DNA from: an uncultured Marinoscillum sp.
GTDB taxonomy: Bacteria; Bacteroidota; Bacteroidia; Cytophagales; MED-G16
Assembly (NCBI GenBank): GCA_902529805.1
Contig: CABZXU010000005.1
Coordinates: 1-64,000 of the forward strand
Length of the DNA stretch: 64,000 nt
Direction of reading: 5' to 3'
Every line of letters begins with the position of its first letter. Position 1 is the stretch's first letter. Of the stretch, positions 1 through 64,000 are shown one piece after another. The notes under the pieces are model-generated. The model had not been told where the DNA came from and did no database searches. It saw only the letters and a program-made list of their open reading frames with translations. Made by a program: the position numbers and the translations under genes.

Positions 1-1354
1 ATCTCCGTGGTATATAGTTGCATTTGGAATGATTGGCACTTCTTTATCAGGAGTTACATTTATTTCAGTTCCAGGTGAAGTTGGAAATAGTAGTTTTTCT
101 TATTTTCAAATTGTTCTTGGCTATTTACTTGGCTATTTTGTAATAGCAACTATTTTGATGCCATTGTATTACAAACTAAATCTTGTATCTATATATACAT
201 ATTTAGATAAAAGGTTTGGATTTTTTTCTTATAAAACTGGCTCCTTTTTTTTCTTATTATCAAGAATTATTGGTTCTTCATTTAGGTTATTTTTAGTTGC
301 TTCTGTTTTACAAATTGTATTTTTTGATTCATTAAATATTCCCTTTTTTATTTCCGTATTTATCACAATATCACTTATATGGGTATATACATATAAAGGT
401 GGAATAAAAACAATTGTTTGGACAGATACACTTCAAACTTTTTTTATGTTATCTGCGGTAATTATTACGATATTATTAATAATGAATGAAATGGATTTAA
501 ACTTTTCCAAAGCAAAATATATAATTATTTCTAGTTCTTATTCTGATGTTTTTGTTTTTGATTGGAAGAATGAAAGATTTTTTTTAAAACAATTTTTTTC
601 TGGAGCATTTATTGCCATTGTAATGACTGGTTTAGATCAAGATATGATGCAAAAAAACCTAACCTGTAAAAATTTGAATGACGCTCAAAAAAATATATTT
701 TGGTTTTGTATTGTATTATTATTTGCAAATATTCTTTTTTTGACCTTAGGTGCTCTACTACATTTATATGCTGATTTTATTGAAATGCCACTTCCGTCAA
801 GAACAGACAATCTATATCCTTTAATTGCGATTAATCATTTATCAATTTTTGGAAGTATAGTTTTTTTGCTTGGTATTATAGCTGCTGCATACTCCAGCGC
901 AGATTCAGCATTAACTTCTTTAACTACAGCATTTTGTATTGACTTTCTAAATTTTGAAAAAAGAAATGATATTCAAAAAAAGTCTGTAAGATTAAAAGTT
1001 CATTTTCTTTTTTCTATTATTATTTTTTTTGTAATACAAATATTTAGTTTAATAAATGATGAAAGTGTAATTAATGCTATTTTTAAAGCTGCTGGTTATA
1101 CTTATGGTCCTTTACTTGGTCTTTTTTCTTTTGGTATTTTAACTAATTATAATATAATTGATAGATATTCTCCAATAATATGTTTTGCTTCACCAATATT
1201 AAGCTACATTATAAATATTTATTCAGAGAGTTTATTCTTTGGTTATAGATTTGGTTTTGAAATTTTATTGTTAAATGGACTAATAACATTTGTAGGATTA
1301 TTTTTAATATCTTTAAAAGAAAATAACTCTATTAAAAATGAAAAACTTAAATAG
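1..1354 (+). CDS. Sodium:solute symporter (SSS family), 5' end outside window
   Basis: The reading frame is open from base 2, upstream of the first ATG at 29, and the upstream residues (SPWYIVAFGMIGTSLSGVTF) match the early part of SSS transporters, so the gene begins before the window. The visible part is almost entirely hydrophobic membrane segments. Family motifs include GLDQDMMQK in the middle and AAYSSADSALTSLTTAF in the region of the sodium site. SSS proteins import a sugar, amino acid or similar solute with sodium across the inner membrane; the substrate cannot be read from the sequence. The 3' end overlaps the next gene by 17 bases, so the two are probably cotranscribed and functionally linked, which suggests a glycan-derived sugar as cargo. 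Confidence 0.88.
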   Translation, partial: SPWYIVAFGMIGTSLSGVTFISVPGEVGNSSFSYFQIVLGYLLGYFVIATILMPLYYKLNLVSIYTYLDKRFGFFSYKTGSFFFLLSRIIGSSFRLFLVASVLQIVFFDSLNIPFFISVFITISLIWVYTYKGGIKTIVWTDTLQTFFMLSAVIITILLIMNEMDLNFSKAKYIIISSSYSDVFVFDWKNERFFLKQFFSGAFIAIVMTGLDQDMMQKNLTCKNLNDAQKNIFWFCIVLLFANILFLTLGALLHLYADFIEMPLPSRTDNLYPLIAINHLSIFGSIVFLLGIIAAAYSSADSALTSLTTAFCIDFLNFEKRNDIQKKSVRLKVHFLFSIIIFFVIQIFSLINDESVINAIFKAAGYTYGPLLGLFSFGILTNYNIIDRYSPIICFASPILSYIINIYSESLFFGYRFGFEILLLNGLITFVGLFLISLKENNSIKNEKLK

Positions 1355-2750
1355 AAGAAATTTTATTAAGAAAACATCATTATCAAGTGCCGCAATTCTT
1401 AGTGCATCCTCCTTGTCAGGATTGGATTACAAAGATAGGGATTCAAAATCCAACTACATGGGAGATTTTGTAGCACCAAAAATAGATAATGTTAAGGCTG
1501 CTTTTATAGGCGTTGGAGCGAGGGGTACTGGGCATGCTAAACAAATAGCTGCAATAAATGGAACAGAGGTTATTGCAATTTGTGATTTACACAAGGATTT
1601 AGTTGAAAGATCAAAAAAAAATTGTACTGAAATAGGTAAAGGAGAAAGACATAAAAATATCAAGCTTTATCATGGATCAGAAGATGAATGGATGTTAATG
1701 CTTGATGAAGTAAACCCCGATATAGTTTTTATTTCCACAAATTGGAATACTCATGCACCAATGGCAGTTGAATCTATGAAAAAAAATGTTCATGCTTTTG
1801 TTGAGGTTCCCATTGCAACCACAATTGAAGATATGTGGAAAATTATTGATACATCCGAAAAAACTAAAAAACATTGTATGATGATGGAAAATGTAAACTA
1901 TGGAAGAGATGAGTTAATGTTTTTAAATATGTGTAGAAAAGGACTAATCGGAGATTTTTTACATGCCGAAGCCTCTTACATTCATAGTCTCAGGTTTCAA
2001 ATGGAAGAACAGGAAAGAGGAACGGGATCATGGAGAACATATCATTATGCAAATGGTAAGGGCAATTTATATCCTACCCACGGACTTGGTCCAGTTGCTC
2101 AATACATGAATCTATCTAGAAAAGATGACAACTTTAGTGCATTAGTTTCTTATTCAAGTCCTGCTTTAGGAAGAAAATTGTATGCTAATAAAAAATATCC
2201 AAAAGATCATAAATGGAATAAATTAGACTTTAAAAATGGTGATTTAAACACTTCTCTTATTAAAACTGAGGTTGGGAGAACAATAATGGTTCAGTGGGAT
2301 GAAACTAGTCCCAGGCCATATTCTCGTCATAATTTAATTCAAGGAACGCTAGGAACTTTAGCAGGATTTCCAACACGAGTTGCATTTGATAGTGAAACTA
2401 ACGTTAAAAATAGAATAAGTGATGAATCGGTAGATTACCACTCATGGATTCAGGGTAAAGATTTAGAAAAAATTTATGATAAATACGACCATCCACTTTA
2501 TAAAAGATTAGGAGATCTTGCAAAAAAAATGGGAGGACATGGGGGAATGGATTTCATGATGAGGCATAGGATAATAGAATGTTTAAGAAATGGTTTACCT
2601 CTAGATCAAAATGTATATGAAGGATGCTTTTGGAGTGCTGTTGGACCACTTAGTGGAAATTCTATAGAACAAGGCGGGGCACCTCAAAAATTTCCTGATT
2701 TTACCAGAGGAAATTGGAAATCAACTAAACCCTTAGATATTATATCTTAA
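1338..2750 (+). CDS. Gfo/Idh/MocA-fold protein, GH109-like, Tat signal
   Basis: A 470-residue protein with a twin-arginine leader (RRNFIKK at residues 6-12, then a hydrophobic stretch to about 28). The Rossmann glycine motif FIGVGARGTGH lies near residue 56. The central segment (EVPIATTIEDMWKIIDTSEK, then HCMMMENVNYGRDE), the YPTHGLGPVAQ block and GHGGMDFMMRHRIIECLRNG resemble GH109 alpha-N-acetylgalactosaminidases, which use a bound NAD for hydrolysis. The family is recognised from memory, and a plain sugar oxidoreductase remains possible. It overlaps the upstream symporter, suggesting a periplasmic glycan-trimming enzyme paired with sugar uptake. Its stop codon overlaps that of the convergent gene (shared TTAA at 2747-2750). 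Confidence 0.85.
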   Translation: MKNLNRRNFIKKTSLSSAAILSASSLSGLDYKDRDSKSNYMGDFVAPKIDNVKAAFIGVGARGTGHAKQIAAINGTEVIAICDLHKDLVERSKKNCTEIGKGERHKNIKLYHGSEDEWMLMLDEVNPDIVFISTNWNTHAPMAVESMKKNVHAFVEVPIATTIEDMWKIIDTSEKTKKHCMMMENVNYGRDELMFLNMCRKGLIGDFLHAEASYIHSLRFQMEEQERGTGSWRTYHYANGKGNLYPTHGLGPVAQYMNLSRKDDNFSALVSYSSPALGRKLYANKKYPKDHKWNKLDFKNGDLNTSLIKTEVGRTIMVQWDETSPRPYSRHNLIQGTLGTLAGFPTRVAFDSETNVKNRISDESVDYHSWIQGKDLEKIYDKYDHPLYKRLGDLAKKMGGHGGMDFMMRHRIIECLRNGLPLDQNVYEGCFWSAVGPLSGNSIEQGGAPQKFPDFTRGNWKSTKPLDIIS

Positions 2751-3967
2751 AGTCTGCTATTTAGGTAATTATTAAATGCGGATCCAAAAGTGTAACTTAA
2801 TCCAATTCTAATTTCAGAATAGAAATCTGTTGCTATTTCTTTCTGTTGTAGTAACAAATCTTCAATAGAAGCATTTCCTTTAGGTAAGCTAAGTTGGTCT
2901 CTAATTAATTCAATTTCTCCACCTAATCTTATTGCCAATCCCTCAAACACTCTTATAGAAAACCAACTGTCTAATCTAAAACTATTTTTTGAAGGATCTT
3001 GAATGAATGATTTAGCAGATACGTTTGTAAAAATTTCTCCCCAAGGTTGTCTAAATCTAGTTTCAAATCCCAACTGATGTACATAAACATACTCTTCTAA
3101 TTTATTATAGATTGTTTCTTCAATGTAGTTTCTATAACCATATCCGATTCTATAATTAATAACCATTTCCCTTCTTACAAATTCATCGTATGAAAAAAAA
3201 CTATATTCAATTGCGGGTTGAACCCAGTGTCTAAAATCAATGTTTTGATACGTGTCTCCACCTAATCCAGCAATAAAACCGGTTGACCATTTATTATTTA
3301 TACTCCAAACATTTTTTATGTTTAACAGCTTTCTATTTCTATTGCTTATAAATACATTATTATTATTTTCATATTCATTATTTGATCTTTCAAAATCTAA
3401 ATCAATTTGTAATTTGATTTTATCAGTTACTTTGTCAGCATCAAAGGCAATCTCAATATTTGATTGTTTTCTACTGGTTTCACTTTCAAAATTTGCTTCA
3501 CCAGAAGTTTGAAAAACCCAGTTTTTCCACTTATCTGAGCTTGACTCGTATGATTCATTATTATTGATAATAGAATCATATGATATACTTATTTTATTAG
3601 AAATATCACTTTCAATTAAAAAATAGACTAAGCCAATATCAATTTTTCTTTTTAACGCATTTCTTATCTCATCCCTTGTCAGCCTTGGATTTGTATCTAA
3701 AACTAATGAAAGCTCTTTATCTGAAAATTTGTTTTTTCCTATGAAATCAAGACTGTATCTACTCCCATTGTTTGCATTTCTATTCCTGTAAATAAATAAT
3801 TGAATATCAGCTAGCCCCTGGTCTCTTACATGATTTACATAATTAATTTCATTTTTTAAGAAGCTATTATCACACCTGTCGCACTTAATATATAAGCTAT
3901 TTAAATCCTTTTGAGCATGTAGATTAAAAGAGATTAATAGAATAATAGATATAAATACTTTTTTCAT
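2747..3967 (-). CDS. Uncharacterised outer-membrane protein
   Basis: The frame opens further upstream, but the ATG at 3967 begins a clear signal peptide (MKKVFISIILLISFNLHAQ), so that start is preferred; it gives 406 residues and leaves one base after the upstream gene. After the signal comes a segment with a Cys pair and an NYVNHVRD-QGLADIQ pattern, then a region rich in alternating hydrophobic and aromatic residues with Arg and Asp, ending in GLSYTFG, typical of a beta-barrel outer-membrane protein. I recall similar unnamed proteins with a Cys-Asp...FVN-VRD...ADV pattern in Bacteroidota and Gemmatimonadota, but no function. It is probably cotranscribed with the alkyltransferase-like gene upstream. 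Confidence 0.75.
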   Translation of the reverse strand: MKKVFISIILLISFNLHAQKDLNSLYIKCDRCDNSFLKNEINYVNHVRDQGLADIQLFIYRNRNANNGSRYSLDFIGKNKFSDKELSLVLDTNPRLTRDEIRNALKRKIDIGLVYFLIESDISNKISISYDSIINNNESYESSSDKWKNWVFQTSGEANFESETSRKQSNIEIAFDADKVTDKIKLQIDLDFERSNNEYENNNNVFISNRNRKLLNIKNVWSINNKWSTGFIAGLGGDTYQNIDFRHWVQPAIEYSFFSYDEFVRREMVINYRIGYGYRNYIEETIYNKLEEYVYVHQLGFETRFRQPWGEIFTNVSAKSFIQDPSKNSFRLDSWFSIRVFEGLAIRLGGEIELIRDQLSLPKGNASIEDLLLQQKEIATDFYSEIRIGLSYTFGSAFNNYLNSRL

Positions 3968-3968
3968 T

Positions 3969-4301
3969 TTATAACTCCAGTTCTTTAATTGGATCCCAAA
4001 ATATATTTTCAAAATTTTCAATCTTATTATTTTTTATTAAAACACCTTCTTTTTTTAATAATCTCTCCATCGTTTTTTCATCAGTGAAATGATGCTTTCC
4101 AGTAAGTAATCCATTTCTATTTACAACTCTATGCGCAGGAATAATTGAATTATGATGAGAATTATTCATTGCCCAGCCTACTATTCTTGCTCCCTTAGTT
4201 GTTCCTAAATATTTAGCTATAGAGCCATAAGAAGTTACCCTTCCCTTGGGAATTAGTTTTACTACATCATATACGTCATTAAAGTAGTTAGAAGATTGCA
4301 T
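3969..4301 (-). CDS. Alkyltransferase-like (MGMT-family) protein lacking active-site Cys
   Basis: A 110-residue stand-alone C-terminal domain of the O6-alkylguanine-DNA alkyltransferase family. Conserved parts visible are PKGRVTSYGSIAKYLG (DNA-flipping Tyr at 25), GARIVGWAMNN (arginine finger at 39) and PAHRVVNRNG at 55-64. The alkyl-accepting Cys of the PCHRV motif is Ala56 here, so the protein cannot carry out methyl transfer by the usual chemistry. It fits the ATL group, which bind O6-alkylguanine and are known in other bacteria and yeast to pass the lesion to nucleotide excision repair. Its stop is one base from the start of the outer-membrane protein gene. Confidence 0.88.
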   Translation of the reverse strand: MQSSNYFNDVYDVVKLIPKGRVTSYGSIAKYLGTTKGARIVGWAMNNSHHNSIIPAHRVVNRNGLLTGKHHFTDEKTMERLLKKEGVLIKNNKIENFENIFWDPIKELEL

Positions 4302-4327
4302 ATTATAAATTTATTATTGGGATGGAG

Positions 4328-4412
4328 CAGAGGAGGAGGGATTCGAACCCCCGGTACCTTGCGGTACAACGGTTTTCAAGACCGCCGCATTCGACCACTC
4401 TGCCACTCCTCT
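4328..4412 (-). tRNA. tRNA-Ser (TGA)
   Basis: On the minus strand the sequence folds as a class II tRNA. The acceptor AGAGGAG pairs with CTCCTCT, the anticodon loop CTTGAAA gives TGA, a long variable arm is present, and the T loop is TTCGAAT closed by GGGGG/CCCTC. CCA is not encoded. It lies alone between the alkyltransferase-like gene and the YihY-like gene. Confidence 0.95.
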
Positions 4413-4474
4413 TTATAAATATTATGCCTGCAAAAGTATATGAATTATAATTTTTGACAAATTATAAATTCAAC

Positions 4475-5386
4475 TTATTTTTTATTTTTTTTCAACGCGA
4501 TATCAATACTAGTATTCCATTCAAAACCAATTAGTAACATTGAAGAAATAAGATATACCCAACTCATAAATGCTATAAGTACACCAATAGAACCATATAT
4601 TTTGTTATAAGTTGAAAAATTATTTAAATAAAATGAGAATAAAAGTGTTATTAAAACACATCCTATTGAAGCTATTGTTGAACCTGATGAAAAAAAATTC
4701 CACTTATTATGAATAACTGGGGCAAAATAATAGATTGATGTTATTACCAAATAAAAAATTATGAAAAGAATTGAAATAGAATAAATATAGGTATAGTAAA
4801 AAAAATCATAAACAAAATAATTAGTAGAACTTAACCATGTGGTAAAAAAAGCACCAACCGTAGATAGTAAAATTGAAAAAATAGCAACGATTAAAAAAAT
4901 TAATGTCAAAATTAATGCTGTGAATCTAGTTTTGAAAAACCCTCTTTTTTCATCAAGTTTATAACAACTATTAAATGTTTTGATTAAAGTATTAAATCCA
5001 TTTGTAGATAAAAATAGAGCAGCTAGAACTCCAAAAGATAATAATCCTCCTCTTTTAATACTTACCAAATCAAGAATTGTCTCTTTAGTAATATCATACA
5101 TGTTACTTGGCATTATTTGATTCAGAAAATCCATTATTTTTTCTGAATTAACCTCTGGAATAAAAATATTGATATATGGTATTAAAGCAAATAAAAATAT
5201 TATAAAAGGAAATGTGCCTAAAGTAAAACTAAATGCAACAGCTAGTGATCTTTCAAAAATTTCATCTTCATTTATTTTTTTTATAAAAATTTTAAAAATT
5301 TGATATAAATTTATAGCTGAATTTTTAAGATAAATACCTTGTAAGAAAGATCTTATTTTGTTCTTAGTCTTATTTATTTTATTCAA
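4475..5386 (-). CDS. YihY/BrkB-family inner-membrane protein
   Basis: A 303-residue integral membrane protein with about six hydrophobic segments. Family hallmarks are the ERSLAVAFSFTLGTFPFI start of the first membrane helix, the FLSTNGFNTLIKTFNSCY stretch, and a C-terminal GSIGVLIAFMSWVYLISSML. Members are annotated YihY/virulence factor BrkB; the biochemical role is unsettled and the old ribonuclease BN label is an error in the literature. The start is TTG at 5384-5386, with no Met until deep in the protein, and it overlaps the upstream thioesterase gene by 8 bases, so the two are translationally coupled. Confidence 0.85.
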   Translation of the reverse strand: MNKINKTKNKIRSFLQGIYLKNSAINLYQIFKIFIKKINEDEIFERSLAVAFSFTLGTFPFIIFLFALIPYINIFIPEVNSEKIMDFLNQIMPSNMYDITKETILDLVSIKRGGLLSFGVLAALFLSTNGFNTLIKTFNSCYKLDEKRGFFKTRFTALILTLIFLIVAIFSILLSTVGAFFTTWLSSTNYFVYDFFYYTYIYSISILFIIFYLVITSIYYFAPVIHNKWNFFSSGSTIASIGCVLITLLFSFYLNNFSTYNKIYGSIGVLIAFMSWVYLISSMLLIGFEWNTSIDIALKKNKK

Positions 5387-5786
5387 AATATTTTGATAAT
5401 TTATCTTTCATAATTGTCGGTACTCTTTTTGGTTTTCTAGTTAATAAATTAATAAATGTTAAAATTGTTTCTCCGGTATTTATTAGTTCATTTTTTTCAT
5501 TAAATATTTTATAAATAAATTTTATTTTAAGTTTTGGTGTTTCAGGAATTTTTATATTAACAATTAGTTTTTCATCATATTTTGCCGGCATTATAAAATT
5601 TGTTTTCATTTCAATTACTGGCATTCCTATTCCCATTTCTTCTAAAGATTTATAAGTTAATCCAATATTCCTAAAGAGTTCTACTCGAGCTATTTCATAG
5701 TATTTTGCATAATTGCCATAGTAAACAAACCCCATCTGATCAGTATCAGCATATCTTACTCTAATATTTATATTATCTTCAAACAT
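5379..5786 (-). CDS. Acyl-CoA thioesterase, YbgC/FadM hotdog family
   Basis: A 135-residue single hotdog-fold protein. The N-terminal pattern VRYADTDQMGFVYYGNYAKY is the 4-hydroxybenzoyl-CoA thioesterase/YbgC signature, with the catalytic Asp in the ADTDQMG segment. These enzymes hydrolyse acyl-CoA thioesters in the cytoplasm, and YbgC members are often linked to envelope phospholipid metabolism. The gene lies between mltG (2 bases upstream) and the YihY gene (8-base overlap) in one minus-strand transcript, which favours an envelope role. The exact acyl substrate is unknown. Confidence 0.88.
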   Translation of the reverse strand: MFEDNINIRVRYADTDQMGFVYYGNYAKYYEIARVELFRNIGLTYKSLEEMGIGMPVIEMKTNFIMPAKYDEKLIVNIKIPETPKLKIKFIYKIFNEKNELINTGETILTFINLLTRKPKRVPTIMKDKLSKYFE

Positions 5787-5788
5787 TT

Positions 5789-6823
5789 TTATCTAAATAT
5801 TTTAAGTCTATCAAGAGCTTTTTGAAATTTTCTTGCATTTTTTTTATGCTCTTTAAAATTCTTTGAAAAAATATGATATCCAGAAAAATCATCTTTTGCA
5901 CAAAAAAAATAATAATTATGTTTATTATAATTTAAAACTGCATCAATAAATTTTTTTTCAGGCATATTGATTGGTCCTGGAGGTAAACCTTTATTTCTAT
6001 AAGTATTGTATGGAGAATTTATTTTTTTATGAACATTTAATACTCTTTTAATGCTAAAATCATTATGAGCAAAAACAAGAGTTGGATCTGCTTGTAAATA
6101 CATTTTTTTATTTAATCTATTAATATAAACCCCTGCAATGTCTGATGCTTCGTCTATATGATTTGTTTCAGCCTGAACAATAGACGCAAGAATTCCTACT
6201 TGTATTTCTGATAAGTTTATTTTTTTTGCTTTAGCTTTTCTTACATTATTCCAAAAGTAATCATATTCATATTTCATTTTTTGAAATAAAGATTTTGATG
6301 ATATATTCCAGTAAACTTCGTAAGTGTCAGGAAGAAATATTAGAATAACATTTTCTAATTTAAATTGTGAGATTTTGTTTTGCCATTCCCTACTATATAA
6401 ATAATCAATAAAGCCATCTGAATCAATTTTTAATTTTTTAGTTATCTTTTTTGATAATTCATCCAAATTTCTAATATTGTTAAATGTAATTTTTAAAGGG
6501 GACTGATTACCTGATCTAAGTTTTTGGATTAGATCATAGTTTGACATATTTGATTCAATTACATATGAACCGGGCTTAATATTATTATTATATTTCATGA
6601 TTTTTGATAAAAAGCTGAATGAGACTAAATCATTAATATATCCTTTTTGATCAAGTGTGTCTTGTAAATTCTTAAAACTGGTAGACTCATAAATGTAAAT
6701 ATTTTTTTCAGGAGAATTAATTAAAAAATTTGGGCTAAAGAATATTTGAAAAAAATATACTGAAAAAGTTGTAAGAATAGTTGAAAATATAATTATTCCT
6801 ATTAGCAGCTTTTTATTTTTCAT
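5789..6823 (-). CDS. mltG: Endolytic murein transglycosylase MltG
   Basis: A 344-residue protein with one N-terminal membrane anchor (residues about 5-27), a LysM-like region and a YceG/MltG catalytic domain. Family motifs are FLPDTYEVYWN near residue 165, ILASIVQAETNH with the probable catalytic Glu at 219, ADPTLVFA, and NSPYNTYRNKGLPPGPIN near the end. MltG cuts nascent glycan strands in the periplasm next to the inner membrane and so sets strand length. The first Glu of the common IVEKET motif is Gln here, while the second, taken as catalytic, is kept. It is the first gene of the mltG, thioesterase, YihY group. Confidence 0.93.
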   Translation of the reverse strand: MKNKKLLIGIIIFSTILTTFSVYFFQIFFSPNFLINSPEKNIYIYESTSFKNLQDTLDQKGYINDLVSFSFLSKIMKYNNNIKPGSYVIESNMSNYDLIQKLRSGNQSPLKITFNNIRNLDELSKKITKKLKIDSDGFIDYLYSREWQNKISQFKLENVILIFLPDTYEVYWNISSKSLFQKMKYEYDYFWNNVRKAKAKKINLSEIQVGILASIVQAETNHIDEASDIAGVYINRLNKKMYLQADPTLVFAHNDFSIKRVLNVHKKINSPYNTYRNKGLPPGPINMPEKKFIDAVLNYNKHNYYFFCAKDDFSGYHIFSKNFKEHKKNARKFQKALDRLKIFR

Positions 6824-6875
6824 AAATTTGTTATTCTACAATAAATTTATTCATTTCCATTTTTAGAAAAGAAAA

Positions 6876-7508
6876 TTGAAAAAGAAAAAATATATTTTAA
6901 TTGAAAGTCAATATTTTCCAAATCTTGAATATTTCGTATTAATCAAAAATTACAGTAACATATTGATAAATATTGATGATGTTTATAAGAAAAGAACTTT
7001 TAGAAATAGATGTGTTATTCTAGATTCTAATGGAAAAATTAATTTATCTGTACCCATTATAACCTCTTCATCATCAAAAATACTTAGAGATATAAGAATT
7101 GATAATTCTGAGAATTGGTCTAAAATACATTTAAGATCTTTACAAACATCTTATGGGAAATCTCCTTTTTTTTCATACTATAAAGATTACATTTTTGATT
7201 GCCTGAATATGAGACATAATTTCATTATTGATCTTAACCATGACTTATTGACATTAATTTGTAAATTTTTAGATCTTAAAAAAAAAATTAGATATGTAGA
7301 TGAAAAAAGTTTAAATTCATGTGATTTTGATGATTATAGGAACATTGTAAATCCAAAATCATCGTATTCTTCTAGGAAAATTTTTGATCCTTATCAATAC
7401 ACACATGTTTTTGGCAAGGATTTTGTACCTAATTTGAGCATAATAGACTTATTATTTTCAGAAGGACCTAGATCTATTGAAGTAATTAATAATTCTGATT
7501 CTTTTTGA
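6876..7508 (+). CDS. WbqC-family protein
   Basis: A 210-residue protein matching the WbqC-like family: an N-terminal ESQYFPNLEYFVLIKNY (the family usually reads PaYFPpi.y...), a middle FRNRCVILDSNGKINLSVPI, and ...SYGKSPFFSYYKDY. The biochemical role of this family is not established; some members occur in O-antigen clusters. The start is TTG at 6876, since an in-frame stop lies just upstream and no ATG occurs for over 100 codons. It is divergent from mltG and precedes clpC by 53 bases. Confidence 0.8.
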   Translation: MKKKKYILIESQYFPNLEYFVLIKNYSNILINIDDVYKKRTFRNRCVILDSNGKINLSVPIITSSSSKILRDIRIDNSENWSKIHLRSLQTSYGKSPFFSYYKDYIFDCLNMRHNFIIDLNHDLLTLICKFLDLKKKIRYVDEKSLNSCDFDDYRNIVNPKSSYSSRKIFDPYQYTHVFGKDFVPNLSIIDLLFSEGPRSIEVINNSDSF

Positions 7509-7561
7509 GATTAATCCTATTTGATTAAATTAGTCTAAATAAACTTTTTAAGTTATAACGA

Positions 7562-10093
7562 ATGGAAGCAAAATTTTCTAATAGAGTGAAAGAAGTAATT
7601 TCTCTAAGCAGGGAAGAAGCACTTCGTTTGGGGCATGATTACATAGGAACAGAACATTTATTATTGGGAGTAATTAGAGAAGGTGAAGGAATTGCAATTG
7701 GTCTTTTAAAAAAGTTGGGAATTAGTTTAGATGATCTTAGAGCTTCTATCGAACATAATACTAAAGGTTCTTCATCTAGTAATTTGAAGAATTTGTCTAA
7801 TATCCCCTTGACAAGACAATCTGAAAAGGTTTTAAAAATAACTTATTTAGAAGCTAAAATTTTTAAGAGTCAACTTATAGGAACCGAGCATTTACTCTTA
7901 TCCATATTAAGAGATGAAGATAATATAGCAACTCAAATTTTAGAAAAATTTGATGTGAATTACGATATAGTTAAAGAATTATTAGAATACCAATCAAATA
8001 ATCCTATTGCTACTACATCTTCAGAACAAATGGATGAAGATGAGTTTCCTGAAAAAAAATCCACTTTTTCTAATCCTGAAAATAAACCAAAAGGTTTTGA
8101 TAAAGCTAAAAAGTCAAAAACGCCTATACTTGATAATTTTGGAAAAGACCTAACCAAGTTAGCAGAATCAGGTAAGTTAGATGCTGTAATCGGTAGAGAA
8201 AAAGAAATTGAACGCGTAGCTCAAATTTTATCAAGGAGAAAGAAAAATAATCCTATTTTAATTGGAGAACCAGGTGTTGGTAAAACTGCAATTGTTGAGG
8301 CTCTAGCTCTTAGAATTATTGAAAAAAAAGTTTCAAGAACGCTTCATAATAAAAGAGTCCTTACTCTTGATCTTGCCTCACTTGTTGCTGGCACAAAATA
8401 TAGAGGTCAATTTGAGGAAAGAATGAAAGCCATAATGACCGAAATTGAAAAATCTACTGATGTAATTCTTTTTATAGATGAACTTCATACAATTGTCGGT
8501 GCTGGTGGTGCATCTGGATCTTTGGATGCTTCAAATATGTTCAAACCTGCTTTATCTAGGGGAGAGATACAATGTATTGGAGCTACTACTTTAGACGAAT
8601 ATCGTCAACATGTTGAAAAAGATGGTGCTCTGGCAAGAAGGTTTCAAGTTGTAGTTGTAGATCCTACAACACCTAAAGAAACTACTAATATTCTAATGAA
8701 TATTAAAGATAGATATGAGTCTCATCATAATGTGACCTATACAAAAGATGCTATAAAGGCTTGTGTAAGTCTATCTGACAGGTATATAAGCGACAGATTT
8801 TTACCAGATAAAGCTATAGATGTAATGGATGAATCTGGATCTAGAGTTCATATTAACAATTTAAATGTACCTAAAGAAATCATCGATATAGAAAATAAAA
8901 TTGAAGAGATTAAACTTATTAAAAATCAGGTAGTTAAAAATCAAAAATATGAAGAAGCAGCAAAATTAAGAGACTCAGAGAGAAAGTTGATTGCTCAACT
9001 TGAAAAAGAAAAAGAAAAATGGATTAAAACATCTAAGAAAAAAAGAGATAAAGTTGCAGAAAAAAACATAACCGAAGTTGTCTCAATGATGACTGGAATA
9101 CCTGTTGATAAAATTGCTCAAAAAGAAAGTAAAAAACTTCTTGGTATGTCAAAGGAACTTTCTAGTGAAGTTATTGGGCAAGGTAATGCTATTGACAAAC
9201 TAGTTAGAGCAATAAAAAGAACAAGAGTAGGATTAAAAGATTCTACTAAACCGATTGGTTCATTTATTTTCCTTGGACCAACTGGTGTTGGTAAAACAGA
9301 ACTTGCTAAAGTTTTATCAAAATATTTATTTTCCAAAGATGATTCTTTGATTAGAATTGATATGTCAGAGTATATGGAAAAATTTTCTGTTTCTAGATTG
9401 GTAGGGGCGCCTCCTGGTTATGTTGGTTATGAAGAAGGAGGACAATTAAGTGAAAAAGTTCGAAGAAAGCCATATAGTGTAATATTATTAGATGAAATTG
9501 AAAAGGCTCATCCTGATGTTTATAATATTTTATTACAAATTTTAGATGATGGTTTTTTAACTGATGGATTAGGTCATAGAGTAGATTTTAGAAACACAAT
9601 ATTAATTATGACTTCAAATGTTGGAGCTAGAGATATAAAGGATTTTGGTGTAGGAATAGGTTTCGAAACCAAAGCTAATAAAGATAATGTTGATGAAATT
9701 CTAAAATCAACTATTGATAAAGCTCTTAAAAGAACATTTAATCCTGAATTTTTAAATAGGCTTGATGATGTTATTATTTTTAATTCTCTAACCAAAAAAG
9801 ACCTATATAAAATAATTGATATTTCCTTAAAAAAACTTTATGAAAAGGCAAATAATATGGGTTATTCAATTAATCTTACAAAGAAAGCCAAGGATTTCCT
9901 TATTGATAAAGGTTATGATCCAAAATATGGCGCCAGACCACTGGATAGAGCTATTCAAAAATATTTAGAAGATGTTTTAGCTGAGGAAATATTATGTGGA
10001 AATTTGAAAAAAGGAGAATCTGTTATAGCTGATTTTGATTCAAAGAGTAATTCGATATTTGTTGCAAAAAGCCATAATCTTAAATCAAAATAA
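7562..10093 (+). CDS. clpC: ATP-dependent Clp protease ATPase subunit ClpC
   Basis: An 843-residue class I Clp/HSP100 ATPase. It has paired Clp-N repeats (1-145), a first AAA+ module with Walker A GEPGVGKT at 235-242, a mid-region UVR-type segment with KYEEAAKLRDSE near 460, and a second AAA+ module with GPTGVGKT at about 572. The C-terminal GYDPKYGARPLDRAIQ is the D2-small signature. The UVR segment and the short middle domain separate ClpC from ClpB. It unfolds proteins for ClpP degradation in the cytoplasm. It ends 3 bases from the convergent fabG. Confidence 0.97.
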   Translation: MEAKFSNRVKEVISLSREEALRLGHDYIGTEHLLLGVIREGEGIAIGLLKKLGISLDDLRASIEHNTKGSSSSNLKNLSNIPLTRQSEKVLKITYLEAKIFKSQLIGTEHLLLSILRDEDNIATQILEKFDVNYDIVKELLEYQSNNPIATTSSEQMDEDEFPEKKSTFSNPENKPKGFDKAKKSKTPILDNFGKDLTKLAESGKLDAVIGREKEIERVAQILSRRKKNNPILIGEPGVGKTAIVEALALRIIEKKVSRTLHNKRVLTLDLASLVAGTKYRGQFEERMKAIMTEIEKSTDVILFIDELHTIVGAGGASGSLDASNMFKPALSRGEIQCIGATTLDEYRQHVEKDGALARRFQVVVVDPTTPKETTNILMNIKDRYESHHNVTYTKDAIKACVSLSDRYISDRFLPDKAIDVMDESGSRVHINNLNVPKEIIDIENKIEEIKLIKNQVVKNQKYEEAAKLRDSERKLIAQLEKEKEKWIKTSKKKRDKVAEKNITEVVSMMTGIPVDKIAQKESKKLLGMSKELSSEVIGQGNAIDKLVRAIKRTRVGLKDSTKPIGSFIFLGPTGVGKTELAKVLSKYLFSKDDSLIRIDMSEYMEKFSVSRLVGAPPGYVGYEEGGQLSEKVRRKPYSVILLDEIEKAHPDVYNILLQILDDGFLTDGLGHRVDFRNTILIMTSNVGARDIKDFGVGIGFETKANKDNVDEILKSTIDKALKRTFNPEFLNRLDDVIIFNSLTKKDLYKIIDISLKKLYEKANNMGYSINLTKKAKDFLIDKGYDPKYGARPLDRAIQKYLEDVLAEEILCGNLKKGESVIADFDSKSNSIFVAKSHNLKSK

Positions 10094-10096
10094 TAT

Positions 10097-10843
10097 TTAA
10101 GTTACCATTCCACCATCAACTTTGATTATTTGTCCTGTAATATATGATGATTGATCAGATGCTAAGAATGCACAAACATTTGCAACATCTTCTGGTAGAC
10201 CTTCTCTTTTTAAGGGTATAGATTTAGCCCATTCTTTCAACTCAGATTCATTAATTTTTTCAGTCATTTCCGTTGAGATAAAACCAGGCGCTACTCCATT
10301 ACATCTAATATTTCTTCCACCCAGCTCTAGTGCTATTGATTTAGTAAAACCAATAATTCCTGCTTTTGAAGCTGCATAATTAGATTGACCTGCATTTCCT
10401 TTAATACCAACAACAGAAGTTATATTAATTATTGAGCCGTGTTTTTGAGATAAAAATATTTTAGAAATGGCTTTTGTTAAATTGAAACAGGATTTTAGAT
10501 TAGTATTAATTACATCATCCCAATTTTCTTCATTCATTCTCATTATTAAACCATCTCTTGTAATTCCTGCATTATTTACAAGGATATCTACTCTATCAAA
10601 ATCTTTTATTACATTTTCAATTAAACCCAAAGATTCGGAAAAATTTGCAGCATTTGACTTGTATCCTTTGCAAATAACACTTGGATTTGATAATTTTTTT
10701 TCAAGCTTTTTAGCTTCTTCATTACTTGAATAAAAAGTGAAGGCAACATTACAACCTTGTTCAATAAATTTTGAAACAATGGCCTTGCCAATTCCTCTAG
10801 TTCCTCCAGTAACTATTGCAGTTTTATTACTTAGTTGTTTCAT
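10097..10843 (-). CDS. fabG: 3-oxoacyl-ACP reductase FabG
   Basis: A 248-residue short-chain dehydrogenase. The cofactor motif TGGTRGIG is at 12-19, NNAG at 90-93, and the catalytic Ser143, Tyr156 and Lys160 lie in ITSVVGIKGN and NYAASK. The C-terminal DQSSYITGQIIKVDGGM is typical of FabG. It performs the first reduction of fatty-acid elongation with NADPH. The gene stands alone, convergent with clpC and divergent from lpdA across a 127-base intergenic region. Another SDR role is possible, but the sequence is close to standard FabG. Confidence 0.92.
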   Translation of the reverse strand: MKQLSNKTAIVTGGTRGIGKAIVSKFIEQGCNVAFTFYSSNEEAKKLEKKLSNPSVICKGYKSNAANFSESLGLIENVIKDFDRVDILVNNAGITRDGLIMRMNEENWDDVINTNLKSCFNLTKAISKIFLSQKHGSIINITSVVGIKGNAGQSNYAASKAGIIGFTKSIALELGGRNIRCNGVAPGFISTEMTEKINESELKEWAKSIPLKREGLPEDVANVCAFLASDQSSYITGQIIKVDGGMVT

Positions 10844-10970
10844 TCTACATATATATTAAATAAAAAAGATCTAATTCATAATTTAATGATTATTTTTTTT
10901 ATTTTTTTCCATATAAAACTACAATTATATTTTTTTATATTATTTAAGAATTTCATATTTGCATTTGAAT

Positions 10971-12365
10971 ATGGAAAATAAATATAATTTGATAATTGTT
11001 GGCTCTGGACCAGGTGGGTATGTTGCTGCAATAAGAGCATCACAATTAGGAATGAAAGTTGCAATTGTAGAAAAAGAGTCCCTTGGAGGTATTTGTTTGA
11101 ATTGGGGTTGCATACCAACAAAAGCCTTATTAAAAAGTGCTCAAGTATTTAATTATGTAAGTAAATCTGATGATTTTGGAATTAATGTCAAGAATGCTAC
11201 TGTAAATTTTGATTCTGTTATAAATAGAAGTAGATCTGTTGCTGACCAAATGAGTAAGGGAGTTAGTTTTTTAATGAAAAAAAATAAGGTTGATGTAATT
11301 AAAGGTTTTGGTATTGTTAAATCTAGAAATCAAGTCGAAGTTATTGGTAATGGTAATAAATCTAAAATTTACGATTGCGATAATGTTATTATAGCTACAG
11401 GAGGGAAATCCAAAGAATTGGCAAATATTCCTATAGATGGAGATAAAATAATAGAATATAGAAAAGCAATGTCCTTAAAAAAACAACCAAAAAAAATAGT
11501 AATTGTAGGCTCAGGAGCTATAGGTTCTGAATTTGCTTACTTTTATAATAGTATTGGTACTGATGTGACTCTGATAGAATTTCTTCCCAATATTCTACCA
11601 CTTGAAGATGATGATATTTCTAATGAATTACTTAAATCATTTAAGAAAAATGGAATAGATGTAAAAGTAAATGCTGAAGTTACTAATGTTGAAATCAAAG
11701 GAAAAACTTGTGAGGTTCATTTCAAGTCTGGATCAAAACAAGACTCTATATCATGTGATATTGTGTTATCAGCTATTGGGGTTGACACAAATATTAAAGG
11801 AATTGGATTAGAAGATATAGGTATAATTTCTGAAAATGGAAAAATTAATGTTGATAAATATTATCAAACTAATATAGAAGGTGTTTATGCTATTGGTGAT
11901 ATTATTAAAGGTCCAGCCTTAGCTCATGTTGCTTCTGCTGAGGGTATTATTTGTGTAGAAAAAATAGCTGGATTGAATGTAGAATCTCTAGATTATGATA
12001 ACATACCATCATGTACTTATTGTAGTCCTGAAGTCGCTTCTGTTGGTTTTACTGAAAAGAGTGCTAAGGAGTTAGGGTATGATATTTTGGTTGGTAAGTT
12101 TCCTTTTATGGCTTCTGGTAAGGCAAATGCAGCAGGTCATACTGATGGATTTGTTAAAGTTATTTTTGATAAAAAATATGGCGAATGGTTAGGATGTCAT
12201 ATGATTGGATATAATGTTACTGAAATGATTGCTGAGGTCGTTGCTGCAAGAAAGCTTGAAACAACTGGTCATGAAATAATCAAATCAGTACATCCTCATC
12301 CTACAATGTCCGAAGCAATTATGGAAGCTACCGCTGCAGCTTATGATGAAGTAATACATTTATAA
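10971..12365 (+). CDS. lpdA: Dihydrolipoyl dehydrogenase (E3)
   Basis: A 464-residue flavoprotein from the ATG at 10971; a TTG four codons upstream is possible but adds nothing conserved. Visible features are the FAD motif [10 protein letters not shown], the redox-active disulfide [13 protein letters not shown] (Cys42, Cys47), the NAD motif [11 protein letters not shown], the second FAD block GVYAIGDI, and the interface HPHPTMSE with catalytic His443 and Glu448. It reoxidises lipoamide for the pyruvate and 2-oxoglutarate dehydrogenase complexes. It converges on sucD, and the two stop codons share the palindrome TTATAA. Confidence 0.96.
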
Positions 12366-13229
12366 AACTTCTAATATTTTATTTCCAATTTCTGCTGGTG
12401 ATTTTACTACATGTAAACCACACTCTTTCATTATTTTCATTTTTGCTACCGCAGTATCATCTTTTCCACCAATTATAGCTCCCGCATGGCCCATCCTTTT
12501 ACCTGGAGGCGCTGTTTGTCCAGCAATAAACCCTACAACAGGTTTTTTATTTCCATTTTCTTTTATCCATTTTGAAGCTTCGGCTTCATAATTTCCTCCT
12601 ATTTCTCCAATCATAACAATACCTTTTGTATCTGGGTCATTCATAAATAATTTTATAGCATCTTTTGTAGAGGTTCCAACTATAGTATCACCACCAATTC
12701 CAATCGCAGTTGATATTCCCAATCCAGCCTTAACAACTTGATCAGCAGCTTCATAAGTCAAAGTTCCTGATTTAGATACAATTCCAACATTTCCAGGTTC
12801 AAAAACAAAACCAGGCATTATTCCAACTTTTGCTTCACCAGGAGTAATGGCTCCAGGACAATTAGGGCCAAGAAGTGTTGTATTCTTACCTTTTAAATAT
12901 GATTTAACTTTAATCATATCTTTTACTGGAATTCCTTCAGTAATTGCAATTATTATTTCAATTCCAGCATCTATTGATTCCATAATTGCATCAGATGCAA
13001 AAGCAGGGGGAACAAAAATTAGAGAAACATTTGCATTAGTTTTTTTCTTTGCTTCAATAACTGTATTAAAAACAGGTCTTTCCAAATGAGATAATCCTCC
13101 TTTGCCAGGAGTAACCCCACCAACAACATTAGTTCCATAATTAATCATTTCTGATGCATGAAAAGTTCCTTCAGAACCTGTGAAGCCCTGAACAATTACT
13201 TTAGAATTTTTATTAACTAAAACACTCAT
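12360..13229 (-). CDS. sucD: Succinate-CoA ligase subunit alpha
   Basis: A 289-residue protein with the CoA-binding N-terminal half ([27 protein letters not shown]), the central [20 protein letters not shown] and the phosphohistidine loop [13 protein letters not shown] with His248. With SucC it makes ATP or GTP from succinyl-CoA in the TCA cycle; sucC is not adjacent. It is the last gene of a four-gene minus-strand run and overlaps the KdsC-type phosphatase by 4 bases (ATGA), so it is translated from the same message as three apparent sugar-acid genes. That grouping has no obvious metabolic reason. Confidence 0.96.
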
Positions 13230-13708
13230 ATATTTTTATTTTTCCTTAAATATAAGTCACTGAATTCCCTTACACAACCATCTCCTCCACAAGTATTTAA
13301 AATAAGAGAAACTTTTTTCTTAATTAGATCTACAGCGTCTTTTGGACAAGCAGAAAATTGAACAATATTAATTATGCCTAAGTCATTAATATCATCACCA
13401 ATAAAAGCAACATCTTCCAATTTAATATTCTTTGATGTAATCCAGTTTTCAAGAACTTTTTGTTTAGGATCATCACCTATATAGATATGTTTAATTCCAA
13501 GATACTTTGCTCTTGACAATATTGCACCTCCTCTCTCACTATTACTAATAATTCCAACCTCAACACCATTTTTTTGAAGTTCCATCATGCCAATACCATC
13601 TTTTGCATTGAATTTTTTTGTTTCTTTTCCATTTTCATCAACATAGATACCACCATCAGTTAGGGTTCCATCAACATCAACAATTAACATTTTAATTTTT
13701 GGGATCAT
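13226..13708 (-). CDS. KdsC-type HAD phosphatase
   Basis: A 160-residue C0-type HAD hydrolase of the KdsC/NeuA-C family. Motif I is [10 protein letters not shown] (Asp11, Asp13), motif II includes ISNSERG, motif IV is GDDINDL at 104-110, and the tail GGDGCVREF resembles the C-terminal loop that closes the neighbouring active site in KdsC tetramers. Members remove phosphate from Kdo-8-P, KDN-9-P or related ulosonic acid phosphates. It lies 3 bases after the DAHP-synthase-like gene and overlaps sucD, placing it directly after a PEP-condensing enzyme. Its true substrate may be Kdo-8-P or the product of that neighbour. Confidence 0.88.
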
Positions 13709-13711
13709 ATT

Positions 13712-14710
13712 CTATATAATATTTTTTCCTACAGCTTTAGCAATTGGTTTTAATGAATTAAACATTTTTTTAAATTCTTTAAAATCTAATTGTTGAGCAG
13801 CATCTGATTTAGCTACTTTAGGATTAGGATGGCTTTCAATTAACAAGCCATCAATCCCCATGGCAACACATGCTCTTGTTAAATCTGGAACACCATAACT
13901 ATAACCCATTGCATGGCTAGTATCAAGTATAATTGGTAAATTTGTATATTCTTTAATATAAGAAACTCCGCATAAATCTAAGGTAAATCGGGTGAAATTT
14001 TCAAATGTTCTAATTCCTCTTTCACATAACATGACATTTTCATTACCACCTGATAATATGAATTCAGCAGCTTGAATAAATTCTTTAAGATTAGATCCAA
14101 ACCCTCTTTTTAGTAAAACAGGTTTATTTTGCTTTCCACATTTTCTTAATATTCCATGATCATACATAGCTTTTGCACCTATTTGAATAATATCAACATG
14201 CTCAATCACCTCATCCACATGTGATGCATCTCTAACTTCAGAAATGATATTTAAATTGTGTTTTTTTCTAATTTCTGATAACATTTTTAATCCTTCTAAT
14301 CCTAAGCCTTGAAATGAATAGGGAGAAGTTCTTGGTTTGTAACAACCTGCTCTTAAGGTTGTTAAATTTAGTTCTTTTACAAATTCAGCTGATTTAGAAA
14401 TTTGATCAATACTTTCAACAGAACAAGGACCAGTTATTAATAATGTATTATTTGAATTTCCACCAATAGAAATATTATTAAAATTAATTTCTCTAGTTTT
14501 TTTAGAATACTTTTTGCTTGACAATTGCATATCATTTTCCATTGGAAAAAAATCTGCAATCTTATTTTTAAATTCAATAGGAGGACTTTTTAATTTAGAT
14601 GGTGTTATTAAAATAAAAAAATTATTTTTTTTAAAAATTATAGATTCAGTAAGCTCAGCTATTTTTTTTGCTTCTTCTTCTTTAATATTTTTTTTTAAAT
14701 GTATTATCAT
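13712..14710 (-). CDS. DAHP synthase family (type I beta) enzyme, divergent
   Basis: A 332-residue PEP-dependent aldolase. Residues 1-75 match the ferredoxin-like N-terminal domain of Thermotoga-type DAHP synthase, and the rest is the barrel. The four metal ligands are present: Cys96 (TGPCSVES), His266 (DTSHAMG), Glu292 (IESHP) and Asp303 (AKSDA). PEP residues Lys125-Arg127 (YKPRTSPYSF), Lys201 (LLKRG) and the CERGIRTF segment are kept. The usual QIGARN motif is QIGAKA (175-181), and the loop after the metal His is altered. It is therefore probably active, but its aldose-phosphate partner may not be erythrose-4-phosphate. It overlaps the epimerase/CBS gene by 4 bases. Plain DAHP synthase for aromatic synthesis remains the alternative. 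Confidence 0.85.
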   Translation of the reverse strand: MIIHLKKNIKEEEAKKIAELTESIIFKKNNFFILITPSKLKSPPIEFKNKIADFFPMENDMQLSSKKYSKKTREINFNNISIGGNSNNTLLITGPCSVESIDQISKSAEFVKELNLTTLRAGCYKPRTSPYSFQGLGLEGLKMLSEIRKKHNLNIISEVRDASHVDEVIEHVDIIQIGAKAMYDHGILRKCGKQNKPVLLKRGFGSNLKEFIQAAEFILSGGNENVMLCERGIRTFENFTRFTLDLCGVSYIKEYTNLPIILDTSHAMGYSYGVPDLTRACVAMGIDGLLIESHPNPKVAKSDAAQQLDFKEFKKMFNSLKPIAKAVGKNII

Positions 14711-15726
14711 GATTCACTAATTATAAGATCCCAGAATGTGATGCATCCTGTTAATTTTTTTTCGTTATCAATTATAGGTATAAATGAAATAATAAAATCA
14801 TTCTTTTGTATTATTTTTAACATTTCACCAATCGAACTGTTTTCATTAATAGTTATAGATTTCTTATTAATTAAATTACCCATTTCTATTTTATTGAAAT
14901 TTTCAAAGTCGTTTAAAATACCTTTTCTTATATCTGCATTACTTATCAAACCACAATATTCTCCATTATCATTTGTTAACATTACAAAGCCTAAATTGTA
15001 TTTTTCAATAGTTAATAAAGCTTTTTTGACTGAACTTTCTTGAATATTTATCACAGGACATTCTTCTAAATTTATCATAAAGTCTTTAAGAATATATTCT
15101 GAGTGTACAACTGAGCTTTTTAAAACATATAATGCTGATGCAATACTTTTATGATTCATAAGATATGACCCTGAAACACATGCTTGAACTCCTAAAATCC
15201 TCATTATAAAACCCAATTCATCATTAATTCCCCCATCAACATGAATTTTAATTTTAGGATATTTTACCCTACATTCTCTAATCTTTTTAAAGTTTATAGT
15301 ATTAAATTTTCCCCCACTTTCCCCTGGCGTTGTTGTCATTAATAGTATAAAGTCAATATTATTCTTATATTTCTCTATTATTTCAATCGAAGTATTTGAA
15401 ACGATAGCAATACCAGTCTTTGTATCTTTAAAATTAGGAATAGAAAACTTTTCTTTAATTGTTTCATATTGAAATGTTACAAATTCAATTTTTAAATCAT
15501 TTATAGAATTAAAATATTTTGAAGGGTTTTCGGAAATAATATGAAGATCAATAGGTATTGAAGAGAGACTCTTAATTTTTTTAATATCGGAAAATATTTT
15601 TTCTTTATCTGATTTATTATCATTAAAGTCAATATGAATCATATCAATATTTAGTTCATTAAGAATCCTTATATTTTCTTCAATATTTTTGTTTGAACTT
15701 GAATATATTGATGCAGAGATTTTCAT
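14707..15726 (-). CDS. Ribulose-phosphate 3-epimerase-like TIM barrel fused to a CBS pair
   Basis: A 339-residue two-part protein. Residues 1-205 align with pentulose-phosphate 3-epimerases and keep all four metal ligands: His31 and Asp33 (MIHIDF), His62 (IDLHIISENP) and Asp164 (HVDGGI). TTPGESGGKF and SGSYLM match the phosphate-binding parts. Residues about 214-270 and 282-337 are two CBS motifs; the first carries GLISNADIRKG, like the TDGDLRR element of CBS pairs in KdsD/GutQ arabinose-5-phosphate isomerases. An Rpe-CBS fusion is unusual. It heads the operon with the PEP-condensing enzyme and phosphatase, so it may supply or regulate a sugar-phosphate precursor. Confidence 0.85.
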   Translation of the reverse strand: MKISASIYSSSNKNIEENIRILNELNIDMIHIDFNDNKSDKEKIFSDIKKIKSLSSIPIDLHIISENPSKYFNSINDLKIEFVTFQYETIKEKFSIPNFKDTKTGIAIVSNTSIEIIEKYKNNIDFILLMTTTPGESGGKFNTINFKKIRECRVKYPKIKIHVDGGINDELGFIMRILGVQACVSGSYLMNHKSIASALYVLKSSVVHSEYILKDFMINLEECPVINIQESSVKKALLTIEKYNLGFVMLTNDNGEYCGLISNADIRKGILNDFENFNKIEMGNLINKKSITINENSSIGEMLKIIQKNDFIISFIPIIDNEKKLTGCITFWDLIISES

Positions 15727-15733
15727 TACTTAA

Positions 15734-15741
15734 CAAATATA
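15734..15741 (-). promoter_or_regulatory. Possible -7 box for the epimerase/CBS operon
   Basis: On the minus strand TATATTTG matches the Bacteroidota -7 consensus TAnnTTTG, just upstream of the start at 15726. No good TTTG element lies 19-20 bases further up, and the leader would be only a few bases long, so this is a weak prediction. Confidence 0.3.
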
Positions 15742-15801
15742 AATTAATTACTAATTTTTTAATCTATATGATTTATAATTCATAGTTATTAAATTGTAGG
15801 T

Positions 15802-17343
15802 ATGCTAAACATAAGAAATTTTTTTTTATTGATTATTTTATTTTCTTGCTCTAAAAAAAAATTAGATATTTTTCATGAACCTAATTCTCATTTAAGGCTA
15901 GAATCTTCTTTTCCTTTTTATCACGGTATAGCTTCTGGAGACCCTCTTCACGATGGAATTATATTATGGACAAGAGTGACTCCAAAATTTATTGATAAGG
16001 AAATTACAGGGGAATGGCACTTGTCATCAGATAGCACTTTTAAAAACATATTTAAAAAAGGTAAATTTACCACCAATCTCGATAAAGATTTTACCGTCAA
16101 AATTGATGTAAGAGGCCTAGAGCCTGGAAAACATTATTATTATTATTTTAGCTCTTTAGGTCACAAATCTATTGTTGGTAAAACCAAAACTACGTCTTTG
16201 GATTCTGACGAATTAAATTTTGCAATTATAAGTTGTAGTGATTACCAAAGAGGATATTTTAACTCTTATGCTGTGCTTGCAAATGAAAATAATTTGGATG
16301 CAGTTATTCATCTTGGTGATTATATATATGAATACAAAGCTAGAGATTATAGTAATGGTATATTTAATAGATTACATATTCCTGATAAAGAATTGATCTC
16401 ATTGGAAGATTATAGAACAAGATATTCTCAATATAGACTTGACCCCGACCTTATTAAAGCTCATGCATCTCATCCATTTATTGTAATATGGGATGACCAT
16501 GAAACTAGTAATGATACTTATATGACAGGCGCTCAAAACCATCAGACCACATCCGAAGGAAATTTTATTGATAGAAAGCAAAATGCAATGCAAGCATATT
16601 ATGAGTGGCTTCCAATAAGAGAAAATATTAAACCTTACAGATATTTTTCTTATGGTAAATTAGTTGATTTACTTATTTTAGAAGAAAGGTTTGAAGGAAG
16701 GACAAAACAAGCAAATGATCTTGAGGACCCTTCATTATATGATAGTTCAAGGAGTATGCTTGGTTCAATTCAGCTTGATTGGTTTTTAAATAAATTGAAA
16801 AATTCGAATGCTAAGTGGAAAGTAATTGGTAATCAAGTTATATTTTCTTATTTAAATTATGGTAGAGAAGATTTTAAAATAAATTTGGATTCTTGGGATG
16901 GATATCCAGAGGAAAGAGAAATGATAGCAAGTTTTATTCAAAATAATAATATAAAAAATGTTGTGATTGCTACAGGGGATACTCATCAGTCATGGGCATT
17001 TGAAGTAAACCACATTCCTTTTACAAATAAAAAAGCATATGCGTTTGAATTTGGCACCCCAAGTATTAGTGCAGGAAATTCCGATGAAAGATATTTAAAT
17101 GCTCCAATAGACGAAATCATTGAACATGAAAAATATATAACAAATAGTCCTATAAATCCTCATTTAAAATATTCAAACACAAGGGATCATGGTTATCTAG
17201 TTTTATCTTTTAATGATAAGAATGTAATAGCAAAATGGGTCTATGTTAATCCTCTTTTTAATAAAAGTGATTCAATAAAAAACATCGTTCAAATTAAAGG
17301 GGAACCAGAAGATTATTCACTTCATAGACTAATATCTAATTAA
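15802..17343 (+). CDS. PhoD-like alkaline phosphatase/phosphodiesterase lipoprotein
   Basis: A 513-residue protein with a lipoprotein signal (LFSC, Cys16). The N-terminal PhoD domain is marked by YHGIASGDPLHDGIILWTRV and a fibronectin-like strand region ending in GLEPGKHYYYYF. The metallophosphatase domain has ISCSDYQRG, VIHLGDYIYEY, VIWDDHETSND and a late TGDTHQSWAFEV. PhoD enzymes are calcium/iron phosphomonoesterases or phosphodiesterases that release phosphate outside the inner membrane; this one is probably anchored in the outer membrane or periplasm. It sits 9 bases before an acyltransferase gene on the same strand. No phosphate-regulation site is obvious. Confidence 0.9.
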   Translation: MLNIRNFFLLIILFSCSKKKLDIFHEPNSHLRLESSFPFYHGIASGDPLHDGIILWTRVTPKFIDKEITGEWHLSSDSTFKNIFKKGKFTTNLDKDFTVKIDVRGLEPGKHYYYYFSSLGHKSIVGKTKTTSLDSDELNFAIISCSDYQRGYFNSYAVLANENNLDAVIHLGDYIYEYKARDYSNGIFNRLHIPDKELISLEDYRTRYSQYRLDPDLIKAHASHPFIVIWDDHETSNDTYMTGAQNHQTTSEGNFIDRKQNAMQAYYEWLPIRENIKPYRYFSYGKLVDLLILEERFEGRTKQANDLEDPSLYDSSRSMLGSIQLDWFLNKLKNSNAKWKVIGNQVIFSYLNYGREDFKINLDSWDGYPEEREMIASFIQNNNIKNVVIATGDTHQSWAFEVNHIPFTNKKAYAFEFGTPSISAGNSDERYLNAPIDEIIEHEKYITNSPINPHLKYSNTRDHGYLVLSFNDKNVIAKWVYVNPLFNKSDSIKNIVQIKGEPEDYSLHRLISN

Positions 17344-17352
17344 TTCTTTTTT

Positions 17353-18192
17353 ATGAAATACATCTATTATATAATTTCTATATTACCATTCAAATTGTTA
17401 TATTTTCTTTCAGATTTGCTATGCTTTTTTTTAAAAAAATTTTACAGAAAAAGTGTTGTAAGAAAAAATATTAAAAATTCTTTTCCAAAAAAAAAAAGAG
17501 AGGAAAAAAATGTTATTTATAATAAGTTTTATTCCAATTTTTGTGATGTCTTCATAGAGATAGTTAAAGGTTATACTATTACTAGAGAAGAATTGATAAA
17601 AAGAGTGAAAATTGAAAATTTGGAAGAAATGAATCAAATAATATCTGAAGATAAACCTATTGTAATAATTTGTAGCCATCAATGCAATTGGGAATGGCTA
17701 TTATTGTCTATAGGTGCTTATTTTGATGTTAATACATTTGGTATTTACAAGAATCTAACAAATAAGACTTTTAATGATATAATGTACAAAACCAGAACAA
17801 AATTTGATATTACAATGGTTGAAGCTAAAAAATCTGTTGAGTATATGAATAATAATTTACATAAAATAAAGATTATTGGATTAGCTGCCGATCAGTGCCC
17901 GAGGATAGACAATAAAGTGCATTGGAAAAAATTCTTAAATCAGGAAACAGCTTTTTATAGAGGGATAGAGCTAGTACCGAAAAAAATTAATTGTAAAGTT
18001 TTTTTTCTAACTATGAGAAGAATAAGTAGAGGTTATTATAGCATGAAGTTGCTTTCATTGTATTCTCCTCCTTATGATTTAAATGAATCCCAAATTCTCC
18101 CAAAATATGTTAATTTTCTAGAGAAAGAAATTTATAAAAATCCTTCAGATTGGTTATGGTCTCATAAGAGATGGAAACAAAATAAAAGATAA
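17353..18192 (+). CDS. LpxL/HtrB-family acyltransferase
   Basis: A 279-residue protein with an N-terminal hydrophobic anchor (about 3-28) followed by a basic region. The acyltransferase motif HX4E appears in SHQCNWEW (His109, Glu114), and AADQCPRID with FLNQETAFYRGIELVPKK fits the phosphate-binding part of lipid A late acyltransferases. The C-terminal DWLWSHKRWK is a family hallmark. These enzymes add a secondary acyl chain to Kdo-lipid A or another lipid acceptor at the inner membrane. Lipid A is the most likely target. Confidence 0.87.
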   Translation: MKYIYYIISILPFKLLYFLSDLLCFFLKKFYRKSVVRKNIKNSFPKKKREEKNVIYNKFYSNFCDVFIEIVKGYTITREELIKRVKIENLEEMNQIISEDKPIVIICSHQCNWEWLLLSIGAYFDVNTFGIYKNLTNKTFNDIMYKTRTKFDITMVEAKKSVEYMNNNLHKIKIIGLAADQCPRIDNKVHWKKFLNQETAFYRGIELVPKKINCKVFFLTMRRISRGYYSMKLLSLYSPPYDLNESQILPKYVNFLEKEIYKNPSDWLWSHKRWKQNKR

Positions 18193-18258
18193 TTTTTATT
18201 ATCTAGATCATAATTATTTTTGAACAAATTATTACCTAATTTTGCACTACAATAAATT

Positions 18259-20049
18259 ATGAAAAATATTAGAAACTTTTGTATAATAGCTCATATTGAT
18301 CATGGTAAGAGTACACTTGCAGATAGGCTTTTAGAATATACTAATACCGTAGATAAAAGGGACATGAAAGATCAATTGCTTGATGATATGGATCTTGAGA
18401 AGGAAAGAGGAATAACAATTAAAAGTCATGCTGTTCAATTAAATTATAAATTTAATAATGAGGAATACATATTAAATTTAATAGATACTCCTGGTCATGT
18501 TGATTTTTCATATGAAGTATCAAGATCTATTGCATCTTGTGAGGGTGCTCTTTTAGTAATTGATGCTTCACAAGGGATTCAAGCTCAAACCATATCAAAC
18601 TTATATTTAGCATTAGAACAAGGCTTAGAAATAATTCCAGTTTTAAATAAAATAGACCTGCCAGGATCAATGATTGAAGAAGTTTCAGATCAAATAATTG
18701 ACTTATTAGATTGTGATCCATCTGAAATTTTACATGTAAGTGCAAAAGATGGCATAGGTATTGATAAAATTATGGATCGAATAATAAAAAAAATTCCTGA
18801 GCCAAAGGGAGATGCTAAAGATAATTTGCAGGCAATGGTTTTTGATTCAGTATTTAATTCTTTCAGAGGAGTTGAAGTTATATTTAGAATATTTAATGGA
18901 ACAATCAAAAAAGGTGATACAGTAAAATTTGTTAATACAAAAAAAATATATAACGTAGATGAAATTGGAATTTTAAAAATAAAAAAAGAACCAAAGGATT
19001 TCTTGGAAGCTGGAAATGTTGGCTATTTAATCTCTGGGATTAAAGAAGCAAAAGAAATCAAAGTAGGAGATACAATTACTCATAAAGATAGCCCTACTCA
19101 AAATGAGGTTAAAGGTTTTGAAGATGTAAAGCCAATGGTATTTGCTGGAATTTATCCTGTTGAAAACTCTGATTACGAAGATTTAAGAGCTTCTTTAGAA
19201 AAATTACAATTAAATGATGCTTCTTTAGTATGGCAGCCTGAAACTTCTGTTGCATTAGGGTTTGGATTTAGATGTGGTTTTTTGGGAATGCTTCATATGG
19301 AAATAATTCAAGAAAGGCTTGAAAGAGAATTTGATATGACAGTAATCACTACTGTGCCTTCGGTTGAATTCAAATGTTTTCTAACAGATGGAACCACGAT
19401 TGAAATTTTTGCTCCGTCTGATATGCCTCCTGTTACTAATATATCATATATAGAAGAACCTATTATCAAAGCTCAAATCATAACCAAGTCTGAATACATA
19501 GGTAATATTATAAAATTGTGTCTTGATAAAAGAGGTAAAATTAAAAATCAAGTATACCTTTCTAAGAGTAGGGTTGAACTTTTATTTGATCTTCCTTTAT
19601 CAGAAATAGTTTTTGATTTTTATGATAAACTTAAATCAACTTCTAGAGGATATGCTTCTTTTGATTATGAGTTATCTGGTTATGTTAAATCAAAATTAGT
19701 TAAATTAGATATATTACTTAATGGAGAGAAAGTTGATGCGTTGTCAGCGATAGTTCATAAGGAAAAAGCATTTGAATGGGGTAAAAAACTATGTCAAAAG
19801 TTGAAGGAATTGCTTCCTAGGCAAATGTTTGAAATAGCTATTCAAGCATCAATTGGAAATAAAATAATTGCTAGAGAGACCGTTAGAGCATTAAGAAAAA
19901 ATGTTACAGCAAAATGTTATGGAGGAGATATTACAAGAAAGAGAAAATTATTAGAAAAGCAAAAAAAAGGTAAAAAGAGGATGAGGCAGGTTGGTAACGT
20001 TGAAATACCTCAAGAAGCTTTTCTTGCTGTTTTAAAAATTGAAGAATAA
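18259..20049 (+). CDS. lepA: Elongation factor 4 (LepA)
   Basis: A 596-residue translational GTPase. G1 is AHIDHGKST at 11-19, G3 DTPGHVDF, and G4 NKID. The C-terminal LepA domain is clear, with [12 protein letters not shown] and a basic tail including [20 protein letters not shown]. Length and motifs match LepA rather than EF-G. LepA acts on stalled or back-translocating ribosomes and assembly. A TAATTTTG box (18235-18242) precedes the start. folD follows after 2 bases. Confidence 0.97.
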
Positions 20050-20051
20050 TA

Positions 20052-20933
20052 ATGAATAAAATATTAGACGGTAAAAAAACTTCTGAGAGCATAAAGGAAG
20101 AAATAAAAATAAAAGTTGATAAATTGATATTAGACGATAAAAGACCCCCTCATCTAGCTGCAATATTGGTAGGTGAAGATGGTGCAAGTTTAACTTACGT
20201 CACTAACAAAGTTCTGTCTTGTAAACAAGTTGGTTTTAAATCCTCTTTAATTCGGCTTCCAGAATCAATTAGTGAAAGGGAGTTATTAATGGAAATTCAA
20301 AAGCTAAATAAAAACAAAGAAATAGATGGGTTTATTGTGCAATTGCCTCTTCCAAATCATATTAATGAAGAAAAAGTTTTGTTATCAGTACGAGCAGATA
20401 AGGATGTAGATGGGTTTCATCCTGAAAATTTTGGTAGAATGGCACTGAATATGGAGAGTTTTATTCCAGCTACTCCCTTTGGGATCATTGAGCTACTTGA
20501 AAGATATAATATAGATTTGAATGGTAAAAATGCTGTAATAATTGGTAGGAGTAATATTGTAGGTAGACCTATTAGTATACTTTTAAGTAGAAAGGCTAAA
20601 ATAGGAAATTCAACAGTTACGGTTGTTCATAGTAGAACAAAAAAATTAGAGTTTTATACTAAAAATGCTGATATAATTGTATCAGCTTTGGGTTTCCCTG
20701 GATTTTTAAAAGGAAATATGGTTAAAGATGGAGTAATAATTATTGATGTTGGAATTACTAGAGTAAAAGATTCCTCTAAACAAAAAGGCTATTCAATAAA
20801 AGGTGATGTAGATTTTGATTCGGTATATGAAAAGGCAAGTTTTATTACCCCTGTTCCTGGTGGCGTAGGCCCAATGACAATAGCTTCTCTTCTTATAAAT
20901 ACATTAAAGGCTTACAATAAAAATATTGCTTAA
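20052..20933 (+). CDS. folD: Bifunctional methylenetetrahydrofolate dehydrogenase/cyclohydrolase FolD
   Basis: A 293-residue protein with Tyr49 and Lys53 in YVTNK (the catalytic Tyr-Lys pair of the cyclohydrolase), QLPLPNHI, the DVDGFHPEN segment at 118-126, and the NADP-binding VIIGRSNIVGRPIS. The C-terminal TPVPGGVGPMTIASLL is the standard signature. It converts 5,10-methylene-THF to 10-formyl-THF for purine and initiator tRNA synthesis. It sits tightly between lepA and the PorE-like gene. Confidence 0.97.
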   Translation: MNKILDGKKTSESIKEEIKIKVDKLILDDKRPPHLAAILVGEDGASLTYVTNKVLSCKQVGFKSSLIRLPESISERELLMEIQKLNKNKEIDGFIVQLPLPNHINEEKVLLSVRADKDVDGFHPENFGRMALNMESFIPATPFGIIELLERYNIDLNGKNAVIIGRSNIVGRPISILLSRKAKIGNSTVTVVHSRTKKLEFYTKNADIIVSALGFPGFLKGNMVKDGVIIIDVGITRVKDSSKQKGYSIKGDVDFDSVYEKASFITPVPGGVGPMTIASLLINTLKAYNKNIA

Positions 20934-20940
20934 TGTTATC

Positions 20941-22839
20941 ATGAATTTTTTTTTTAATTTTTTTTTCATTCTCTTTTTTCTTATTTCTAATCATTCATTT
21001 TGTCAATCAAATTTTTTGTCTAATAACAAAAAAGCAAATAAACTCTATTATGAGGGCGTTAGTTTTTCTAAAATTGGAGAATTTGAATTTGCTTTAGATA
21101 AGTACAATAAATCTATAAAATCAGATCCAAACTTTGCTTTGCCTTATATTAATATAGCTAAAATTTATAAAAAAAAGGGTAATTATTATGAAGCAATAAG
21201 TGTTTATAAAAATATTTTAAATAATAAATTAAACTATGATAGGGATAGATTGAATTATATGATAGGGGAGTTGTATTTTTTTTTAGGGAAGTATCGATTG
21301 TCAAAACCCTATATTTCAAAAATTGAAAACCCAATCTTGATGGATAGGAGTGATAAATATTTAGATAATATTAATTTTTCTTTAAAAAATTTAAAAGATT
21401 CTATTTTGGTAGTTCCAGAACTAGTTGAGTCTTTAGATGTTTTTTTTCTTAAGTATTTTCCTTTTTATGATGAAAAAGATGACATATTGTATTTTACAGC
21501 AAGAGAAGGAACTTCTCTTTATGATGATGAAAATTTATATTATGTAAAACAATTATCTGACAAAAATAGTTGGGGTGATATAATGAAAATCTCTAAAACT
21601 ATTAACTCGGAAAATAATGAAGGGTCTATTTCTTTTTCTACTGATAGGAAAACAATGATTTTTTCTTTTTGTACTTCAAGTTTTAAAGGGCAAAGTTGCG
21701 ATCTTTATTTTTCAAAAAAAAATAATGGAATCTGGGTAAATCCAAAAAAATTAAATGATAATATTAATTCTGAATATTGGGAATCTCATCCTAGCTTATC
21801 TTCAGATGGTAACTATTTATTTTTTTCTTCAAATAGGCCTGGAGGATTTGGTGGTAAAGATATTTGGATGTCTAAAAAAAATGGTAATAATTGGGGTCAA
21901 GCTAAAAACTTAGGGGATTCAGTAAATACGATGAATAATGAGATTGCACCTTTTTTACATGAAAACATGATTGATTTTTATTTTTCTTCAAATGGAAGAA
22001 AATCTTTTGGTGGTTATGATATTTATCATGGTTTATTTGATAAAAATTTTATAAAAAATATTTCCAACTTTGGATATCCTATAAACAATCATTTTAATCA
22101 GAGTTCAATAAATGTTTCTGAAGATGGAAAAACAATTTTTTACACTAATGAGGAATATATTGACGAAAAAGTTAAAAGTAGTCAAATTTATTATGCTGCT
22201 TTAGAAAGCTCAATATTGAATCATGATTCTTTTTATTTTTCGGGTAAAGTATTAGATAGAAAAACTGGTAAACAAATTCCTTGGCGTATTGAGATTAAAA
22301 ACTTTTTAACTGATCAAGTTGATAAGTTTTTTTCTAAAACTCAAAATGAAGAATTTAATGTTTTACTAAATAGAGATGTGAAATATGAAATTTATGTTAG
22401 ATCTGAAGGATATAATTATAATGTGTTTTCGTTTGATGAAAAAACTACTAACTCTCAAAACATCTATTTAGAACCATTATCCCTAGGGCTAAAATTAGAA
22501 GTCAAAAACATCTATTTTGATTTAGATGATGATCAATTATATGAAGAATCTAAAAGTCAACTTGATATATTAGCTAACTGGTTAATTACAAATCCATCAG
22601 TAAAATTAGAAATTTCAGGTCATACTGATGATTCGGGTACTGATGAATATAACATGGATCTGTCTAGACGCAGAGCATTCAATGTATATAAATACATTAC
22701 AGATAATTATGATTATGGGTCTGAAAAAATTACTTTCATTGGTTATGGAAATAAAAAACCAATTTATACAGGTGTGGATGTAGATAGAAAAAAAGAGAAT
22801 AGAAGAATTGAATTTAAAATAATATCTAAATCAAATTAA
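20941..22839 (+). CDS. OmpA-family protein with TPR, PD40 propeller and CRD domains (PorE-like)
   Basis: The ATG at 20941 begins a signal peptide ending near NHSFCQS; a TTG five codons upstream is less likely. The 632-residue product has tetratricopeptide-like helices (about 30-110), a PD40/WD40-type propeller with repeated SxDGxxLFFSSNRPGG-like blades (about 160-410), a carboxypeptidase-regulatory-like fold (FSGKVLDRKTGKQIPW, about 430-500), and a C-terminal OmpA domain (GHTDDSGTDEYN, LSRRRA) that binds peptidoglycan. This domain order is that of PorE of the type IX secretion system, but similar OmpA proteins of unknown role also exist in Bacteroidota. It follows folD with a 7-base gap. Confidence 0.85.
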   Translation: MNFFFNFFFILFFLISNHSFCQSNFLSNNKKANKLYYEGVSFSKIGEFEFALDKYNKSIKSDPNFALPYINIAKIYKKKGNYYEAISVYKNILNNKLNYDRDRLNYMIGELYFFLGKYRLSKPYISKIENPILMDRSDKYLDNINFSLKNLKDSILVVPELVESLDVFFLKYFPFYDEKDDILYFTAREGTSLYDDENLYYVKQLSDKNSWGDIMKISKTINSENNEGSISFSTDRKTMIFSFCTSSFKGQSCDLYFSKKNNGIWVNPKKLNDNINSEYWESHPSLSSDGNYLFFSSNRPGGFGGKDIWMSKKNGNNWGQAKNLGDSVNTMNNEIAPFLHENMIDFYFSSNGRKSFGGYDIYHGLFDKNFIKNISNFGYPINNHFNQSSINVSEDGKTIFYTNEEYIDEKVKSSQIYYAALESSILNHDSFYFSGKVLDRKTGKQIPWRIEIKNFLTDQVDKFFSKTQNEEFNVLLNRDVKYEIYVRSEGYNYNVFSFDEKTTNSQNIYLEPLSLGLKLEVKNIYFDLDDDQLYEESKSQLDILANWLITNPSVKLEISGHTDDSGTDEYNMDLSRRRAFNVYKYITDNYDYGSEKITFIGYGNKKPIYTGVDVDRKKENRRIEFKIISKSN

Positions 22840-23144
22840 TTGTATTATATTATTGATAACCTGATTTAGGTTTTAACACCTTCTTAACATCAAGATAAAT
22901 ATTTGTTAATAATTACTAAAATATCAAATTCTTCTTTTATATTTGACTCGTTTTAATTACAAAATATTTAAGGCTAAAATCGAATTTTTAGCCTTTTTTG
23001 TCCTTTAAAAGGTTATTTTTACCTTTTTCGGGTTTTTTTACTTCTATTAAATTATTCCGTTTTTTTTCGTTTGGAAGGAAAATTGTTTATTTTTAGAGGT
23101 TAATTTTATGTTAAATATTTTATCAACTTAAACTAAATATACTT
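22840..23144. other. 305-base intergenic region before susC
   Basis: No credible gene lies here. It contains a TATATTTG box (22938-22945), an intrinsic terminator (22972-22999), a second hairpin AAAAGGT/ACCTTTT (23007-23027), several T runs, and a purine-rich stretch GGAAGGAAAA near 23073. It is the only gap above 300 bases in the window and probably holds the end of the upstream unit and the 5' leader of susC. Confidence 0.6.
22972..22999 (+). terminator. Rho-independent terminator
   Basis: GGCTAAAA and TTTTAGCC form a perfect 8-bp stem around a 6-base loop, followed directly by six T. It lies 133 bases after the PorE-like gene and 146 before susC. Confidence 0.85.
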
Positions 23145-26100
23145 ATGTTGAGAATTTTACTAGTTAGTTTCTTGTTTTTGGCCACCAATTTGTGGGCCCA
23201 AGACAGAACTATATCAGGTACGGTTTCATCGGAAGAAGACGGTAGTGGACTTCCAGGTGTTAACGTAATCCTGCAGGGTACTACAACGGGTACAACAACT
23301 GACATTGATGGAAACTTCAAGTTAGATGTTCCTACCGACGGTGGTGTCCTAGTGTTTTCGTTCATTGGTCTTTCTGCTCAAGAAATTGAAGTAGGTTCTA
23401 GATCAGTGATAGATGTAGTTATGAGTTCTGATGTTGAAGAACTTCAGGAGGTTGTTGTAACTGCATTGGGTATCACTAAAGAGAAGGCTGCATTAGGTTA
23501 TGCGGTAACTTCAGTTGGTGGTGAACAGCTTGAGGCTAGACCTGAGGCCGACATCGCACGTTTATTAAGAGGAAAGGTTCCAGGAGTTGATATCACTTCT
23601 ACAAGTGGTATTGTTGGAACAGGTACGAACATCATTATTAGAGGTCATACTTCTATTTCTGGTTCGAACCAACCACTATTTGTTTTAGATGGTGTTCCTA
23701 TAGATGCTTCTACCTTTGCAGATAGAAGTTTTTCTAGTGGGGGTTCTACATCTTCAAGTAGATTTCTTGATCTTGATCCTAATAACGTTGCTGACGTCAG
23801 TGTCTTGAAAGGACTTGCTGCAACTGTTTTATATGGTGAGGCTGGAAGAAACGGTGTAATTCTTATTACAACAAAAACCGGTTCTGGTGCAGGCCCATCT
23901 AATAATAAGAAAGTAGAAGTAACATTCAATCAATCTTATTTTGTGAATGAGGTAGCTAGTATGCCTGATGATCAAGATAATTGGGGTAATGGATGGCAAA
24001 ATTACGCTTCAGGTGCTTTTAGTAACTGGGGTGCTCCTTTGTCTGGTGGTACATACGCACGTAATGGAAAAAATGGAGTTGATGCGAATGGAACTATAGG
24101 TCACCCATATGATAGATCTGCATTACATGGTGCTTTTCCTGAATTAATTGGTGCAAGATGGCCATATCAAGCATATGACAATCTTCAAAATTTCTTTGTA
24201 CAAGGAAGCCAAAAGAATTCTTCAATAGGAATTGCTGCTAATGTTGGTTCTAACTCTAGCATTAAAGCTAATTATGGATGGACAAGAGATGAAGGTTATG
24301 TTCCAAATAATAATTATACGAAACATAATTTCTCTCTAGGATCTAGCACTCAGCTTTCAAATGGTCTTAAAATTAATTCGACTTTTAATTATATTCAGTC
24401 GGAGACCATGAAGCCGATGTCTTCTCCTATTTATAGTTCGAATCCTTCGGGTCCTTCGTTATTTAGTAATGTTCTTTATACTCCTAGAAGTTGGAGTTTA
24501 ACTGGCTTACCTAATACAAACCCTACTGATAATAGTAGTGTTTATTATAGACCTGATAATATTATCCAACATCCTTACTGGACTATAGATAATACTTCTG
24601 ATAGAGATAATATTGAAAGATTTATTGGTAACATCGCACTTAGCTATGAAATAGCTGACTTTTTAAATGTTACTTATAGACTTGGACTTGACCATTATAA
24701 TATGATGAAAAATTATAGAGTTAACAAAGGAGGTCCTCAAAGACCTGATGGAGAGTATCAAACCTCTAACCGATCTAACACTATAACTGATCAACAATTA
24801 AACCTTAATGGTGCAGTCGAATTGTCTGCTGATTTAGATTTAGATTTCCTTGTAGGAGCTAATCTTAAGTCAATTGAATATGAAAGACATACAATAAATA
24901 GTACAGAGCAATTTGTGTATAACTTATTTACACATAATAACTTTATTACAACTACAGCTAGTTCATATGTTTTTGCTGAAAACACTTATGGTGCTTTTGC
25001 AAACATATCTCTTGGTTATAAAGACTGGGCATTTTTATCTGCTTCAGCTAGAAATGACTGGACTTCAACTTTAGAGCCTGAAAACAGAGCTGTATTGTAT
25101 CCTTCTGCTTCTATATCGGTACTTCCGTTTGAAGCTGCAGGACTTACAAGTGATATGCTTAACTATTTAAAAGTTAGAGTTGGTTATGGTACATCTGCAG
25201 GTTATCCTTCTCCTTATTCAACAAGGGGAACACTTGATACATTTACTAAAATGTTTCAAACTGCAGCAGGTTCTATAATGAATTCAAACGCTGTTAGTAA
25301 CTTTTATGCAAACCCTAATTTAAAACCAGAAATTCACAAGGAATTAGAACTTGGGATTGAAGGTAGATTCTGGAAAAACAGAATAGGTATCGATGTTTCT
25401 TTATATAACAAAGATTCAGAAGATCTTATTATTGATCTTGAATTAGACCCTTCAACTGGATATACTTCATCTACAGTTAACTCTGCTGCCATTAATAATA
25501 AAGGTATAGAGGCAATTGTTAATGTAATTCCAGTACAAACTCAAAACTTTACTTGGGACATTTCTGCTAACTTTACTTTGAATAGAAGTGAGGTTACAAA
25601 AATTGCAGACGGTATTGATCAAGTATTAATCGCCGGTGCATCTTTCTTAGGTAATTTTGCAAAGCCTGGTCTTCCTTATAATATGATATGGGGAGCGCCA
25701 ATATTGAGATATTACACAGATCCTAATACTACGGTTGAAGATATTCCTTACGATCAAAGGAAAAATTATTCACCTGTAACTTCATCTGCTGGTATCTATC
25801 AATATGCTGGTTCTGACGGCTTTATTGGAGACCCTAACCCTGATTATGTAGTAAATGTAACAAATACTATCTCTTACAAGTGGGTAACTTTAAGAGCTCA
25901 AGTTGATCACACCGTTGGTGGTGATATTTGGGGAGGTACTGCATCTACACTTACAGGTAGAGGTATTTTAGAATATACTGGTTTTGACAGATTTGTTCCA
26001 GTAGTAGTTTCTGGTGTTGATAAAGATGGTAACCCTAATACGGTTCAAGTAACACCTAACGCTCACTATTGGAGAGATACTGGAGTATGGTATGACGAAA

Positions 26101-26369
26101 ACAGAATTTTTGATGCTTCAACTATTAGATTAAGAGAAATTTCTCTTTCATTAGTAGCACCAAAGAGCTGGTTAAACGGTACGCCTTTTGGACGTGCTAG
26201 TCTTACTATTTCAGGTCAAAACTTATGGCATCTAGCTTATAATTTCCCTGCATCTTCTAATATGGATCCGGAAGTTTTAAGTTTAGGGGTAGGTAATGGT
26301 AAAGGTTTCGACCGTACTACTGGTCCTACATCTAAGAAGTATGGTGCAACATTAAGTTTCACTTTTTAA
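23145..26369 (+). CDS. SusC/RagA-family TonB-dependent outer-membrane transporter
   Basis: A 1074-residue protein with a signal peptide (1-19, ending NLWAQ), a carboxypeptidase-regulatory-like domain (about 22-105, GLPGVNVILQGTTTG), a plug domain (about 110-230, LRGKVPGVDI and DGVPIDASTF), and a long beta barrel ending in GATLSFTF. It forms the channel for a SusD-capped uptake complex driven by TonB. The following gene is its SusD partner. No glycoside hydrolase, sulfatase or sensor gene is adjacent, so the substrate may be peptide or another polymer. Codons look more biased, with more C-ending codons, than in surrounding genes, which fits high expression. Confidence 0.96.
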   Translation: MLRILLVSFLFLATNLWAQDRTISGTVSSEEDGSGLPGVNVILQGTTTGTTTDIDGNFKLDVPTDGGVLVFSFIGLSAQEIEVGSRSVIDVVMSSDVEELQEVVVTALGITKEKAALGYAVTSVGGEQLEARPEADIARLLRGKVPGVDITSTSGIVGTGTNIIIRGHTSISGSNQPLFVLDGVPIDASTFADRSFSSGGSTSSSRFLDLDPNNVADVSVLKGLAATVLYGEAGRNGVILITTKTGSGAGPSNNKKVEVTFNQSYFVNEVASMPDDQDNWGNGWQNYASGAFSNWGAPLSGGTYARNGKNGVDANGTIGHPYDRSALHGAFPELIGARWPYQAYDNLQNFFVQGSQKNSSIGIAANVGSNSSIKANYGWTRDEGYVPNNNYTKHNFSLGSSTQLSNGLKINSTFNYIQSETMKPMSSPIYSSNPSGPSLFSNVLYTPRSWSLTGLPNTNPTDNSSVYYRPDNIIQHPYWTIDNTSDRDNIERFIGNIALSYEIADFLNVTYRLGLDHYNMMKNYRVNKGGPQRPDGEYQTSNRSNTITDQQLNLNGAVELSADLDLDFLVGANLKSIEYERHTINSTEQFVYNLFTHNNFITTTASSYVFAENTYGAFANISLGYKDWAFLSASARNDWTSTLEPENRAVLYPSASISVLPFEAAGLTSDMLNYLKVRVGYGTSAGYPSPYSTRGTLDTFTKMFQTAAGSIMNSNAVSNFYANPNLKPEIHKELELGIEGRFWKNRIGIDVSLYNKDSEDLIIDLELDPSTGYTSSTVNSAAINNKGIEAIVNVIPVQTQNFTWDISANFTLNRSEVTKIADGIDQVLIAGASFLGNFAKPGLPYNMIWGAPILRYYTDPNTTVEDIPYDQRKNYSPVTSSAGIYQYAGSDGFIGDPNPDYVVNVTNTISYKWVTLRAQVDHTVGGDIWGGTASTLTGRGILEYTGFDRFVPVVVSGVDKDGNPNTVQVTPNAHYWRDTGVWYDENRIFDASTIRLREISLSLVAPKSWLNGTPFGRASLTISGQNLWHLAYNFPASSNMDPEVLSLGVGNGKGFDRTTGPTSKKYGATLSFTF

Positions 26370-26389
26370 TTATTTTAAATTTATAAATT

Positions 26390-28114
26390 ATGAAATACTT
26401 AAATAAAATATCATTACTGTTTGCATTCATCTTTATTGGTTTTTCTTGTGATTTAACAGATTTAGACCAATTAGATAATCCTAATGCTGTTACATCTGTT
26501 AACGCAGATGTTGATCTATATTTCAATGAGATTCAAGTTAGTTTTGCATCATATTTCAATGGCACTCAAGCTACTGGAATGCAACTAGCTAGGATGACAG
26601 CGATGTTTGGTAACAATTACCAATCTGCTTACAGTCCTAATGGATTTAACTGGAGATGGAATATGGCTTATTCTTCAATATTCCCAGATATAGATGCTAT
26701 GAATGCGCTTGCAACCGAGAAGAAGCAATTCTTCCATGTAGGTGCTGCAAAGATTATGAAAGCATATGTGCTTCAAAGCTTGGTTGATACTTTTGGTAAT
26801 GTCCCTTATTCTGAGGCATTACAAGGAGTTGACAATCCAAGTCCAAAAGCAGACGATGCTTCAGCTCTTTATACTGTTGTTGCAACTCTTTTAACTGAAG
26901 CAAAAGCTCATCTTAATGACGCTGCTTCAATTGGATCTCCTGCAGTAGATATTTTCTACGGCGGAAGTAAAGCAAATTGGCTTACACTAGCTAACACTAT
27001 GGAAATGCGTTTAGCTCTTGCTAAAGGCGATGGTGCTGGCGTTACTGCTGCAATTGCTGCAGGTGTAATTGATTCTCATGATGAGAACTTTGTTTTCCAA
27101 TATGGTTCAAACAGATCTAATCCTAATTCAAGACATCCATGGTACTCAGGTGCTTATGAGAGCAGTTCTTGGAGTTATCTTTCTAACTATTATATGTGGG
27201 AGATGATGGAGGAAAAGGCTGTTGTAGATCCAAGATTGAGGTTTTACTTTAAAAGACAGGATTTAGATGCTGCTGATGAAAATCAGTTCACATTAGATTG
27301 TGTAACTAACGATAGACCTGGTCACTACTATACGTATACTAATGCTTATGGTGTTGATACAGAATGGCCTTATTGTTTAGCTAGTAATACAACTCATATT
27401 AATCCTTCAAATGCTAGAGGGTATTGGGGTAGAGACCATGGTAATAACGATGGTATTCCACCTGATGGGCAGAAAAGAACTGCTCCAGGAATTTATCCTG
27501 CTGGAGGTGAATATGATACAGGTAATCAAAGCAACGGTTTAGGTGAAAGTGACACTTGGAAGAAAGGAACTACAGGAGCTGGAGGTGATGGTATTGATCC
27601 AATACTTACTTCTTCTTTTGTTCACTTTATGAGAGCAGAGGCTGCACTTACCTTAGGTACTGGTGAGGACGCTAAAGTTCAGCTTGAAACTGCTATAGCT
27701 CACTCAATGGCTTATGTTAAGGCTACTTCTGAAAGAATTGGTGGAGATATTGATGCTCCTTCTGCTACAACTTTAGCAGGTGACCTTACTAACTTTCAGA
27801 GAAGTGTAGACAACTATTCTAAAAGTGTTTTAAATGCTTATGATGCTTCGGCAGATAAGTTGAACATTGTTGTTAAGGAGTTTAGATTAGCTCTTTGGGG
27901 TAATGGAAATGAAGCATGGAATGCTATGAGAAGAACTGGTAAGCCAATGAATGCTAAAGGAGCTGAGTTACAATGGACAAGAGAAGCTGGAAACGGAGAT
28001 TTCCCGCGTTTATTCCCTTATCCATCTGATTATGTGAATTTAAATGCTAATGCTACCCAGCAAGCAATGACAACAACTGTTTTCTGGGATACAAATGGCG
28101 GTGCGCATAACTAA
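26390..28114 (+). CDS. SusD/RagB-family substrate-binding lipoprotein
   Basis: A 574-residue protein with lipobox GFSC (Cys20) and the helical SusD-like fold. Recognisable parts are an early helix with GMQLARMTAMFG, MKAYVLQSLVDTFGNVPYSEA (TPR-like region), NWLTLANTMEMRLAL, and the C-terminal WGNGNEAWNAMRRTGKP. It looks closest to the SusD-like-2 branch. It caps the SusC barrel on the cell surface and captures the ligand. It starts 20 bases after susC and shares its codon bias. Confidence 0.94.
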   Translation: MKYLNKISLLFAFIFIGFSCDLTDLDQLDNPNAVTSVNADVDLYFNEIQVSFASYFNGTQATGMQLARMTAMFGNNYQSAYSPNGFNWRWNMAYSSIFPDIDAMNALATEKKQFFHVGAAKIMKAYVLQSLVDTFGNVPYSEALQGVDNPSPKADDASALYTVVATLLTEAKAHLNDAASIGSPAVDIFYGGSKANWLTLANTMEMRLALAKGDGAGVTAAIAAGVIDSHDENFVFQYGSNRSNPNSRHPWYSGAYESSSWSYLSNYYMWEMMEEKAVVDPRLRFYFKRQDLDAADENQFTLDCVTNDRPGHYYTYTNAYGVDTEWPYCLASNTTHINPSNARGYWGRDHGNNDGIPPDGQKRTAPGIYPAGGEYDTGNQSNGLGESDTWKKGTTGAGGDGIDPILTSSFVHFMRAEAALTLGTGEDAKVQLETAIAHSMAYVKATSERIGGDIDAPSATTLAGDLTNFQRSVDNYSKSVLNAYDASADKLNIVVKEFRLALWGNGNEAWNAMRRTGKPMNAKGAELQWTREAGNGDFPRLFPYPSDYVNLNANATQQAMTTTVFWDTNGGAHN

Positions 28115-28133
28115 TTTTTAAATTTTTAATATT

Positions 28134-29078
28134 ATGAAAAATCTTAAAAAACTATTTTTATCATTGTTTGTAACAGTTACAGCAGTGGTATCATGTGGAG
28201 ACCCTGAGCTTCCATTTGAAATATATGATACGATGAAAACAGGTGGTTATGCTCGTTTGATGAGTCAAACTGGTGAATTCAATTATTTTGATCAAGCTAA
28301 TTCTAAAGTTACTTTAGAAGTAGAATACTATGACAAAAATAAAGGTCAGGATATTGCTTCATATGCAATTTCTGTTGAATATATAGATACAAAGACGAAA
28401 GGTGCGAAGAACGTAGCTAAAAAAGCTATGGCTACTATCGAATCTTCTGCTTTTGCTACTAATTCTGACGGATACTTAAGTTCTACTATCGAAATTGGTT
28501 TTGCTGCAACTATGACCCTTTTAGGTCAAGGTGTTGCAGATATAGATGGAGGTAGTAAATACCGTTATCACATGGTTATTACTATGAAAGATGGTACTAC
28601 TTATGATGCTGCAACAACTGATTCTAACCTTGAATCATCATCACCGTTTAGTGCGTTATTCCAGAAAGACATATCTATTGTATGTCCTTCTGATTTAGCT
28701 GGAGTGTTCTCATCAACTGGATCAGCAAAAGCTGGTTCCAATTGGCCGGGAGCAGGACAGGCAACTTCTGGTAATTTTGAGTGGACAGCTACTCCTGAAG
28801 GTAATCTTTACCCTGTTAAAGGTGGAGACTTCTCTTATGGAGCTTATAAAGCTGTAGGATACTCTTCAGTACCTGCAGGTACACTTAAAAACCAAGATGC
28901 ATGTGGAGTTTTATCAGCTGTGGGATCTTCTCAATGGGGAGAAGTCTATACTTTTGCTGCCGTCACTAGACAAGCAGATAAAAAAGTAATGTACATAGAC
29001 TGGTCTAATGATTATGGTGAAGCTGGAGAAGTGTATCTTACAAGATCAGATAAAGACTGGCCAGATTTGAGTAACTAA
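28134..29078 (+). CDS. Uncharacterised lipoprotein of the SusC/SusD operon
   Basis: A 314-residue protein with lipobox VVSC (Cys21), an N-terminal beta-rich half with a YYDKNKGQDIASYAISVEYI segment, and a C-terminal half rich in Gly, Ser, Trp and Tyr (EWTATPEGNLYPVKGGDF). I do not recognise a named family. Its place as third gene, 19 bases after susD and before a strong terminator, is that of SusE/SusF-type surface lipoproteins, which bind ligand next to SusCD. That role is inferred from position only. Confidence 0.8.
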   Translation: MKNLKKLFLSLFVTVTAVVSCGDPELPFEIYDTMKTGGYARLMSQTGEFNYFDQANSKVTLEVEYYDKNKGQDIASYAISVEYIDTKTKGAKNVAKKAMATIESSAFATNSDGYLSSTIEIGFAATMTLLGQGVADIDGGSKYRYHMVITMKDGTTYDAATTDSNLESSSPFSALFQKDISIVCPSDLAGVFSSTGSAKAGSNWPGAGQATSGNFEWTATPEGNLYPVKGGDFSYGAYKAVGYSSVPAGTLKNQDACGVLSAVGSSQWGEVYTFAAVTRQADKKVMYIDWSNDYGEAGEVYLTRSDKDWPDLSN

Positions 29079-29101
29079 CTATTAGTACATATTATACAAT
29101 T

Positions 29102-29137
29102 AAAGGTAATGGTAGAAATATCATTACCTTTTTTTTT
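29102..29137 (+). terminator. Rho-independent terminator of the SusCD operon
   Basis: AAAGGTAATG and CATTACCTTT form a perfect 10-bp stem around a 10-base loop, ending in a run of T. It lies 23 bases after the third gene of the SusCD operon and immediately before the next start at 29141. Confidence 0.92.
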
Positions 29138-29140
29138 ATC

Positions 29141-30451
29141 ATGAAATTTAATTTCCTATTTATTTTTATTTTTATTTCTTCTTGTTCCTTATTTGAAAAC
29201 AAAATCACTTCAATAAGTATTGAATCACCTTCATTTAATTTATTACAAAAAAATATTTCTTTTAAAACATCATCTAAAAGTGATGCATTTATTTCTTATT
29301 GGATTAAAGGGACCGATCCAATTTATTATTCATCAAATTCTTTTGATAATTTATCTCACGAAATTTCATTACTATATTTAAAACCAGAATCTGAGTATTT
29401 ATTTTTAATTAATTATAATTCTGGCGATAATAAATTAAAAAGTGATACGCTTTCTTTCATTACAGAATCTTTACCTGACTTTCTTCCTGATTTCTCACTT
29501 ACTAAACAAAAAGACTTTCAATTTAATGGATATATTTTTTTAAGAACCCAAATGGATCCAGGTATTCAATTGTTATTGGATCATAATGCTCATGTAGTTT
29601 GGTATCAAAAATCAGACACATCATTGTCTAGACCATTTGATATATATTCTTTAAATTCATACTTATCTCTATATAATCCTTCTTTAATCTATAAAATTAC
29701 TTTTGAAGGAGATACTTTGCTAAAAATAAATACAAAAGATAAAATTTTACATCATGAGTTAACAAATGATGTTAATAATAATATTATTGCTTTAACTTAT
29801 GAATATAAAGTATTTGATTTATCTAATTTTGGTGGATTAAAAGATGATTCAATAAAAGGAGATGGATTAGTTGTATATGATTCTACTGGAAATTTGATTT
29901 GGAAATGGAATGTTTTTGATCATGAAGATCCTCTTTCCTATGATAATATAAATTTATTAAAAAATGATTGGACACATGGAAATGGAATTGGAGTAACTTA
30001 TGATAATAATTATATTTTATCTTTCAGAAATCTTAATCAATTGTGGAAGATAGATTCAAATAATGGTAAAATATTATGGAAGCTTGGTCTTAATGGTGAT
30101 ATTCCTATGAAAGAATCTTCTTTTTTTTATGCTCAACATGCAATTCATGAAATAGGAATGGATACTTTTTTATTATTTGATAACGGAAGTAGAAGAGAAC
30201 GGATGAAATCTAGAGCACTTATATTTTCTGTGAAGAATGATGTATTTAAACTATTAAATTCTATTGAACTGCCAAAAGATTTATTTTCTTTTAAACAGGG
30301 GAGTGTGTATAGAATTGATAAAGATAAATTTTTGTTTTGTAGTTCAACTAACAATAAAATTGTTATAACTGATACCAGTAGAAATATACTTTGGAACCTA
30401 TCAAGCAATTTTTCATTCTATAGAGCTTATCATTTAACTACAAATAAATAG
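29141..30451 (+). CDS. Arylsulfotransferase (ASST)-like lipoprotein
   Basis: A 436-residue protein with lipobox ISSC (Cys15), a fibronectin-like N-terminal part and a beta-propeller typical of the arylsulfotransferase family. The best matches are DWTHGNGIGVTYDNNYILSF, LWKIDSNNGKILWKLG, FYAQHAIHE and LLFDNGSRR, which correspond to the active-site His and Arg blocks of E. coli ASST. The terminal FYRAYHL may hold the His that carries sulfate. ASST enzymes move sulfate between phenolic compounds in the periplasm without PAPS. The family match is good, but sulfotransfer by this protein is not certain. It starts straight after the SusCD terminator. Confidence 0.8.
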   Translation: MKFNFLFIFIFISSCSLFENKITSISIESPSFNLLQKNISFKTSSKSDAFISYWIKGTDPIYYSSNSFDNLSHEISLLYLKPESEYLFLINYNSGDNKLKSDTLSFITESLPDFLPDFSLTKQKDFQFNGYIFLRTQMDPGIQLLLDHNAHVVWYQKSDTSLSRPFDIYSLNSYLSLYNPSLIYKITFEGDTLLKINTKDKILHHELTNDVNNNIIALTYEYKVFDLSNFGGLKDDSIKGDGLVVYDSTGNLIWKWNVFDHEDPLSYDNINLLKNDWTHGNGIGVTYDNNYILSFRNLNQLWKIDSNNGKILWKLGLNGDIPMKESSFFYAQHAIHEIGMDTFLLFDNGSRRERMKSRALIFSVKNDVFKLLNSIELPKDLFSFKQGSVYRIDKDKFLFCSSTNNKIVITDTSRNILWNLSSNFSFYRAYHLTTNK

Positions 30452-30526
30452 CATTCTTAGCATATTTCGTTTTTTTTAATTATATAACATACGAGTTGTT
30501 TCTTAAATAATTGTATTCAACAAGAA

Positions 30527-31708
30527 ATGAAAAAAATAAGTTATTTAAGGTTGTTCTTACAGTTTCTTAAAACCGGAACTATTTCTTTTGGTGGCTATAT
30601 GATGCTAATAGCTATGGTTCAGTATGAATTTTCAAAAAGAAGAAAGTTTATTAAAAAATCCCAAGTTCTTGATGCTATAACTTTAGCTTCTTTTTTGCCA
30701 GGCCCAATGGCAATAAATGTTTCAACTTATTTAGGGTTCATTATGAAGGGATGGAGAGGGGCAATTTTAGCTTTTATTGCAGTTTTAACACCCTCATTTA
30801 TTATAATGATAATTTTTACTGAGTTATATTTTAGCTCAAAAAATTTACCTGGGTTTCAATCTTTTTTTTCAGGGGTATTACCAGTAGTTTCTGCAGTTAT
30901 TATTAGTGTTGCATATGATATGTCATCAAAAGTTAATAAAAGTTATTTTTCTTATTTAATCGTTGCTTTAAGTTTTTTCCTTGCTGTTGTTTTAACAGGT
31001 TATCTTGCCATAATTGTTCCTTTACTTTTATCTGGTTTATTGAATATTTTATATTTTAAGAAAAAAATTTTTTCAAGTATAATTAAAAGACCTAAAAAAC
31101 AATATATAATAAGGTTTGAGGGTATAATTGTAGCTGGAATCATTTTAACTTTATTCTATATCTTTATTAATAATCTAAATTATGACTCAATCAATTTAGA
31201 CCTTATTAGAGTTTTCTCAAATATCTCTTTAACTCTTTTTGGGGGTGGGTATGTATTTATTCCTGTTCTTGATAAAATTATTGTAAATGAAATAGGGTGG
31301 TTAAATTCTCAACAGTTTATCGATTGCATAGCTATGGGTCAAATTACTCCAGGACCAATTTTAATAAGCGCAACTTTTGTTGGTTATAAAATGAATGGTA
31401 TTATTGGGGCATTTTTTGCAACATTTTCAATTTTTGCTCCTTCTTCAGTTATAATAATATTTATATCAAGGTTTTTTCTTTATTTTAAAAATAATATGTT
31501 TGCAAAAAAAATTATTCAAGGAATTAAAATAGGAATTGTTGGTTTAATATTTTACTCTGCAATTATTGTTTTATTAAATAAAGAAACTATTGATATTTTT
31601 ACGATTATTGTTTTCTTTTCTTCAATTATAATTTTGATAAAAACAAAGATACATCCTGTGGTATTAATAGTTATTTCAGGTTTAACTGGTTATTTTTTAA
31701 AAATTTAA
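30527..31708 (+). CDS. chrA: Chromate transporter (CHR) family protein
   Basis: A 393-residue membrane protein with two homologous halves, the long-chain CHR form. The N half has FLKTGTISFGGYMM and ASFLPGPMAINVSTYLG; the C half repeats SLTLFGGGYVFIPVL and GQITPGPILISATFVGY. CHR proteins export chromate, and sulfate competes in characterised members. The neighbours are two sulfotransferase-family genes, so the natural anion could be sulfate or another oxyanion; that is inference. It ends 4 bases before the next gene. Confidence 0.93.
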   Translation: MKKISYLRLFLQFLKTGTISFGGYMMLIAMVQYEFSKRRKFIKKSQVLDAITLASFLPGPMAINVSTYLGFIMKGWRGAILAFIAVLTPSFIIMIIFTELYFSSKNLPGFQSFFSGVLPVVSAVIISVAYDMSSKVNKSYFSYLIVALSFFLAVVLTGYLAIIVPLLLSGLLNILYFKKKIFSSIIKRPKKQYIIRFEGIIVAGIILTLFYIFINNLNYDSINLDLIRVFSNISLTLFGGGYVFIPVLDKIIVNEIGWLNSQQFIDCIAMGQITPGPILISATFVGYKMNGIIGAFFATFSIFAPSSVIIIFISRFFLYFKNNMFAKKIIQGIKIGIVGLIFYSAIIVLLNKETIDIFTIIVFFSSIIILIKTKIHPVVLIVISGLTGYFLKI

Positions 31709-31712
31709 CTTA

Positions 31713-32717
31713 ATGAAATACATTCAATTAATTGGAACCCAAAGGTCAGGTTCAAATTTATTAAGATTAATGTTAAATCAGTTAGATGAGGTTTCTGCCC
31801 CTCACCCTCCTCATATTCTTTCTATTTTTTTACCAGTTTTGAGTAAATATGGAAATTTGTATGATTCTAAAAATTTAAATTATTTAATTCTTGATGTTAT
31901 AGAATCTATAAAATTAAATCCAATTAAATGGGAAAATTTTTCTATTTCAGTTGATATGATTAAGTCTAAATTAAAAAAACCATCCATTTTTCAAATTTTT
32001 TCATCAATTTATGAATTATATGCTGAACATTTAGATTCTAAATTTTGGTTGTGTAAAAGTTTGACTAATATGAATTACTTTAATCAGATAGAAAAAGAAA
32101 AACTAAACCCTATTTATATTTATATCTATAGAGATGGAAGAGATGTGGATCTTTCATTTAAGAAAACTATTATTGGTCCAAAACACTCTTATTTTACTGC
32201 AAAAAAATGGTTAAATGATCAAATTATATGTAAGAAAATTAAAACTAATGTATCCAGATCCAGATTTATTTCTGTTAAATATGAAGATTTAATTTTAGAT
32301 CCAAAAAAAATCTTATCTGGTATTTGTGAAAAAATTAAAGTAAAATATAACGATAAGGTTTTAGATTATTACAAGTCAGAAGAATCTAAAGCTTCAGCTT
32401 TAGCTGGTCAAATGTGGCGTAATTTATCAAAGCCTATTCTTAAAAATAATAGATCAAAGTTTATTAGAAGTTTAAAAAAAGATGAACTTAAAATTTTTGA
32501 AAGTATTGCTATTAAGCCTTTGAAGAATTTGGGATACAATCTTTTAAATAATGAGAATGATTTAATTACTAAATTTAGTCATTTAGATATTGAAAGATAT
32601 ACGAAAGCTAATTCAGAAATAAAACTTCATACCTATAAAAATGCTAATAAAAAAGATTTAATTCAAATGGAACCATTTGAGAATTTTAAGAAAACTTTAG
32701 CCTCTAAAGATTTTTAA
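31713..32717 (+). CDS. PAPS-type sulfotransferase family protein
   Basis: A 334-residue protein with the 5'-phosphosulfate-binding loop GTQRSGSNLLR at 8-18, a following APHPPHI segment, and a probable 3'-phosphate-binding part around IYRDGRDVDLSFKK. A later VKYEDLILDPKKIL is typical of the Sulfotransfer families. Such enzymes move sulfate from PAPS to a carbohydrate, lipid or small molecule in the cytoplasm. The acceptor is unknown. It follows the CHR transporter by 4 bases and its 3' end overlaps the convergent lpxH by 21 bases. Confidence 0.87.
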   Translation: MKYIQLIGTQRSGSNLLRLMLNQLDEVSAPHPPHILSIFLPVLSKYGNLYDSKNLNYLILDVIESIKLNPIKWENFSISVDMIKSKLKKPSIFQIFSSIYELYAEHLDSKFWLCKSLTNMNYFNQIEKEKLNPIYIYIYRDGRDVDLSFKKTIIGPKHSYFTAKKWLNDQIICKKIKTNVSRSRFISVKYEDLILDPKKILSGICEKIKVKYNDKVLDYYKSEESKASALAGQMWRNLSKPILKNNRSKFIRSLKKDELKIFESIAIKPLKNLGYNLLNNENDLITKFSHLDIERYTKANSEIKLHTYKNANKKDLIQMEPFENFKKTLASKDF

Positions 32718-33458
32718 TTGAAATTGTTTATTATCCACTTCTAAATAATTTGAATTTTTAATCCAATCTCCAACGTTTATATATCTACTAGAATTATTTA
32801 TTTTTCTTTCTAATGGCTGGTGAGAATGGCCAAAAATATAATAATCATAATGAGTGTTATCTTCTACCTTTTTACAATAATTATATATTCTTTCATTATT
32901 AATTGTAGAATAACTTTTTATTTCATTTTTTTTTCTCTTAGATAAGTAGATTCCTAATTTTACACCAATATCAGGATGAACCCATCTAAATAAGAATTTT
33001 AATATTTTATTTTTAAAAATTAATTTTAATAATTTATATCCCAGGTCACCTTCACCTATGCCATCTCCATGTCCAACTAATAATAAATTATTATTTAGTT
33101 TTAATTTAATTGAACTATCATACACATTTATACCTAACTCCTTCTGAAAGTAATCTAATACCCACATATCATGATTTCCAAGTATCAAATGTATATTAAC
33201 TCCTTTATCGGATAATTCACTTATTTTACCTAAAAACCTAGTAAAACCCTTGGGAACTACTTCTTTATATTCATACCAAAAGTCAAAAATATCACCTAAT
33301 AAAAATAGCTCCTTAAGATCTAATTCAATTGAACTTAGGAAGGATAAAATTTTATATTCTCTTTTTTTACTTTGGGTTTTGTCAGGTGATCCCAGGTGAA
33401 AATCTCCTAAAAAATACGCTTTATCATTATTTTTCAGAGAGATCGTTATTTCTTTCAT
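32697..33458 (-). CDS. lpxH: UDP-2,3-diacylglucosamine diphosphatase LpxH-like
   Basis: A 253-residue metallophosphoesterase with GDFHLGS (Asp19, His21), LLGDIFDFW, LGNHDMW, VGHGDGIG and FGHSHQP, the full set of metal and substrate motifs of the LpxH group. It makes lipid X in lipid A synthesis on the inner face of the membrane. It overlaps ftsH by 32 bases and is probably translated from the same message. It is convergent with, and overlaps, the sulfotransferase gene. Confidence 0.9.
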   Translation of the reverse strand: MKEITISLKNNDKAYFLGDFHLGSPDKTQSKKREYKILSFLSSIELDLKELFLLGDIFDFWYEYKEVVPKGFTRFLGKISELSDKGVNIHLILGNHDMWVLDYFQKELGINVYDSSIKLKLNNNLLLVGHGDGIGEGDLGYKLLKLIFKNKILKFLFRWVHPDIGVKLGIYLSKRKKNEIKSYSTINNERIYNYCKKVEDNTHYDYYIFGHSHQPLERKINNSSRYINVGDWIKNSNYLEVDNKQFQLKIFRG

Positions 33459-35451
33459 TTATTTCATTTTCTTTATTCAAACTATTGTTTTCATCAACTT
33501 TGTCAATATTTTCTTTGCCTAACTTAATATCAGGAGTTTTAAATGGTCTTTTTCCAATTAACTTTTCAATATCAGATTGAAATAGAATCTCTTTTCTCAA
33601 AAGTTCTTTTGCAATTATTTCTAATTTATCTTTTTTTTCTTTTAATAAGTTAATCGTTCTTTGGTATGCTTTTTCTACTATTCTTTTAACTTCATAATCT
33701 ATTTTTTCAGCTGTTGAATCTGAATAAGGTTTTGTAAAATTATATTCAGTCTTTTTAGAGTCAAAAAAAGATATATTACCTATTACATTATTCATTCCAT
33801 ACATTGTTACCATACTGTATGCCATTTTAGTTATTCTTTCTAAATCACTTAAGGCTCCAGTAGATATTTTTCCGAAGATTAGTTCTTCAGCAGCTCTTCC
33901 TCCAAGAGCCATACACATATCATCTAATAACTGTTCTGTTTGATATAGATACTGTTCTTTTGGTAAATATTGAGCATATCCTAATGCGGCTATTCCTCTT
34001 GGAACAATGCTAACTTTTACTAGTGGATCAGCATACTTTAAAAACCAACCAGTAATTGCATGTCCTGCTTCATGATAGGCAACAATTTTTTTCTCTTCTG
34101 GTGAAATTATTTTGCTCTTTTTTTCTAAACCTCCTATTACTCTATCAATAGCATCCTGAAAATCATCCATCTCAACAAAATTTTTATTTTTTCTTGCTGC
34201 GATTAATGCGGATTCATTACATACATTAGCTATTTCAGCTCCAGCAAATCCTGGTGTTTGAGCTGCTAAATGTTTAAGATTAACATTGGAGTCTAATTTA
34301 ATATTCTTAGCATGTACTTTAAAAATTGCTTCTCTTCCAATTAAATCAGGTTTATCAATACTGATTTGTCTATCAAACCTTCCTGGCCTTAAAAGTGCCG
34401 AGTCTAATACATCTGGTCTATTTGTAGCTGCAAGAATTATCACTCCAGAATCAGTACTAAAGCCATCCATTTCAACTAATAGAGAATTTAGCGTATTTTC
34501 TCTTTCGTCATTTGATCCAGGCATTTGGCCTCTTCCCCTTGATCTTCCAATAGCATCAATCTCATCTATAAAAACTATACAAGGAGCTTTTTCATTAGCT
34601 CTTTTAAATAGATCTCTTACTCTTGCAGCTCCAACACCCACAAACATTTCTACAAAGTCAGATCCTGATAATGAATAAAATGGCACTGCAGCTTCACCAG
34701 CTACAGCTTTAGCAAGCAATGTTTTACCTGTTCCAGGGGGCCCAACAAGGAGCGCTCCTTTAGGTATTTTACCTCCTAGTTTAGTAAATTTTTTTGGATT
34801 TTTAAGAAACTCAACTATTTCTTTAACTTCTTCTTTAGCTTCATCTAAACCTGCTACATCTTCGAAAGTTAATTTTATTTTACTTTCAGAATCAAATAAT
34901 GAGGCTTTAGATTTTCCAATATTAAATATTTGTCCACCTGCCCCTGATCCAACTGACATTCTTCTCAATAAGTACCAAAATCCTATTAATATTATAATAG
35001 TAAATCCCCAAGTTTGAAAAAATGAAAAGGCATCATATCTTTTTTCTGTTAAGTATTCAACTTCATCACTGTTATCTTTTTTCATGCCGTTAGTAAGATC
35101 GAAATATCTTTTTTCAAAACTTTCTAGAGAAGTTATTTCAAAAGTATAATGTGGGCCTGAAAAATCATTTTCAAGACCATTGATTTCTAATTCATCTTTA
35201 TAATCAATGTTTTGTAAAGACTCTTCTTTTAGAGTAACCTCGACATATTCTTGGTTTTTAATAACAACTACTTTTCTAACATCGTGGCTTAAAATCATAT
35301 TTTTAAAACGATTATAATCAATTGTAATTGGTTTGCTAATTAGTAAACCAATAGCTATATAAACAATAGATAAAACAGCAATTATTATCCAAATTTGGTT
35401 ATTAAGAAGAGGTTTGTTATTAAGAATATTTTTTCCTTTTTCTTTTTTCAT
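33427..35451 (-). CDS. ftsH: ATP-dependent zinc metalloprotease FtsH
   Basis: A 674-residue membrane protease. It has two membrane helices (about 15-35 and 145-165) around a periplasmic domain, Walker A GPPGTGKT at 237-244, an SRH with NRPDVLDSALLRPGRFDR, and the zinc motif HEAGH at 460-464. It degrades membrane and short-lived cytoplasmic proteins; in E. coli it also sets LpxC level, which makes its coupling with lpxH here of interest. It overlaps rsfS by 4 bases upstream and lpxH by 32 bases downstream. Confidence 0.97.
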   Translation of the reverse strand: MKKEKGKNILNNKPLLNNQIWIIIAVLSIVYIAIGLLISKPITIDYNRFKNMILSHDVRKVVVIKNQEYVEVTLKEESLQNIDYKDELEINGLENDFSGPHYTFEITSLESFEKRYFDLTNGMKKDNSDEVEYLTEKRYDAFSFFQTWGFTIIILIGFWYLLRRMSVGSGAGGQIFNIGKSKASLFDSESKIKLTFEDVAGLDEAKEEVKEIVEFLKNPKKFTKLGGKIPKGALLVGPPGTGKTLLAKAVAGEAAVPFYSLSGSDFVEMFVGVGAARVRDLFKRANEKAPCIVFIDEIDAIGRSRGRGQMPGSNDERENTLNSLLVEMDGFSTDSGVIILAATNRPDVLDSALLRPGRFDRQISIDKPDLIGREAIFKVHAKNIKLDSNVNLKHLAAQTPGFAGAEIANVCNESALIAARKNKNFVEMDDFQDAIDRVIGGLEKKSKIISPEEKKIVAYHEAGHAITGWFLKYADPLVKVSIVPRGIAALGYAQYLPKEQYLYQTEQLLDDMCMALGGRAAEELIFGKISTGALSDLERITKMAYSMVTMYGMNNVIGNISFFDSKKTEYNFTKPYSDSTAEKIDYEVKRIVEKAYQRTINLLKEKKDKLEIIAKELLRKEILFQSDIEKLIGKRPFKTPDIKLGKENIDKVDENNSLNKENEINERNNDLSEK

Positions 35452-35816
35452 TTTTCAATTGTATTATTTCCATCACTCCAAAGCTTATCTAAATTATAAT
35501 GATATCTTTTTTCCTTAAGAAAAATATGAGCCACAACATTTACAAAGTCTAATATTAACCATTCTTTGTTAAATTCTCCTTCTTTTTTCCATGGTTTTTC
35601 ATTTAAACACTTATAAACTTTTTTTTCAATATTTTCAGCAATAGAATCTATTTGAATATCTGAGTTGCCTGAACATATTACAAAATAATCACAAATAGAG
35701 TTTTTTATCTTTCCAAGATTTATGACAGAAACTTCAATACCTTTTTTATCCTTCATACTTTTTGCAATAATATTACTTAGTTTTTTTGAATTTGTTATTT
35801 GGTTTTTTTCCTTCAT
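35448..35816 (-). CDS. rsfS: Ribosome silencing factor RsfS
   Basis: The ATG at 35816 gives 122 residues; a longer frame upstream adds unconserved residues and would overlap the divergent birA. The family core is visible as GIEVSVINLGKI, CDYFVICSGNSDIQIDSIAE, and WLILDFVNVVAHIFLKEKR ending in YNLDKLW. RsfS binds L14 and blocks subunit joining when nutrients are low. It is the first gene of the rsfS, ftsH, lpxH unit. Confidence 0.93.
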   Translation of the reverse strand: MKEKNQITNSKKLSNIIAKSMKDKKGIEVSVINLGKIKNSICDYFVICSGNSDIQIDSIAENIEKKVYKCLNEKPWKKEGEFNKEWLILDFVNVVAHIFLKEKRYHYNLDKLWSDGNNTIEK

Positions 35817-35854
35817 GAAATAACTTAAATTTGACGTAAAATTACAAAATTTAG

Positions 35855-36613
35855 TTGCATAAAACATCAGTAAAATCTTTATTTGATATTAAAAAAAGTA
35901 TCCATTTAAAAGAATGTTCTTCTACAAATGATTTTTTGATTAATTTAAACTCAAATTCAACTTGTAAAGAGGGAATGCTTGTTAGTGCTGATTTTCAAAC
36001 AAATGGAAGAGGACAAAGAAATAATAAGTGGACCTCAGAGAAAAATGCTAACCTTACATTTTCATTATTGATTGAACCTAAATTACAAATATCTTATCAA
36101 TTCTATTTAAATATCATATCTTCATTAACAATACATGAAGTTTTATTTTCCATTCTTGGAACAAACATTAAAATTAAATGGCCTAATGATATTTATTATA
36201 AAAATAAAAAAGTTGCTGGTATACTAGTTGAAAATATCATAAAAAATAAAAAAATTCAAAAATCAATTATTGGATTCGGTGTAAATGTAAATCAAGTAGA
36301 ATTTCCTATTTCAAATGCTATATCAATTTTTAATGTAAAACTTACTAAATCAAGTAAAAATGAAATATTGAAATCTATTTTAATTGAATTTGAGAAAAAT
36401 TATAATCTATTAAAAAATAAAAAACATGAAACTTTATTTTCAAATTATAGTAAAAGATTATTTATGTTAAATAAAACTGTGATTTCTAGAGAAAATAAAA
36501 ATCATATTGGTATTTTAAAAGGAATAACTAAATTTGGAAAATTATTAATTAAAGTAAATGATGATTATAAAGAATTTTCAGTCGGTGATTTTCACATAAA
36601 TAATAAATTATAA
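35855..36613 (+). CDS. birA: Biotin--[acetyl-CoA-carboxylase] ligase
   Basis: A 252-residue monofunctional biotin ligase with ECSSTNDFL, the ATP/biotin loop [29 protein letters not shown] and a short C-terminal SH3-like cap. There is no N-terminal DNA-binding domain, so it should not repress transcription. The start is TTG at 35855; no ATG lies near. It activates biotin and attaches it to BCCP. ahcY follows after 2 bases. Confidence 0.92.
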
Positions 36614-36615
36614 TT

Positions 36616-37929
36616 ATGGATAAAATATTAAGTAAAGTTGAGTATAAAGTTAAAGATCTTAGTCTTTCAGATTGGGGTAGAAAAGAAATTAAATTAGCCG
36701 AAGCTGAGATGCCTGGTTTGATGAGTTTAAGAAAGGATTATTCTAAAGAGAAACCTTTAAAAGGAGCAAGAATTGCGGGTTGTCTTCACATGACAATTCA
36801 AACCGCTGTTTTAATTGAAACACTTATTGATCTAGGAGCTGAAGTGTCATGGTCTTCATGTAATATTTTTTCAACTCAAGATCATGCGGCAGCTGCTATA
36901 GCTAAAGAAAATATTTCAGTTTTTGCTTGGAAAGGCATGAGTGAAGATGAATTTGATTGGTGTATTGAGAAAACATTATATTCATTCAAAGATAATAAGC
37001 CTTTAAATATGATATTAGATGATGGGGGAGATTTAACCAATATGGTCTTAGATAGATTTCCAAAGTTAGTTGATGATATCAAAGGAATATCTGAAGAAAC
37101 AACCACAGGTGTTGCAAGATTATATGAAAGAGTTAATGATGGTAAATTACCTATGCCAGCCATTAATATTAATGATTCTGTTACAAAATCAAAGTTTGAT
37201 AATAAGTATGGTTGCAAGGAGTCTCTTGTTGATGCAATTAGAAGAGCAACTGATGTTATGCTCGCTGGTAAGGTTGCAGTTGTTGCGGGTTACGGGGATG
37301 TTGGTAAAGGATCAGCAGCATCATTAAGAGGTGCAGGAGTAAGGGTAATTGTTTCTGAAATTGACCCAATTTGTGCATTACAAGCTGCAATGGATGGTTT
37401 TGAGGTAAAGAGAATTTCTAATGTTATTCATGAAGCTAACATCATTGTAACAGCTACAGGAAACAAGGATATTATAAATAAATCTCACTTTACAGCTATG
37501 CGTGATAAGGCAATAGTTTGTAATATTGGACATTTTGATAATGAAATTGACATGAATTGGTTGGATAAAAACTATGGTAATAAAAAAGTTGAAATAAAAC
37601 CTCAAGTGGATTTATATAACCTTAATGGAAAAGAAATTATTGTTTTAGCAGAAGGTAGATTAGTCAACTTGGGCTGTGCGACTGGTCATCCTTCCTTTGT
37701 AATGTCAAATTCTTTTACCAACCAGGTACTAGCTCAGATTGAGTTATGGAAAAACTTCAAAAATTATGAAAATAAGGTTTATATGTTACCAAAGCATTTA
37801 GATGAAAAAGTTGCTAGACTTCATTTAGATAAAATTGATGTTGAACTAGAAACCTTAAGCGAAGATCAAGCTAAATATATTGGTATAAATAAAAATGGAC
37901 CTTATAAGCCTGATTATTACAGATATTAA
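36616..37929 (+). CDS. ahcY: Adenosylhomocysteinase
   Basis: A 437-residue protein with [33 protein letters not shown], the Lys/Asp-containing [17 protein letters not shown]-binding [15 protein letters not shown] near residue 224, and the C-terminal KPDYYRY. It splits S-adenosylhomocysteine to adenosine and homocysteine in the activated methyl cycle. It is one of the longest genes of the birA to nadD run and appears intact. Confidence 0.97.
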
Positions 37930-37978
37930 ATTTTAAATCATTTAATTTTATTAATCTAATATTTTCTATTTTAGTAAT

Positions 37979-38548
37979 ATGTTAAATGGAAAAGTTATTA
38001 TTATTTCTGCACCTTCTGGAGCAGGAAAATCAACGATTGTTAATTTTTTAATTAAAGAATTTAAAAACTTATCATTTTCAATTTCAGTTACTACTAGAAA
38101 AATTAGAAAAGATGAAAAAGATAGCAAAGATTATTACTTTGTTTCTAAAAATGAGTTTCAAGAATTAATTCTTGATAATAAATTAATAGAATGGGAGGAA
38201 GTGTATAGTGGTGATTTTAAAGGCACCCTAAAGTCTGAAATTGAATCAATTGTTTCAAAAAAAAGAAATATAATTTTTGATGTTGATGTAAAAGGTGGAT
38301 TGAGTTTAAAAAAATATTTCGGAGAATCTGGATTATCTATTTTTATAAATGTTTCAAGCATTAATACTCTTAAGGAAAGGTTAATAAATAGAGGAACTGA
38401 ATCAGATGAAGATATTAAGGAAAGATTAATTAAAGCTGAAAAAGAATTTTTATTAAAAAATAAATTTGATGTTATTGTAGAAAACGATGATCTATCTAAT
38501 ACTTTTCAAAATTTAAAAAATATTGTTCAAAAGTTTATAAATAATTAA
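37979..38548 (+). CDS. gmk: Guanylate kinase
   Basis: A 189-residue P-loop kinase: SAPSGAGKST at 10-19, ISVTTRKIRKDEKDSKDYYF (GMP-binding), EWEEVYSG, and FDVDVKGGLSLKK. It converts GMP to GDP. It precedes nadD by 2 bases. Confidence 0.96.
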   Translation: MLNGKVIIISAPSGAGKSTIVNFLIKEFKNLSFSISVTTRKIRKDEKDSKDYYFVSKNEFQELILDNKLIEWEEVYSGDFKGTLKSEIESIVSKKRNIIFDVDVKGGLSLKKYFGESGLSIFINVSSINTLKERLINRGTESDEDIKERLIKAEKEFLLKNKFDVIVENDDLSNTFQNLKNIVQKFINN

Positions 38549-38550
38549 AT

Positions 38551-39117
38551 ATGGAAATAGGACTTTTTTTTGGAACATTTAATCCTATTCATAATGGACA
38601 TTTATTAATAGCTAAAAAAGCTATATATAAATTAAAATTAGATCAGGTTTGGTTTGTATTGTCTCCATTGAGTCCATTTAAAGAAAATAAAAAAATATTA
38701 GATAAAAGTGAAAGAGCAGAATTAATAGATATTGCATTATCTAAAGAAAAAAAAATGTACTTATGTAAAGAGGAATTTAAAATGAACCCCCCAAACTATA
38801 CAATTGACACTCTTGATTTTTTAAAAAAAAAATATCCAGATTTTATATTTAAGTTACTTCTTGGTGAAGATAATTTTTTAAAAATTAAATTTTGGAAAAA
38901 TTATTCTAGAATATTAAAAAATTATGAAATTATAATTTATCCTAGAAATAATTCAAAATCAAAATTCAGTATTAATAGGACTATAAAATTAGATGATGAA
39001 TTAATAGATATTTCATCATCAAAAATTAGACAGAATATAAAATTAGGAATATCTATAAGAAAATATGTTCCTTCAAAAATTAATGAATTAATAAAGGATA
39101 AAAGCTATTATTTATAA
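38551..39117 (+). CDS. nadD: Nicotinate-nucleotide adenylyltransferase NadD
   Basis: A 188-residue nucleotidyltransferase with GTFNPIHNGH at 8-17 (the HxGH motif), NPPNYTIDTLDFLKKKYP, LLLGEDNF... (LIGAD-like) and the C-terminal ISSSKIRQ. It makes deamido-NAD in NAD synthesis. It converges on frr with a gap of 3 bases. Confidence 0.95.
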   Translation: MEIGLFFGTFNPIHNGHLLIAKKAIYKLKLDQVWFVLSPLSPFKENKKILDKSERAELIDIALSKEKKMYLCKEEFKMNPPNYTIDTLDFLKKKYPDFIFKLLLGEDNFLKIKFWKNYSRILKNYEIIIYPRNNSKSKFSINRTIKLDDELIDISSSKIRQNIKLGISIRKYVPSKINELIKDKSYYL

Positions 39118-39120
39118 AAA

Positions 39121-39681
39121 TTATACAGTTATAATCTCTTTCTCTTTAGTATCAATTAAACTGTCAATTTTATTAATAAATGAATTAGTAATTTCTTGAA
39201 TTTCATTTTCTCCAGATCTAATTGAATCTTCAGATAATCCTTCATCATTTAATTTTTTTATAGAATCATTAGATTCTTTTCTGATATTTCTAATGCTTAT
39301 TTTACATTTTTCTCCCTCATTTTTTACTTGTTTTACCAATATGAGACGCCTTTCTTCAGTTAAAGGGGGTATATTAATAATTATATTTTCACTATCATTT
39401 TGAGCATTTAGACCCATGTCGCTGTTCATTATTGATTTTTCTATTTCTGGTATTATATTTTTGTCCCATGGTTTAATCATTATAGTTTTAGGGTCAGGTG
39501 TCGTTATAGATGCTATTTGATTAATTGGTGTCATGTTACCATAATAATCAACTGATATATTATTTAAAATATTTGGATTAGCTTTTCCGGCTCTGATGGT
39601 GGAAAGCTCTTTATTCATAAATTCTATAGATTTATCCATTGTTTTTTTTGTCTTTTCTAAAATATTATTTATTTCTTCCAT
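39121..39681 (-). CDS. frr: Ribosome recycling factor
   Basis: A 186-residue protein, the normal length for RRF. It has STIRAGKANPNILNNISVDYYG, a TTPDPKTIMIKPWDKN segment, NIPPLTEERR and IRSGENEIQEITNSFI at the C-terminus. With EF-G it splits post-termination ribosomes. It follows pyrH by 2 bases, a common pyrH-frr pairing. Confidence 0.97.
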   Translation of the reverse strand: MEEINNILEKTKKTMDKSIEFMNKELSTIRAGKANPNILNNISVDYYGNMTPINQIASITTPDPKTIMIKPWDKNIIPEIEKSIMNSDMGLNAQNDSENIIINIPPLTEERRLILVKQVKNEGEKCKISIRNIRKESNDSIKKLNDEGLSEDSIRSGENEIQEITNSFINKIDSLIDTKEKEIITV

Positions 39682-39683
39682 AA

Positions 39684-40388
39684 TTAATATACTAATGTTC
39701 CAATTTTTTCTCCTTCAATTATGGATTTTAGATTATTTGGTTTATTCATATCAAAAACAATTATTGGTAATTTGTTTTCTTTACACAAGGTAAAGGCTGT
39801 CATATCCATAATGCCAAGATTATTTTTATAGACATCATCAAAACTTATTTCTTTAAATTTTTTTGCATTTTTGTCTTTTTCAGGATCAGATGAATATATA
39901 CCGTCAACTCTAGTTCCTTTTAAAACTACGTTAGCTTCTATTTCAATAGCTCTTAAACTGGCTGTTGAGTCTGTGGTGAAGTAAGGTTTTCCTAATCCTG
40001 CTCCAAAAATTACAATTCTGTTTTTTTCTAAGTGCCTTATAGCTCTTCTTCTAATAAAGGGCTCACATACTTGATCAATATTAAATCCAGACATTAGTCT
40101 TGTATCGCATCCAATTTTTTCTAATTGACTTTGTAATGCCATACAATTAATTAATGTAGCTAGCATTCCCATATAATCTCCTTGAACTCTTTCTATTCCA
40201 CTTTTTTCTGCTTCAATCCCTCTAAAAATATTTCCTCCACCAATAACTATTGCAATTTCTACTCCTTTATTCTTTATTTCTTTTATTTCTTTAGAATAAC
40301 TTTCTAATCTTACAGGATCAATTCCAAAATTCTTAGTTCCCATTAATGCTTCTCCGCTAACTTTTAATAGAACTCTTTTAAACTTCAT
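39684..40388 (-). CDS. pyrH: UMP kinase
   Basis: The ATG at 40388 gives MKFKRVLLKVSGEAL and 234 residues; an upstream frame extension lacks support. Motifs are KVSGEALMG, VIGGGNIFRG, GTRVDGIYSSDPEKD and the C-terminal SIIEGEKIGTLV. It phosphorylates UMP and is the only such enzyme in most bacteria. A TATATTTG box on the same strand (40407-40414) may be its -7 element, with no clear -33 partner. Confidence 0.96.
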   Translation of the reverse strand: MKFKRVLLKVSGEALMGTKNFGIDPVRLESYSKEIKEIKNKGVEIAIVIGGGNIFRGIEAEKSGIERVQGDYMGMLATLINCMALQSQLEKIGCDTRLMSGFNIDQVCEPFIRRRAIRHLEKNRIVIFGAGLGKPYFTTDSTASLRAIEIEANVVLKGTRVDGIYSSDPEKDKNAKKFKEISFDDVYKNNLGIMDMTAFTLCKENKLPIIVFDMNKPNNLKSIIEGEKIGTLVY

Positions 40389-40478
40389 AATTAAGGAATT
40401 TTGACACAAATATAATATTTCAATTTTGATGTATATCTAAATAAATAAAAAATGATTAAAATAATATATTTGTGAAAA

Positions 40479-40509
40479 TTTGAATAAAATAAAAAAGGTT
40501 ATATTTTTG
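40479..40509 (+). promoter_or_regulatory. Promoter for tRNA-Tyr-Gly-Thr-tuf
   Basis: TTTG at 40479-40482 and TATTTTTG at 40502-40509 match the Bacteroidota -33 and -7 elements with a 19-base spacer. The first tRNA begins about 59 bases further on. The same spacing recurs before rpsL and rplC. Confidence 0.75.
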
Positions 40510-40567
40510 CAGACCTTTGAGCTTCTATATATCAAAAAAAAAGGTATTCTTTTTTATTATTACATAG

Positions 40568-40650
40568 GGGGGGATACCAAAGCGGCCAACTGGGGCAGAC
40601 TGTAAATCTGTTGACTTATGTCTTCGCAGGTTCGAATCCTGCTCCCCCCA
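40568..40650 (+). tRNA. tRNA-Tyr (GTA)
   Basis: The acceptor GGGGGGA pairs with TCCCCCC, the anticodon loop CTGTAAA reads GTA, there is a long variable arm as in bacterial class II tRNA-Tyr, and the T arm is GCAGG-TTCGAAT-CCTGC. CCA is not encoded. Confidence 0.95.
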
Positions 40651-40666
40651 CTTAAGATGTATATAA

Positions 40667-40739
40667 GCGGGCGTAGCTCAGTTGGTAGAGCGACAGCCTT
40701 CCAAGCTGTAGGTCGCGGGTTCGAGTCTCGTCGCCCGCT
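40667..40739 (+). tRNA. tRNA-Gly (TCC)
   Basis: The acceptor GCGGGCG pairs with CGCCCGC, the anticodon loop CTTCCAA reads TCC, the D arm is GCTCAGTTGGTAGAGC and the T loop TTCGAGT. CCA is not encoded. Confidence 0.96.
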
Positions 40740-40747
40740 CTTTATAG

Positions 40748-40819
<72 letters not shown>

Positions 40820-40889
40820 CTGGAAAAGATAGTTTAAATAATTGAAAAATTATTTTATTGAATTAAATTTGTATTAAAAATTAAAAATT

Positions 40890-42077
40890 ATGGCTAAAGA
40901 AACATTTGATAGATCAAAACCTCATGTTAATATTGGAACTGTAGGTCATGTTGATCACGGAAAAACAACTTTGACTGCTGCTATTACCAAAGTATTGGCT
41001 GATAAGGGATTAGCAGAGAAAAAGGATTTTGAACAAATTGATAATGCTCCAGAAGAAAAAGAAAGGGGTATTACAATTAATACTGCTCATGTTGAGTATG
41101 AAACTGAAAATCGCCATTATGCTCATGTTGATTGCCCTGGGCATGCTGATTATGTTAAAAATATGGTAACGGGTGCTGCTCAAATGGATGGTGCTATTTT
41201 GGTTGTTGCAGGAACTGACGGTCCTATGCCTCAAACAAGAGAACATATTCTGTTAGCACGACAGGTTGGAGTACCTGCATTAGTAGTATTTATTAATAAG
41301 GTTGACCTAGTTGATGATGCTGAGTTATTAGAACTTGTTGAAATGGAAGTAAGAGAATTACTTACTTTTTACGAATTTCCAGGTGATGATATTCCAATAG
41401 TACAAGGTTCAGCTCTTGGCGCTTTAAATGGAGAAGAAAAATGGGTTGAAAAAATTATGGAACTTATGAAGTCTGTAGACGAATATATTCCACAACCTGA
41501 AAGAGAAACAGATAAAGATTTTCTTATGCCTGTTGAAGATGTTTTTTCTATAACTGGTAGAGGAACTGTTGCTACAGGTAGAATTGAAAGAGGTACTATT
41601 AATACCGGAGATCCTGTTGATATTATTGGAATGGGGGCTAAAGACTTAAAGTCTACAATTACTGGTGTAGAAATGTTTAGAAAAATTCTTGCAAAAGGTG
41701 AGGCTGGTGATAATGCTGGCATGTTATTACGTGGAATTGAAAAAGAAGATATTAAAAGAGGTATGATAATTTGTAAGCCTGGATCTGTGACACCACACTC
41801 TCACTTTAAAGCTGAAGTATATGTATTGTCTAAAGAAGAAGGTGGAAGACATACACCATTTTTTAAGAAATATAGACCTCAATTCTATTTAAGAACTACC
41901 GATGTAACTGGAGAAATTTCTCTTCCTGCAAAAGTAGAAATGGTTATGCCAGGTGACAATGTTACTATTGAAGTAAAATTGATTAATAGAGTAGCTTTAG
42001 AAAAAGGTCTTAGATTTGCTATTCGAGAAGGAGGAAGAACTGTTGGGGCTGGACAAGTAACGGAAATATTAGATTAA
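40890..42077 (+). CDS. tuf: Elongation factor Tu
   Basis: A 395-residue translational GTPase: G1 GHVDHGKTT at 19-27, switch I with [14 protein letters not shown]3 DCPGHADY, G4 NKVD, and domain 2 and 3 motifs such as [12 protein letters not shown] and a closing [12 protein letters not shown]. It brings aminoacyl-tRNA to the ribosome. It lies between tRNA genes and is probably cotranscribed with the upstream ones. Only this copy is in the window. Confidence 0.98.
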
Positions 42078-42093
42078 TATTTTTTGTATATTT

Positions 42094-42134
42094 TTTAGAG
42101 CAATTGTTTGTAATATACAAACAATTGCTCTAAA
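42094..42134 (+). terminator. Long perfect hairpin between tuf and tRNA-Trp (possible terminator)
   Basis: Bases 42094-42112 and 42116-42134 are perfect inverted repeats (19-bp stem, arm begins TTTAGAGCAATTG) with a 3-base loop. It follows tuf by 16 bases, which suits a terminator, but the usual downstream T run is missing and T-rich sequence lies upstream instead. The element also contains promoter boxes, so it may not act as a simple terminator. Confidence 0.55.
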
Positions 42135-42138
42135 TTTG
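42107..42138 (+). promoter_or_regulatory. Promoter for tRNA-Trp-secE-nusG
   Basis: TTTG at 42107-42110 and TAAATTTG at 42131-42138, spaced by 20 bases, match the Bacteroidota promoter. The boxes lie within the arms of the hairpin at 42094-42134. tRNA-Trp begins 31 bases later. Confidence 0.6.
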
Positions 42139-42168
42139 CAGGTCATTTGACCTTCATTTGTTCTTTAA

Positions 42169-42241
42169 ACGGGTGTAGCTCAATTGGTAGAGTAGCGGTC
42201 TCCAAAACCGTTGGCTGGGAGTTCGAGTCTCTCCACCCGTG
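42169..42241 (+). tRNA. tRNA-Trp (CCA)
   Basis: The acceptor ACGGGTG pairs with CACCCGT, the anticodon loop CTCCAAA reads CCA, the D arm is GCTCAATTGGTAGAGT and the T arm GGGAG-TTCGAGT-CTCTC. The discriminator is G and the 3' CCA is not encoded. Confidence 0.96.
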
Positions 42242-42270
42242 CAAACGGGAGTTAAATTATTTTTTTGATT

Positions 42271-42462
42271 ATGATAAATTTGATAAATTATCTTACCCAG
42301 TCTTACGAAGAAATGATTCATAAAGTATCTTGGCCAAGTTTAAATAGTTTACAGAATAGTTCAATATTGGTTTTAGTAGCCTCTTTAATTTTCGCAATTT
42401 TTATTGGATTAATTGATTTGGGTTTTGAAAATTTAATGTCAGTTTTTTATAAATCCTTTTAA
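42271..42462 (+). CDS. secE: Preprotein translocase subunit SecE
   Basis: The ATG at 42271 gives a 63-residue protein; a TTG two codons earlier is less likely. It has the amphipathic helix and conserved YEEMIHKVSWPS segment followed by one membrane helix (about 28-50), the minimal SecE form. SecE clamps the SecY channel. It precedes nusG by 8 bases, as in most bacteria. Confidence 0.93.
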   Translation: MINLINYLTQSYEEMIHKVSWPSLNSLQNSSILVLVASLIFAIFIGLIDLGFENLMSVFYKSF

Positions 42463-42470
42463 TTATTAAT

Positions 42471-43022
42471 ATGAGTGTAAAATGGTACGTTATAAGGGCT
42501 ATAAGTGGCAAAGAAAATAAAATCAAAACGTATTTGGAAAAAGAAATTATCAGAAAAAAACTTGAAAAATTTATTCCTGACGTTTTAATTCCTAATGAAA
42601 AAATATATGTTATGAGAGATGGTAAAAAGAAAATTAAGGAGAGAAACTATTTCCCTGGATATGTTTTAGTTTCTGCAGATTTTTCTCATGGCGAAGTACA
42701 ACATTTAATTAACAACATACCCGGAGTTATTGGATTTCTTGGTTCAGGTAAAGGAGCTTCTAAAATTCCTATTCCATTACGTGAAGATGAGATAAATAGA
42801 ATTTTTGGAAAAGTAGATGAGTCTAAAATGGACGAAGCTTCATCTTTAACATCTTTTGTGATTGGTGAAGGTGTAAAAGTTATGGACGGTCCTTTTAATG
42901 GATTTACTGGGAATATTTCAGAAATATTTGAAGAAAGAAAAAAAATTAATGTTACTGTCAAAATTTTTGGAAGAAATACACCGGTTGAGTTAAATTATTA
43001 TCAGGTTGAAAAAATAAATTAG
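42471..43022 (+). CDS. nusG: Transcription termination/antitermination factor NusG
   Basis: A 183-residue protein with the NGN domain (KWYVIRAISGKENKIKTYLE, RNYFPGYVLV, NNIPGVIGFLG) and a C-terminal KOW domain (IGEGVKVMDGPFNGFTGNIS). It binds RNA polymerase and links it to Rho or the ribosome. The stop TAG ends at 43022 and rplK begins at 43023. Confidence 0.97.
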   Translation: MSVKWYVIRAISGKENKIKTYLEKEIIRKKLEKFIPDVLIPNEKIYVMRDGKKKIKERNYFPGYVLVSADFSHGEVQHLINNIPGVIGFLGSGKGASKIPIPLREDEINRIFGKVDESKMDEASSLTSFVIGEGVKVMDGPFNGFTGNISEIFEERKKINVTVKIFGRNTPVELNYYQVEKIN

Positions 43023-43463
43023 ATGGCTAAACAAATTGATACATATCTTAAGTTACAAATCAGAGGTGGGCAGGCGAATCCTTCTCCTCCTGTTGGACCT
43101 GCTTTAGGAAGTAAAGGTTTGAATATTATGGAATTTTGCAATCAATTTAATGCTAGAAGTGAAGATAAAAAAGGTCAAGTATTACCTGTTTTAATTACAA
43201 TATATAAGGATAAATCTTTTGATTTTGTTATCAAAACACCGCCTGCATCTGTATTAATTCTTGAAGCTGCTAATAAAAAGAAAGGATCAGATCAATCTAA
43301 TATTAATAAGATTGGATCAATAACTTGGGACCAAGTTAAATCTATCGCTGAGACCAAAATGAAAGATTTAAATTCATTTAAAATTGAATCAGCAATGAAG
43401 ATGGTTGCTGGAACAGCAAGGAGTATGGGAGTTAAAGTTAAAGGCGACTTTCCAATTAATTAA
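43023..43463 (+). CDS. rplK: 50S ribosomal protein L11
   Basis: 146 residues, with the N-terminal [35 protein letters not shown] and the C-terminal rRNA-binding [13 protein letters not shown]11 forms the GTPase-associated stalk base. It starts directly at the nusG stop. Confidence 0.97.
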
Positions 43464-43476
43464 ATTAATTAAGAAA

Positions 43477-44175
43477 ATGAGTAGGATATCAAAAAATATT
43501 AAAAAAGGATTAGATAGATATAAAATTGATGATTTTCATTCACTTAAAAATGCTTCTGAATTGATCAAGGAAATTTCATTTTCAAAATTTGATGCATCAG
43601 TTGATATGGATATTAGACTTGGTGTAGATCCAAAAAAAGCAGATCAGATGGTAAGAGGAGTTGTTGTATTACCACATGGTACTGGTAAAAAGAATAAAGT
43701 TTTGATTTTATGTAATCCAGATAAAGAGAAAGAAGCTAAAGATTCAGGCGCTGACTTAGTTGGGTTAGATGAATACATTAAAAAAATTGAAGGAGGTTGG
43801 ACTGACTTTGATATAATTATAACTCAGCCATCTTTGATGCCAAGCTTAGGTAAGCTTGGAAAAATTCTAGGCCCAAGAGGTTTAATGCCTAATCCTAAAT
43901 CTGGAACTGTAACTGATGACCTTGCTAAAGCAATTAAAGAAGTTAAAGGTGGAAAAATTGATTTTAAAGTTGATAAAAGTGGAATTATTCATTCTTCTAT
44001 AGGTAAGGTATCGTTTTCTCCTATTAAAATTGAAGAAAATGCTTCTAAATTAATTGATTCTATCCTTAAGTTAAAACCTGCTTCAACAAAGGGTATTTAC
44101 TTTAAAAGTATTTCGATTTCAAGTACTATGAGTAGTTCTATTAAAATTGATAAATCAATAGTAAATAATCTATAA
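43477..44175 (+). CDS. rplA: 50S ribosomal protein L1
   Basis: The ATG at 43477 gives [15 protein letters not shown] and 232 residues; the longer frame would overlap rplK by 59 bases and has no L1 homology. The core includes [28 protein letters not shown] and [16 protein letters not shown]1 builds the E-site stalk and in E. coli represses its own operon. Confidence 0.97.
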
Positions 44176-44176
44176 T

Positions 44177-44713
44177 ATGAAAAAAGAAGATAAACTAGAG
44201 TTAGTTGAAAACTTATCAAAAAAATTTGATATTAATAATATATTCTATATTACAGATGCTTCAGGTCTTTCAGTTTCTCAAGTAAATCAATTTAGAGAAA
44301 AATGTTTTAAAAAAAATATTGAATACAAAGTTGTTAAAAACTCATTTATTAAAAAAGCTTTAGAAAATAATGAAAATGATTTTTCTCCATTGATTAATAA
44401 AGATGTGCTTTCTGGATTTTCTGGTATACTTTTTTCTAAGGTAAGCCCTAGTGAACCAGCTAAAATCTTGAAAGACTTTAGAAAAATTACTGGTGAAGAT
44501 TATTTAAAGTTAAAAGCAGCTTCTATTGATTTGGAATTTTATATAGGAGATGAAAACTTAAATTCCTTAAGTAAGTTAAAGAGCAAAAATGAGTTGATTG
44601 GTAATATAATTATGTTATTAAAATCACCAATCAAAAACATTATAAGCTCTTTAAAAAGTGCAGAAAATAAACTTTATGGAGTTATTAAAAAATTAGAAGA
44701 AAAAAACAATTAA
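44177..44713 (+). CDS. rplJ: 50S ribosomal protein L10
   Basis: 178 residues, with the N-terminal KKEDKLELVENLSKKF, YKVVKNSFIKKAL in the rRNA-binding domain, and a C-terminal helix that binds L7/L12. It starts one base after the rplA stop. Confidence 0.96.
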   Translation: MKKEDKLELVENLSKKFDINNIFYITDASGLSVSQVNQFREKCFKKNIEYKVVKNSFIKKALENNENDFSPLINKDVLSGFSGILFSKVSPSEPAKILKDFRKITGEDYLKLKAASIDLEFYIGDENLNSLSKLKSKNELIGNIIMLLKSPIKNIISSLKSAENKLYGVIKKLEEKNN

Positions 44714-44732
44714 AAACTAAAATTATAATAAA

Positions 44733-45116
44733 ATGGCAGATATAAAATCGTTAGCTGAAAAGCTTGTTAATTTATCAGTAAAAGATGTGAATGAATTAGC
44801 AAATATTTTGAAAGATGAACATGGTATTGAACCTGCAGCTGCAGCTGTAGTTTCAACAGCATCCTCATCTGGAGGTTCCGCCTCTTCTGAAGTAACTGAG
44901 GAAAAGTCAAATTTTGATATAATATTAAAATCGGCTGGAGCTTCTAAATTAGCAATTGTAAAACTTGTAAAAGAAATTTCTGGTTTAGGGTTGAAAGATG
45001 CTAAAGACTTAGTGGATGCTGCTCCAAAAGCAGTTAAAGAAGGTGTTGCTAAAGATGAAGCAGAAACAGCAAAGAAACAATTAGAGGACGCTGGTGCAGA
45101 AGTTGAGCTAAAATAA
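44733..45116 (+). CDS. rplL: 50S ribosomal protein L7/L12
   Basis: 127 residues, with the dimerising N domain, an Ala/Ser hinge ([18 protein letters not shown]), and the factor-binding C domain with [20 protein letters not shown]. It is present as several copies on the ribosome stalk. No attenuator is visible in the 65-base gap before rpoB. Confidence 0.97.
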
Positions 45117-45181
45117 TAGCTTAGTTGTTTTTTTTATGAACTAATATTTTTTGAATTAATTAGGTTTAAATATATATACTT

Positions 45182-48100
45182 TTGAAAAAGAATAATACTT
45201 CAAAAAGAATTGACTTTTCTAAAATTAAAAGAATACTAGATTATCCGGATTTTCTAGATGTTCAATTACAGTCATATAAAGATTTTTTCCAATTAGAAAC
45301 AGCTCCGGAAAATAGAACTCATGAAGGTCTTTATAAGGTTTTTATGGAGAATTTTCCGATTTCTGATTCTAGAGATAATTTTATTTTAGAATTTGTAGAT
45401 TATACAGTTGATCCTCCAAAATATAATGTTAATGAATGTGTTGATAGGGGATTAACTTATTCATTGCCTCTTAAAGCAAAATTAAGGTTGATATGTAATG
45501 ATGAAGACAATGATGATTTTGAAACAATTGAACAAGAAGTTTTTTTGGGAAACATTCCTTACATGACATTAAAAGGGTCATTTGTAATAAATGGTGCTGA
45601 AAGAGTTGTTGTTTCTCAACTTCATAGATCTCCAGGAGTCTTTTTTGCTCAAAGTAAACATACAAATGGAACACCTTTGTATTCAGCTAGAATTATTCCA
45701 TTTAGAGGTTCTTGGATTGAATTTGCGACTGACGTAAACAATATAATGTATGCTTACATAGATCGAAAAAAGAAATTTCCAATCACAACATTATTAAGAG
45801 CTATTGGTTATGGTACTGATAAAGATATCTTGGATATATTTAACTTATCAGAAGAGGTAACTGTTTCAAAGTCAAATTTAAAATCTACTATTGGTAGAAA
45901 ACTTGCTGCGCGTGTTTTAAAGACTTGGATTGAGGATTTTGTAGATGAGGATACTGGTGAATTAATTTCCGTTGATAGAAATGAGGTAATACTAGAAAGA
46001 GACCATGAAATACAAAAGGAAGATATTCAAACTATTATTGATTCTGAATCAAATTCAATAATTCTTCATAGGGAAGATGTTAATACCGCTGAGTATATGA
46101 CAATATTTAATACATTAAAAAAAGATAGCTCTAACTCAGAAAAAGAAGCTTTAGAAGAAATTTATAGACAATTAAGAAACTCTGAAGCACCTGATGAAGA
46201 AACTGCAAGAGATATTATTCAAAATTTATTTTTTAGTGATAAAAGATATGATTTGGGTGAAGTTGGCAGATATAGAATCAACAAAAAATTAGGCATAAAT
46301 GATGATTTTGAAACTAGAGTTTTATCAAAAAATGATATAATTCTAATTGTTAAATATTTGATAACATTAATAAATGCAAAAGCTGTAGTAGATGATATCG
46401 ATCATTTAAGTAATAGAAGAGTTAGAACTGTTGGCGAACAACTTTATTCCCAATTTGGTGTGGGATTAGCTAGAATGTCAAGGACAATCAAAGAGAGAAT
46501 GAATGTTAGGGATAATGAAGATTTTAAACCTGTTGATTTAATTAACGCTAGAACTCTAACCTCTGTTATTAATTCATTTTTTGGAACAAATCAATTATCT
46601 CAATTTATGGATCAAACAAATCCATTAGCTGAAATAACTCATAAAAGAAGAATGTCTGCTTTAGGTCCTGGTGGATTGTCGAGAGAACGAGCTGGCTTTG
46701 AAGTTAGAGATGTTCATTATACACATTATGGAAGATTATGTACTATTGAAACTCCAGAAGGTCCAAATATAGGGCTCATTTCATCTTTATGTGTACATGC
46801 TAAAGTTAATAATATGGGTTTTATTGAAACTCCCTATAGAAAAGTTGATAAAGGTAAAGTTGATATGTCTGGTAAAGCTTTTTATTTGACAGCTGAAGAT
46901 GAAGATAATTCATATATAGCTCAAGCTAATGCTAATTTAAAACAATCTGGGCATTTTAAAAATAATTTAGTTAAGACTAGATATGAGGGGGATTTTCCAT
47001 TAGTAAAAGGTCAAGAAATTAAATATATGGATGTTGCACCTAATCAAATTGTTTCTGTTGCAGCTTCCTTGATTCCTTTTTTAGAACATGATGATGCAAA
47101 TAGAGCCTTAATGGGCTCAAATATGATGAGACAAGCAGTTCCTTTAATGAGACCTGAGGCACCAATAGTTGGAACTGGAATTGAATCTAGAGTAGCTAGA
47201 GATTCAAGGTCAACAATTGTTGCTGAGGGGAAAGGTACAGTTACTTATGTAGATTCTCATAAAATAGAAATAGTTTATGATTTAAATAAGGATCAAAAAC
47301 TTGTCTCTTTTGATGATGATGATAATAGAAAAACTTATGACTTGGTAAAATTTAGAAGATCAAACCAGGATACATGTGTAAATATTTCACCAATAGTTAA
47401 AATTGGCGATAAAGTATCTAATGGTCAAGTTTTATGTCAAGGGTTTGCTACTGATAGTGGCGAGCTAGCTTTAGGAAGAAATTTAAAAGTAGCATTTATG
47501 CCTTGGCAGGGATATAATTTTGAAGATGCAATTGTTATTTCTGAAAAAGTCGTTAAGGATGATATTTTTACTTCTCTTCATATCGAAGAATTTAAATTAG
47601 AAGTAAGAGATACTAAAAGAGGACAAGAAGAATTTACTTCAGAATTACCAAATGTAAGTGACGAAGCAGTAAAAAATTTAGATGAAAATGGTATAGTAGT
47701 TGAGGGATCTAATGTGATAGAAGGAGATATTCTTATTGGAAAAATAACTCCCAAAGGAGAAAGTGACCCTACTCCAGAAGAGAGGTTATTGAGAGCAATT
47801 TTTGGCGATAAAGCTGGAGATGTTAAAGATGCTTCATTAAAAGGACCTCCTTCATTAAATGGAGTTGTGGTAGGTAGCAAAATATTTTCTAGGCAAAAAA
47901 AGGATAAAGAATCAAAAAAATTAATTAAAAAAGAATTAGATGAATTAAAGCAGAATTATAGCAAGTCTTTAAATGATTTAAAAAATAAATTGATTGGTAA
48001 GTTTGAAATTTTGCTAAAATCTAAAAAATCTGAAGACATTTATCATAAATATGGTGATTTAGTAATTAAAAAAGGCACTAGTTTTACTAGAAAAAACATT

Positions 48101-49060
48101 TCAGAGAAACTTTTTCCAGCAGATAATATTTATTATGATAAAAGTAGTTTAAATGTTCCAGAAGAGTCTAGTTTGTTAAATGATATTGTTTTAGAAAATT
48201 GGACTGATGATGATAAAATTAATAATCTTGTTGCTAAAGCTGTAAAAAACTATATTATTAAAAGGAATGATTTGATTTCCATTTTTAAAAGAGAAATATA
48301 TTCTTTAGAAGTTGGAGATGAATTAGCTCCTGGAATTGTTCAGATGGCAAAAGTTTTTGTTGCAAAAAAAAGAAAGTTAAAAGTTGGTGATAAAATGGCC
48401 GGTAGACATGGGAATAAAGGTGTTGTTGCAAAAATTGTTAGGGAAGAGGACATGCCTTTTCTTGAGGATGGCTCCTCTGTTGATATAGTATTAAATCCAT
48501 TGGGTGTTCCTTCAAGAATGAATATAGGTCAATTATATGAGACAGCTTTAGGTTGGGCTGGCTTAGAATTAAATAAAAAATATATGACACCAATCTTTGA
48601 TGGTGCAACAACTGAAGAGGTGAGAAAAGAACTTAAGGAAGCAGGTTTGCCTGAATTTGGAAGAACATTTTTGTATGATGGTATGTCAGGTAAAAAATTT
48701 GATCAACCTGTAACCGTTGGAGTTATTTATATGTTAAAACTAGGGCATTTAGTTGATGATAAAATGCATTCTAGGTCTATAGGACCTTACTCATTGATTA
48801 CGCAACAACCTTTAGGAGGTAAAGCACAGTTTGGTGGCCAAAGATTCGGTGAAATGGAAGTTTGGGCTCTTGAAGCTTTTGGTGCTTCACATATTTTACA
48901 GGAAATTTTAACTATTAAATCTGATGATATTATTGGTAGAGCTCGTGCATATGAGTCTATTGTTAAAGGTGAAAATATGCATAAACCTAATGTGCCGGAA
49001 TCATTTAATGTTTTGGTACATGAGCTAAGAGGATTATCATTAGAAATAACAATGAAATAA
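45182..49060 (+). CDS. rpoB: DNA-directed RNA polymerase subunit beta
   Basis: A 1292-residue protein. The rifampicin-region motif [17 protein letters not shown] followed by [20 protein letters not shown] is wild-type in appearance. Later motifs are [47 protein letters not shown] and [21 protein letters not shown]. The start is TTG, since no ATG is near and homology begins at [18 protein letters not shown]. The charged segment after about residue 900 is the usual Bacteroidota insertion. It ends 17 bases before rpoC. Confidence 0.98.
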
Positions 49061-49077
49061 ATTTATACTTGAATCTT

Positions 49078-52000
49078 ATGAAAAATTATAAAAATAAAAA
49101 ACAAATAGACTTCTCAAAGATTATAATTAGTCTTGCTTCCCCTGAATCAATATTAGAAAGCTCTTTTGGGGAGGTTACAGTTCCAGAAACAGTTAATTAT
49201 AGAACATTCAAACCTGAAATGGGAGGATTGTTTTGTGAAAGAATTTTTGGCCCTGTAAAGGATTGGGAATGTCATTGCGGTAAATATAAAAGAATTAGAT
49301 ATAAGGGTATTATTTGTGATAGGTGTGGTGTTGAAGTAACCGAGAAAAAAGTTAGAAGAGAAAGAATGGGTCATATTGATTTGGTTGTTCCAGTTGCTCA
49401 CATATGGTATTTTAGAACATTACCTAATAAGATTGGTTATATGCTGGGTATCCCCGCAAAAAAATTAAATCAAATTGTTTATTATGAAAGATATGTTGTT
49501 GTTCAACCTGGCGTTAAAGAGGAAGATGGAATTCAATCATGTGATCTTTTAACAGAGGAAGAATACCTTAATATTGAAGAAACTTTACCAAAAGATAATA
49601 ATTTATTACCAAATGATGATCCTAAAAAGTTCATTGCAAAAATGGGAGCAGAAGCTATATCAGATCTTTTATCAAAATCTGATTTGGATCAGTTATCTGT
49701 TGAACTAAGAACTAAGGCGTCTACAGAAACTTCTCAACAAAGAAAAGCTGAAGCATTAAAAAGGTTAAGAGTAGTAGAAGCTTTTAGAGAATCAAAGTTA
49801 AATATTGAAAACAGACCTGAATGGATGATAATTAAATTGATTCCAGTAATTCCACCAGAATTAAGACCTTTAGTACCTCTTGATGGAGGTAGGTTTGCTA
49901 CATCTGATTTAAACGATTTATATAGAAGGGTAATTATTAGAAATAATAGATTAAAAAGATTAATTCAAATTAAAGCTCCTGAAGTCATTTTAAGAAATGA
50001 GAAAAGAATGTTACAGGAAGCTGTTGATTCTTTGTTTGATAATTCAAGAAGAATTAATGCTGTAAGATCTGAAGGAAATAGATCTTTAAAATCCTTAACT
50101 GATATGCTTAAAGGAAAACAAGGTAGATTCAGACAAAATCTTTTGGGTAAAAGAGTTGATTATTCAGGTAGATCTGTAATTGTAGTTGGTCCTAAATTAA
50201 AAATGCATGAGTGTGGTTTACCAAAAGACATGGCCTCCGAACTTTTTAAACCTTTTATAATTAGAAAATTAATTGAAAGAGGTATTGTAAAAACAGTAAA
50301 GTCTGCAAAAAAATTGGTTGATTCTAAAGACTCAGTAATATGGGATATTCTTGAAAATGTTCTTAAAGGACATCCTATTTTATTGAACAGAGCACCTACA
50401 TTACATAGGCTAGGTATTCAGGCTTTTCAACCTAAATTAATTGAAGGAAAAGCTATTGAGTTGCATCCTTTATCTTGTACTGCCTTCAACGCCGATTTTG
50501 ATGGTGATCAAATGGCTGTTCATGTTCCATTGGGTCATGAAGCAATCGTGGAAGCATCAATTTTAATGTTGGGTTCAAATAATATTATAAACCCTGCTAA
50601 TGGAGCACCTATAACTGTCCCTTCTCAAGATATGGTATTAGGTCTTTATTATGTTACTAAGGGTAGAAAAGATAGTAAAGAATACCCTTTAAAAGGAGAA
50701 GGATTAAGATTTTCTTCTATATCTGAAGTTAAAATTGCTCTTAATCAGGAAAAGTTATCAATTAATGCTATTATCAACTTAAGAGTTAAGTTGAGGTCTG
50801 ACGATGGAGAATTTATTACTAAAAATATTGAAACTGTTGCTGGAAGAGTTTTATTTAATGAATTTATTCCTGAAGAAGTTGGTTATGTGGATGAACTTCT
50901 TACCAAGAAAAAATTACAACAAATTATTTCAAAAGTTTACAAAATTTGTGGAGTTTCTAAAACTTCAGAGTTTTTAGATAACATCAAGGAGTTAGGTTTT
51001 AGAATGGCATATGAGGGTGGATTATCTATGGGATTGGGTGATATACAAATTCCAAAAGAAAAGTCTAATTTAGTTGATGGAGCAAAAAAAGAAGTTGCTG
51101 AAGTTTGGAATAATTACTATATGGGATTAATTACTGATAATGAGAGGTATAATCAAGTAATTGATATTTGGACAAGAGCAAATACAAAACTAACATCTGG
51201 TCTTATGAATGAATTAGAAGATAATTCTCAAGGGTTTAATCCAATTTATATGATGATGCATTCAGGTGCTAGAGGATCCAGAGAACAAATTAGGCAATTG
51301 GGGGGTATGAGAGGTTTAATGGCTAAACCACAAAAAAACCTTGCTGGATCTGTTGGTGAAATCATTGAAAATCCAATTTTATCAAATTTTAAAGAAGGAC
51401 TTGATGTGATTGAATATTTTATTTCAACTCATGGGGCTAGAAAAGGCTTGGCTGATACAGCATTAAAAACTGCTGACGCTGGATATTTAACAAGAAGACT
51501 AGTTGATGTTGCTCAAGATGTTATTATTAATGAAGAAGATTGTGGTACTTTAAGGGGTGTGTATATTTCTTCTCTTAAAGACAATGAAGATATTGTTGAG
51601 CCATTGTCTGAAAGGATATTGGGAAGAGTATCTGTACATGATGTTTATGATCCAATATCTAAAAAACTTTTAGTTGGATCTGGTGAAGAAATTACTGAAT
51701 CAATCGCTAGAGAGATTGAAAATACAAACATTGAAGGTGTTGAAATCAGATCAGTATTAACTTGTGAAACTGGAAGAGGTGTTTGTGCTAAATGTTATGG
51801 TAGAAATCTAGCAACTGGTGGTTTAGTTAATAAAGGAGAAGCTGTTGGTGTAATAGCTGCCCAATCAATAGGTGAACCTGGCACACAATTAACTTTAAGA
51901 ACTTTTCATGTTGGAGGTACTGCATCGAATATTGCTGTTAATGCAAATATTAAAGCTAAGTTTGATGGGGTTATTGAATTTGAGAATATAAGAACAGTTA

Positions 52001-53430
52001 AAACAAAAGATAATGATAATAATTTAGTAAATATTGTTATGGCAAGAACAGGTGAAATTAGAATTTTGGATTCAAAGAAAAATATTTTAATTTCAAATAA
52101 CATTCCTTATGGTTCTCATCTAAGTGTTAAGGATGGTCAAAAAGTTAATAAAGATGATTTTTTATGTAACTGGGATCCTTATAATGCTCTTATTATATCT
52201 GAATTTGATGGTAAAATAGAATTTGAATCAATTGATGAGGGTATAACTTATAAACAAGAATTTGATGAACAAACCGGTCATAAGGAAAAAATTATTATTG
52301 AATGTAAGGATAAAACTAAAAATCCTACTGTAAAAGTTATAGGGAAGGAAGGGGAAAAATCTTATAATGTTCCCGTTGGAGCTCATTTATCTGTTAATAG
52401 TAAAGATAAAGTAAAGGCAGGTCAAATCTTAGTTAAAATCCCTAGAATGATTGGTCAATCCAGGGATATAACAGGTGGATTACCTAGAGTTACGGAATTA
52501 TTTGAAGCTAGAAACCCATCTAATCCTGCAACAGTTAGTGAAATAGATGGAGTTGTTTCTTATGGAGGAATTAAAAGAGGTAATAGAGAGATTTTTATTG
52601 AAGCTAAAGATGGTACCAAAAAGAAGTATCTGGTTTCATTATCAAAACACATACTTGTTCAAGATAATGATTTTGTTAAAGCTGGCTCTCCTCTTTCTGA
52701 TGGTGCAATAACTCCTGCGGATATATTATCGATTAAAGGTCCAACTAAAGTTCAAGACTATTTAGTTAATGAAATTCAAGAAGTTTATAGGTTACAAGGT
52801 GTAAAGATAAATGATAAACATATTGAGGTTATTGTTAGACAGATGATGCAAAAAGTTATTGTTATAGATCCCGGAGACACAACTTTACTTCAAGATGAAA
52901 AAATTGATAAAAGTTATTTTATGAAGATTAATGATGCAATTTTTGAACAAAAAGTAGTTACCGATATGGGTGATTCTAAAAAATTTATTGAGGGACAGTT
53001 AATTTCTCAACGAGAATTGAGGGATGAAAATTCTTTCTTAAGAAGAAATGATAAAAACCTAGTAAAAGTTAGGAATGCTGAAGCTGCTGTTTCTAAACCA
53101 ACTTTACAAGGCATAACTCGTGCATCTTTAGGAACAGAAAGTTTTATTTCCGCTGCATCATTCCAAGAAACTACTAAGGTACTCAGCGAGGCTTCTATTA
53201 GAGGAAAAGTAGATAACCTTAAAGGTTTAAAAGAAAATGTTATCGTTGGCCATTTAATACCAGCTGGTACAGGTTCAAGAGATTATAAGGATTTGATTGT
53301 TTATCAGGAAAGAGAGTATAATTCCTTACTAGAAGATAATAAAGAAAAAAGAGATAGTGAATATGTTACTGAATTAGATAAAGATTTAGAGTCTGACGAG
53401 AACATAAAAAAATCTGATGTTACTAAGTAA
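49078..53430 (+). CDS. rpoC: DNA-directed RNA polymerase subunit beta'
   Basis: A 1450-residue protein from the ATG at 49078 (an upstream TTG adds three codons). An N-terminal zinc site is formed by [20 protein letters not shown], the catalytic NADFDGD is at 471-477, and a second zinc site is [16 protein letters not shown] trigger-loop region lies around [20 protein letters not shown]. The C-terminal tail is rich in Asp, Glu and Lys. Confidence 0.98.
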
Positions 53431-53454
53431 AAAACTATAGATAATATTACAGAC

Positions 53455-53760
53455 ATGAACAATAAGACAAATAGAATAGATATAGAATTAAATGACAGTA
53501 TTTCAGAAGGAACTTATGCTAACCTTGCTATGATTGCTCATTCAAGTAGTGAGTTTGTTTTGGATTTTATTCAGCTTATGCCAGGAGTACCAAAAGCAAA
53601 AGTTAAGTCTAGAATAATAATTACTCCTGAGCATGCAAAAAAATTTTCTTCTGCTCTATTAGATAATATTTCAAAATATGAAAAAAAATATAGTGAAATA
53701 AAAGATTTTGATGAAATACCAAAGTTTCCTATAGATTCAGATCCTTCTAATCCTCAATAA
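53455..53760 (+). CDS. DUF3467 family protein
   Basis: A 101-residue protein with the DUF3467 core: GTYANLAMIAHSSSEFVLDF, QLMPGVPKAKVKSRII and TPEHAKKFSSALLDNI. It lies 24 bases after rpoC, a position conserved in Bacteroidota. Its function is unknown; the core pattern suggests a small compact fold, and the position a link with transcription or translation. Confidence 0.9.
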   Translation: MNNKTNRIDIELNDSISEGTYANLAMIAHSSSEFVLDFIQLMPGVPKAKVKSRIIITPEHAKKFSSALLDNISKYEKKYSEIKDFDEIPKFPIDSDPSNPQ

Positions 53761-53780
53761 ATTCATTTAATGAAAAAAAT

Positions 53781-53811
53781 TTTGTTTAAGAGCTCTTAAT
53801 TTATATTTTTG
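53781..53811 (+). promoter_or_regulatory. Promoter for the str operon (rpsL)
   Basis: TTTG at 53781-53784 and TATTTTTG at 53804-53811, with a 19-base spacer, match the Bacteroidota consensus. The rpsL start is 27 bases downstream. Confidence 0.75.
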
Positions 53812-53837
53812 CGAACTATTTTAGATATAATTATAAT

Positions 53838-54218
53838 ATGCCAACAATACAACAACTTGTAAGAAAAGGAAGAAAAAAACTATCTTCTAAGTCAAAATCT
53901 CCTGCGTTGACTTCCTGTCCTCAAAAAAGAGGTGTTTGTACACGTGTTTATACTACAACTCCAAAAAAACCAAACTCTGCAATGAGGAAAGTTGCTAGAG
54001 TTAGGTTAACTAATGGCAAAGAGGTTAATGCTTATATTCCAGGAGAAGGGCATAATTTACAAGAACACTCTATAGTTCTTATTAGAGGTGGTAGGGTTAA
54101 GGATCTTCCTGGGGTAAGGTATCACGTTATCAGGGGAACTTTAGATTCTGCTGGTGTCAATGATAGATTACAAAGAAGATCAAAATATGGTTCTAAAAAG
54201 CCAAAGGATAAAAAATAG
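53838..54218 (+). CDS. rpsL: 30S ribosomal protein S12
   Basis: 126 residues, with [18 protein letters not shown] and [17 protein letters not shown], the two loops at the decoding centre; the Lys residues associated with streptomycin sensitivity are normal. It is the first gene of the str operon. Confidence 0.98.
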
Positions 54219-54223
54219 TTATA

Positions 54224-54691
54224 ATGAGAAAATCAAAACCTAAGAAAAGATATTTTTTACCTGATCCTATTTATAAAGATTCTCTTGTAACTCAATTTGT
54301 TAATAATTTAATGTTAAAAGGTAAAAAGAGTATATCATATTCTATTTTTTATGATTCATTAGAAATTGTTAAAAATAAAACAAAAGAAAAAGGCATAGAA
54401 GTTTGGAAAAAAGCTATAAGCAATGTTATGCCGTCTGTTGAGGTAAAAAGTAGAAGAATTGGAGGAGCAAATTTTCAAGTTCCTATCGAAGTAAGACCAT
54501 CAAGAAAGATCAGTTTGAGTCAAAAATGGTTAATCAAATATGCTAGGCTTAGAAAAGAGAATTCGATGAAGGAAAGATTAGCAAATGAAATAATCGCAGC
54601 ATCAAAAGGAGAGGGTGCTGCAGTAAAGAAAAAAGATGATACTCATAGAATGGCTGAAGCAAATAAAGCATTTTCTCATTTCAAATTTTAA
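54224..54691 (+). CDS. rpsG: 30S ribosomal protein S7
   Basis: 155 residues, with [16 protein letters not shown] and a C-terminal [20 protein letters not shown]7 nucleates assembly of the 30S head. It follows rpsL by 5 bases. Confidence 0.97.
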
Positions 54692-54700
54692 ATTAAAAAT

Positions 54701-56830
54701 ATGACAAATAATTCGAATTTAAATTATTTAAGGAATATTGGGATAATGGCTCATATTGATGCTGGAAAAACAACTACAACTGAAAGAATTTTGTATTATA
54801 CTGGACTAAGTCATAAAATTGGAGAAGTTCATGATGGGGCAGCTGTAATGGACTGGATGGAGCAGGAACAAGAAAGAGGAATTACCATAACTTCTGCTGC
54901 CACTACTACTTTTTGGAAATACCCAACTAAACAAGGCAATACTTTGCCTGAAACAAAAGATTATAGAGTCAATATTATTGATACCCCTGGCCACGTTGAT
55001 TTTACAGTTGAGGTAGAAAGATCACTTAGAGTTTTAGATGGTGCTGTAGCTTTATTTTGTGCTGTTTCAGGAGTTGAACCTCAATCTGAGACAGTCTGGA
55101 GACAAGCTGATAAATATAAAGTTCCAAGAATTTGTTTTGTTAACAAAATGGATAGAGCCGGAGCTGATTTTTTGAATGTCGTAAAAGAAATTGAAGAAAA
55201 GTTAAATGCTAAACCCGTTCCATTACAAATTCCTATTGGTTCTGAAGAAAATTTTAAGGGCGTTGTTGATTTATTAACAAGAGAGGCGATAGTTTGGAAT
55301 GAAGATGATATGGGAATGACCTATAAAGTCATTGATGTTCCTGAAGAATTAAATGATGTTGTTGATGAATGGAGACAAAAATTGGTGGAAAGTGTTGCTG
55401 AGTATGATGATAATTTATTAGAAAAGTTTTTTGATGACCCTGATTCAATTACAAAAGAAGAAATGATGAACGCAATTAGAAAAGCAGTAATTGATATGTC
55501 TTTTTCACCTGTCTTATGTGGTTCTGCATTTAAAAACAAAGGTGTTCAAGCATTACTTGATTCAGTTTGTTCTTATTTACCATCACCTTTAGATTTACCT
55601 CCAATAGAAGGTAAAAATCCTGATAACGATAATTTAGAAGTTAGAAAACCACAAAATGATGAGCCTTTTTCTGCATTAGCTTTTAAAATTGCGACAGATC
55701 CTTTTGTTGGTAGACTGTGTTTTTTTAGAGTATATTCAGGTAAATTAGATGCTGGATCATATGTTTTTAATAATAGAAATCAAAAAAGAGAAAGAATTTC
55801 TAGATTAATGCAAATGCATTCAAATAAGCAAAATCCTATTGAAAAAGTAGAAGCCGGAGATATTTGTGCCGGTGTTGGTTTTAAAGACATAAAAACTGGA
55901 GATACTTTAAGTAACGAAAAAAGTAAAATTATTTTAGAGTCCATGTCCTTTCCAGACCCTGTTATAGGATATGCTATTGAGCCAAAACAACAGGCTGATG
56001 TTGATAAGCTTGGCATGGCTGTTTCTAAATTAATTGAGGAAGACCCTACTTTAGTTGTAGAATCAGATCAAGAAACTGGTCAAACTGTACTAAAGGGGAT
56101 GGGGGAATTACATCTTGAAATAATTATCGATAGATTAAAAAGAGAATTTAAAGTTGAAATAAATCAAGGAGCACCACAGGTAGCCTATAAAGAATCACTT
56201 AATAATACTATAAAACATCAAGAAGTTTATAAAAAACAATCTGGAGGTAGAGGTAAATTTGCTGATATAGTTTTTGAGATTGGCCCTAAAGATGAATCTT
56301 ATAATGAAGAAGGACTTCAATTTGTAAATGAAATTGTAGGGGGTAAAATACCTAGAGAATTTATACCAGCTGTAGAAAAAGGTTTTAAAAATTCTATGGA
56401 AAATGGTCCTTTAGCTGGTTATCCAATTGAGAATATGAAAGTTAGATTATATGATGGATCTTTTCATGATGTTGATTCAGATTCATTATCATTTGAGTTA
56501 GCTGCTGGGATTGCTTTTAGGCAGTCTACAAAAAAAGCACAACCATCATTGTTGGAGCCTGTAATGTCTGTTGAAGTAGTTTCTCCTGATGAATTTACAG
56601 GTCCTGTTACAGGAGACCTTAATAAAAGAAGAGGTATTATGAAAGGTATGGACATGAAAGGTAATGCTCAAATAATCAAAGCAGATGTTCCCTTATCAGA
56701 ATTATTTGGATATGTGACAGATTTAAGAACGATTAGTTCAGGGAGAGCTTCTGCGTCCTTGACCTTTTCTCATTATGAGAAAGTACCAAAAAATATTGCA
56801 GATGAAATTATTACTAAAGTAAACGCTTAA
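54701..56830 (+). CDS. fusA: Elongation factor G
   Basis: A 709-residue GTPase with [19 protein letters not shown] (G1), [15 protein letters not shown] (switch I), [20 protein letters not shown] (G3) and [10 protein letters not shown] (G4). Domain IV and V motifs include QVAYKES and [17 protein letters not shown]. It translocates tRNA-mRNA on the ribosome. The gene is intact and sits in the usual place. Confidence 0.98.
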
Positions 56831-56835
56831 TTTTA

Positions 56836-57141
56836 ATGGGACAAAAAATTAGAATAAAATTAAAGTCTTTTGATCATAATCTGGTAGATAAAAGTTCAGA
56901 TAAGATTGTAAAAGCTGTAAAAACTACGGGCGCCGTAATTAGTGGCCCAATTCCCCTTCCTACTAGAAGGGAAATTTTTACAGTTTTACGTTCACCTCAC
57001 GTAAATAAAACGTCTAGAGAACAGTTTAAATTGTGTACATATAAGAGACTGCTTGATATATACTCTAATAATAGTAAGACTGTTGATGCTTTGATGAAGT
57101 TAGAATTGCCAAATGGGGTTGATATTGAAATCAGGGTATAA
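56836..57141 (+). CDS. rpsJ: 30S ribosomal protein S10
   Basis: 101 residues, with [35 protein letters not shown] and [11 protein letters not shown]. It follows fusA by 5 bases and is separated from rplC by 120 bases holding a promoter. Confidence 0.97.
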
Positions 57142-57191
57142 TTCTACATTTATTTCGGATAAAATTTAGCTGATAAAAATATATTTTAATC

Positions 57192-57222
57192 TTTGAACAA
57201 AAAGATGAAATGGTTATCTTTG
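57192..57222 (+). promoter_or_regulatory. Promoter for the rplC operon
   Basis: TTTG at 57192-57195 and TATCTTTG at 57215-57222, with a 19-base spacer, match the Bacteroidota consensus. It lies between rpsJ and rplC, so the S10 cluster has its own start after rpsJ. Confidence 0.72.
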
Positions 57223-57261
57223 CACACATTTTACGTGATTTTATAAACTAATAAAATAAAA

Positions 57262-57894
57262 ATGTCTGGATTAATTGGTAAAAAAATAGGAATGACTAGT
57301 CTTTTTGATGATATGGGTAGAATTAGGCCTTGTACAGTTATTGAGGCTGGTCCATGCACTATAACTCAAATTAAAGATCAGAGTAAAGATGGTTATGATG
57401 CTATCCAGTTATCCTATGATGATTTAAGTAAAAAAAAGATTAATATGTCAACATCTGGTCACTTTAAAAAGTCAAATTCAGAACCAAAGAAAAAAATAGT
57501 TGAATTTAAAAATTTTAGAAATAAAGAACTTAAACTATTAAAGCTTGGAATGGAGTTAAAATTAAATGATGTTTTTCGCGAAAATGACTTTTTAGATGTC
57601 AAATCAATCTCTAAAGGTAAAGGTTTTCAGGGTGTTGTCAAAAGACATAATTTTAGTGGTGTTGGTGAAAGTACTCATGGTCAACATAATCGTTTAAGAG
57701 CACCTGGATCAATTGGTGCAGGTTCAACGCCATCAAGGGTATTCAAGGGTATGAGAATGGGTGGAAGAATGGGTGGAAAAAGCATTAAACAACAAAACCT
57801 TAAAATATTAAAAATAAATGATGATGAAAATTTAGTTTATGTTTCAGGATCTGTTCCTGGTTATAGAAACTCTTATGTTATTTTAGAAAAATAA
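57262..57894 (+). CDS. rplC: 50S ribosomal protein L3
   Basis: 210 residues, with the N-terminal LIGKKIGMTSLF, KGKGFQGVVKRHNFSG, and FKGMRMGGRMGGKSIK around the peptidyl-transferase loop. It heads the large ribosomal cluster downstream of its own promoter. Confidence 0.97.
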   Translation: MSGLIGKKIGMTSLFDDMGRIRPCTVIEAGPCTITQIKDQSKDGYDAIQLSYDDLSKKKINMSTSGHFKKSNSEPKKKIVEFKNFRNKELKLLKLGMELKLNDVFRENDFLDVKSISKGKGFQGVVKRHNFSGVGESTHGQHNRLRAPGSIGAGSTPSRVFKGMRMGGRMGGKSIKQQNLKILKINDDENLVYVSGSVPGYRNSYVILEK

Positions 57895-57897
57895 GTT

Positions 57898-58524
57898 ATG
57901 AAAATCAAATTAAAGAAAATAAATGGTAAAAACTCTGGAAATGAAATAACTATTCCAGATACAATTTTTAGTATAAAACCAAACGATCATGCTATTTATT
58001 TAGACATAAAAAATCATCGAGCTAATCAAAGACAGGGAACCAGTAAAGTTAAAGAAAGAGGAGAAATTGTAGGTTCAACTAAGAAAATAAAAAAACAAAA
58101 AGGTACTGGAACAGCAAGAGCAGGGAGTATAAAATCTCCACTATTCAAGGGTGGAGGACAAATATTTGGTCCAAAGCCAAGAGATTATAAATCTAAAGTT
58201 AATAAAAAGTTGAAAACCCTTGCTAGAAAGTCTGCTCTCTCATATAAGGTTAATGAAAAATCGTTAACTATTTTGGAAAACTTCAAATTTGATGAAATAA
58301 AAACAAAGAAATTTATTTCTATTTTAAATGATCTTTCTATTATCAAAAAAAGAAGTTTGTTTTTTATTGGTGAAAATGATGAAAATTTATTGCTTTCATC
58401 TAGAAATGTTAATAATTCTTCTGTTAAAAACATTGCTGATATATCAACTTATGATATAATAAAATCAGATAATTTAATTTTAACTGAAAACTCTATTGAT
58501 AAATTAAAATCTATTTTGAATTAG
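57898..58524 (+). CDS. rplD: 50S ribosomal protein L4
   Basis: 208 residues, with RQGTSKVKERGEI, KQKGTGTARAGSIKSPLFKG (the exit-tunnel loop) and the C-terminal NLILTENSIDKL. In E. coli L4 represses the S10 operon; no leader is evident here. Confidence 0.96.
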   Translation: MKIKLKKINGKNSGNEITIPDTIFSIKPNDHAIYLDIKNHRANQRQGTSKVKERGEIVGSTKKIKKQKGTGTARAGSIKSPLFKGGGQIFGPKPRDYKSKVNKKLKTLARKSALSYKVNEKSLTILENFKFDEIKTKKFISILNDLSIIKKRSLFFIGENDENLLLSSRNVNNSSVKNIADISTYDIIKSDNLILTENSIDKLKSILN

Positions 58525-58528
58525 CAAT

Positions 58529-58819
58529 ATGAACACAACACTTATAAAACCTTTATTGACTGAAAAAGCTTCTTCATTTAATGAAAAAGGGGTATTTACT
58601 TTTATTGTTAAAAAGGATGCAAATAAAATAGATATTAAAAAGGCTGTTGAGAAAGCATATAAAGTATCAGTAAAGAGTGTAAATACTATTAATGTTTTAG
58701 GTAAATTAAAATCTAGATTTACTAAAAGAGGTATTATTAGTGGTAGAAAACCATCTTATAAAAAAGCTATTGTTAAATTATCTGATGGAGAGTTTATAGA
58801 TTTTTATTCCCAAGTCTAA
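58529..58819 (+). CDS. rplW: 50S ribosomal protein L23
   Basis: 96 residues, with LIKPLLTEKASSFNEKGVFTF and KAVEKAYKVSVKSVNT. L23 sits at the tunnel exit, the docking point for trigger factor and SRP. Confidence 0.96.
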   Translation: MNTTLIKPLLTEKASSFNEKGVFTFIVKKDANKIDIKKAVEKAYKVSVKSVNTINVLGKLKSRFTKRGIISGRKPSYKKAIVKLSDGEFIDFYSQV

Positions 58820-58832
58820 TTTTTAAAAACTA

Positions 58833-59654
58833 ATGAAACTAAAAAAAATAAAACCAGTAACACCAGGATTAAGATTTAGAGTTCCTCAGTCATTCGATGA
58901 GATTACAACTTCAAAGCCTGAAAAATCATTATTAGTAACTTCTAATAGGTCTGGTGGAAGAAATAATAAAGGTAAGATGACTGTTAGGAATATTGGAGGT
59001 GGACACAAAAGAAAATATAGAATAATTGACTTCAAAAGAAAAAAATTTGGTGTTACTGCAAAAGTAAAATCAATTGAATATGATCCATCTAGATCTTCTC
59101 ATATAGCTTTAATCCATTATATTGATGGAGAGAAAAGTTATATTCTTGCCCCAAAAGGAATAAAAGTTGGTCAAGAAATAATAAGTGGACCAGATTCTTC
59201 TCCAGAAATTGGTAATAGTTTGCCGTTGTCAAAGATTCCTTTAGGTTCAATAATTCATAATATTGAACTTGTTCCAGGGAATGGAGGATCAATAGTCAGA
59301 AGTGCCGGCACTTATGCTCAACTTTTAGCTAAAGAAGATAAATATGCTACTTTAAAACTTCCATCTGGGGAAATGAGACTAGTTTTGCTCACTTGTATGG
59401 CCACTATGGGTTCAGTTTCTAATCAGAAGCATATGAATGTTGTTTTGGGTAAAGCTGGGAGAAACAGATGGTTAGGAAGAAGGCCTAGAGTTAGAGGCGT
59501 TGCAATGAATCCTGTTGATCACCCTATGGGCGGAGGAGAAGGAAAAGCTTCAGGTGGTCATCCTAGATCTAGAAAAGGATTATATAGCAAAGGCCTTAAA
59601 ACTAGAAAGAAAAATAAATATTCGAATAAATTTATTGTTAAAAAAAGAAAGTAA
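58833..59654 (+). CDS. rplB: 50S ribosomal protein L2
   Basis: 273 residues, with [54 protein letters not shown] and a basic tail. The conserved His near the peptidyl-transferase centre is present. Confidence 0.97.
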
Positions 59655-59660
59655 TAAAAA

Positions 59661-59930
59661 ATGACTAGATCTTTAAAAAAAGGCCCATATATTGATTTTA
59701 GGTTAAGAAAAAAACTTGATATTATGAATGAATCCGGAAATAAAAAAGTCATAAAAACATGGTCTAGAAGATCAATGATATCTCCAGATTTTGTTGGCCA
59801 TACATTTGCTGTTCATAATGGTAAAAAATTTATTCCTGTTTTTATAACTGAAAATATGGTTGGACATAAATTGGGTGAATTTTCTCCAACTAGAAATTTT
59901 AAAAGTCATTCAAGTAAAAAAATTAAATAA
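59661..59930 (+). CDS. rpsS: 30S ribosomal protein S19
   Basis: 89 residues, with the N-terminal [34 protein letters not shown] and [12 protein letters not shown]. It follows rplB by 6 bases. Confidence 0.97.
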
Positions 59931-59932
59931 AT

Positions 59933-60310
59933 ATGGAGGCAATTGCTAAATTAAAAAATGTTCCAACCTCACCAAGAAAGATGAGATTAATTGCTGATTT
60001 AATTAGAGGTAAAAGGGTAAATAGCGCTTTGAATCAACTTAAATTTGATTCTAAATATTCTTCTAGAAAAATTGAAAAGTTATTATTATCAGCTGTTTCG
60101 AATTGGCAGGAGAAGAATAAAGATAGTAAAATAGAAGATTCAGATTTATATATAAAAAATATTTATGTTGATGGTGGAAGAATGATAAAAAGACTTAGAA
60201 CAGCTCCGCAGGGTAGAGCTCATAGAATTAGAAAAAGATCTAATCATGTAACTCTTATTTTAGATAACTTGAAAAAAATAAATAAAAAAGAAGATGGGAC
60301 AAAAAATTAA
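59933..60310 (+). CDS. rplV: 50S ribosomal protein L22
   Basis: 125 residues, with [19 protein letters not shown] and the tunnel-loop region [18 protein letters not shown]. Its last 17 bases overlap the start of rpsC, suggesting translational coupling. Confidence 0.96.
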
Positions 60311-60968
60311 TCCAATAAGTGTAAGATTAGGTTTTATAAAAGGTTGGGATTCTAACTGGTATGGCGGGAAAGATTTTTCTTTTAATTTAAGAGAAGATCA
60401 TGAAATAAGAAAATATCTTTTTGCTAGACTTCCAAAGGCTGGAATTGCAAAAATATTTATTGAAAGAAGCCTTAAGACAATAGATATTACAATTCATACT
60501 GCAAGACCAGGTATTATTATTGGAAAAGGAGGTTCTGAAGTTGAAAAACTAAAAGAAGAAGTTAAAAAATTAACTAAAAAAGATATTCAAATTAATATTT
60601 TTGAAGTAAAAAGACCTGAAATTAATGCTAAATTAATTGCAGATTCAATTGCACAACAACTTAGAGCTAGAATATCTCATAAGAGAGCTATGAAGCAAGC
60701 ACTTGCAGGAGCTATGAGAGTAGGAGCTGAAGGAATAAAAATCAAGGTTTCTGGTAGAATTGGTGGAGCAGAAATGGCTAGATCAGAACAATATAAGGAG
60801 GGAAGAATACCTCTGCATACCATTAGGGCTGATATTGATTATGCTTTTTCTGAATCAAATACAATATATGGAAAAATAGGCATAAAAGTTTGGATTTTTA
60901 AAGGAGAAATTATTGGTAAAAGAGATGTTACTTTGAATTTAGACAATAAAAAAAAAAATTTTAAATAA
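60294..60968 (+). CDS. rpsC: 30S ribosomal protein S3
   Basis: 224 residues, starting [13 protein letters not shown] within the end of rplV. The KH domain has [17 protein letters not shown], and the C domain [20 protein letters not shown]3 lines the mRNA entry channel. Confidence 0.97.
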
Positions 60969-60975
60969 ATAAATA

Positions 60976-61395
60976 ATGTTACAACCTAAAAGAACAAAAT
61001 TTAGAAAAAAACAAAAAGGAAGAGTTAAGGGTATAGCTCAAAGGGGATATACTATCAATTTTGGTTCTTTTGGTCTTAAATCATTAGAGCCTGCTTGGAT
61101 TACTTCTAGACAAATTGAAGCAGCAAGAATAGCTATGACTAGAGAAATGAAAAGAGAAGGTCAAGTTTGGATTAGAATTTTTCCTGATAAACCAGTTACT
61201 AAAAAACCTGCTGAAGTAAGAATGGGAAAAGGAAAAGGTGCTCCAGAATATTGGGTAGCAGTTGTAAAACCAGGGACTATAATGTTTGAAGCTGGTGGGG
61301 TTAAAACAGAAATGGCAAAAGAAGCACTTAGATTAGCTGCTCAAAAATTGCCTATTAAAACAAAATTTGTTGTTAGAAAAGATTACGTTGAATAA
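60976..61395 (+). CDS. rplP: 50S ribosomal protein L16
   Basis: 139 residues, with [33 protein letters not shown] and [18 protein letters not shown]. Close to the A-site tRNA. Confidence 0.97.
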
Positions 61396-61397
61396 AA

Positions 61398-61595
61398 ATG
61401 AATAATTCAGAAATAAGAGCTTTAAATTTAAATGACTTAAAAAATAAGTTATTAGATGAAAAAGAAAATTTAAGTAAATTAAAGTTTTCACACTCAGTTA
61501 CCCCTATTGAAAATCCATCTAAAATCTGCAAGTCTAGAAAATTGATTGCTAAAATTATGACAGAGATTAATTATAAAAAAAATATTAAAAAATAA
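61398..61595 (+). CDS. rpmC: 50S ribosomal protein L29
   Basis: 65 residues, a two-helix protein with [20 protein letters not shown] and a Lys-rich tail. It follows rplP by 2 bases in the conserved order. Confidence 0.92.
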
Positions 61596-61597
61596 AA

Positions 61598-61852
61598 ATG
61601 AATAGAAATTTAAGAAAAGAAAGAGAAGGAATTGTTTTCAGTGATAGTATGCATAAAACTATCTCTGTAGTATTAGAGAGAAAGGTAAAGCATCCTATTT
61701 ATGGTAAATACATGTCAAGATCAACAAAAATTCTAGCTCATGATGAAAAAAATGAATGTAAGGTTGGTGATAAAGTTAGGGTTATGGAAACAAGACCTTT
61801 GAGTAAGAGAAAGAGATGGATATTTGTAGATTTAATTGAAAAAGCTAAATAA
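61598..61852 (+). CDS. rpsQ: 30S ribosomal protein S17
   Basis: 84 residues, with [36 protein letters not shown] and [19 protein letters not shown], the OB fold typical of S17. Confidence 0.96.
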
Positions 61853-61854
61853 AT

Positions 61855-62223
61855 ATGATTCAACAAGAAAGTAGATTGAAAATTGCTGATAATAGTGGTG
61901 CTAAAGAGGTCTTATGTATTAGAGTTTTGGGTGGAACCAAAAAAAGATATGCATCATTGGGAGATAAGATTGTGGTTACAATTAAAAATGCCTTACCTAA
62001 TGGTAATGTAAAAAAAGGCAGTGTATCAAATGCTGTTGTTGTTAGAACTAAGAAAGAGATAAAGAGAAAAGATGGATCATATATAAGATTCGAAGATAAT
62101 GCAGCAATATTATTAAATGAAAATGATGAGCCTAGAGGAACAAGAGTTTTTGGACCGGTTGCTAGAGAATTAAGACAAAAAAAATTTATGAAAATTGTTT
62201 CACTAGCCCCTGAAGTTTTATAA
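61855..62223 (+). CDS. rplN: 50S ribosomal protein L14
   Basis: 122 residues, with [40 protein letters not shown] and [20 protein letters not shown]. It is the docking partner of RsfS, whose gene lies at 35.4-35.8 kb. Confidence 0.97.
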
Positions 62224-62236
62224 AGTATTAATTATT

Positions 62237-62554
62237 ATGAAGTTACATATAAAAAAAGGAGATACAGTAAAAGTTATATCTGGAAACGATAAAGGAAAAA
62301 CTGCTAAAGTTTTGTCCATATTTCCTTTTAAAAACAGAGCTCTAGTTGAGGGTATAAATTTAGTTTCAAAACATATTAAACCCTCCGCTGATAATCCTAA
62401 AGGTAAAATTGAAAAGAAAGAATCTTCTATTCATTTAAGTAATTTAATGCTAGTTGATCCTTCAAATGGTGAACCAACTAGAACTTATAGAAAAGTTAAT
62501 AAAGATGGTAAACTTTTTAGATTTTCTAAAAAAACTAATAAAATTTTAAAATAA
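62237..62554 (+). CDS. rplX: 50S ribosomal protein L24
   Basis: 105 residues, with the KOW motif [20 protein letters not shown], and [19 protein letters not shown]. Its stop overlaps the rplE start by one base (TAATG). Confidence 0.96.
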
Positions 62555-63105
62555 TGCAGTTACCTCGACTAAAAGAAAAGTATTTAAAAGAAATTGTTCC
62601 TGAGCTGAAAAAACATTTTGACTTTAATTCAGTTATGCAGGTTCCAAAAATAAAAAAAATAAGTATTAATCAAGGATTAGGTGCTGCTGTGAATAATAAA
62701 AAATTAATACAATTGAGTGTTGATGAGCTTTCTCAAATAACTGGACAAAAAGCTGTTTCTACGTATGCAAAATCATCAATTTCAAATTTTAAATTAAGAG
62801 AGGGAATGCCTATTGGTTCAAAGGTTACATTAAGAAACAATATAATGTATGAGTTTTTAGATAGATTAATATCTGTTGCTCTTCCAAGAGTTAGAGATTT
62901 TAGAGGCTTAAATCAAAAAGGGTTTGATGGTAATGGAAATTATACACTTGGTATAAAAGAACAAATTATTTTTCCTGAAATCTCTATTGACAAGGTCAAT
63001 AGAATATCAGGTATGAATATAACAATTGTAACTAATTCTTCTAATGATTTGGAGGGATTTGAATTATTAAAGGCTTTTGGTATGCCTTTTGTTTTAAATA
63101 ATTAA
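62554..63105 (+). CDS. rplE: 50S ribosomal protein L5
   Basis: 183 residues, with [38 protein letters not shown] and [20 protein letters not shown]. It binds 5S rRNA. Confidence 0.97.
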
Positions 63106-63110
63106 CTGTT

Positions 63111-63380
63111 ATGGCAAAAAATGGAGTAAAAGTAAGAGAAATTAAAAGAAAAAAATTAGTAAAAAAGTATGCTGATAAAAGGGCAGCTTTAAAAGCTAAA
63201 GGTGACTGGGAAGGTCTTGATAAATTACCTAGGAATTCTTCTAGTGTTAGATTACATAATAGATGTAATTTATCAGGTAGACCTAGAGGTTACATGAGAA
63301 AATTTGGCATTTCTAGATTAGAATTCAGAAAGTTAGCTTCTGAAGGAAAAATACCTGGGATTACTAAAGCTAGTTGGTAA
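63111..63380 (+). CDS. rpsN: 30S ribosomal protein S14
   Basis: 89 residues, the long zinc-free form. It has [19 protein letters not shown] with one Cys only, and the C-terminal [11 protein letters not shown]. Confidence 0.97.
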
Positions 63381-63441
63381 ATTTTATTATGAGATTAAAA
63401 TTAATTAAAATTGCAAGTTTTTTAAATTATTAATATAAGTT

Positions 63442-63837
63442 ATGACCGATCCAATCGCTGATTATTTGACAAGAATAAGGAATGCTATAAAAGCAAATCA
63501 GAGAATTGTAGAAATTCCTTCTTCAAATATTAAAAAAGAAATGACAAAGGTGTTATTTGATAAGGGTTTTATATTGAATTATAAGTTTGAAGAAGATAAA
63601 TATCAAGGCAAAATAAAAATTGCCTTAAAATATAATTCAAAAACTAAAGATTCAGCTATTGTCAGCCTAAAAAGAATAAGTAGACCTGGTTTAAGAAAAT
63701 ATGTTGATTCTAATACCCTTCCTAGAGTAATTAATGGATTAGGAATTGCAATAATGTCAACTTCTAAAGGAGTTATTACAGATAAAGAAGCTAAAAAATT
63801 AAATATTGGTGGTGAAGTTTTATGTTATGTTTATTAA
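63442..63837 (+). CDS. rpsH: 30S ribosomal protein S8
   Basis: 131 residues, with [40 protein letters not shown] and [16 protein letters not shown]. The 61-base gap before it holds nothing clear. In E. coli S8 represses the spc operon. Confidence 0.97.
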
Positions 63838-63848
63838 AGTAAATTATT

Positions 63849-64000
63849 ATGTCTAGAGTAGGATTAAATCCCATTTTATTACCTGATGGAGTTTCTGTTA
63901 TAATTAATAAATCTTCTATCATTATAAAAGGACCAAAAGGTGAGATTGTTCAGGATTTTGATCCTGATTTTTCGATAAAAGAAAATGATAATATGTTATT
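63849..64000 (+). CDS. rplF: 50S ribosomal protein L6, 3' end outside window
   Basis: An ATG at 63849 opens a frame that runs off the window, with 50 visible codons: MSRVGLNPILLPDGV, then IIIKGPKGEI. This is the N-terminal part of L6, normally about 180 residues, and follows rpsH in the standard spc order. Confidence 0.92.
   Translation, partial: MSRVGLNPILLPDGVSVIINKSSIIIKGPKGEIVQDFDPDFSIKENDNML

Follow-up and report, generated by a model that had tools for sequence, protein, structure and literature searches.

Kdo is the sugar that anchors the outer-membrane lipopolysaccharide, and KdsA and KdsD are regarded as signature genes of Kdo-bearing lipopolysaccharide as well as antibacterial targets. 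The window, which is the whole 64,000-nucleotide stretch of DNA analyzed here from an uncultured Marinoscillum sp., contains a row of minus-strand genes that parallels the Kdo pathway with parts exchanged. The question raised by this locus is whether these genes take the place of KdsD and KdsA, and which sugar acid they make. The genes, and the two parts of the first protein, are listed below.

15726-14707, minus strand: rpeCBS, 339 aa (open reading frame and family assignment)
rpeCBS, about residues 1-207: ribulose-phosphate-3-epimerase-like TIM barrel (PF00834)
rpeCBS, about residues 213-335, C-terminal: CBS pair, two CBS stretches (PF00571)
14710-13712, minus strand: synthase, 332 aa (open reading frame and family assignment)
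13708-13226, minus strand: KdsC-type phosphatase, 160 aa (open reading frame and family assignment)
13229-12360, minus strand: sucD, succinate-CoA ligase alpha, 289 aa (429.5 bits, cut-off 336)

The original prediction described four tightly packed genes encoding an Rpe-like barrel with a CBS pair, a DAHP-synthase-family enzyme, a KdsC-type phosphatase and sucD, and their positions and families were confirmed. In the open reading frames of the window, overlaps of 4 bases join rpeCBS to the synthase and the KdsC gene to sucD, and a gap of 3 bases lies between the synthase and the KdsC gene. The claim that all four form one operon unit held for the first three genes. The trio of rpeCBS, synthase and KdsC was found in the same gene order in the window's family, in two genomes of other families (G022 and G309) and in one genome of another order (G381), with different flanks. 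Because this order recurs across families and in another order with different flanks, the arrangement is more than chance. The sucD gene lies 3' of the trio in those loci of the window's family that extend far enough, and it was not found next to the trio in the loci examined in G022, G158, G309 and G381. It was therefore rejected as a module member and is mainly a neighbor.

Parallels with the Kdo pathway

The canonical Kdo pathway (KdsD, KdsA, KdsC, KdsB) and the trio share the same order of functions, namely a CBS-fused sugar-phosphate enzyme, a PEP aldolase and a HAD phosphatase. In the trio, an Rpe-like barrel stands in place of the SIS domain of KdsD, and a DAHP-synthase-type enzyme stands in place of KdsA; KdsB and WaaA are retained. 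Our best reading is that the trio stands in for KdsD-KdsA and yields Kdo or an analogue close to it, the substrate and the product being putative. RpeCBS would supply D-arabinose 5-phosphate (A5P), the synthase would condense A5P with phosphoenolpyruvate to form Kdo 8-phosphate, and the KdsC-type phosphatase would free Kdo from it, after which the ordinary KdsB and WaaA of the genome would take over. C2-epimerization of ribose 5-phosphate would be a chemically simple route to A5P, using the same alpha-carbon enediolate chemistry that Rpe performs at C3 of ribulose 5-phosphate. The CBS pair may act as an end-product sensor, as suggested for KdsD.

By sequence comparison, the synthase is a PEP aldolase of the type I-beta DAHP synthase family that belongs to a clade of its own, and it is proposed as a replacement of KdsA. 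The window protein scored 226 bits against DAHP_synth_1, passed TIGR01361 for type I-beta DAHP synthase (316.2 bits, cut-off 267.75) as well as PRK08673, and fell below the KdsA equivalog TIGR01362 (122.5 bits versus 314; clade members 106-132 bits). It shares with type I-beta DAHP synthases the fold family, the N-terminal extension, the KPRTS motif and the residues Cys96, His266, Glu292 and Asp303 seen in the alignment, which we take to be the metal/PEP residues. The motif reads KPRTS in 19 aligned clade rows and KANRTS in the aligned KdsA rows; this KANR(T/S)S / KPRTS motif is presumably sugar-binding, KPRTS being the DAHP-synthase type. The top solved relatives are 1vs1, 4grs, 1zco and 1rzm.

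The window synthase differs from the type I-beta enzymes by the absence of a shikimate gene context and by 22 positions that are fixed in 20/20 clade members and different in 11/11 trp-type enzymes, for example K180-A181-M182-x-D184, where the trp-type enzymes have R-N-(S/T)-x-N. Some of the 22 positions (T128, Q134 and F242) are also present in the 4grs sequence, so not all 22 are new. The clade was split from the trp-type DAHP synthases at 100/100 in a tree built without KdsA and the AroF-chorismate mutase row, which were omitted because of their long branches in an earlier tree. Of 22 known clade members, 20 entered the synthase trees; G004 and G014, both cut by contig ends, were left out.

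RpeCBS is proposed as the supplier of the synthase's aldose phosphate and as the replacement of KdsD. It scored 96.6 bits against PF00834 (Ribul_P_3_epim, cut-off 21.1) and remained below the Rpe equivalog TIGR01163 (90.7 bits, cut-off 212.6). Residues His30, Asp32, His61 and Asp163 align with residues of the 3ovp Rpe that we take to be the metal and acid/base set, and they are kept in the homologue rows covering them; in the same alignment, HIDFNDN lies opposite the Rpe segment HLDVMDG. RpeCBS adds to this epimerase-like part a C-terminal CBS pair, as is found in the KdsD/GutQ A5P isomerases; unlike KdsD, it has no SIS domain, and the KdsD model TIGR00393 matched the CBS part only (35.2 bits, cut-off 203.7). 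Identity with the housekeeping Rpe was rejected. Within the window's family, a second Rpe-like match is present in G001, G003, G005, G006, G010, G011, G012 and G013, whereas the incomplete genomes G000, G004, G008 and G009 showed none.

The best-scoring group for the RpeCBS CBS pair, among the groups compared, was KdsD, whose model gave RpeCBS CBS pairs a mean of 62 bits versus 47 for IMPDH. Within the PDB, the pair matches the solved KdsD pairs 4o9k, 3k2v and 3fna, while other CBS proteins match better, and within NCBIfam, CbpB scores it slightly above kpsF. The ligand of the 4o9k/3k2v KdsD CBS pair is, we assume, CMP-Kdo. The KdsD sequences did not form one group in the CBS tree, which did not settle the branching order. 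Structure predictions, made with two sequences only, were of low confidence (mean pLDDT 53.7 and 50.2).

The phosphatase scored over the cut-off of the KdsC subfamily TIGR01670 (128.4 versus 106.95 bits) and below the equivalogs for KdsC (PRK09484, 128.4 of 208) and KDN-9-P phosphatase (133 of 180). A KdsC-type gene lies directly 3' of the synthase in the window's family, G022, G026, G249, G309 and G381, and was not found next to the synthase in the loci examined in G040, G055, G158 and G203. This HAD enzyme is proposed to be the 8-phosphatase of the ulosonate phosphate.

Distribution against KdsA, KdsD and KdsB

The distribution was examined in 341 genomes of the order, with canonical kdsA called at E<=1e-50. 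The synthase clade is present in 21/341 genomes. Canonical kdsA was found in 1/21 of these versus 287/320 of the others, that is, absent in 20/21 versus 33/320 (Fisher p 4e-17, with the kinship of the genomes ignored). Among the genomes that carry the synthase, the one with canonical KdsA is G040, and G203 is the sole case with canonical KdsD. All 16 genomes carrying rpeCBS (16/341) are among the 21 with the synthase. Within one genus, G321 carries KdsD and KdsA, and G309 carries the trio and neither of them. This exclusion and this within-genus swap support the earlier suggestion that the trio may replace KdsD-KdsA. A normal kdsD-kdsA pair elsewhere was also looked for, and neither gene was found in 15/15 genomes of the window's family, all of which are drafts and many incomplete.

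KdsB is present in 21/21 synthase genomes. When 15 of the 33 genomes without kdsA and without the synthase were tested for KdsB, 10 had none, including G258, G267, G270 and G276, which are rated 99-100% complete. KdsB without either synthase occurred in G007 (79% complete), G024 (88%), G045 (84%), G091 (75%) and G114 (93%), which indicates assembly gaps or the existence of yet other routes. The synthase directly adjoins kdsB in G055 and G040, and the gene row in G158 is kdsB, one open reading frame, rpeCBS and synthase.

The yardstick was a set of 66 residues that do not vary among 8 reference KdsB sequences, 6 of them from genomes in which kdsA was found. Outside the window's family, KdsB from 7 synthase genomes retains 61-66/66 (0-5 changed), and KdsB from 2 genomes of the window's family retains 55-56/66 (10-11 changed). 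The counts are 44/66 for the KdsB-like paralogue of G000, 41/66 for that of G321 and 56/66 for a second KdsB of G203. The nearly unchanged KdsB residues in synthase genomes suggest that the enzyme has the substrate there that it has in KdsA genomes. Taken with the conserved trio and the separate aroB-linked enzyme described below, the retention of KdsB appears to support the 3-deoxy-ulosonic acid route that had been proposed from the locus.

A further arrangement was observed among relatives. Of the 36 KdsA-positive genomes, 16 have no KdsD and carry a transaldolase/FSA barrel joined to a KdsD-like CBS pair (FSA-CBS), and all 36, in a set of 59, have KdsD or FSA-CBS. The BLAST check for FSA-CBS covered 17 genomes, the 20 with KdsD lying outside it, and family models were run on 3 of the 17. 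The CBS pairs of RpeCBS and FSA-CBS are not close, as each model gives the other's pairs a lower mean score than IMPDH.

Competing readings of the trio

The reading of the trio as an alternative first half of the Kdo pathway is, in our judgment, somewhat more probable than all other readings together. Several observations argue against it. The synthase has KPRTS instead of KANRTS, and its score passes the DAHP synthase model that the aroB-linked protein fails. G040 has both synthases, its kdsA lying in two pieces at contig ends, along with an FSA-CBS enzyme, and G203 has rpeCBS-synthase with a canonical KdsD on another contig. In G249, G026 and G055, which have the synthase, neither RpeCBS, nor KdsD, nor an FSA-CBS detectable by its CBS part was found as a source of A5P. 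The five KdsB genomes with neither synthase, the better matches of the RpeCBS CBS pair to proteins other than KdsD, the low-confidence structure predictions and the incompleteness of many family drafts also weigh against it.

The same motif, the coexistence of both synthases in G040, and the three genomes with no recognized A5P source, versus 36/36 KdsA-positive genomes that have one, would also fit a different ulosonic acid that replaces Kdo. Examples would be a C7 3-deoxy-heptulosonate built on erythrose 4-phosphate and a Kdo epimer built on ribose 5-phosphate. KdsB would still activate such an acid and WaaA transfer it, with RpeCBS only steering the pentose phosphates. We consider this rather unlikely, as KdsB is nearly unchanged in synthase genomes (0 of the 66 residues in G309, 1 in G022 and 1 in G055) and the CBS-fused partner parallels KdsD.

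A true Kdo8P synthase fed with A5P by an unrecognized enzyme, with RpeCBS regulating pentose-phosphate flux or epimerizing another sugar, is an improbable reading. The presence of the synthase without RpeCBS in G249, G026, G055 and G040 (and in G014, where a contig end truncates the synthase), and that of RpeCBS together with KdsD in G203, speak for it; against it, RpeCBS occurs only ever with the synthase (16/16), and CBS-fused KdsD and FSA-CBS fill the equivalent place in other genomes.

The synthase is not the only DAHP-family enzyme of its cell, a point on which the original prediction depended, since the window's genome encodes a DAHP synthase-chorismate mutase protein next to aroB. That protein reaches 165.5 bits on TIGR01361, below the cut-off of 267.75. 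A trp-type DAHP synthase is additionally present in G026, G249 and G309, adjoining trp genes in G026, and the synthase locus itself has a Kdo-type context, away from shikimate genes. Although it is the synthase that passes TIGR01361 and PRK08673, the idea of a second ordinary aromatic DAHP synthase whose phosphatase and RpeCBS neighbors share no product is very improbable, given the fusion already beside aroB, the clade distinct from trp-type enzymes, the co-occurrence with KdsB in 21/21 genomes with near exclusion of KdsA, and the conserved adjacency to a phosphatase that would break down the DAHP needed by the shikimate pathway. A pseudaminic- or sialic-acid route was rejected, as the window's genome encodes PseI separately, at a different locus (G000:C16).

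Returning to the Kdo front half, a more specific version can be offered only tentatively. RpeCBS may be a new A5P-forming enzyme, most simply an Rpe-family ribose-5-phosphate 2-epimerase, which a KdsD-type CBS pair would place under end-product control, and a re-purposed DAHP synthase may have taken over from KdsA. One kind of CBS sensor would then be joined to three unrelated catalytic folds (SIS, FSA/transaldolase and Rpe) at one step in this order.

None of the open PMC matches listed describes, in its title or the start of its abstract, the trio, an Rpe-CBS or FSA-CBS source of A5P, or a replacement of KdsA. Current models would name the synthase a DAHP synthase, i.e. an ordinary amino-acid enzyme, and a lineage that keeps KdsB without KdsA and KdsD would be taken for one that cannot make Kdo. 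Some marine Cytophaga relatives seem to make Kdo with two enzymes recruited from other, unrelated pathways instead of the usual pair. If true, this would represent two non-orthologous replacements in a conserved pathway, an evolutionary route from DAHP synthase to a new substrate specificity, and possibly a new epimerase activity.

The gene run and its enzymes

Four minus-strand genes, overlapping by 4 bases or set 3 bases apart, occupy 12360-15726 of the 64 kb window (about 29% G+C). The window lies on contig C5 of a draft genome of 1.65 Mb that is 89% complete. The corresponding locus of a close relative (L003) is 89-95% identical across the first three genes, termed the trio, and sucD.

Genes of the run
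14707-15726, minus strand: rpeCBS, 339 aa, Rpe-like TIM barrel plus CBS pair by family models
13712-14710, minus strand: synthase, 332 aa, type I-beta DAHP-synthase family, TIGR01361 passed
13226-13708, minus strand: KdsC-subfamily phosphatase
12360-13229, minus strand: sucD

The synthase scored far under the cut-off of the KdsA model. His30, Asp32, His61 and Asp163 of RpeCBS align with the metal and acid/base residues of Rpe 3ovp, and are conserved across the homologue rows spanning those positions. Because these residues are kept, RpeCBS is probably an active enzyme. The HLDVMDG segment of Rpe, however, reads HIDFNDN in RpeCBS. Upstream of the trio, and on the opposite strand to it, is a lipid A acyltransferase-like gene (PF03279; 17353-18192) whose position is conserved in the window's family.

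The original prediction was open to the objection that the synthase might be the cell's sole DAHP synthase. The only further match in the genome is a 362 aa protein that combines DAHP synthase and chorismate mutase domains, and it directly adjoins aroB (334.8 bits, cut-off 305). It scored 165.5 bits with TIGR01361, under the cut-off that the window synthase exceeds, so this score alone cannot tell which protein makes DAHP; the neighbouring genes do. A trp-type DAHP synthase accompanies the new synthase in the relatives G026, G249 and G309, next to trp genes in G026.

Distribution and probable replacement of kdsA

Three samples were searched: 59 relatives including the window genome, 341 genomes of the order, and 395 of the phylum. 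Among the 59 relatives, canonical kdsA was over the cut-off in 36, none of them belonging to the window's family (15 genomes); for kdsB this held in 56 and for waaA in 54. In the order, the window synthase matched 21 genomes at at least 52% identity (E<=1e-117), above a clean gap: the next match was at 38% (E 2e-69) and the remainder were all at or below 41%. Whether the new genes accompany kdsA or replace it had been left as a question. Canonical kdsA (E<=1e-50; 288 genomes in total) was found in only one of the 21 synthase genomes (G040) versus 287 of the 320 others. RpeCBS (E<=1e-30) was found in 16 order genomes, all within the 21, and directly adjoins the synthase in 15; in G004 both genes end at contig ends. 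The five synthase genomes in which it was not found are G014, with a synthase truncated at a contig end, and G026, G040, G055 and G249. Of the 395 phylum genomes, two matched the synthase at E<=1e-85, namely G381, which belongs to another order, and that of the window itself.

The gene trio proved to be conserved in relatives, as the original prediction needed: identical order and tight spacing recur in the window's family, in G022 (another family, with different flanks), in G309 and in G381. Partial arrangements were also found: an rpeCBS-synthase pair in G203, a synthase-kdsC pair without rpeCBS in G026 and G249, and a synthase abutting a convergent kdsB in G055 and G040. In G158 (L112), kdsB, a 388-aa ORF with an ARMT1-like phosphatase domain (4755-5921), rpeCBS and the synthase form a run with no kdsC after the synthase; the ARMT1-like protein might be the KdsC alternative there. 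G249 comes from a distant family; there, about 1.3 kb and a single opposite-strand ORF separate sucD from kdsC-synthase (L115, 5979-9757), which is either old synteny or coincidence.

A swap was seen within one genus. G321 carries adjacent canonical KdsA and KdsD, and its only match in the synthase search was trp-type; in G309 the trio is present and KdsA and KdsD were not found. Both have KdsB. The G309 synthase groups with that of G381 from another order (100/99), which suggests spread by horizontal transfer. The new synthases (20 sequences) are split from trp-type DAHP synthases (11) by a 100/100 branch, and those with adjoining rpeCBS form a single group with moderate support (79/85; 96/89 in the tree with outgroups). 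Twenty-two positions are invariant in the clade and different in 11/11 trp-type enzymes; among them, K180, A181, M182, D184, Y272 and G273 would fall in pocket-lining motifs, and T128, Q134 and F242 also occur in the 4grs sequence.

Thirty-three order genomes yielded neither kdsA nor the new synthase, and 15 of these were searched for KdsB. It was not found in ten (G002, G035, G050, G064, G077, G102, G258, G267, G270, G276), nor was waaA in G002, G035 and G050; these ten probably gave up Kdo. G258, G267, G270 and G276, rated 99-100% complete, may make LPS without Kdo or lack LPS altogether. KdsB was present in G007, G024, G045, G091 and G114 (79, 88, 84, 75 and 93% complete), which may reflect assembly gaps or yet another route. 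KdsD is also present in G024 and G114, and G114 has either an assembly gap or another Kdo8P synthase.

Likely product and proposed route

KdsB was compared at 66 positions invariant across eight references (G016, G028, G046, G049, G057, G091, G114, G321; kdsA found in the six other than G091 and G114). In synthase genomes of other families 0-5 positions were changed (seven proteins), in the window's family 10-11 (two proteins); KdsB-like paralogues had 22 changed in the window genome and 25 in G321, and the second KdsB of G203 had 10. Since the window family's KdsB is no nearer to the references than this last protein, it is the other families that carry the argument. Judged from KdsB, the product is probably still Kdo. 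Elsewhere in the window genome, a surface-sugar locus (L069, contig C16, 105-1118 and 7634-8404) carries a pseudaminic acid synthase (PseI) together with a second, KdsB-like cytidylyltransferase in which 22/66 KdsB-invariant residues are changed.

Rpe takes off and gives back a proton at the carbon adjacent to the carbonyl. In the aldehyde form of ribose 5-phosphate this carbon is C2, whose inversion gives D-arabinose 5-phosphate (A5P); this carbon is as far from the phosphate as in allulose-6-phosphate 3-epimerase, an established member of the family. By analogy, RpeCBS would invert C2 of ribose 5-phosphate to give A5P, or else isomerise ribulose 5-phosphate to A5P as KdsD does. The synthase would add PEP to A5P, and KdsC would then dephosphorylate the product.

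The claimed route to a 3-deoxy-ulosonic acid in place of KdsD-KdsA is supported by the rarity of kdsA in synthase genomes, the G309/G321 swap and the retained KdsB. On this genomic evidence we lean, with moderate confidence, towards the trio making KdsB's ulosonic acid, most likely Kdo. The main rival, a different Kdo-like acid, is considerably less probable, and the nearly unchanged KdsB residues outside the window's family argue against it. In its favour, the synthase has KPRTS, the motif of erythrose-4-phosphate enzymes. Room for another aldose phosphate, or for an unrecognised A5P source, is also left by synthase-bearing G249 (rated 100% complete), G026 and G055 (93% each), where RpeCBS and KdsD were not found, nor, via its CBS part, FSA-CBS (a transaldolase/fructose-6-phosphate-aldolase barrel plus CBS pair). 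The same room is left by G040, which combines the synthase, a split kdsA and FSA-CBS, and by G203, which has KdsD besides rpeCBS-synthase. The G203 KdsD is on another contig, next to a divergent KdsB (L123, 1492-3227), which points to either a second sugar locus or contamination.

CBS pairs on several catalytic folds

KdsD was over the cut-off in 20 of the 36 KdsA-positive genomes among the 59 relatives. Within these 36, the FSA-CBS search covered the other 16 (family models were run on three), and all 16 carry FSA-CBS of about 340 aa with the CBS pair C-terminal. In 11 cases (L074, L076, L077, L079, L081, L156, L159-L163; for example L076, 7174-9821) at most 1 kb separates it from kdsA, and a KdsC-like gene is nearby in eight of the 16. 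FSA-CBS is likely a second KdsD replacement. According to PMC9947464, FsaA is used to produce A5P, with glycolaldehyde and glyceraldehyde 3-phosphate as substrates.

With CBS pairs excised using a profile that contained the three groups, the KdsD CBS model gave mean scores of 80 bits for FSA-type pairs, 62 for RpeCBS pairs and 47 for IMPDH, and the RpeCBS model gave 50 for KdsD pairs, 35 for IMPDH and 33 for FSA. The tie of the RpeCBS pair to KdsD is weaker in wider libraries, where CbpB scored slightly above kpsF and, in the PDB, other CBS proteins scored above 4o9k. With this reserve, three catalytic folds carry a KdsD-like CBS pair at the step preceding the ulosonate synthase.
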